Shown here: one piece after another, positions 1 to 32,499 of the stretch
Layout: the number at the start of each line of letters is the position of its first letter
How positions within the stretch are numbered: the first letter of the stretch is position 1
Source of the DNA: an uncultured Candidatus Saccharibacteria bacterium
GTDB taxonomy: Bacteria > Patescibacteriota > Saccharimonadia > Saccharimonadales > Saccharimonadaceae
NCBI GenBank assembly: GCA_947304335.1
Contig: CAMZAW010000005.1
Span: forward strand, 1 to 32,499
Direction of reading: 5' to 3'
Length of the DNA: 32,499 bases
The notes under the pieces: model-generated
Seen by the model: the letters and a program-made list of their open reading frames with translations, nothing else
What the model was told of the DNA's origin: nothing
The model's database searches: none
Translations under genes and position numbers: made by a program

Positions 1-8
1 GGAACTTA

Positions 9-2138
9 ATGAACTTAAAAGAAGAAGAACGCCGTGCGCGTCTTTTAAAGATGCGTGCTGAGAGGTTGCCGGACATCAAAAAGCAATTTGAAGAGGCACA
101 AAAACGCAATTTTAATTCAAACTTCGCGCCGGGTGGCAAAGATGCTAAACTCGTGGCAAAACCAGCCAAGAAAGCTGCCACCAAAGCCACCAAGGCCACT
201 AAAACCGTCAAGGAAACTGCGAAATCCAAAGCCAAAAGCGAGGCCGAAGCCCGCAAGGTTAATCTTTCTGTGAGCACCAAAAAAGGTGAGATGGTGCACC
301 ACCAACGCATGCTTAGCCAAGACGTCAATGCCCAGGCTACACAACATATTATTGGCGTACCAGTGAACAAATCTCGTTACAACGGTTACAATGGTGAACA
401 AGTTACGAACGCCAAACTTAAATCCGCCCGTCCTGATCCAGATGCCGTCCGCATTATCCCAATCGGTGGTCTCGGCGAGTTCGGCATTGGTAAAAATATG
501 ACCATTATCGAATACAAATCCGAAATGATCGTGATCGATATGGGCGTGCTCTTTGCTGGCGAGGATTATCCTGGTGTCAACTACATGATCCCAGATATTA
601 AATATCTTGAAGACAACATGAAAAATGTGAAGGCGATTTTGTTTACACACGCTCACCTTGACCACATCGGCGCCTGCCGCCATTTGTTGCCACAATTTAA
701 TCCTTTAATCCCAATTTATGGCACCGATTTTACGATTGGCATGATCAAAAAACAAATGTCTGAGCTTGAAGATGTGCCAGAATTGAACTACCAAGTCGTT
801 GATCCGTTTAAACACGAAAAATTCCAAGTTTCTGAACATCTTTCCGTTGAGTTTATTCATACTTTGCACTCTATCCCGGGCAATACCGCTATTGTGGTAC
901 GCACGCCAAACGGCTTGATTTATCTTTCCGGCGACTGGCGCCATGAGGAAAACCCAATGGGTCGCCAAACTGACTACGAGCGCATCGACGAAATCGTCAA
1001 AAACGAGGGAATCGACCTCATGCTCAACGAGTCCACCAACATCGACTCGCCGGGCCGCCACCCACACTCTGAATTTGACGTCGGCGACAGCCTTGGTAAA
1101 GTGATGGACCATTACGCCAACGGCCGCGTGATTATCTCTTGTTTCTCGTCACAGATTTCACGTATTGAATTAATCTTGAAAGAAGCCGCCGCTCGCGGCC
1201 GCAAGGTTGCTTTCTCGGGCTTCTCGATGATCAACAACGTAGAAGTCGCGCTTCGCGCTAAATCCATCAAGGTGCCAAAAGACACCATCATGAAGATGGA
1301 AGACATCATCAAATTGCCAGACGAAAAAGTTTGTATCGTTTGTACTGGTTCTCAGGGCGAGCTCAACGCTGTGTTAAACCGCATGGTGACCGGCGCGCAC
1401 AAGTTCATCAAAATCAAATCTACCGATACCATCGTGTTCTCGTCTAACCCAATTCCAGGCAACGAGCCACACGTGGTTTCTACCGTGGATGGCCTTCTAC
1501 GCGAAGGCGCCCAGGTGATTCAAAACGGCAAAACTCACCTTACCAACATTGGCCCGCTTCACCTTTCTGGTCACGCCTACTACGAAGATCACGTAGACTT
1601 TGTCACTCGTCTTCACCCAACCACCTACATGCCATACCACGGCGAGTTTTACATGCTTCAACACAACGCCGAGATGGCCGAAAACGTGATTGGTATTCCA
1701 AAAGACAACATTTTGATTGCTGATGATGGCGACGTGGTGGAATTCACTAAAGAGAAAAAGCTCCGCAAAGCCGGCCGTATTCACGTTGGCAACAAGCTCT
1801 ACGACGATGCCGACCAACCGGTTCACGAAGCCGTGATTAAAGACCGCATTCACATTTCGCGCGAGGGCATTTTCGTAATCGTCTTAACCTTGAATAAGAA
1901 AACCGGCCACCTTCTAAAGACGCCAGACATCGTATCGCGCGCGTTTATTTATCTCGATAACTCCGAGGAGCTGATTGGCAAGATTCGCCACTACCTCCGC
2001 CAAAAGACCGACAAGTCGATTTCTACCGACCCAGAAATGAAAGTCTTGAAAGAGGAAATCAAAGAAGATATCACGCATATTCTCTTTGACGCGACTGGCC
2101 ATACGCCAATCGTCATCCCTGTTATCAATAAAGTGTGA
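9..2138 (+). CDS. rnj: Ribonuclease J (metallo-beta-lactamase/beta-CASP) with a long Lys/Ala-rich N-terminal extension
   Basis: ORF 709 aa; RIIPIGGLGEFG.GKNMT, THAHLDHIGA (HxHxDH), LSGDWRHEE, LNESTN, CTGSQGE, GHAYYEDH.DF and PYHGEFYML match RNase J-family motifs. Confidence 0.9.
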   Translation: MNLKEEERRARLLKMRAERLPDIKKQFEEAQKRNFNSNFAPGGKDAKLVAKPAKKAATKATKATKTVKETAKSKAKSEAEARKVNLSVSTKKGEMVHHQRMLSQDVNAQATQHIIGVPVNKSRYNGYNGEQVTNAKLKSARPDPDAVRIIPIGGLGEFGIGKNMTIIEYKSEMIVIDMGVLFAGEDYPGVNYMIPDIKYLEDNMKNVKAILFTHAHLDHIGACRHLLPQFNPLIPIYGTDFTIGMIKKQMSELEDVPELNYQVVDPFKHEKFQVSEHLSVEFIHTLHSIPGNTAIVVRTPNGLIYLSGDWRHEENPMGRQTDYERIDEIVKNEGIDLMLNESTNIDSPGRHPHSEFDVGDSLGKVMDHYANGRVIISCFSSQISRIELILKEAAARGRKVAFSGFSMINNVEVALRAKSIKVPKDTIMKMEDIIKLPDEKVCIVCTGSQGELNAVLNRMVTGAHKFIKIKSTDTIVFSSNPIPGNEPHVVSTVDGLLREGAQVIQNGKTHLTNIGPLHLSGHAYYEDHVDFVTRLHPTTYMPYHGEFYMLQHNAEMAENVIGIPKDNILIADDGDVVEFTKEKKLRKAGRIHVGNKLYDDADQPVHEAVIKDRIHISREGIFVIVLTLNKKTGHLLKTPDIVSRAFIYLDNSEELIGKIRHYLRQKTDKSISTDPEMKVLKEEIKEDITHILFDATGHTPIVIPVINKV

Positions 2139-2144
2139 TATAAT
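2139..2144 (+). promoter_or_regulatory. Putative extended -10 (TGTGATATAAT) for tRNA-Leu, abutting the RNase J stop codon
   Basis: TATAAT preceded by TGTGA; the same TGTGnTATAAT string recurs elsewhere in the window. Confidence 0.6.
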
Positions 2145-2178
2145 TAGCGTGTATCCGCTCGTGGCGGATACACCATTT

Positions 2179-2263
2179 GCCCAGATGGCGGAATTGGTAT
2201 ACGCGTTCGACTTAAAATCGAATGGAGAAATCCGTGCGGGTTCGATTCCCGCTCTGGGCACCA
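2179..2263 (+). tRNA. tRNA-Leu (anticodon UAA), CCA encoded
   Basis: gcccaga..tctgggc acceptor stem, anticodon stem ttcga/tcgaa with loop cttaaaa, long variable arm, T-loop ttcgatt, terminal ACCA. Confidence 0.93.
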
Positions 2264-2267
2264 ACAA

Positions 2268-2300
2268 GAGAGACGAGTGGTAAAGCTCGCTCTTTTTTGT
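2268..2300 (+). terminator. Rho-independent-type terminator after tRNA-Leu
   Basis: gagagacgag...ctcgctcttttttgtt hairpin followed by a T run. Confidence 0.6.
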
Positions 2301-2313
2301 TATACTTTATTTT

Positions 2314-3129
2314 ATGAATATTCTATTTTGTGGCGACGAGGGAATAAAAGACGGTCTTGCGATGGCGATTTTGTCGCTAGTAAAGCACGTCAAAGAGCCG
2401 CTACATATTTACGTGCTCACAATTAATTACCAAAACTCGAAGCCTATCCCTGATAAAACCATAAGCACTCTTGACAAAATCGTAAAAGTGTGCTATAATG
2501 ATAGTTACGTACACAAAATCGACGCTACTGAGGTCTTTAAGCGTCGCCTTCCTAAAGCCAACATGAAATCTTATTTCACGCCGTGCTCGATGCTCAGGCT
2601 TTATCTTGATGAAATCCCAGAGCTGCCGAAGGATCGCCTGCTTTATCTAGACTACGATGTGCTTTGTCGCAAAGATCCGAGCGAGTTTTATCACATGAAC
2701 CTCGACAATATCGAAGCGGCCGGCGTGCTCGATATTTATGGCAAACATTTTTATCGCTACAACTTCCCTAAAAAAGACTACATGAACTCCGGCGTTTTGC
2801 TTTTTAATATGGCCGAGTGCGAAAAATCGCGCATCTTCCCGCGCGCGGTGGAGCTCTGCGCTAAGCGCCGCATGATGCTAGCGGACCAAGCCGCCTTGAA
2901 CAAAGTCATCAAAAAGCGCAAGTTAATGCCGCGCAAATACAACGAGCAACAAGACAAGCCAAAGGCCGACACGGTCTTTCATCACTTCTCCAACAATTTC
3001 AAATTTTTCCCAGTTTTTCATATTCAAAAAGTTAAACCGCACCAGGTAGAGAAAGTCCACAAGGTGCTCGGGCTTACCGAATATGATGATATAATTAAAG
3101 AATACGAACAAATTAAGGAGAAACTCTAA
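2314..3129 (+). CDS. Glycosyltransferase family 8-like protein
   Basis: ORF 271 aa; RLYLDEIP...DRLLYLDYDVLCRKDPSEF and YMNSGVLLFNM, ADQAALN typical of GT8. Confidence 0.85.
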   Translation: MNILFCGDEGIKDGLAMAILSLVKHVKEPLHIYVLTINYQNSKPIPDKTISTLDKIVKVCYNDSYVHKIDATEVFKRRLPKANMKSYFTPCSMLRLYLDEIPELPKDRLLYLDYDVLCRKDPSEFYHMNLDNIEAAGVLDIYGKHFYRYNFPKKDYMNSGVLLFNMAECEKSRIFPRAVELCAKRRMMLADQAALNKVIKKRKLMPRKYNEQQDKPKADTVFHHFSNNFKFFPVFHIQKVKPHQVEKVHKVLGLTEYDDIIKEYEQIKEKL

Positions 3130-3966
3130 ATGGCCAAGGCTATGATGTTCCAGGGGGATATTCCAGAAGAACAACGCATCTTCTACTACGAATCCGAAAA
3201 AGATGATCCAATCAAAACTAAAGAGCAGGAAAAATCCGGCCGCGTTGAATTGCCCGAGGGCTATGTTTATGTTCGCAAAAATCCGTTTGTCAGGCTCTAC
3301 TCGGCAATTTTGTATCGTGGCTTTAAGGTTTTTGCTCACTATTACGCGCATTTTTATCTTCACATGAAAGTCGAAAACCGCAAGCTCCTAAAGAAAGTCA
3401 AAAAAACCGGCTACGTAATATATGCCAATCACACCAACCCATTTCATGATGCCTTTTCGCCGGCAATTATTGCAACGCGTCACATCTACACAATTGCAAT
3501 TCCAGCCAACCTTTATGTGCCAGGCGTTGGCAAATATTTGCCATATCTTGGTATTATGCCACTTGGCTCTACGCCAGAACAAAAAGAGCAATTCCACGCC
3601 GCTATCGATTATCGCATTGGCAAGCAAAAGAACTGCCTCGTGATTTATCCAGAGGCTCACGTTTGGCCATATGCTACCAAAATCCGTCAATTCCCGCAGG
3701 GCGATCGTTCGTTTGTTTATCCAGTTCGCAATAATGTGCCAATTTTCACTATGACCACCACCTACCACAAATCCAAGAAAAAAGGCCAGGCCCGCCCAGA
3801 CATGACGGTCTATATTGATGGCCCATTCTACCCAGATCCAAAGCTAACAGACGACGAGAATCGTGCCAAACTCGCCAAAGAAGCTTACGATTCTATGGTA
3901 AAATATTCAAAGAAGAACAGTTATGAGTATTTTCAATACAGGAAAAAGTCTACTAAACAAAAGTAA
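3130..3966 (+). CDS. PlsC-like lysophospholipid/glycerol-phosphate acyltransferase
   Basis: ORF 278 aa; YANHTNPFHDAF (NHx4D-type motif), LGIMPLGS, IYPEAHVWPY; SD AAGGAGA upstream. Confidence 0.75.
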   Translation: MAKAMMFQGDIPEEQRIFYYESEKDDPIKTKEQEKSGRVELPEGYVYVRKNPFVRLYSAILYRGFKVFAHYYAHFYLHMKVENRKLLKKVKKTGYVIYANHTNPFHDAFSPAIIATRHIYTIAIPANLYVPGVGKYLPYLGIMPLGSTPEQKEQFHAAIDYRIGKQKNCLVIYPEAHVWPYATKIRQFPQGDRSFVYPVRNNVPIFTMTTTYHKSKKKGQARPDMTVYIDGPFYPDPKLTDDENRAKLAKEAYDSMVKYSKKNSYEYFQYRKKSTKQK

Positions 3967-4903
3967 AGTCATCCCGATTTTTTACACCATCAGCGATGAT
4001 TATGCGCCGTATGTGGCCTGCTCGATTGCATCGCTAATCGCTCATGCCGACCGCAAAAAATACTATCGTATTGTAATTTTGCACGACGGTTTGAAATTCC
4101 ATAATTACGTGCGCCTGCGCAATCTCGTCACCAAAAACTGCGAGATTCAGTTCCACCGTGTTTCGCACAGTATTTATCTCAAGATGATTATCGCTCACTG
4201 CGCCCGCAAAACCGGCGCCGGCGATTTTTATTCATCGGCAGTTTATTATTACCGTTCGTTCATCGCCCGGCTTTACCCGATTTACAATAAAGCCATTTAT
4301 GTGGATAGTGACACGGTATTCTTGAGCGATGTGGCCGAGCTTTTTGAAACCAACCTCGGCGACAATATCGTGGGTGCCGTCGTCGACAAAAAAGTTGCCG
4401 AAGTCAAACCATTCCGCGACTACGTCAAAAACGCGCTTGGTGTGCCGCACACAGAATATGTTAACTCTGGCGTACTGCTTTTAGATCTCAAAAAACTCCG
4501 CAAAATTCACTACCTCACTCAAATGATTAATCTCATCAACAAATATGATGCCAACCTCGTGGCGCCAGACCAAGACTACCTGAACGTGATTTGCAAGGGC
4601 AAGATTCTCCATCTCAAAGAAGGCTGGAACGCGGCGCCGGTTAAGGGCTTGCAACCAAAAAGTTCTAAACTATTGCACTACAATTTGTTTAAAAAACCAT
4701 GGCAAAGCGATGGCGTAGACGGCGAAGAAGTTTTCTGGGAAGCCGCCCGCAAGTCTGGCTACTTCAACGAACTCCAAAAGCAAAAAGCAAAATGTACGGT
4801 CAAAGACATTCGCATCAAAGAAGCACAAGTTGAGGCTTTGATCGCGAAAGCCGCCGAGCTCGCAAAAGTCAAAGAACCCCTCATCAAAAAAGATAATCTG
4901 TGA
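3923..4903 (+). CDS. Glycosyltransferase family 8 protein
   Basis: ORF 326 aa; IPIFYTISDDYAPYVACSIASL, KAIYVDSDTVFLSDVAEL, YVNSGVLLLDL, APDQDYLN. Overlaps the preceding gene by 44 nt in another frame. Confidence 0.88.
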   Translation: MSIFNTGKSLLNKSKVIPIFYTISDDYAPYVACSIASLIAHADRKKYYRIVILHDGLKFHNYVRLRNLVTKNCEIQFHRVSHSIYLKMIIAHCARKTGAGDFYSSAVYYYRSFIARLYPIYNKAIYVDSDTVFLSDVAELFETNLGDNIVGAVVDKKVAEVKPFRDYVKNALGVPHTEYVNSGVLLLDLKKLRKIHYLTQMINLINKYDANLVAPDQDYLNVICKGKILHLKEGWNAAPVKGLQPKSSKLLHYNLFKKPWQSDGVDGEEVFWEAARKSGYFNELQKQKAKCTVKDIRIKEAQVEALIAKAAELAKVKEPLIKKDNL

Positions 4904-4921
4904 TAAAATAAAACAAGGTAC

Positions 4922-4995
4922 GGCACTGTGGCGGAGTGGTTACGCAGCGGTCTGCAAAACCGCGTACACCGGTTCAATTCCGGTCGGTGCCTCCA
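4922..4995 (+). tRNA. tRNA-Cys (anticodon GCA), CCA encoded
   Basis: ggcactg/cggtgcc acceptor, anticodon loop ctgcaaa in gcggt/accgc stem, T-arm accgg-ttcaatt-ccggt, U73 discriminator, CCA. Confidence 0.93.
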
Positions 4996-5021
4996 TTTTT
5001 TTATGAAATAAAAAAATGGAG
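4991..5021 (+). terminator. Perfect 13-bp inverted repeat overlapping the tRNA-Cys 3' CCA; possible terminator/processing hairpin
   Basis: ctccattttttta-tgaaa-taaaaaaatggag. Confidence 0.5.
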
Positions 5022-5128
5022 TCACCGGGCTGCGCCAACGGTGCCTCCATCTTGAAAAAAAGCACCGGGCTTCGCCAACGGTGCCTCCATCTTGAAAAAA
5101 GCACCGGGCTGCGCCAACGGTGCCTCCA
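5022..5128 (+). repeat. Three tandem 28-bp hairpin repeats resembling the tRNA-Cys acceptor/CCA tail
   Basis: tcaccgggctgcgccaacggtgcctcca (5022-5049), gcaccgggcttcgccaacggtgcctcca (5062-5089), gcaccgggctgcgccaacggtgcctcca (5101-5128); the terminal cggtgcctcca equals the tRNA-Cys 3' end. Confidence 0.85.
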
Positions 5129-5145
5129 AATTCTTGAAAGTGTGC

Positions 5146-5151
5146 TATAAT
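5146..5151 (+). promoter_or_regulatory. Putative extended -10 (TGTGCTATAAT) for the candidate ncRNA
   Basis: TGTGCTATAAT immediately after the tRNA-tail repeats; no clear -35. Confidence 0.5.
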
Positions 5152-5157
5152 AAAGTT

Positions 5158-5460
5158 ATAAGAAAAGAGCCTCTAGGAAGCTCTCTTCTGTTGGGGATCT
5201 AACTAGTGAAAGCTAGTTAGATTTTTTCTTCGGTGCGGATTTACGCCTGGGAAGAAGAACGCATAGCAGATTAAACTGTATGGTCATCTAGCCTCCTTTC
5301 CGGCGACCTAGCTACCCTAGAAAAGCCGTTTAATGGCCACCTCACACCGCACGAACTGTATGGCTCCTGCGTCTTGGTCCATTAAAGCTCCGGTCCCAAC
5401 CACTGTCATTATTAGCAAGCCGGAAACAAAAATACAACCCCCTCCACCCCAGTTAAGCGC
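5158..5460 (+). ncRNA. Candidate structured RNA of unknown family (boundaries and strand tentative)
   Basis: Non-coding gap between tRNA-Cys repeats and the NUDIX gene, with a promoter-like box and several long-range complementarities (GTGCGG/CCGCAC, ATTAAAC/GTTTAAT, TTTAATGG/CCATTAAA, TTTCCGGC/GCCGGAAA). Confidence 0.4.
5197..5227 (+). terminator. Intrinsic terminator/attenuator-like hairpin
   Basis: ATCTAACTAG-tgaaag-CTAGTTAGAT, 10-bp perfect stem followed by T run. Confidence 0.6.
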
Positions 5461-5465
5461 AAGCC

Positions 5466-6026
5466 TTATAGCCAGTTGGCGTAAGCGGCGACTAAATCAT
5501 CGTCAAGAAGTGGTTCTGGCAAATTGTCCAAACTAAAGAACCTAAGTTCAGAACTTTCGGAATTTGCCATCAAATCCAAATCTTTTGTGTCAACTAATAC
5601 CAAATACAAATTCGAGTTGTTATAACAAACATCACCGTTTGGATAAACACGACGGCGGCCTTGGCCAGACACTACGTCAATTAAAAATAGGGAATCAGGC
5701 GAAACTTTGATGCCAGTTTCTTCAAATAATTCGCGCACGGCGGTGTCGCGCAAATCTTCGCCCAGCTCTTGGCAGCCACCAGGCAAGCACCACTCGCTGT
5801 TGTCGGAACGTTTTTCTAGCAAGATTTCACCGTTTTCATTTCGCACAATTACAGAAGAGCCAGTCTGGATAAACGGAATGTGTGAAATCCTTTCGTCAAG
5901 CGCCATTCTAAATAGCACCGGATAGCCGCCGTAGTTCGCACTTAAGTTTAAGATCTCGTCTTCGCTCAAATTTTTTATAATTTCCACAAATTCTTCGTGG
6001 GAGTAGTCACGCATTTTCTTGTACAT
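5466..6026 (-). CDS. NUDIX hydrolase
   Basis: ORF 186 aa; Nudix box GGCQELGEDLRDTAVRELFEETGI. Confidence 0.92.
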   Translation of the reverse strand: MYKKMRDYSHEEFVEIIKNLSEDEILNLSANYGGYPVLFRMALDERISHIPFIQTGSSVIVRNENGEILLEKRSDNSEWCLPGGCQELGEDLRDTAVRELFEETGIKVSPDSLFLIDVVSGQGRRRVYPNGDVCYNNSNLYLVLVDTKDLDLMANSESSELRFFSLDNLPEPLLDDDLVAAYANWL

Positions 6027-6032
6027 GCCTTA

Positions 6033-6060
6033 ATTATACTATTATTTGAAGTGATATAAT
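6033..6060. promoter_or_regulatory. Compact divergent promoter pair for NUDIX (-) and YgjV-like (+) genes
   Basis: Reverse-strand TATAAT at 6033-6038 and forward TATAAT at 6055-6060, each 6 nt from its ATG. Confidence 0.6.
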
Positions 6061-6066
6061 TAAATC

Positions 6067-6588
6067 ATGCTTACGCTTAGTATCATTGCGCAGGTCGTGA
6101 GGGCTATTTCGGCGATTTTTTTGATTATCGCAGACCGCTCCAGCAACCGCAAAACGATGCTAGTTTTTAATGCGATTTACAACCTTCTAAACGGTGTGCA
6201 GTATTTGTTGCTCGGCGCAATTTCCGGCGCCATTAGCTCGTTTATCACGGTGCTTCGCAACGTGATTTTTTATCGTTACAAAAAGCGCGCGCCGCTCGCG
6301 GTGTTGCTCGTATTTTTCATCATCGTGATAGCGATCAACCTTGGCTCGGTGGACTCCTGGATCGCTATGCTGCCGATTCTGTTTGTCGTAATTTACAGCA
6401 CCGCGCTCTATATTGGCAACGTTTTTTGGATCAAAATCGCCGTCATCGTGGTATGCGTTCTCGAAATCATCTACGACTACGTGGTGGGCGCCTATGTTGG
6501 CATGGCGGTTTGCGCCCTCGATATTGTTTTCGTGTCGCTTAGCTTCAAGAACCTCAAAAAATCTAAAAAAGTTAGCAAGAAGAAATAA
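6067..6588 (+). CDS. YgjV-like inner-membrane protein
   Basis: ORF 173 aa, about five hydrophobic segments; SSNRKTMLVFNAIYNLLNGVQYLLLGA..GAISSFITVLRNVIFY pattern. Confidence 0.6.
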   Translation: MLTLSIIAQVVRAISAIFLIIADRSSNRKTMLVFNAIYNLLNGVQYLLLGAISGAISSFITVLRNVIFYRYKKRAPLAVLLVFFIIVIAINLGSVDSWIAMLPILFVVIYSTALYIGNVFWIKIAVIVVCVLEIIYDYVVGAYVGMAVCALDIVFVSLSFKNLKKSKKVSKKK

Positions 6589-6646
6589 GACAATAGTTTG
6601 CCTCAGGAGCATCGTGTAGTAAAATTAAGCATAAGGAACACCAAAA

Positions 6647-9600
6647 ATGCCAGAAGAGCTAGATGAGAATTCGAATACCCAAGAATCGGCAAACCAAGCG
6701 GTAGACCAACGGCCACTCGGTGCCAAGATACTAACAATATCTGGCTTTCGCGATCGGCAAAGCAATGTAACTAAGAGTGGCAATCACCTCAATATCGTCG
6801 ATTCGTCTTATGAACGCGCTAAGGCCGGTGGCGAAAAGCTCATCGGGCAAAAAGATGAACGTCGAAACGATGCATATCTTCAGCGTCTTAGTAGAATTAT
6901 CGAAAAAGGTGGCAATGAGCTCGAAAAGCAACTCTGGCGGCGATCCATTAATAATGATCTACTCGTAAAATACGAAAATATCACCGAATCATATTGGGAT
7001 GCCAAGCGCCAAGAACTTAGAGATAATCAGCTGGGAGGAGTTGAGCTAACTGAAAGCCTAAAAAAGCAGTACTGGCAAGAAGAGCGCAAGCTCCAGCAAC
7101 AATCTCTTGAAAAATGGGTTAATTATCTCGGCGACGAGAATTGCCCGTACCCACTATGGTTTAAGGTTTATGCATGGGACGGTATGACTAAAATGGGGGT
7201 TTATAACAAGGCTAAGGTTTGCTATGAAAAACGCAACGAAACAACTGTTGCCCCATATCCATACCCAGATGCAGAAGTCCTAGCTAAAACATTCGAGGTT
7301 GTAAATCAATACTTTGGCAACGGCCAAAAGGAATTCTTTACCGAGGAGGGGGAACGCAATATTCCGCTCGAAGAACTTGTGCGGACGGGAAATTTCGCCA
7401 AAATCTTTAACGGCATTCAGCGAGATATCGCTCCAATTTTGCAACCACCAGAAAACCCAGAAGAGGTTGATGGTGAATGGGTCGAATATGCCCTCGGCGA
7501 GGAAGACGACATTGCCCTCGCCGCCAGAGGTACTGGTTGGTGTGTGGCCACCCCAGCCGTAGGTAGACATTACCTTACTTATGGAAAATATGGCCACGTC
7601 AATTACGAAGATTCCGTTGATGGCCATGACGGGCTTAAATCGAAGTTTATCCTCTTTCATTTAAGAGATCCAGAAACTGGCAAATTCTCTAAGAGTGCCT
7701 GCGCTTCTATTCGCCTAGATTTAGACGGCAACGTTGTGGAAATTTCCGGCACAGAAAAAGGTCAGGCTCTTGCAGACTCCATTGTTCCAACCGTAGAAGA
7801 AAAAGCTAAATCCTTACCAGGCGGCGAAGAATTCTTGCCAAAATTCGCCGACAAAAACGCCCTAATCGAATTAGACCACAAGATGCAACGCGGGGAAGAT
7901 ATCACAAAAGAAGAACTACGCTTTATTTGGGAGTTAGATAGGCGAATTGAAACTCTTGATACCTATAATACCAACGACCCACGTATTGGGGAACTTCGTG
8001 AAAAATATAACTTAGAATATGCCTTTGAGGCAGGAATAAGAGTGGATGATATTAATAATCTAGTGTCTCACCTCGAAAGTGGCGATATTATCAACAATCT
8101 CGACACTCTTCTTGGCCATGACGCTGATATCGATAATCTAGTGTCTCACCTCGAAAGTAGCGATATTGCCAACAATCTCGACACTCTTCTTGGCCATGAC
8201 GCTGATGTTGATAATCTAGTGTCTCATCTCGAAGGTGGCGACATTATCAACAATCTCGACACCCTTCTTGGCCATGACGCTGATATCGATAATCTAGTGT
8301 CTCACCACCTCGAAAGTGGCGATATTGCCAGCAATCTCGACGCTCTTCTTAATCACGGCGCCAATATTGATAACTTAGTATCTAAGCTCCATAGCTACGA
8401 TGTTGCCAGCAACCTCGGCACTCTTCTTGGTCATGACGCCGATATTGATAACATAGTATCTAAGCTTGATAGCTACGATATTGCCAACAGTCTCGGCATT
8501 CTTCTTAAGTATGACGCCGATGTCAGTAATCTAGTGTCTCATCTCAAAAGTAGCGATATTGCCCGAAATCTCGACACTCTTCTTGGCCATGACGCTGATA
8601 TCGATAATCTAGTGTCTCACCTCAAAAGTAGCGATATTGCCAACAATCTCGATACCCTCATCAATCACGGCGCTAAAATTGATATCGACAACCTAGTGTC
8701 CAAGCTCGAGGGTTACCAGATTGCCCGCAACCTCGGCGCTCTTCTTAACCATGACGCCGATGTCAGTAATCTAGTGTCTCATCTCAAAAGTAGCGATATT
8801 GCCCGAAATCTCGACACTCTTCTTGGCCATGACGCTGATATCGATAATCTAGTGTCTCACCTCAAAAGTAGCGATATTGCCAACAATCTCGATACCCTCA
8901 TCAATCACGGCGCTAAAATTGATATCGACAACCTAGTGTCCAAGCTCGAGGGTTACCAGATTGCCCGCAACCTCGGCGCTCTTCTTAACCATGACGCCAA
9001 TATCGACAATCTAGTGTCCAATCTTTATAGCGACGATATTGTCCGCAATCTCGATACCCTCATCAACCACGGTGCTAAAATTGATATTGACAACCTAGTG
9101 TCCAATCTTTATAGCGACGATATTGCCCGCAATCTCGGTACTCTTCTTAAGCATGACGCCAACATTGATAACCTAGTGTCTCATCTCAAAAGTAGCGATA
9201 TTGCCAACAATCTTGATACCCTCATTAACCACGGTGCCAAAATTGATATTGACAATCTAGTGTCTCATCTCAAAAGTAGCGATATTGCCCGAAATCTCGG
9301 TACTCTTCTTAATCATGGTGCTAAAATTGATATTAATAATCTACTACTAGCATATAATTTCAGCAGCTACGATATTGCCAGTAGGCTCGACACTCTCCTT
9401 AATCACGGCGCCGATGTTAATATCCTTGTATCTAAGCTCGAGAGCTACCAGATTGCCAGCAGACTCGACACTCTCCTTAATCACGGCGCCGATGTTAATA
9501 TCCTTGTATCTAAACTCGAGAGTTATGATATTGCCTGCAATTTTGATATCATCATTAACCACGGCGCCAATATCGACATTGACAAACTAGTGTCTGAGCT

Positions 9601-10159
9601 CGATAGCTACGATATCGTCTACAATCTCGACACCCTCATTAGTCACGGCGTCAAAATTGATATTAATGACCTTGTATCTAAGCTCGATAGCGACGACATT
9701 GCCCGCAATCTCGGTACCCTCATCGACCACGGCGCCAATATCGACATTGACAAACTAGTGTCTGAGCTCGATAGCGACGATATTGCTCACAATCTCGATA
9801 TCCTCATCTATTATGGCGCTATAATTGACATCGACAAACTAGTATCTGAGCTCGGAAGTGGTACTATCGTCAACAATCTCGACACCCTTCTTCATTATGA
9901 CGCCGATATTGATAATCTAATGTCTAATCTCGATAGCGACGACATTGCCCGCAATCTCGACATTCTCATCGACCACGGCGCCAAAATTGATATTGATGAC
10001 CTAGTATCTAAGCTCGAGGACTACCAGATTGTTCGCAATCTCGATGCCCTCATCAACCATGGCGCTAAAATTGATATTAATGAACTAGTGTCTGATCTCG
10101 ATAGTAGAGATATTGCCGAAAATATCGACACTCTTCGCGCCCACGGTTGGAACGGTTAG
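6647..10159 (+). CDS. Giant solenoid-repeat protein: ~460-aa N-terminal region with GTGWCVA motif plus 26 copies of a 26/28-aa repeat
   Basis: Continuous 1170-aa ORF; repeat D-I-D-N-L-V-S-x-L-x-S-x-D-I-A-x-N-L-D-T-L-L-x-H-x-A counted by eye. Confidence 0.9.
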   Translation: MPEELDENSNTQESANQAVDQRPLGAKILTISGFRDRQSNVTKSGNHLNIVDSSYERAKAGGEKLIGQKDERRNDAYLQRLSRIIEKGGNELEKQLWRRSINNDLLVKYENITESYWDAKRQELRDNQLGGVELTESLKKQYWQEERKLQQQSLEKWVNYLGDENCPYPLWFKVYAWDGMTKMGVYNKAKVCYEKRNETTVAPYPYPDAEVLAKTFEVVNQYFGNGQKEFFTEEGERNIPLEELVRTGNFAKIFNGIQRDIAPILQPPENPEEVDGEWVEYALGEEDDIALAARGTGWCVATPAVGRHYLTYGKYGHVNYEDSVDGHDGLKSKFILFHLRDPETGKFSKSACASIRLDLDGNVVEISGTEKGQALADSIVPTVEEKAKSLPGGEEFLPKFADKNALIELDHKMQRGEDITKEELRFIWELDRRIETLDTYNTNDPRIGELREKYNLEYAFEAGIRVDDINNLVSHLESGDIINNLDTLLGHDADIDNLVSHLESSDIANNLDTLLGHDADVDNLVSHLEGGDIINNLDTLLGHDADIDNLVSHHLESGDIASNLDALLNHGANIDNLVSKLHSYDVASNLGTLLGHDADIDNIVSKLDSYDIANSLGILLKYDADVSNLVSHLKSSDIARNLDTLLGHDADIDNLVSHLKSSDIANNLDTLINHGAKIDIDNLVSKLEGYQIARNLGALLNHDADVSNLVSHLKSSDIARNLDTLLGHDADIDNLVSHLKSSDIANNLDTLINHGAKIDIDNLVSKLEGYQIARNLGALLNHDANIDNLVSNLYSDDIVRNLDTLINHGAKIDIDNLVSNLYSDDIARNLGTLLKHDANIDNLVSHLKSSDIANNLDTLINHGAKIDIDNLVSHLKSSDIARNLGTLLNHGAKIDINNLLLAYNFSSYDIASRLDTLLNHGADVNILVSKLESYQIASRLDTLLNHGADVNILVSKLESYDIACNFDIIINHGANIDIDKLVSELDSYDIVYNLDTLISHGVKIDINDLVSKLDSDDIARNLGTLIDHGANIDIDKLVSELDSDDIAHNLDILIYYGAIIDIDKLVSELGSGTIVNNLDTLLHYDADIDNLMSNLDSDDIARNLDILIDHGAKIDIDDLVSKLEDYQIVRNLDALINHGAKIDINELVSDLDSRDIAENIDTLRAHGWNG
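8511..8998 (+). repeat. Near-perfect 240-bp tandem duplication inside the repeat gene
   Basis: 8511-8758 is identical to 8751-8998 (period 240 bp = 80 codons = 26+26+28 aa). Confidence 0.95.
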
Positions 10160-10163
10160 AAAA

Positions 10164-11090
10164 CTATTTCACGAGCTGCATCAAAACCACGCCCACGACG
10201 GCGAGGGTAGTAGCAATCAAACGAATCTGCACCGCGCGTTTGTTGATTTTTTCGCGACCAAAGTTCGGCCACAAAATTGAAAAGATAATTCCGAATATAA
10301 ACACCAAAATCGGCTTAGCGGTCTTAATGATGGCTGGCGCGATGGCGATGGATGGCGCCAAAATCAGAGCGGTAAAGTAGCACGCGTCATAGCCAACGTA
10401 AAGCAAGTGGTCGATTATCATCGTAAACCAAAACTTCGGGCTGGTGTGGTTTTTGCGCCAAACGTGCAGCCAGCGCTCGCGCCATTTTTTCACAGCCAAA
10501 ATTTCTATAATATCGCCGATACCTTTGCCGATAAACAAATAAAACAGCATGGTTTCTGGTGTAACGCCGGCCCCAAATTTGGCTGTGAGCGTGTGGGCAA
10601 GTGCCGCAATCGTCACCTGCACCATTACAAAACCAGCGGTTTTGACAAGGTTGCCCTTGCTGCGTTTTTTAGAGGCAATGATAATTAATAGTGGCGCAGC
10701 GAGCACAATCAAAAATGCCGCAAGCTGCGCGCCGCCGATGTGTTCGCCGAGGATAAAACGGCCAAAAATTAAATAAAAGATCGGCGAAAATTGTTCGAGC
10801 AAAGTAACGTTCGTGGTGTCGTCTTTACTGAGCGCCATGTAATATGGAATGGAAGAAAGCGTCGCGATGATGCCGGACAGAACCAAAAATACCGCAATTA
10901 AAACCGGCACAGACTGCACTTCAAAGAGCAAAAAGATAGCTAGGGCCGTGAGTAAGTAGGCGCCGCCAAAGAAGATTTTTTGCGCCTGCGCGTGGCGGCC
11001 CTTAAAAATCGTATCGGTAATAAAGTTATCGAGGAACCCATAAAGCGACGACAGAACCGTAGCTACGCCAGTTAAAATCAACCAAATCAT
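10164..11090 (-). CDS. EamA/DMT-family transporter
   Basis: ORF 308 aa, ~10 hydrophobic helices; LLEQFSPIFYLIFGRFILGEHI typical of EamA. Confidence 0.78.
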   Translation of the reverse strand: MIWLILTGVATVLSSLYGFLDNFITDTIFKGRHAQAQKIFFGGAYLLTALAIFLLFEVQSVPVLIAVFLVLSGIIATLSSIPYYMALSKDDTTNVTLLEQFSPIFYLIFGRFILGEHIGGAQLAAFLIVLAAPLLIIIASKKRSKGNLVKTAGFVMVQVTIAALAHTLTAKFGAGVTPETMLFYLFIGKGIGDIIEILAVKKWRERWLHVWRKNHTSPKFWFTMIIDHLLYVGYDACYFTALILAPSIAIAPAIIKTAKPILVFIFGIIFSILWPNFGREKINKRAVQIRLIATTLAVVGVVLMQLVK

Positions 11091-12067
11091 GCGCCCGTCA
11101 CTCCTTCGAAAATAATAAATCCGTAGTAGACGGCAAAAGTCAGCAACATCAAAGCGCCTTCAAGGCGTGAAATTTTGCGATCGCGCCGCGTCATGATAAA
11201 GAGCAGAGCCGCAGAGCCAATCAGAAGTGCCAGGTCTACCATCTGGAAGCTACCTGGCGTCACGGTGCCAAAGATGATAATTGGCAGCGAAAGCACCACG
11301 CAAATATTAAAGATGTTGCTGCCGATAATGTTACCCACGATGAGGTCGGTTTCTTTGCGTCGCGCCGCCGTGATGGTAGTGATAAGCTCAGGTAGCGACG
11401 TACCAAATGCTACCACGGTGAGGGAAATCAAACGCTCCGAAATCCCCATGTTGCTGGCGATTCCAGTTGCGCCGTTTACAACGAGTTGGCTACCGCCAAT
11501 GATGCCGGCGAGGCCGAGAAAAGTCAAAAGGAAAGACTTGCCAAGTTTATACTGTGGCTTTTCTTGCTTTTTCGCCTTGGCATCGCGATTTTGCCTAGCC
11601 AGAGCAATCAAATAATAGAGAAAAATACTAAAGAACAGGAAACAAACGATGGCGTCTGCGCGTGTAATTTGGTTAAGCACGGCGTTACTCAACGTGGTAT
11701 CGAGAAATAGCACTACGAGCCCCGTCGAAATCAAAAGCAAAATCGGAATTTCCTTAATCACGGTGTTTTTCTTAACCACAATCGGGCAAATCACGGCACC
11801 GATTCCAAGCAGCAGCAGAATGTTCATAATGTTGCTACCAACCACGTTGCCAATCAGCATGTCGGTACTACCGGAGGCAAGGGAACTGATCGAAATGGCA
11901 AGCTCCGGTGCGCTAGTGCCAAAAGCGATAATCGTGAGACCAATCAGCATTTTGGACACTTTGAAATTCGCCGCAATCGACGACGCCCCCGAAATCAAAA
12001 TATCGGCACCCTTAATAAGGAGCACAAATCCTGCCACGAGCATCAATATCTGTAGAACTATGTCCAT
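11087..12067 (-). CDS. Calcium/sodium antiporter (CaCA family, YrbG-like)
   Basis: ORF 326 aa; two alpha-repeats IGLTIIAFGTSAPELAISI..GNVVGSNIMN and ISLTVVAFGTSLPELITTI..GNIIGSNIFN. Confidence 0.92.
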   Translation of the reverse strand: MDIVLQILMLVAGFVLLIKGADILISGASSIAANFKVSKMLIGLTIIAFGTSAPELAISISSLASGSTDMLIGNVVGSNIMNILLLLGIGAVICPIVVKKNTVIKEIPILLLISTGLVVLFLDTTLSNAVLNQITRADAIVCFLFFSIFLYYLIALARQNRDAKAKKQEKPQYKLGKSFLLTFLGLAGIIGGSQLVVNGATGIASNMGISERLISLTVVAFGTSLPELITTITAARRKETDLIVGNIIGSNIFNICVVLSLPIIIFGTVTPGSFQMVDLALLIGSAALLFIMTRRDRKISRLEGALMLLTFAVYYGFIIFEGVTGA

Positions 12068-12202
12068 TTTTCGTGTTTGTTTTTAGTTTTTACAAAAATA
12101 TCGTATCACACTTATGCTAATCTGTAAAGGGTTAGTAAAAGCATTTGTTGACAAAACATGTTATAATACGTAAAAAGCATAACAATTATAATTGAGGCGA
12201 CT

Positions 12203-13486
12203 ATGGAAAAGGGCCCACAAACACCGAAAACAACAGAAATGCCAGAAGCGGCAGCACAAAATAGTGTAGAGCAAAATTTTGCATGGAATGCGTTAGCTGA
12301 ATTAGCTAAAAACAACCGTCAGGATATCCAAACCGAGACTTCGTCTGAGTCGACGAACGAAATCGTGCCTTCCTATGCTGAGCCAGAAGTTAAACCAAGA
12401 CCAGAAACCCAGGAAGACCCAGAACTCCAGGAGCCAATTTTAGAAGACGATATTTCGTCGGAAGACGATGGCAGGCAAGAATATGTCGATGAGGAAGAAA
12501 CTGACAAAAAGGCTGAACAAGAAAAATCCGCTGAAATTGATTTACTCAAAGAATTCACCGAAGCAAAGGCCCTTGCTAATGAAGTTTCACGGGTCGAAGG
12601 GTATATAAACGATGCAGATGTAGCAAACTTTCTCATAGAATCGGGTCTAGAGTATGCTTCAAAAACATATGGCGCCAAGAAAGTGATGGATGCAGCGGTT
12701 AAAGGGCTCGACAACTTTACGCGCGAAAGAAAAAATGGTAATGGTGAAAACAGTTTTCGCAAAGATATAGACAGAACTATTAGTGGGATTTATAAAGAAA
12801 TCGAGCCGGATGCTGAAGCTAGAAAACAGTTTTTTGCACGTCAAATGGATGATTTTCTTATGGCGTTAGTCGGAGGTGACAAAAATGCCAAGCATAATAC
12901 TATCTCGGGCGCATCGATTGACGATGACGGCGAGGTTAAACTCCAAAGAAGCGGGTCTTCTGGTCAGCTTCTACAGTTGGGCGCATATGACGCCCTAATG
13001 TATCTTAGCAAGATAAACAAAGCCGTTAACGATCCGGATTCTAAGATTTTTGGCGATGTAACAATGGACGATTTTGCTGATAATAGTGAAGACTTAAATA
13101 ATGCCCTTCACAAGATCCAAAAGCATGTTGCGGAAGCAGCGGACGATGCACGCGATTCATTTAGGCGCATCGAGTTAGAAATCGATGCTAGACTTGATAC
13201 TTTCCGAGAGTCGATTACGCCAGATTCGAAAGATTTGAGAGAAGCTCAAAGAATTATTGCTAGCCTTAATTTCGCCGATCAAGACGTTTCTGATGCTGCA
13301 ATTGATTTCGAAAACAGACTTTATGATATTGAAAAAGAGCGTGATGAAGTCGTTGAGGCACAAGTTAAACAGAAAGAACTTGAATTATATGAGAGTATGA
13401 ATAGTTCGAAAGAAGAAGTAAAAGAACTTACCCAAAAAATGGATGGAATAATTGCGCACAAAGATTTTAAGCCCCTAGACTATTAA
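12203..13486 (+). CDS. Hypothetical acidic, probably coiled-coil cytoplasmic protein
   Basis: ORF 427 aa, E/D/K-rich, no recognised domain. Confidence 0.7.
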   Translation: MEKGPQTPKTTEMPEAAAQNSVEQNFAWNALAELAKNNRQDIQTETSSESTNEIVPSYAEPEVKPRPETQEDPELQEPILEDDISSEDDGRQEYVDEEETDKKAEQEKSAEIDLLKEFTEAKALANEVSRVEGYINDADVANFLIESGLEYASKTYGAKKVMDAAVKGLDNFTRERKNGNGENSFRKDIDRTISGIYKEIEPDAEARKQFFARQMDDFLMALVGGDKNAKHNTISGASIDDDGEVKLQRSGSSGQLLQLGAYDALMYLSKINKAVNDPDSKIFGDVTMDDFADNSEDLNNALHKIQKHVAEAADDARDSFRRIELEIDARLDTFRESITPDSKDLREAQRIIASLNFADQDVSDAAIDFENRLYDIEKERDEVVEAQVKQKELELYESMNSSKEEVKELTQKMDGIIAHKDFKPLDY

Positions 13487-13497
13487 TTAAACGCTTC

Positions 13498-13527
13498 TTG
13501 CCAAAAAATCAGAATCTGTGGTATAAT
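13498..13527 (+). promoter_or_regulatory. tRNA-Gly promoter
   Basis: TTGCCA - 18 bp - TATAAT, 10 nt before the tRNA 5' end. Confidence 0.6.
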
Positions 13528-13537
13528 AAGAACACAT

Positions 13538-13614
13538 GCGAATGTAGCTCAGTTGTTTAGAGCGCTTCCTTGCCAAGGAAGAGGTCGAGAGTTAGAGTCT
13601 CTTCATTCGCACCA
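13538..13614 (+). tRNA. tRNA-Gly (anticodon GCC), CCA encoded, atypical D/T loops
   Basis: gcgaatg/cattcgc acceptor, cttcc-ttgccaa-ggaag anticodon arm, T-loop ttagagt, D-loop agttgttta, ACCA. Confidence 0.88.
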
Positions 13615-13621
13615 CATCAAG

Positions 13622-13645
13622 AATGCTCCAAAAGAGCCTTTTTTG
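13622..13645 (+). terminator. Terminator after tRNA-Gly
   Basis: aatGCTCcaaaaGAGCcttttttgt. Confidence 0.7.
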
Positions 13646-13670
13646 TTGGCTAACTCTTAGGTCAAGCCAA

Positions 13671-13698
13671 CGAGAGTTAGAGGCGCTTCTACGCACCA
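13671..13698 (+). repeat. Partial copy of the tRNA-Gly 3' tail (T-arm to CCA)
   Basis: cgagagttagaggcgcttctacgcacca versus tRNA cgagagttagagtctcttcattcgcacca. Confidence 0.75.
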
Positions 13699-13705
13699 TT
13701 TTTGT

Positions 13706-13729
13706 AATGCTCCGTCGGAGCTTTTTTGT
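13706..13729 (+). terminator. Second terminator, paralogous to the one after tRNA-Gly
   Basis: aatGCTCCgtcGGAGCttttttgt. Confidence 0.75.
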
Positions 13730-13739
13730 GCCTCACACG

Positions 13740-13768
13740 TTGAACTTACGCTAAATCCGGTGTATAAT
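13740..13768 (+). promoter_or_regulatory. Promoter of lemA-htpX operon
   Basis: TTGAAC - 17 bp - TATAAT. Confidence 0.7.
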
Positions 13769-13794
13769 ATAACTATAAATAGGAGAATAAAAAA

Positions 13795-14364
13795 ATGCCA
13801 ACTTGGGCAATTGTCCTGTTGATAGTACTCGGCGTAATCCTACTTATCGCCATCATTATCGCAGGTATGTACAACGCATTAGTAAGATTAAACACTCGTG
13901 TAGACGAAGCATGGTCTGATATCACCGTGCAACTCAAACGTCGTGCGGATATGATTCCACAACTCGTCAACACCATCAAAGGCTATGCCAAACACGAAAC
14001 CGAAGCTATCAAACAAGTTTCCGAAGCTCGTGCTAAAATGATGGGCGCCAGAAGCGTCGCCAGCACCGCCGAAGCAGATCGCTCTATGCTTGGTGCACTT
14101 TCCCGCATCATGGCAATTTCTGAATCTTACCCAGATCTCAAAGCCGATAAAAACTTCCAACAGCTTCAAAATGCTATCGAAGACACCGAAAACAAAGTTC
14201 AAGCTTCTCGCCGCTTCTACAACGCCGGCGTCAAAGATCTTAACACTAGAATCGATGTTTTTCCATACAACGTTTTGTTCCATAAATTCAAAAAACGTGA
14301 ATTCTACAACGTAGACGATAAAGAATACGATCGCATCGAAAAAGCTCCAAACATTGAGTTCTAA
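13795..14364 (+). CDS. lemA: LemA family protein
   Basis: ORF 189 aa; N-terminal TM then YNALVRLNTRVDEAWSDITVQLKRRADMIPQLVNTIKGYAKHE. Confidence 0.93.
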   Translation: MPTWAIVLLIVLGVILLIAIIIAGMYNALVRLNTRVDEAWSDITVQLKRRADMIPQLVNTIKGYAKHETEAIKQVSEARAKMMGARSVASTAEADRSMLGALSRIMAISESYPDLKADKNFQQLQNAIEDTENKVQASRRFYNAGVKDLNTRIDVFPYNVLFHKFKKREFYNVDDKEYDRIEKAPNIEF

Positions 14365-14372
14365 GGAGCAAA

Positions 14373-15231
14373 ATGTACAAGCAAATCGCCGCAAACAAAC
14401 GAAAAACCGTTTATCTCATGATTGGTTTTGTCGTTTTTATTGCGGCGATTTCTTGCATTTTTGCCTGGTATTTTGGAGACTGGACCATCACGCTTTGGAC
14501 GCTTCTCATTTCGGTCGGCTACGCAGTTTTGCAGTATTTTCTTTCAAGTTCTCTAGCCACCACTATGGCAGGCGCTAAAGAAATTGAAAAAAAGGATTGC
14601 CCGCGACTTTACAATGCCGTGGAAAACTTAAGTATCACTACTGGCTTGCCGATGCCAAAAGTTTACATTGTAAATGATTCCGCACCAAACGCTTTTGCCA
14701 CTGGTCGCAATCCAAAAACCGCCATCGTGGCTGCCACCACCGGCCTGCTCGACATCATGGATGACAACGAGCTCACTGCAGTGATGGCGCACGAAATGTC
14801 GCACGTCAAAAACTACGACATCCGTGTTTCCACCATCGTTTTTGGTTTGGTTTGCGTAGTGGGTATGCTGGCCGATATTGCATCGCGCTTTCTATTTTAC
14901 GGTAGCCGCCGTCGCAACGAAGAGCGCAGCCCAGTGGGCGCAATTCTTATGATTGTTACCGCGATTCTTGCACCGATTTGTGCCGCTATGGCTCAAATGG
15001 CCGTTTCGCGCCAACGCGAATATTTGGCCGACGCATCCGCCGTCAACATTACGCGTTATCCAGAAGGCATGATTAATGCGCTCAAAAAATTACAAGCTCA
15101 CTCGCAGCCGATGAAAAGCCAAAACTCTGCCATGGCCCAAATGTATATCAATAATCCTTTGCGCAAAGGCTTTGTAAGCAGCTTATTTAGTACTCACCCA
15201 CCAATTGAAAAACGTATTGAAAGGCTCGAGC

Positions 15232-15251
<20 letters not shown>
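14373..15251 (+). CDS. htpX: Zinc metalloprotease HtpX (M48)
   Basis: ORF 292 aa; VMAHEMSHVKNYD, QREYLADA, STHPPIEKRIERL; SD AAGGAG. Confidence 0.93.
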
Positions 15252-18917
<3,666 letters not shown>

Positions 18918-18955
18918 AACTTTAGGATAGCACATCTTATCGCTCTCTTAAATTC

Positions 18956-18984
18956 TTGACTTTTAAGCGTAAGTGTGATATAAT
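18956..18984 (+). promoter_or_regulatory. Sigma70-type promoter for the two small ORFs
   Basis: TTGACT - 17 bp - TATAAT with TGTGA extension. Confidence 0.75.
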
Positions 18985-19030
18985 ATAAAGACAGGCCCTA
19001 TATTCCAAAAAAGAGGAGGTGCTTAGCGTA

Positions 19031-19492
19031 ATGAGCGAAGAGTATAGAATTAAAAAAGGCCCGAGTAATAGACAAATTATGGAGTCTTTCCATAGGACTA
19101 TCGGGTTGGAAGAAGCGAAAATCAAAGAGACTGGCGCGAGGGATGATGTAAACTTTACGCTTGTCGGAAAAGACGGCAAGACAGTAAAGTACTATGGGCA
19201 TGTAACGGGGGTCAGAGCTGCCAACAATAGTATTGTTGACCCCGAAGGAACGGCAGTTCTTTACGTCGAAGGAATTTTCCACGAGGACGGCGAGCCGTGG
19301 CCAAAGCATTTTATGGTCTTTGTCGATTATAACACAAGAGACAAGAAGAGAGCTTCAGGCCATGCAAGAATCTATAAAGGCCGGATTAAACCGGTCAGTC
19401 ATGCCCACAAGGCTAAGGATACAAGCGGCAAATCGTCCCAGAAAAGATGGCGTTACAAGAAGCCGTATAGAAAAGGAGGTGGCGCACATTGA
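19031..19492 (+). CDS. Small hypothetical protein with basic C-terminus
   Basis: ORF from GTG 19019; ATG at 19031 fits the AGGAGG SD (19013-19018) better. Confidence 0.7.
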   Translation: MSEEYRIKKGPSNRQIMESFHRTIGLEEAKIKETGARDDVNFTLVGKDGKTVKYYGHVTGVRAANNSIVDPEGTAVLYVEGIFHEDGEPWPKHFMVFVDYNTRDKKRASGHARIYKGRIKPVSHAHKAKDTSGKSSQKRWRYKKPYRKGGGAH

Positions 19493-19773
19493 GAATTTTT
19501 CTCAACTGCAGGGACAAGCCAATCGGTACCATCAGAGGTATCGCACGGCGAAAACAGCTCGACGTAGCTGATGTCATACTGCTACGCAAGGTCGTGGTAA
19601 ACGGAAACGGCGAAGATATGCGCCTAATCATTTGCTACGACTACAGCAAGCTGGAATTCGAAAAGCCAAACATTGTCAAGAACCGCGATAAGCAAAAAAT
19701 TGGTACTTATCAAGATGTTCGCCTGGACTGTGAGGAAGTTCGAGTCATCACGCTCGCTGACTATTATGCGTGA
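19489..19773 (+). CDS. Small hypothetical protein (94 aa)
   Basis: TTG start overlapping the preceding stop; strong SD AAAGGAGGT upstream. Confidence 0.65.
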   Translation: MRIFLNCRDKPIGTIRGIARRKQLDVADVILLRKVVVNGNGEDMRLIICYDYSKLEFEKPNIVKNRDKQKIGTYQDVRLDCEEVRVITLADYYA

Positions 19774-19776
19774 ATG

Positions 19777-19812
19777 TAACCCTCGCCCCAAAAACGGGCG
19801 GGGGTTATTTTT
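19777..19812 (+). terminator. Intrinsic terminator
   Basis: aaccctcgccc-caaaaa-cgggcgggggttattttt. Confidence 0.8.
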
Positions 19813-19922
19813 GTGCAAAACCTTGAAAAAATAAGGATAAGCATTATAATAATAAATAGTAGAGTTATAGAGTTACAAAAAATAAAACAAGAATAAACAT
19901 TAAAAATTGTTTAGGGGTAAGT

Positions 19923-22900
19923 GTGTCATACACTAAGTTTTGGCGCTGTGCCGTCAAAAGAGTTTTTGTACTGAGCGTGTTTTTTGCCGCTACGTTGATT
20001 CCTCTGAATGGGGAGGTTTTTGCCGACCCAGACGATGGCGCAACCCGTGCTAGTGATCCGACCGCCCAAGCATATCTTACTATTAATACCGCAGAAGCAA
20101 TTGAAGTCGCCGTAACACCAGGGGTATTTAATTCGGCATCATCAACGGTAGTTATCAGAACCAACAACTTCACTGGTTACACAATGGTATTTTCTACCGT
20201 AAATGCCAACACGGATCTCGTTCATACGCAAGATAGCTCCGCTACTATCCCAACCATCACCTTGCCATCTGGTAGAGATAGTATTCTCGCGAGTGAATTC
20301 TCTGGCGCCGAATACGGCTACAGCCTAAACGGCACCGACTACATGCCCGTCGTAAATGATGTCGTAAAAACTGGTAGCCGAGGGACCGACAGTTTTGGTC
20401 TTACCATCGGCGTACTCACCGAAACTAACACCTTGGCTGGCGATTACGAGCAAACTCTGACTATTACCGCAGTCGCCAACGCGCCATCCGTTTCAATAAC
20501 TTATAACCAAAACACCACCGACACTGTTACAAATTTGCCGGCTCAGGACGAATTTACGTTAAGCGATAATACGGTAACTATTTCCAATAAAACTCCAGTA
20601 CGCAGTGGTTATGATTTTATTGGCTGGGAAGATAGTGTAACAAATGAAATATTTATGCCGTCCGACACTTTCACTGCAGACACGACCATCGCCAATGTCA
20701 GAATTCTTAACGCGGTCTGGGAACTCCAATGTACTGGTATCTGCTATGACGGTAACGGAGACGACGGCACTGGCTCGATGGCGGCTCAAAACGTTGCAAC
20801 GGGAAACACAGCTACGCTAAGAGCACCAAACTTTAGAAAACCAGGCTACGGCTTTTTGGGTTGGAATACGAAGGCTGATGGCACTGGTATTTTGTATGGT
20901 CCAAACGAGACAATCCCGGTTACGCAGCCAGTTCGTCTTTGGCTTTATGCTACATGGATTGCACCAGAGCAGGGCGTAACATTACAAACCTTCAACAAAG
21001 AAGTAGAACCATATAGCTCTTACGAAAAAGGTACGGTTATCGCTCTTCGCGATGAACGCGATGGTAACGTTTATGCGGTTGCCAAACTCGCTGATGAAAA
21101 CTGGTGGATAACCGAAAACCTCCGTCTTAACCCTTCAGATGCAAACACCACGATCACTACGACGAATTCCAATAATCCATCATCGTCCTTTGTTCAAGAA
21201 CTCGAAACTACCTACAAAGGCCAAGACATTAGTCCGTGGAAGACTTGTAGCGTGAGCGATGCAGACTGCTACAACCAAATTTCCTACAGCGCAGACTTTA
21301 TTAATATGGGCAACCAATCAAGCCCAAACAGTATGCAATTAAACACTGCCTGGTATTCGTACGGCGTACTTTATAACTGGTACACTGCAAACGGCGGCGG
21401 CAGTGGCGATATTTGCCCGGCTGGCTGGCATCTCCCTACCGGCGGCAATGGTGAGTTTAGAAACCTAGATTTGGCTCTTGGCGGCAACGGCGAATCTCGC
21501 GGCGGCGCCAACGTTTCCGCTAACTGGCGTAAGGCTCCATATAACTTTACTTACGCAGGTTACATAGATGGCACTAGTAGCTGGACCGCTGGTTCAAACG
21601 GTAACTACTGGTCCAGTACGCCTGGCTACCGCTTAGTAATGTATAACGATAATCTCCGCCCAGGCACGGACTGGTGGTATATGGGTCGTGGCCACAGCGT
21701 GCGCTGTATTGCTAATTCATCCGTTAACTATACTCTAAGCTATGACGCCAACCAAGGTACCGACGCACCAAGCTCGCAGTCCGGCACTACGGTTTTGCAC
21801 TACTATAATTTTACAATCAGCAATTCTGCTCCAACCCGCAGCGGTTACAACTTCCTAGGTTGGTCAACGGATTCTTCCGCTACTGCTGCCGATTATCAAT
21901 CGGGAGCGGTAGTCACAGTTCACGAGAATACTATGCTTTATGCGGTCTGGGAAAAGATTTGCAACGGCGTTTGTTATGTTGGTAATTCGGATGATGGTAC
22001 CGGCACGATGCCAGACCAAAGCCCGAACTTTGACTCGACCGCCAGGCTGTGGGCGCCAAACTTCAGTAAACCAGGTTACGGCTTTGCTGGTTGGAACACT
22101 GAGCCAGACGGTACCGGCACCATGTATGGGCCAAACGAAAAAATCACTATGCCAGCCTCTGGCAAAATCTGGCTTTATGCAATCTGGGTAGAATCCACTG
22201 GCACTCTCCAGGGCTTCGATTGTAATACGCTTGCAAGCGGTGCCGTTACGGCTCTCACTGATACGCGCGACAATCAAACCTACGCTGTGGCTAAACTTGC
22301 CGACGGCAAATGCTGGATGACTGAAAACCTTCGCCTCAATCCACAAGACGCCAATACGACGATTGATAGTACGAATACCAACAATCCAAGCTCAGGCTTT
22401 GTTTCAACCATTGCAAATAATTACAAAGGAAATGAATCAGTAACGACTTGGAACACTTGTAACTATGCCGCTGCGAACTGTTTTAATCAGGTGTCCTTTA
22501 GCTCTGCCAACATCAACCGTGGGTATACCGCAAGTCCAACTACCAATAACCAAACCACATCTTGGTATGCATACGGCATGCTTTATAACTGGTACACCGC
22601 CACTACTGGATACGGCACATACAATATGAGTAGCGGAACCACGGCGGGCGACATTTGTCCGTCCGGTTGGCACTTACCGCATGGTAAGACCGGCAATGAT
22701 CTCGAAGTCTTAAGTAACGCCCTAGCTGACGCCGGCGTTGCTAACTCGTGGAAAAACTATCCAAACAACTTTGTCCTTAATGGGTACTACTATGGCGCGA
22801 ATGCAACGAACCGAAATTCTTTCGGGTATTATTGGGCGGCTACAGCATTTAACCCAGGGTATAATTCGTCACATAATATTACCATATACGGTAATAGCGA

Positions 22901-24233
22901 CGAGGCTGTCTACAATACATTTAACAGGTCAAATGGTGCAGCTGTCCGCTGCCTCGTGGAGCCAACATCAACATTCACTTTGTCGTATGATGCGAATGGT
23001 GGCGAAGGTGAACCAGCAGATCAATCGGCAACTGATATATTTACTGGCCACACCTTTACTATTAGTTCTACCGCCCCAACTCGTAGCGGATACGGATTCC
23101 TTGGCTGGTCTACTGACTCTTCCGCGACAGCTGCCGACTACCAACCAAGCGGGAGTATTACTGTGACTGATGCCGAAACCACCCTTTACGCCGTGTGGGA
23201 AGAACTTGGTATCGTTTATCACGGCAATGGTGATGACGGAATTGGCACGATGGATAAGCAGGCCGCCGAACCAAACAGTGAAGTAATGCTTGACGCCTCC
23301 AATTTCTCGCGCTCAGGTTATGGTTTTGCCGGTTGGAATACCAAATCCGACGGCACAGGCACACTGTATGGGCCGAACCAAACTATTACAATGCCAGGAA
23401 ATGGCAAGCTCGATCTTTATGCGCATTGGGTAGCTTCAGCTGGCGATTTGCAATCGTTTGACTGTAGTACTTTAACCGCTGGAGCCATTACGGCTCTCAC
23501 GGATACTCGTGATAACCAAACCTACGCCGTTTCCAAACTCGCCGACGGCAAGTGTTGGATGATTGAGAACCTGCGTCTCGATCTATCTAATACCAGCATT
23601 ACCATTACAGCCAATAATACCAATAGTTCAGATTCTACTTTCATAACAGCAGCTAATAATCATCCAGCCAGCACAGATTCTTGGTGCGCAGCCAGTAATT
23701 CCACTTGTAGTAATCAGATTGTCTATAACAACAACAATATAACCCGTGCAGATGCTGATGCACACTACAGCTATGGTGTTTATTACAACTGGTATACCGC
23801 CACCGCCGGCAACGGTCTCTATGAAACAGCTAGCAGGGATGCGATTGGCGATATCTGCCCAGCCGGTTGGCACTTGCCTACTGGCGCTGAGTCGAGTTCG
23901 CCTGAGTTTGGCGCACTCAGCAATGCCCTCGGTGGTTACACGAACGCCAACGGCGCGGCATGGAATATGAATAATTCCACGACTCCAACCGGCACCGAGA
24001 TGTCCGAGATTCTTCGCACCGCTCCAAATAACTTCATGTATTCTGGTTTTTACTTTAGCGAATCTAGCGGCTCATCAATACGTAATCGTGGTATCAAAGG
24101 ATATTACTGGACGACTAGAGCATTTGGTTCGTATGGCGCACGTCTTTTGTCCATAGACGACACGGCAGTAAACCCAGGTACAGCTACCGACTCTAAATAT
24201 GATGGAGCCCCAGTTCGCTGCCTCGCTAATTAA
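19923..24233 (+). CDS. Large secreted protein with InlB B-repeat (Listeria-Bacteroides) and FISUMP domains
   Basis: 1436 aa; hydrophobic N-terminus ending ..GEVFADPDD; three DICP(A/S)GWHLP FISUMP blocks and six InlB-B-type blocks (..GYGFLGWSTDSSATAADY..LYAVW). Confidence 0.85.
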   Translation: MSYTKFWRCAVKRVFVLSVFFAATLIPLNGEVFADPDDGATRASDPTAQAYLTINTAEAIEVAVTPGVFNSASSTVVIRTNNFTGYTMVFSTVNANTDLVHTQDSSATIPTITLPSGRDSILASEFSGAEYGYSLNGTDYMPVVNDVVKTGSRGTDSFGLTIGVLTETNTLAGDYEQTLTITAVANAPSVSITYNQNTTDTVTNLPAQDEFTLSDNTVTISNKTPVRSGYDFIGWEDSVTNEIFMPSDTFTADTTIANVRILNAVWELQCTGICYDGNGDDGTGSMAAQNVATGNTATLRAPNFRKPGYGFLGWNTKADGTGILYGPNETIPVTQPVRLWLYATWIAPEQGVTLQTFNKEVEPYSSYEKGTVIALRDERDGNVYAVAKLADENWWITENLRLNPSDANTTITTTNSNNPSSSFVQELETTYKGQDISPWKTCSVSDADCYNQISYSADFINMGNQSSPNSMQLNTAWYSYGVLYNWYTANGGGSGDICPAGWHLPTGGNGEFRNLDLALGGNGESRGGANVSANWRKAPYNFTYAGYIDGTSSWTAGSNGNYWSSTPGYRLVMYNDNLRPGTDWWYMGRGHSVRCIANSSVNYTLSYDANQGTDAPSSQSGTTVLHYYNFTISNSAPTRSGYNFLGWSTDSSATAADYQSGAVVTVHENTMLYAVWEKICNGVCYVGNSDDGTGTMPDQSPNFDSTARLWAPNFSKPGYGFAGWNTEPDGTGTMYGPNEKITMPASGKIWLYAIWVESTGTLQGFDCNTLASGAVTALTDTRDNQTYAVAKLADGKCWMTENLRLNPQDANTTIDSTNTNNPSSGFVSTIANNYKGNESVTTWNTCNYAAANCFNQVSFSSANINRGYTASPTTNNQTTSWYAYGMLYNWYTATTGYGTYNMSSGTTAGDICPSGWHLPHGKTGNDLEVLSNALADAGVANSWKNYPNNFVLNGYYYGANATNRNSFGYYWAATAFNPGYNSSHNITIYGNSDEAVYNTFNRSNGAAVRCLVEPTSTFTLSYDANGGEGEPADQSATDIFTGHTFTISSTAPTRSGYGFLGWSTDSSATAADYQPSGSITVTDAETTLYAVWEELGIVYHGNGDDGIGTMDKQAAEPNSEVMLDASNFSRSGYGFAGWNTKSDGTGTLYGPNQTITMPGNGKLDLYAHWVASAGDLQSFDCSTLTAGAITALTDTRDNQTYAVSKLADGKCWMIENLRLDLSNTSITITANNTNSSDSTFITAANNHPASTDSWCAASNSTCSNQIVYNNNNITRADADAHYSYGVYYNWYTATAGNGLYETASRDAIGDICPAGWHLPTGAESSSPEFGALSNALGGYTNANGAAWNMNNSTTPTGTEMSEILRTAPNNFMYSGFYFSESSGSSIRNRGIKGYYWTTRAFGSYGARLLSIDDTAVNPGTATDSKYDGAPVRCLAN

Positions 24234-24278
24234 ATGATTGAATATAAAAGGAAAGGATAACGAATAATCAACAAAAAA

Positions 24279-24345
24279 GGAGAGGACGCTCGCAGAAGCT
24301 CGCTATCCGCCTACGGCGGGCGAACTCCTCGGAGTTCGCCTCTCC
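24279..24345 (+). repeat. Multi-hairpin palindromic element
   Basis: Outer GGAGAGG...CCTCTCC enclosing CCGCC-tac-GGCGG and CGAACTCC-tc-GGAGTTCG. Confidence 0.7.
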
Positions 24346-24358
24346 TGCAAAAATAATC

Positions 24359-24400
24359 AAAGAAATAAAAACAACCCTCGCGGGTTCTTTTTATTTCTTT
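24359..24400. terminator. Bidirectional terminator between the FISUMP gene and tRNA-Glu
   Basis: aaagaaataaaaacaaccc-tcgc-gggttctttttatttcttt, 19-bp stem with one mismatch. Confidence 0.8.
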
Positions 24401-24474
24401 GGTGATCTCGAGGAGAGTCGAACTCCTATTGACGGGATGAAAACCCGTTGTACTAACCGTTATACTACGAGACC
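24400..24474 (-). tRNA. tRNA-Glu (anticodon UUC), CCA encoded
   Basis: Reverse complement ggtctcg..cgagatcacca; anticodon loop ttttcat in acggg/cccgt; T-loop ttcgact. Confidence 0.93.
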
Positions 24475-24510
24475 ATAGTTAGTTAACATGATATATTATA
24501 TTAGATTTAC

Positions 24511-24948
24511 CTAAAAATTGCAAGAGTATTTGTATTCTACGTGGTAATTGGTCTTGCCATATGGAGCGTCTGGAATGATGCGCACCGATGTGGCGTTGAT
24601 GTCGCAATAGCGGCCAATTTCGTCGACTTCGTCGGCGTGTTTACCGTTTTCATACAGCAACAACTGCCTCAAAGGCACTTCCGAAAAACCGTGTTCGCTG
24701 TATTTTCCCATCAGGGTTTCGCGGTTTCTTTCTGGAATCGAGCTAGTAAATTTGTCAAAATAATACTCTTCATAATACTCGTGCGCGAGGGCCTCGATGC
24801 GACCTTTAATGCGCTGTTCTGGGGTAGAGAATAAGCTAACCAATGTAACTACCGTCACCAAAATCACACAAATCACAATAATTATCATCGTGGTTTTGCG
24901 AGAAATTTTCACTAATTTATTTAGACGTTTGATGCATGGCCTAGTCAT
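24511..24948 (-). CDS. Hypothetical single-TM anchored protein
   Basis: ORF 145 aa; TTMIIIVICVILVTVVTLVSLF TM; TAAGAT box 6 nt before ATG. Confidence 0.65.
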   Translation of the reverse strand: MTRPCIKRLNKLVKISRKTTMIIIVICVILVTVVTLVSLFSTPEQRIKGRIEALAHEYYEEYYFDKFTSSIPERNRETLMGKYSEHGFSEVPLRQLLLYENGKHADEVDEIGRYCDINATSVRIIPDAPYGKTNYHVEYKYSCNF

Positions 24949-24992
24949 AACACCATCTTATCATAACATCTGACTTATGGTAATATATAACT

Positions 24993-26426
24993 ATGAGCAA
25001 ACTATTTAAACGTACCAAAATTCTAGCAACTATCGGGCCAGCTGTTGACTCCCCAGAAAAAATCGAAGAAATTATTATGGCCGGCGTGAATGCCTGCCGC
25101 CTTAACTGTTCCCACGGTTCCGACGAAGAACGCGCCCGCCACATTGGCTGGATCCGCGCCGCCGCTGCCAAAAAAGGCCGTTCTGTTGCGATTTTGCAAG
25201 ATTTGCAAGGGCCAAAAATCCGCCTTGGCATGCTTAAAGATAACCACCTAGATTTGAAAAAAGGCGATGAGCTAATCCTGGATTCTGCGCTCGAGAATCA
25301 CGACGGTGGGCTCACGGTCCCAGTGCAATACAATCTCGCCAGTAAGGTCAAGCCGGGTGAACCAATCTTCATGTTTGACGGCAAAATCAAAAGCCACGTC
25401 GTAGAAATTGTTTCCGACACTGCTATCAAAGTTGAAATCGAAAACGAAGGCTTCATTATGTCTAAAAAAGGCCTCAATCTTCCTGATACTGATTTTGGCG
25501 GCGATATTTTAACTCAGAAAGATCTCGACGATATTAAATTTGGTGCCGAACACGACTTTGATTATGTGGCGCTTTCATTTGTACAGAGCGCCAGTGACAT
25601 CGAAAAACTCAAACAGATTTTGTTGTCGCACGGTTCAACTGCTAAAGTAATCGCCAAAATTGAAACCAAAAAAGCCATCGAAACTGACGAAGCTTTGGAA
25701 GCTATCGTCAAAGCTGCCGATGGTATCATGGTGGCACGTGGCGACATGGCTGTCGAAGCTGGCGCCGAAGTTGTACCAATCGTCCAACGCAAACTCATCG
25801 CCCTTTGCCGCGCCAATTCCAAGCTTTGTATTGTGGCAACCCAAATGCTTAGCTCCATGGTAGATAATCCAGAACCAACTCGTGCTGAAGTTTCCGACGT
25901 AGCTATCGCCGTTATCCAAGGTGCCGACGTAGTGATGCTTTCCGATGAAACCGCGAACGGCAAATATCCACTCGAGACCGTGCAAGAAATGAAGAAAGTG
26001 ATTTTGTATGCGCAAAATCATTCTAGAGTTGCTACGATTTCGCAAGCTCCAACTGGTGACTTTGAAGTTTATAACGCAATTTCGCACGCTGCGGCTCGCC
26101 TCGCCGAAACCATTGATGCCGACGTGATTGTTTGCCAAACCAAATCTGGCACCACTTCGCGCTCAATCGCTGCGCAACGTCCAAACGTGCCAATCGTTTC
26201 CGTTACTGACAATGCACGCGTGGCCAACCAACTTGCTATGATTTATGCCAACACGGCATTTGTGCGCGAGTATTCCGATAATTACGGCTACGACTTAGCC
26301 AAAGAACTCAAAGAAAGTGGTTACATTCACACTAAAGACGGCAAAAAAGATTTGCTCGCAGTAATCGTTTCGGGTGGCAAAGATAAAATCGGCGGCACCG
26401 ACACCATTCAGGTCCGCTACGTTTAA
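24993..26426 (+). CDS. pyk: Pyruvate kinase
   Basis: ORF 477 aa; TKILATIGPAVDSPEKI, CRLNCSHGS, MVARGDMAVE, ATQMLSSMVDNPEPTRAEVSDVA. Confidence 0.97.
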   Translation: MSKLFKRTKILATIGPAVDSPEKIEEIIMAGVNACRLNCSHGSDEERARHIGWIRAAAAKKGRSVAILQDLQGPKIRLGMLKDNHLDLKKGDELILDSALENHDGGLTVPVQYNLASKVKPGEPIFMFDGKIKSHVVEIVSDTAIKVEIENEGFIMSKKGLNLPDTDFGGDILTQKDLDDIKFGAEHDFDYVALSFVQSASDIEKLKQILLSHGSTAKVIAKIETKKAIETDEALEAIVKAADGIMVARGDMAVEAGAEVVPIVQRKLIALCRANSKLCIVATQMLSSMVDNPEPTRAEVSDVAIAVIQGADVVMLSDETANGKYPLETVQEMKKVILYAQNHSRVATISQAPTGDFEVYNAISHAAARLAETIDADVIVCQTKSGTTSRSIAAQRPNVPIVSVTDNARVANQLAMIYANTAFVREYSDNYGYDLAKELKESGYIHTKDGKKDLLAVIVSGGKDKIGGTDTIQVRYV

Positions 26427-26434
26427 GGAGGATT

Positions 26435-27487
26435 ATGAATTTAAAAACCATTCGCGACGTCAATGTCAAAGACAAAACCGTACTTATGCGCGTTGATTAC
26501 AACGTGCCAATCAAAAACGGTGAAGTTGAAAGTGATTTAAGAATTTCTGCAAGCCTACCAACTATTCAATTTTTGCTGGATGGTGGCGCCAAAAAAGTGG
26601 TCCTGATTTCACATCTTGGCCGCCCAGAAGGGAAAGAGGACCCAGAATTTAGCTTGAAGCCAGCCGTTGAATGTTTGCGCGCGCTCTTGCCAGGCCCTGA
26701 AATTGGCTTTTATGAAATGGAAAAAGGCCAACACCTAGCTGAGCTCTCAAATTGCCGCGTGGCCTTGCTCGAAAACCTTCGTTTTGATCCGCGTGAAGAA
26801 GCCAACGACACCGAGTTTGCTAAAGAAATCGTTGATTTTACTGGCGCTGAGACTTTCGTACAAGATGGTTTTGCCGTGGTGCACCGCGCCCACGCTTCTA
26901 CGGATGCAATTACCAAACTTTTACCTTCCTACGCCGGCCTTCTTTTAGAAAAGGAAATTAATGGGCTTTCTAAAGTAATTAATAATCCAGAGCGCCCACT
27001 TCTCATGGTTATTGGTGGTGCCAAAGTCGAAGACAAAGCTCCATTAATTGAGAAGTTTGTTGGTCTTGCCGACCAAATTGCCGTGGGTGGCAAAATCGCT
27101 GCCGATGGCTACACAAATTCGTCCGACAAGATCTACGTTGCTGATGATTTTGATGAAGACACGACTGGTGCCAAACTAGACGTTGGCCCATCCAGTACCG
27201 TTAAAATTGCTGAAATGATTCAGGGCGCCAAAACCGTAGTTTGGAACGGCCTACTCGGAAAGGCTGAAGACGCTGCTTACGCCACATCGTCTACCATCGT
27301 GGCGGAATTAATGGGCGAAAGTGCCGACAAAACTACCGTGGTTTGTGGCGGCGATACTACCGGATTTGTAGAACAAATGATGCTAGAGCACCCGCAACTT
27401 AAATATTCACTCGTTTCTACGGGTGGTGGCGCGGCGCTCGAATTCTTGCTCGGCAACGACCTGCCGGGTCTCGCCGGTTTGAAGTAA
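26435..27487 (+). CDS. pgk: Phosphoglycerate kinase, short form
   Basis: ORF 350 aa; LMRVDYNVP, SHLGRPEG, HRAHAST, GGAKVEDK, GGGAALEFL; SD AAGGAGG. Confidence 0.93.
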   Translation: MNLKTIRDVNVKDKTVLMRVDYNVPIKNGEVESDLRISASLPTIQFLLDGGAKKVVLISHLGRPEGKEDPEFSLKPAVECLRALLPGPEIGFYEMEKGQHLAELSNCRVALLENLRFDPREEANDTEFAKEIVDFTGAETFVQDGFAVVHRAHASTDAITKLLPSYAGLLLEKEINGLSKVINNPERPLLMVIGGAKVEDKAPLIEKFVGLADQIAVGGKIAADGYTNSSDKIYVADDFDEDTTGAKLDVGPSSTVKIAEMIQGAKTVVWNGLLGKAEDAAYATSSTIVAELMGESADKTTVVCGGDTTGFVEQMMLEHPQLKYSLVSTGGGAALEFLLGNDLPGLAGLK

Positions 27488-27491
27488 AATA

Positions 27492-27520
27492 TTCACACCG
27501 TGATATATTTGTGGTATAAT
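27492..27520 (+). promoter_or_regulatory. Promoter for the HTH-MurA gene, predicted leaderless
   Basis: TTCACA - 17 bp - TATAAT, 7 nt before the ATG. Confidence 0.65.
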
Positions 27521-27527
27521 ATTTTGT

Positions 27528-29078
27528 ATGAAAAAACCAAAGACCTACCAACAAGTAATTGGTGAAACCATCGAACAAATGCGCCTTGAAAAAGGCTGGA
27601 CGCAGGGCGAACTTGCCGCTGCCGTTGGTTCATCACAGTCTGCAATTCACCGCATCGAAAAAGGCGGCCAAAATATTTCGCTTGAAATGATTAAAAAGCT
27701 TTCCGAAGCTCTTGGCAACCAAATTCTCTCTATTAACGACTCCGTTTCGCAGAGTTTTCGTATTCGCGGCGGTAAAGAACTCGCCGGCGAAATTACTGTT
27801 AACACTTCCAAAAATGCAGCCGTTGCTTTGCTTTGTGCGGCGCTTCTAAACTCCGGCAAAACCATTTTGCACCGCGTTGCTCGCATCGAAGAGGTCTTTC
27901 GTATTATTGAAGTTTTGGAATCGATTGGCGTAAAATGCCACTGGCAAAATCGTCATCGCGACCTTGAAATTATATCACCCCGCGAATTGAAATTGGACCA
28001 AATGAACATTGAAGCCGCGCGTAAAACCCGCTCCATCATTATGTTCCTTGGTCCGCTGCTTCATTTTTACAAAAAATTCGAAATTCCGTATGCTGGTGGC
28101 TGCTCACTTGGCACCCGCACAGTCGAGCCGCACCTTAAGGCTTTGGAAAGTTTCGGTCTCCAGGTTGATGCTACCAAAAATAGTGGTTTTTACAGTGTAG
28201 AAGTCGACCAAAAAATCCTGAGAAAAAATATTGATCGCCGCATCATCCTTACCGAACGTGGCGACACCGTAACTGAAAACATTTTGATGGCCGCCGCGCT
28301 TTGTCCGGGCAAAACCACCATCGTGGGCGCCTCACCAAACTACATGGTGCAAGATGTTTGCTTCTTCCTCGAAAAACTCGGTGTTAAAATCAGCGGTATC
28401 GGCACCACGACCTTAGTTGTGCGTGGTCGCCAAAGATTTAATACTGACGTCGAATATTACATTTCCGAAGACCCAATCGAAGCCATGTCGTTTATTGCCG
28501 CTGCGTTTGCTACACATTCCGAAATTACATTGCTTCGCGCGCCAATCGAATTTCTCGAAGTCGAGCTTGAAGTGTTGAAAAACATGAATGCAAAATTCGA
28601 AATCAGCGAAGAGTATTTGTCCAACAACGGCCGCACGCGTCTCGTCGATTTGACCGTTAAAAAATCCGACCTCGTGGCACCAATCGATAAAATTCACCCA
28701 ATGCCATTCCCGGGCCTTAATATCGACAACCTGCCATTCTTCTCGGTGATTGCCGCCGTGGCGGAAGGCCGCACTTTGATTCACGACTGGGTATTTGAAA
28801 ACCGCGCCATTTATACAGCTGAACTTGCGAACTTAAATGCAAAAGTCGAGTTGCTTGACGCTCACCGCATTTATGTGGAGGGTCCAACCAACTGGCACGC
28901 CGCCGAGCTCGTGGCTCCACAAGCTTTGCGTCCGGCTGTCGTGATTTTGATCGCGATGCTTGCCGCACCTGGCACTTCAATTCTCCGCAACGTCTACCCG
29001 ATTAACCGCGGCTACCAAGATTTCGCCGCCAGATTAAGACATTTAGGTGCAGATATTTCACCACTCACTGGTATTTAA
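27528..29078 (+). CDS. murA: XRE-type HTH domain fused to UDP-GlcNAc 1-carboxyvinyltransferase (MurA)-like domain
   Basis: ORF 516 aa; HTH IEQMRLEKGWTQGELAAAVGSSQSAIHRIEKG; MurA-like FRIRGGKELAGEITVNTSKNAA, YAGGCSLGTRTVEPHL, FPGLNIDNLPFF, INRGYQDFAARLRHLGA. Confidence 0.85.
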   Translation: MKKPKTYQQVIGETIEQMRLEKGWTQGELAAAVGSSQSAIHRIEKGGQNISLEMIKKLSEALGNQILSINDSVSQSFRIRGGKELAGEITVNTSKNAAVALLCAALLNSGKTILHRVARIEEVFRIIEVLESIGVKCHWQNRHRDLEIISPRELKLDQMNIEAARKTRSIIMFLGPLLHFYKKFEIPYAGGCSLGTRTVEPHLKALESFGLQVDATKNSGFYSVEVDQKILRKNIDRRIILTERGDTVTENILMAAALCPGKTTIVGASPNYMVQDVCFFLEKLGVKISGIGTTTLVVRGRQRFNTDVEYYISEDPIEAMSFIAAAFATHSEITLLRAPIEFLEVELEVLKNMNAKFEISEEYLSNNGRTRLVDLTVKKSDLVAPIDKIHPMPFPGLNIDNLPFFSVIAAVAEGRTLIHDWVFENRAIYTAELANLNAKVELLDAHRIYVEGPTNWHAAELVAPQALRPAVVILIAMLAAPGTSILRNVYPINRGYQDFAARLRHLGADISPLTGI

Positions 29079-29159
29079 AAGGCAATTTAGAATTTTTTGG
29101 AGAGTAACCTTGGGCTAGCGCCCTTGAGCGCTCTCCAAAAAATTTCTGAATTGCCTTTT
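29077..29159. terminator. Very long hairpin (28-29 nt arms) between HTH-MurA and helicase genes
   Basis: aaaaggcaatttagaattttttggagag ... ctctccaaaaaatttctgaattgcctttt, one mismatch and one indel; ends in a T run. Confidence 0.75.
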
Positions 29160-29209
29160 TGAAGCCGGGAGGGGTTTAAATATCGTGCCAAATGTTTTAA
29201 GATGGTTAG

Positions 29210-31243
29210 GTGAATATCTTAGATAAGCTCAATCCGGCACAGGCCGATGCGGTACAAACTTTGGAGGGGCCGCTTCTCATTTTGGCGGGCGCGGGATCTG
29301 GTAAAACCAAAACTTTAACTCATCGCATTGCGAATTTGATTGCGAACGGCATTAACCCAAATAATATTTTGGCCGTGACTTTTACCAACAAAGCCGCGCG
29401 CGAAATGCGCGAACGTTTGTGGAAACTTTTAAATGATACGAATGGCGACGTGGTGCCGCGCAGTTTTATGCCGTACATGGGTACCTTCCACGGCATTTGT
29501 GTGAAGATTTTGCGCATCGAGTCCGAAGCCGCCGGGCTTGATAAAAATTTTGTAATTTATGATACGGACGATCAAATTTCGCTCATCAAACACATCATCA
29601 AAGATTTGAATATGTCGAGCGACAAATCGCTGAAGCCAAAATCTATTCAGTCGATTATTAGCAAAGCCAAAAACGAAGGCCAATCGCCAGACGATTATGC
29701 GGCCGCCGCGTGTTATCCAAACCAAAAGCAAACTGCCAAAATTTTTGCGCGTTATGAAACAGAAAAAACTCGTGCGAACGCGCTCGATTTTGACGACTTA
29801 CTTTTGAAAGCTTTGGAACTTTTTCAAAATAATCCAGACATTCGCAAAAAATGGCAAACCAAATTTGAGCACATTTTGATTGACGAGTATCAGGACACAA
29901 ATATTATTCAGTATCAGCTTATTAAACTTCTCGTTAACAAAAATCGTAATATTTGCGTGGTGGGTGACGACTGGCAATCGATTTATTCGTGGCGCGGCGC
30001 CGACTTCACTAACATTTTGCATTTTGAACGCGATTTTCCGGGCGCCAAAGTTATCAAGCTCGAGCAAAACTATCGCTCCACGGCAAACATTTTGGACGCG
30101 TCGCAAAAAATCATCACCAAAAATAAAACTCGTACCGACAAGACTTTGTTTACAGACGCCGAAAAAGGTGAGCCAGTGGACGTAGAGTCCTTGCGCGACG
30201 AAAAAGAAGAAGCAATTTTTGTGGCGCGCAAGATCTTTGAGTATCACCGCCAGTATCCAAACTTTTCCGACTTCGCCGTTTTGTATCGCACCAATGCGCA
30301 GTCCTATGCTTTTGAAGATGTTTTCATGAAAATGCGAATCCCATATAAAATCGTTGGCGGCGTGCGTTTTTATGATCGCAAAGAAGTCAAGGATGTGCTC
30401 GCGATTTTGAAGGTGCTCGTGAATCAGCGCGACAAAATTAGTTTGGAGCGCGTGGTAAAAAATGTTTTGTCTGGCATTGGTGATGCGTCGCTCGCAAAAA
30501 TTCTCGCTGCCGTTGACGCAATCGAGGGAACTGAACCGTTGAAAGATCCAGACCTCGCGGATGTATTAACTGCTGCCAAGGCTAAAAACGCATTTAATAA
30601 GTTTTTGAATTTCATCAAAACTACACCGCTTGATTTGCCGCCGGCCGAAATCACGAAAAAAGCCATCGAATATTTTGATTTTGAAACTTTACTCACAGAC
30701 GGTACACCAACCGGCGAAGAACGTATCGCCAACCTTGGCGTACTTATAGGTAACGCCAACGGCTACGAAACCATAGATGAGTTTTTGGCCGACGCCACCT
30801 TAATGTCTTCCGCTGACGAAGCTTCGGGCGACAACGCAGTCACCTTAATGACGATGCACGCGGCCAAAGGTCTGGAATTTCCGGTAGTATTTTTGGTGGG
30901 CATGGAGGACGGTTTGTTCCCAAGCTCCCGCATCGACGACGAAGCCGCCCTCGAAGAAGAACGCCGCCTGGCCTATGTAGGCATGACGCGCGCCATGAAA
31001 AAGCTTTTCCTCACCTACGCTGCCTCACGCTACAGTTTTGGCGAGCGCAGTTATAATATGCCCTCGCGATTTTTAATTGAGCTCGGTTACAACCCATACG
31101 GCTCAAACCAATTCTACGGCAACAGCCCATACAATGATTCTTATGACGACGACAACGACGGCTTCAAGGATTACGACGAATTCGACGACTCCGACTTCCC
31201 GGCAGACGACCCCTTCCCAGACGACGGCCCAATCTATTACTAA
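29210..31243 (+). CDS. UvrD/PcrA-family superfamily 1 DNA helicase
   Basis: GTG start; LNPAQADAV, GAGSGKT, VTFTNKAAREM, DEYQDTN, GDDWQSIYSWRGAD, TMHAAKGLEFPVVFLVGMEDGLFP. Confidence 0.95.
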   Translation: MNILDKLNPAQADAVQTLEGPLLILAGAGSGKTKTLTHRIANLIANGINPNNILAVTFTNKAAREMRERLWKLLNDTNGDVVPRSFMPYMGTFHGICVKILRIESEAAGLDKNFVIYDTDDQISLIKHIIKDLNMSSDKSLKPKSIQSIISKAKNEGQSPDDYAAAACYPNQKQTAKIFARYETEKTRANALDFDDLLLKALELFQNNPDIRKKWQTKFEHILIDEYQDTNIIQYQLIKLLVNKNRNICVVGDDWQSIYSWRGADFTNILHFERDFPGAKVIKLEQNYRSTANILDASQKIITKNKTRTDKTLFTDAEKGEPVDVESLRDEKEEAIFVARKIFEYHRQYPNFSDFAVLYRTNAQSYAFEDVFMKMRIPYKIVGGVRFYDRKEVKDVLAILKVLVNQRDKISLERVVKNVLSGIGDASLAKILAAVDAIEGTEPLKDPDLADVLTAAKAKNAFNKFLNFIKTTPLDLPPAEITKKAIEYFDFETLLTDGTPTGEERIANLGVLIGNANGYETIDEFLADATLMSSADEASGDNAVTLMTMHAAKGLEFPVVFLVGMEDGLFPSSRIDDEAALEEERRLAYVGMTRAMKKLFLTYAASRYSFGERSYNMPSRFLIELGYNPYGSNQFYGNSPYNDSYDDDNDGFKDYDEFDDSDFPADDPFPDDGPIYY

Positions 31244-31246
31244 ACT

Positions 31247-31285
31247 TGACTTTTGATACCTCTTGTGCTTATATATAATATATAT
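31247..31285 (+). promoter_or_regulatory. Promoter for the downstream secreted protein
   Basis: TTGACT followed by TATATAATATATATA. Confidence 0.5.
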
Positions 31286-31295
31286 AGGCTACATT

Positions 31296-32499
31296 ATGAA
31301 ACAAACACTGAAAAAATTTTTCTCAAGTTTAATCCTTAGCCTGGCGTTTTTTGGCGCGGGCGCTTATGCTGCCGAGCCGGTTTCAGATGCGAGTGTATTA
31401 ACTGGCACGTATTTTAAAAACGGCGGCGACATTATTCTTGAAGCAGATATTACACTCTCTGCCAATGCCTTTATCCGCAAAGATCTCATACTGGATTTAA
31501 ATGGCCACACTCTTGATATGAGTGGCAAAACACTGGTCCCATACGAAGCAACGCTTACAGTCAAAGATACTTCCGAGAACTCAGATGGCAAAATTACCAG
31601 CAGTGGCAAACCAGCTATTCAAATTGGCAGTAGTACTAAATCTGGCAACTTGGTTCTCGAATCCGGAACCCTTGAAAGCACCGCAACCAATGGTTATGTG
31701 ATCAATAATTTTGGCAACCTTACAATAAATGGCGGGCTGGTCAAAGGCTTAGCGTATGGCATTAGTAACTTCAGCAACATCGTGTTAAATGGCGGCGAAG
31801 TTAGGGGTGATTCTTTTGTGGTGGTTAATCAAAAAGATTTTGAAATGAACGGTGGCACCGTTTACGTAACTGGCGGTGGCCCGGGCGTTTATGTTGGCTC
31901 TGATTCTAACGAAACGAACTTCGTGATGAACGACGGGTTTATTATAGTTGCCGGCGATGCGGGATCAAAATCCAACGTTGGTGTGAACTGTGGCAAACCA
32001 TTTAGCTATTTCGAAATGAACGGCGGCCGCATTGAGTCATTGTTTGAACATGCAAAATATGGTGGCACTGCCATTACGGGTTTCGAAGACAGCACGGTCG
32101 TAATTAACGACGGTGAAATTATCGGCTACTCCGGCGCTCTGATGGGCAACGGTAGTTTTCACGATGGGGGAAACTCGGGCGAAAGAGCGGACTTTACAAT
32201 TAACGGTGGCACCTTGACGGCCACCAACGGTATCGGTATTTATTCTCCGCAACCATATGGCGCCACCACAATTACCGGCGGCACAATTACTGGTTACCAA
32301 ACCGGTGTTGAAGTGCGCGCTGGCGATCTAACAGTTTCCGGCGGCGTGATTAAAAGTGAGTATGGTTCATATGAAGTCATTAATAATACCAACGGTTCCA
32401 CCACGTATGGCGCCGCAATTTCAGTTGCGCAACACACCACCGCGCAGCCAATCAACGTCCTGATCTCTGGTGGTAGCTTTGAGGCTCCTGCACCAATCA
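31296..32499 (+). CDS. Secreted repetitive probable beta-helix surface protein (truncated by the window end)
   Basis: Open frame from ATG 31296 to the edge, absent from the ORF track because no stop is present; signal peptide MKQTLKKFFSSLILSLAFFGAGAYAAE and repeated (M/I)NGG / ITGGT motifs. Confidence 0.85.
   Translation, partial: MKQTLKKFFSSLILSLAFFGAGAYAAEPVSDASVLTGTYFKNGGDIILEADITLSANAFIRKDLILDLNGHTLDMSGKTLVPYEATLTVKDTSENSDGKITSSGKPAIQIGSSTKSGNLVLESGTLESTATNGYVINNFGNLTINGGLVKGLAYGISNFSNIVLNGGEVRGDSFVVVNQKDFEMNGGTVYVTGGGPGVYVGSDSNETNFVMNDGFIIVAGDAGSKSNVGVNCGKPFSYFEMNGGRIESLFEHAKYGGTAITGFEDSTVVINDGEIIGYSGALMGNGSFHDGGNSGERADFTINGGTLTATNGIGIYSPQPYGATTITGGTITGYQTGVEVRAGDLTVSGGVIKSEYGSYEVINNTNGSTTYGAAISVAQHTTAQPINVLISGGSFEAPAPI

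Follow-up and report, generated by a model that had tools for sequence, protein, structure and literature searches.

The window, by which we mean the whole stretch of DNA analysed, is one 32.5-kb contig (C5) of G000, a 74%-complete draft genome of 608 kb in 46 contigs. Its small size and its kin point to a lineage of the candidate-phyla (Patescibacteria-like) type. Its plus strand carries a tRNA-Cys(GCA) gene at 4922..4995 (identified by ARAGORN and matched by Rfam RF00005 at 63.4 bits) and, starting ~22 nt 3' of this gene on the same strand, an array of three short units (TRF: 5023-5128, period 39, 95% matches). Each unit ends with CGGTGCCTCCA, which is exactly nt 66-76 of the tRNA, i.e., the 11 nt comprising the acceptor 3' strand, U73 and CCA. 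Across the whole 608-kb genome, this sequence was found at 4985-4995, that is, in the tRNA-Cys gene itself as the donor of the tail, and at 5039-5049, 5079-5089 and 5118-5128 in units 1, 2 and 3, respectively, with no further copy and with zero matches for the reversed-pattern control. The positions of CGGTGCCTCCA and the TRF array confirm the preliminary description of three tandem units after tRNA-Cys, each with the tRNA tail, and both sequence and BLAST comparison uphold what it said of the spacers, the GGGCT(G/T)CGCC heads and the inverted relation ctccattttttta/taaaaaaatggag. The comparison of copy number among relatives that it proposed revealed the same Cys array with three units in G000 and G171, two in G178 and one in G163, and the array is therefore not an assembly artefact.

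The end of the tRNA is joined to unit 1 by an A/T-rich inverted repeat, CTCCATTTTTTTAT / ATAAAAAAATGGAG (4991..5021, plus strand), which is evident from the sequence, from an inverted BLAST match at 4985-5027 and from pairing in the RNA fold. Unit 1 (5017..5049, plus strand; sequence and RNA fold) is a hairpin TGGAG.CACCG-GGCTGCGCC-AA-CGGTG.CTCCA, and units 2 (5062..5089) and 3 (5101..5128), likewise on the plus strand and nearly identical in sequence, are hairpins GCACCG-GGCTTCGCC-AA-CGGTGC and GCACCG-GGCTGCGCC-AA-CGGTGC, respectively, each followed by CTCCA. The head of the Cys units can be written as CCG-GGCT(G/T)CGCC-AA-CGG; in units 2 and 3, pairing is confined to GCACCG/CGGTGC plus GGC/GCC, with the AA unpaired. 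An A-rich spacer, TCTTGAAAAAAA (5050..5061, plus strand), which is a T-run on the minus strand, recurs in near-identical form at 5090-5100. When the tract 4996-5140 was folded as RNA, a free energy of -53.5 kcal/mol was obtained (z = -4.64), and 0 of 200 shuffles were as stable. The minihelix with a CCA end that had been envisaged earlier could be formed by units 2 and 3, as a short acceptor-like helix ending in U-CCA, but not by unit 1, in which pairing runs through the CCA (TGGAG-t-CACCG / CGGTG-c-CTCCA) and the CCA is not free. On the minus strand, each Cys unit represents a GC-rich hairpin, and those of units 2 and 3 are directly followed by six or seven T; in this they look like intrinsic terminators. 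We regard this reading with caution, since the position of the T-run adjoining each unit on the minus strand is not conserved in G171 and G178. Beyond the array, a convergent Nudix gene is located on the minus strand at 5466-6026.

Other features of the window include an RNase J gene at 9-2138 (Pfam PF22505, PF17770), ~2.8 kb upstream of the array, and a 1170-aa ORF at 6647-10159 with tandem repeats of ~78-84 bp (TRF 8048-10136), i.e., a repeat protein. Positions 5131-5230 exhibit a promoter-like TTGAAA..TATAAT followed by ~75 nt with two hairpins, the second having a T-run; this layout is kept in G178 with apparent compensatory changes, and the segment may possibly constitute a small RNA gene.

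The head of the Cys units belongs to a class, here designated class A, with the pattern CCGGGCT[GT]CGCCAACGG (≤1 mismatch), which was found at 41 places in 23 of 174 genomes of the same genus (reversed control: 0). Nearly all of these places are just 3' of tRNA genes, namely those for Cys, Met, Arg-GCG, Arg-CCG, Phe, Pro, His and Thr, and each tRNA-adjoining head is then followed by a copy of the tail of that very tRNA. The 5' arms of class A pair at 3.88 of 6 positions with the own tail versus 2.28 with the tails of other tRNAs, related copies being uncorrected for kinship. As the tRNA is the source of both strands, the complementarity of the arms cannot be taken as a sign of selection for pairing. 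Class A copies begin at CGG, which is preceded by GT in the tRNAs seen, and tRNA-Cys genes bearing GTCGG carry units more often than the others (8/23 vs 2/31, p = 0.012, kinship uncontrolled), which is suggestive only of GTCGG as a target motif. Copies are present at just 9 of the 53 tRNA-Cys loci examined in the genus (8 found by search, plus L153, whose copy contains an indel), so that the Cys array is dispensable. In G040, G050 and G013 (loci L014, L011 and L013), the element downstream of tRNA-Cys is of another, longer type with the core GGAAAG..GAACCGGGAACCGGGTC, and in G040 the tRNA tail is repeated exactly, as TTCCGGTCGGTGCCTCCA, at the end of this element.

For a genome-wide view, the 3' flanks of all 36 tRNAs in the whole G000 genome were read, counting as a cognate tail copy at least 10 exact nt of a tRNA's own 3' tail located at most 300 nt downstream. 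Such copies follow 18 of the 36 tRNAs, compared with 0.8% of non-cognate pairs, and precede none of them (0/36 upstream). This genome-wide pattern lends good support to the suggestion of the preliminary description that a tRNA end seeded the hairpins, and the search that it recommended for tail copies after other tRNAs yielded similar elements at about half of them, though CGGTGCCTCCA itself is confined to the Cys locus. The copies in G000 have sharply defined starts: 16 of them, representing 10 tRNA kinds, begin at nt 59, one base before the end of the T-loop, and another 6 begin at nt 66, where the acceptor 3' strand begins. Copies of 18 nt were found for Leu-CAA, Gln and His, and one of 17 nt for Ala-CGC. 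Cognate tail copies likewise follow 14 of 32 tRNAs in G178, which is from the same genus, and were detected in three genomes from other families of the order: G094 (12/33, most starting at nt 56-57), G060 (4/13) and G073 (2/7). In G034 they are rare (2/35), and few or none were detected in G064, G092, G219 and five further genomes from other parts of the phylum, with only 5-13 tRNAs in several of these samples.

The longer elements typically display the order tRNA-CCA, bidirectional terminator, partly inverted tail copy, GAACC..GGTTCG hairpin, one or more head hairpins and tail copy. Besides the Cys array, two elements of this kind reside in the window. The element after tRNA-Gly(GCC) (13615..13698, plus strand) consists of a terminator copy, a hairpin ending AAGCCAA/CGAGAGTTAGAG and a partial tail copy, ACGCACCA; in G178, no element is present at the corresponding site. 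The element after tRNA-Glu(TTC) (24275..24399, minus strand) contains a GCGAACTCC..GAGTTCGC hairpin, a CCGCCGTAGGCGG hairpin, a tandem-G.A hairpin TAGCGAGCTTCTGCGAGCGTC and the partial tail copy CTCTCC. The motifs recur at tRNA ends: all nine G000 copies of TAGCGA..GAGCGTC lie within 200 nt downstream of a tRNA, 14 of 44 genome matches to hairpins with tandem-G.A mismatches are located after tRNAs versus 0.39 expected (p = 2e-18, matches common to neighbouring tRNAs being counted repeatedly), and the same holds for 6 of 33 GAACC/GGTTCG hairpins versus 0.29 expected (p = 4e-7). The Lys and Leu elements, like unit 1, have their CCA engaged in pairing.

A further head type is encountered in G094 (L210-L239), where a structured element of ~90 nt, with the core GGTGA-stem-GCAAGG, a long stem and a small hairpin, has at least eight paralogues, no two of them after the same tRNA, and a scan of seven of the loci gave no match to any Rfam family. 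Eight of these heads were aligned by sequence and a structure was written from the same heads. Two-sided changes affect 17 of its 31 pairs, compared with 9.3 after shuffling, and the covariation score is 0.556 versus 0.200 for shuffled and 0.04-0.14 for slid controls. Structure therefore matters there, and, as judged from the alignment, it is constrained either as RNA or as single-stranded DNA.

Comparison of close relatives reveals that the elements change rapidly. The element at Gly-GCC is present in G000 and absent from G178, with the original trailer shifted to after the tail copy; two units at Asp are found in G178 and none in G000; Glu-CTC has an additional 78-bp unit in G178; a terminator module is inserted at Asn in G178; and the heads at Lys-CTT are swapped between G000 and G178. 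Head families turn over between lineages, and the tail copies of relatives have acceptor-strand indels by which the helix is disrupted. A route by which units may originate is suggested by G171 (Arg) and G181 (Met), where tail and terminator occur in duplicate and a hairpin head sits at the junction.

The plan of these elements resembles that of the tRNA-linked repeats (TLRs) of Escherichia coli, reportedly described by Egan and Landy in 1978 and by Rudd in 1999. The 22 E. coli units, distributed over ten loci, each terminate in 18-19 bp that exactly repeat the 3' end of the tRNA or rRNA lying upstream, and the tRNA-borne ones have been assigned no function (PMC8144298). When the MG1655 loci were put through the same pipeline as G000, the tail copies of the TLRs after tyrT/tyrV and argQ/Z/Y/V were found to start at nt 58 or 59; that of proK was read by eye. 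The elements in G000 resemble TLRs in that (i) both the Cys array and the elements found genome-wide are placed directly after a tRNA gene on the same strand, as TLRs are after a tRNA or rRNA gene, (ii) one to five tandem units are present per locus, three in the Cys array and one to three in its relatives, (iii) a unit ends in a copy of the 3' end of the gene that starts in the T-loop (nt 58/59 in E. coli; nt 59 most commonly in G000), and (iv) GAACC/GGTTCG and tandem-G.A hairpins are carried by E. coli TLRs (e.g., GCGAGCCACGAAGTGGCGAGT at proK) and by G000 elements other than the Cys units (e.g., GCGAGCACGAAGTGCGAGC at Lys-TTT). However, the Cys units possess an 11-nt tail instead of 18-19 bp, whereas other G000 tRNAs reach 18, and they lack the two hairpin types that other G000 elements have; in class A units, the Cys array among them, the tail is limited to nt 66-76 and the head to a minimal GGCTTCGCC. 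Moreover, the present elements are from a distant, small-genome lineage, are associated with about half of its tRNAs and have heads that vary by lineage. Rfam RtT (RF00391) matches the E. coli tyrT/tyrV and proK TLRs at 101-138 bits, with the arg TLRs below threshold; for the window no match was obtained at gathering, nor for the related loci tested at E up to 5-10, while the E. coli positive controls matched. On sequence grounds, the elements are TLR-like in plan yet outside the RtT family, and the Cys array is a reduced variant with an 11-nt tail. The likeness to the E. coli TLRs is one of plan and motifs and may reflect convergence rather than deep homology.

Several other explanations deserve consideration. 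REP/BIME elements, associated with RAYT (Y1) proteins, are small palindromic repeats at many loci with short GNA-type loops, a description that also fits the present elements; in contrast, they are not tied to tRNA ends and lack tail copies, whereas the heads here are largely confined to tRNA trailers, and no Y1_Tnp was detected in G000. More generally, the units could be integration scars or a miniature mobile element, with a recombinase targeting tRNA 3' ends and the tail copy representing an attachment-site or target duplication. Such an origin, which we consider unlikely, would fit the discrete units flanked by tail copies, the empty matching sites in sisters (Gly-GCC, Asp, one Glu-CTC unit), the class A start at CGG after GT with the greater richness in units of GTCGG-bearing tRNA-Cys genes, and the turnover of head families. 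The gain and loss of whole units between sister genomes sustains to this extent the mobile or att-site trace proposed earlier, but neither island-sized tail duplications nor, in most carriers, a dedicated recombinase, Y1 transposase or reverse transcriptase accompany it. Specifically, Y1 transposase is absent from G000, G171 and G094; a single tyrosine recombinase is present in G000, G171, G178, G094 and G060, and two are in G073; and reverse transcriptase (RVT_1) is absent from G000, G171, G178, G060 and G073, and present in G094 and G034. In this search, which covered the Y1 and tyrosine types only and an incomplete G000, no dedicated integrase or recombinase emerged, and dedicated mobility in the strongest carriers is not supported. 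Furthermore, orientation is constant, and the 5' arms fit the local tRNA beyond what one travelling element could bring. Mobile elements that integrate at tRNA 3' ends do duplicate a 3' part of the tRNA (PMC9897764), but are kilobase-sized and have an integrase, whereas the elements here span <200 bp and have none. Island-type integration was discarded given the lack of tail copies at island distances in G000. Reverse transcription halted at m1A58, an idea prompted by the 18-nt copies, was set aside as well: most carriers have no reverse transcriptase, and E. coli, which to our knowledge is devoid of m1A58, shows the same boundary. Other candidates were also dismissed: an antisense tRNA-like RNA made from the inverted arms would not form the T-stem, seven head matches in viral contigs all fell in GC-rich coding-like stretches (PGFANGG) and are attributed to chance, and phage records gave tRNA-Cys-like matches only.

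It appears similarly improbable that the units are processed to TLR small RNAs in the manner of RrA, RrB and RrF, for which the tail copy would be a 3' processing signal. These RNAs are encoded between the dual terminators of E. coli rRNA operons, arise from read-through of the first terminator and contain 18 bp copied from the 3' end of 5S, a proposed RNase E processing signal (PMC8144298). The published precedent of RrB (PMC8144298), the strong folding of the Cys tract on the sense strand and the covariation of the G094 heads would be in accord with this; however, the Cys units have only ~28 nt, and the G094 heads are without an Rfam family. RrA/RrB/RrF also differ in belonging to rRNA operons and in having been shown to be expressed. 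Neutral slippage, in which the chance duplication of a tail prone to hairpin formation was retained, would readily account for the freely varying copy number and for units 2 and 3 being near-identical, as recent tandem duplicates are, but leaves unexplained the same heads at many tRNAs, the fixed start positions, the covariation and the likeness to E. coli TLRs; we regard it as quite improbable. Finally, the earlier proposal that the units, through U73 and CCA, act as decoys or sponges of CysRS or of the enzymes that process tRNA 3' ends can draw on the acceptor-like helix that units 2 and 3 might form, but is hardly credible in view of the same head occurring after Met, Arg, Phe, Pro, His and Thr tRNAs, the involvement of the CCA in base pairs (unit 1, Lys and Leu elements) and the helix-breaking indels in relatives.

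What is observed, then, is that each unit joins a duplicate of the tail of its own tRNA (for Cys, nt 66-76) to a head common to other tRNAs of the genus and provided with a tail-complementary 5' arm, and that the same design recurs after about half of the tRNA genes, with units and head modules being gained, lost and swapped between sisters. We suggest that the Cys array is probably a minimal TLR-type element that originated by duplication and persists by virtue of hairpins, in the trailer or in single-stranded DNA, which punctuate transcription or processing. Units would arise through duplication of a tRNA tail together with its trailer, the junction being occupied by a hairpin head; they would then fold into stacked hairpins, either in the trailer or as single-stranded DNA, and might persist because these punctuate transcription or trailer processing. 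On the minus strand, the Cys units might stop the transcript of the convergent Nudix gene, and the fast turnover could reflect that the elements are modular and individually dispensable. A role in transcription punctuation or trailer processing is our best guess from the sequences at hand.

It is also conceivable, although we advance this only tentatively, that TLRs, far from being peculiar to enterobacteria, form a class of modular, structured elements that follows tRNA 3' ends across phyla, and that a common constraint drives their repeated gain, head swapping and spread; such a constraint might be exerted by a protein or RNase recognizing the tail copy, or by the chemistry of single-strand DNA hairpins. 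TLRs have been known since 1978, and here we encounter cognate, fast-changing TLR-like elements at about half of the tRNAs. The T-loop boundary and the tandem-G.A motif, common to E. coli and the present lineage, provide concrete features to test, and the lineage offers many natural presence/absence pairs between close relatives, which makes both the origin and the function of the elements testable by comparison and RNA sequencing.

Follow-up and report, generated by a model that had tools for sequence, protein, structure and literature searches.

The gene at positions 27528–29078 on the forward strand of the window, by which we mean the whole 32,499-nucleotide stretch of DNA analyzed here, encodes a 516 aa fusion of an N-terminal XRE-type HTH domain with MurA, and comparison of this gene with its relatives makes it probable that the protein is a working MurA (UDP-GlcNAc enolpyruvyl transferase) that doubles as the repressor of its own gene. 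New here is an 18-bp palindrome, TATATCAN4TGATATA, which sequence alignment places in the promoters of HTH-murA genes. MurA, the target of fosfomycin, catalyzes the committed step in making the cell wall, and its known control modes include proteolysis, allostery, and phosphorylation-linked control. A putative DNA-binding, autoregulatory MurA would be fixed across a whole order of epibionts, and the defined operator, together with two specificity changes, makes testing direct.

The preliminary description of this gene had seen one uninterrupted reading frame uniting an HTH_3-like with a full-length MurA-like domain, and this is confirmed by the frame itself, which is single and unbroken from its ATG start, by Pfam and NCBIfam searches, and by the predicted structure. 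Pfam HTH_3 matches residues 15–63 (E = 3.6e-15, 56.2 bits against a cut-off of 23) and EPSP_synthase residues 80–502 (E = 1.1e-47), with the XRE-type domain spanning residues 7–62 (27546–27713) and the MurA domain, which has the EPSP-synthase fold, residues 76–512 (27753–29063). The protein scores 327.6 bits with the NCBIfam MurA model NF006873, above the cut-off of 297, and 304.8 with TIGR01072 (murA), below the equivalog cut-off of 392.7, both cut-offs being library conventions rather than biochemical definitions. An AlphaFold2 model with 71 close relatives as input has a mean pLDDT of 88, and places four helices in the HTH (residues 7–21, 26–33, 37–44, and 52–62) at a pLDDT of about 90. Confidence is low in the catalytic loop of the MurA domain (residues 191–197) and in the linker at residues 64–75 (27717–27752), which is probably flexible (pLDDT <50 at residues 68–73). 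The top PDB matches of the model are MurA structures, with a TM-score of about 0.9 by target length, and MurA is likewise the closest match of the EPSP-synthase domain by both fold and sequence.

Judged from sequence and model, the head is a Cro/C1-type HTH with an intact recognition helix. The recognition helix region, residues 35–44 (27630–27659), reads SSQSAIHRIE here and TSQSA[IV]NRIE elsewhere; its residues of DNA-contacting type are conserved, and across Saccharibacteria, other Patescibacteria, and Actinobacteria, Q37 and E44 are invariant and S36, S38, A39, and R42 nearly so. In the HTH, third codon positions are about sixfold more variable than second ones, a pattern it shares with the MurA domain, and by this comparison the HTH is under purifying selection equal to that on the enzyme.

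The fusion is the sole MurA in essentially all Saccharimonadales examined, and a 99% identical protein is encoded in the MAG JAILQE010000007.1. Because the fusion is present in all 45 MurA sequences read from Saccharibacteria of other genera, and also in the window genus, it is not a frameshift artifact, and because the HTH is retained across the order at about 50% protein identity, it is not due to chance; the occurrence in all order members read, together with the codon-position pattern, rules out a frameshift or chimera. MurA reading frames are about 505–580 aa long within the order, as against typically 417–460 aa, without an HTH match, in other orders of the class. A profile search with the fusion found full-length fusions in further families of the phylum (f61, f76, f115, f159, f167, f178, and f95), as well as headless members of the same divergent MurA clade elsewhere. 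Full-length fusions with both domains, at 61% identity to the window protein, are also present in Streptomyces sp. BHT-5-2 and Nonomuraea gerenzanensis, both from complete plasmid-type records. That the fusion is order-wide and common to Actinobacteria goes beyond what the preliminary description could know. None of the viral contigs searched for carriage encodes a relative. We note that the HTH head has apparently been lost repeatedly among close relatives (L251/L257, L247/L280/L255/L256, and L248/L250/L262/L263), each time without an operator, and that L252 and L261 (family f54) keep an HTH-length domain with a degenerate recognition helix and without a good operator match.

Turning to the enzyme, the motifs GGCSLGTR, SKN, and NIDN, proposed early on as MurA counterparts, align with C115, K22, and D305 in E. 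coli numbering. K95–N96 (27810–27815), invariant in the alignment, correspond to K22–N23; C192 (28101–28103) corresponds to C115, the cysteine attacked by fosfomycin, and D400 (28725–28727) to D305, both invariant in the clade. Overall, HTH-MurA sequences show no variation at the equivalents of K22, N23, R91, C115, R120, D231, D305, R331, R371, and R397. The preliminary description had proposed looking for a second, stand-alone murA; the window's own genome (608 kb, 74% complete) contains exactly one EPSP-synthase-family gene, and almost all order members, single-contig genomes included, likewise have one each. MurB was found in 29/30 relatives, the own genome among them, which also encodes a MurE-like ligase. 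MurA activity is indirectly supported because HTH-MurA is the sole copy in genomes with MurB and MurE, and we infer that it is the cell's own working MurA.

The alternative raised in the preliminary description, a MurA-derived sensor whose enzyme domain is catalytically dead, would be in line with the diverged motifs, the missed TIGR01072 cut-off, the long stem branch of the clade (see below), and substitutions such as D369P, but it is hard to reconcile with invariant principal catalytic residues in the only family member of genomes that keep MurB and MurE, and we consider it very improbable. Clade-specific changes do occur near the nucleotide site and closure region (V163D, G164T, E188N, P189Y, and D369P, with Q in the window protein at the last position), and V163D, G164T, E188N, and D369P/Q cast some doubt on the substrate and kinetics. 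As side observations, one genome of the same order (G226, C12:17135–17908) has four EPSP-synthase-family matches, the best being a 293-aa fragment of ordinary type, and these may reflect either an additional MurA/AroA or contamination. In addition, Asp substitutes for the catalytic Cys115 in 7/17 sampled ordinary Patescibacterial MurA sequences (L117, L122, L131, and others), a replacement linked elsewhere to fosfomycin resistance.

Upstream regions of HTH-murA genes align on the palindrome TATATCAN4TGATATA, which usually occupies the −35/−10 spacer together with the −10 element. The consensus of 64 distinct sites, themselves chosen for a match of at least 12/14 to that very consensus, is TATATCATATATGATATA, with left and right arms equally conserved. 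Each gene was scored by the best match to the 14 consensus bases in the 100 bp preceding it and compared with shuffles. The 45 Saccharibacteria from genera other than the window's average 12.3/14 (shuffles 9.1), with 33/45 scoring at least 12 and about a quarter of the genes falling below this, and 12 other Patescibacteria with an intact HTH average 12.2 (shuffles 9.2), 9 of them scoring at least 13. Shuffled sequences reach 12 in 0–3% of cases. None of the 20 headless clade members (mean 8.65, shuffles 8.64) and none of the 47 ordinary murA genes (mean 8.47, shuffles 8.51) reaches 11/14. When HTH presence was set against operator presence in phylogenetically independent pairs, 4 were concordant and 0 discordant (p = 0.125, the pairs being too few for significance). 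The palindrome ends 8–15 nt upstream of the start codon in 34/37 cases, and the right arm holds a −10 element with 5/6 or 6/6 matches in 36/37. Both Actinobacteria carry ATCTCATATSTGAGATA at the equivalent position, in DNA of 71–73% GC, the two genes reading ATCTCATATCTGAGATA and ATCTCATATGTGAGATA there. Either of these, taken alone as an inverted repeat, is only modestly unlikely (p about 0.03 each), and the weight of the Actinobacterial sites lies in their shared sequence and position rather than in the single inverted repeats.

A caveat is that the right-arm part TGATATAAT fits an extended −10 promoter and would be conserved by one anyway, such that the conserved sequence could be just this promoter element and the palindrome incidental. 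Against this, the left arm TATATCA is conserved equally with the right, the site is missing at headless and ordinary murA genes, sites may sit 30–110 bp upstream, and changes in the arms follow changes in the recognition helix, all of which leaves a purely promoter-based explanation with little credibility.

Regarding the last of these points, the recognition helices are nearly fixed (TSQSA[IV][NA]R[IM]E, and [ST]SQSAIHRIE in the window genus). Ser36Thr occurs with TATAGCA half-sites, rather than TATATCA, in 3/3 distinct loci (L244, L248, and L250), and TATAGCA half-sites occur with Ser36 in 0/127 (Fisher p = 2.8e-6, phylogeny ignored). As L244 and the pair L248/L250 belong to different clades, the Thr36/TATAGCA pairing is found in at least two separate clades. 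A His41 variant accompanies a TATTCA/TATGCA arm in the window genus; this pairing is only suggestive, as L197 is an exception that combines a changed arm with Asn.

In the window itself, the predicted operator is the variant TATTCACACCGTGATATA at 27490–27507 on the forward strand, the positional counterpart of the order-wide palindrome. The only exact match to TATTCANNNNGTGATATA in the 608-kb genome is this site, and across 97 loci of the window genus the consensus reads AAATATTCATnnnGTGATATAAT, an asymmetric variant. A consensus scan predicts a promoter at 27492–27520 on the same strand with 11/12 matches, consisting of −35 TTCACA (27492–27497), a 17-bp spacer, and −10 TATAAT (27515–27520), the latter preceded by TG; the operator overlaps the −35 and spacer. 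Both lie within the 40-bp gap after pgk, in the gene order pyk-pgk-HTH-murA-UvrD/PcrA-like helicase (neighbors named by eye from their sequences). Only 7 nt separate the −10 from the ATG, and transcription would thus probably yield a leaderless mRNA that starts at the ATG. A translation start inside the gene that would skip the HTH is disfavored, since the predicted promoter would have transcripts begin right at the 27528 ATG.

These data suggest a mechanism in which a pair of flexibly tethered N-terminal XRE heads would bind the 18-bp palindrome as a homodimer, covering the −10, the spacer, or both (in the window, the −35 together with the spacer) and occluding RNA polymerase at the murA promoter, such that MurA output would be kept in a negative-feedback loop. 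We infer operator binding and repression from the comparisons above. The site also bears on whether HTH-MurA might instead be an activator or dual regulator of its own promoter, as some XRE proteins are activators and the −35 elements are often weak (3–4 of 6 in about half). It lies nearly always in the spacer and overlaps the −10, where polymerase is normally blocked, and we therefore regard activation as improbable.

As to the enzyme domain, active-site occupancy (open or closed, substrate-bound or free) would most likely alter dimerization or head placement and thereby adjust repression to the supply of precursors, in the manner of BirA or PutA; this substrate or product control is speculative. 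Plain homeostatic autorepression without metabolite sensing, in which the operator is bound and the MurA domain is carried along passively or serves as a dimerization partner, has a substantial chance of being correct, if somewhat short of even. The operator data require DNA binding alone, many XRE proteins are constitutive autorepressors, and the headless relatives show that the enzyme thrives without the HTH, but the persistence of the physical fusion throughout the order, and beyond an apparent transfer to Actinobacteria, makes more sense if the state of the enzyme matters. Of the trigger enzyme suggested in the preliminary description, the regulatory half has gained strong comparative support, from a conserved putative operator in the gene's own promoter that is lost with the HTH and altered with the recognition helix, while a response to cell-wall metabolites stays at the level of speculation.

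The closest parallel in working principle is the Group II biotin protein ligase BirA, an enzyme bearing an N-terminal DNA-binding regulator (PMC4016012). BirA is, however, an unrelated enzyme with a winged HTH, neither domain being related to those of HTH-MurA; it controls the biotin synthesis operons, whereas HTH-MurA putatively controls only its own gene, and its ligand control is established, whereas the counterpart in HTH-MurA is speculative. Trigger enzymes of the PutA type, named in PMC8249747, resemble HTH-MurA in combining a metabolic enzyme and a DNA-binding domain in one chain with very few targets. They differ in that PutA has a ribbon-helix-helix head, a redox or membrane switch, and a catabolic function. 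Ordinary MurA (E. coli, Firmicutes, and other Patescibacteria) has its fold and catalytic residues in common with HTH-MurA, but lacks the HTH and the operator and falls outside the divergent clade. Our literature search found no paper connecting an HTH with MurA, and murA is not mentioned in the main text of the Saccharibacterial Tn-seq paper.

In a tree built on the MurA domain alone, with the HTH columns removed, all HTH-MurA sequences and their headless relatives form one divergent clade (100/100) on a long stem, with ordinary MurA outside. The two Actinobacterial sequences nest inside Saccharibacteria, next to the window's family (100/98), and keep this placement (100/100) when one long-branch row is removed. 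Grouping the Saccharibacteria (plus L242) in a clade without the Actinobacterial rows is rejected (AU p = 3.5e-5), with the reservation that the tested group was named after inspection of the tree and that the two rows are deviant in composition. Transfer of HTH-MurA, apparently with its operator, from a Saccharibacterial lineage to Actinobacteria is, with two Actinobacterial sequences in the tree, a supported lead rather than a settled event, suggesting gene flow from an epibiont lineage. Actinobacteria include the hosts of cultivated Saccharibacteria. We also note a very divergent EPSP-synthase-like protein, annotated as hypothetical, on a Streptomyces althioticus plasmid (L289, 537–1820), which forms the longest branch of the tree.

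The HTH-murA of Streptomyces sp. BHT-5-2 lies about 3.3 kb from the aconitase gene acnA. As SCO5998 (MurA2), one of two Streptomyces MurA genes, adjoins acnA (SCO5999; PMC12161575), the BHT-5-2 protein is probably Streptomyces MurA2 (SCO5998/sven5810/vnz_28735), an identification by gene context. In S. venezuelae, BldM-WhiI binds the MurA2 promoter (PMC4125116), and the S. coelicolor gene has a SigB-type promoter (PMC8346170); the passages on MurA2 in this literature mention neither an HTH head nor self-binding. In Streptomyces, MurA2 is a second, developmentally controlled MurA, in contrast to the sole MurA of Saccharibacteria, and this known BldM-WhiI target would gain an unsuspected second function. 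A wider reading, which we advance tentatively and with more doubt than confidence, is that the active site acts as a sensor through precursor-toggled operator occupancy, and that Actinobacteria acquired this MurA with its operator and put it under sporulation control as MurA2. If true, the committed peptidoglycan step in host-dependent epibionts would be set directly by nucleotide-sugar supply.

With regard to targets, the simplest reading of the sites found is that HTH-MurA is a single-target autoregulator. Across 81 genomes of the family, exact palindromes number <1 per genome on average (one search; control pattern, 2 genomes). Most of the exact promoter palindromes fetched belong to HTH-murA, and those elsewhere lie mainly inside coding sequences for Tyr-Ile-x-x-Asp-Ile. 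A wider regulon was considered and rejected, both for the exact sites in murE, valS, topA, and others, which encode this peptide and are taken as coincidences of coding, and for the one-mismatch sites of the own genome, which lie inside methyltransferase-like and murE-like genes. Separately, intergenic palindromes occur in G256, G624, G625, and G627, with exact ones outside long ORFs and not adjoining HTH-murA at L295–L298 (G256) and L302–L303 (G625). Finally, HTH-murA and a glyA-like gene (serine hydroxymethyltransferase-like, by eye) are divergently oriented and share the operator region in many genera of the family to which the window belongs, as at L304, L319, L320, L322, L327, and L329; in the window, pgk takes this place.
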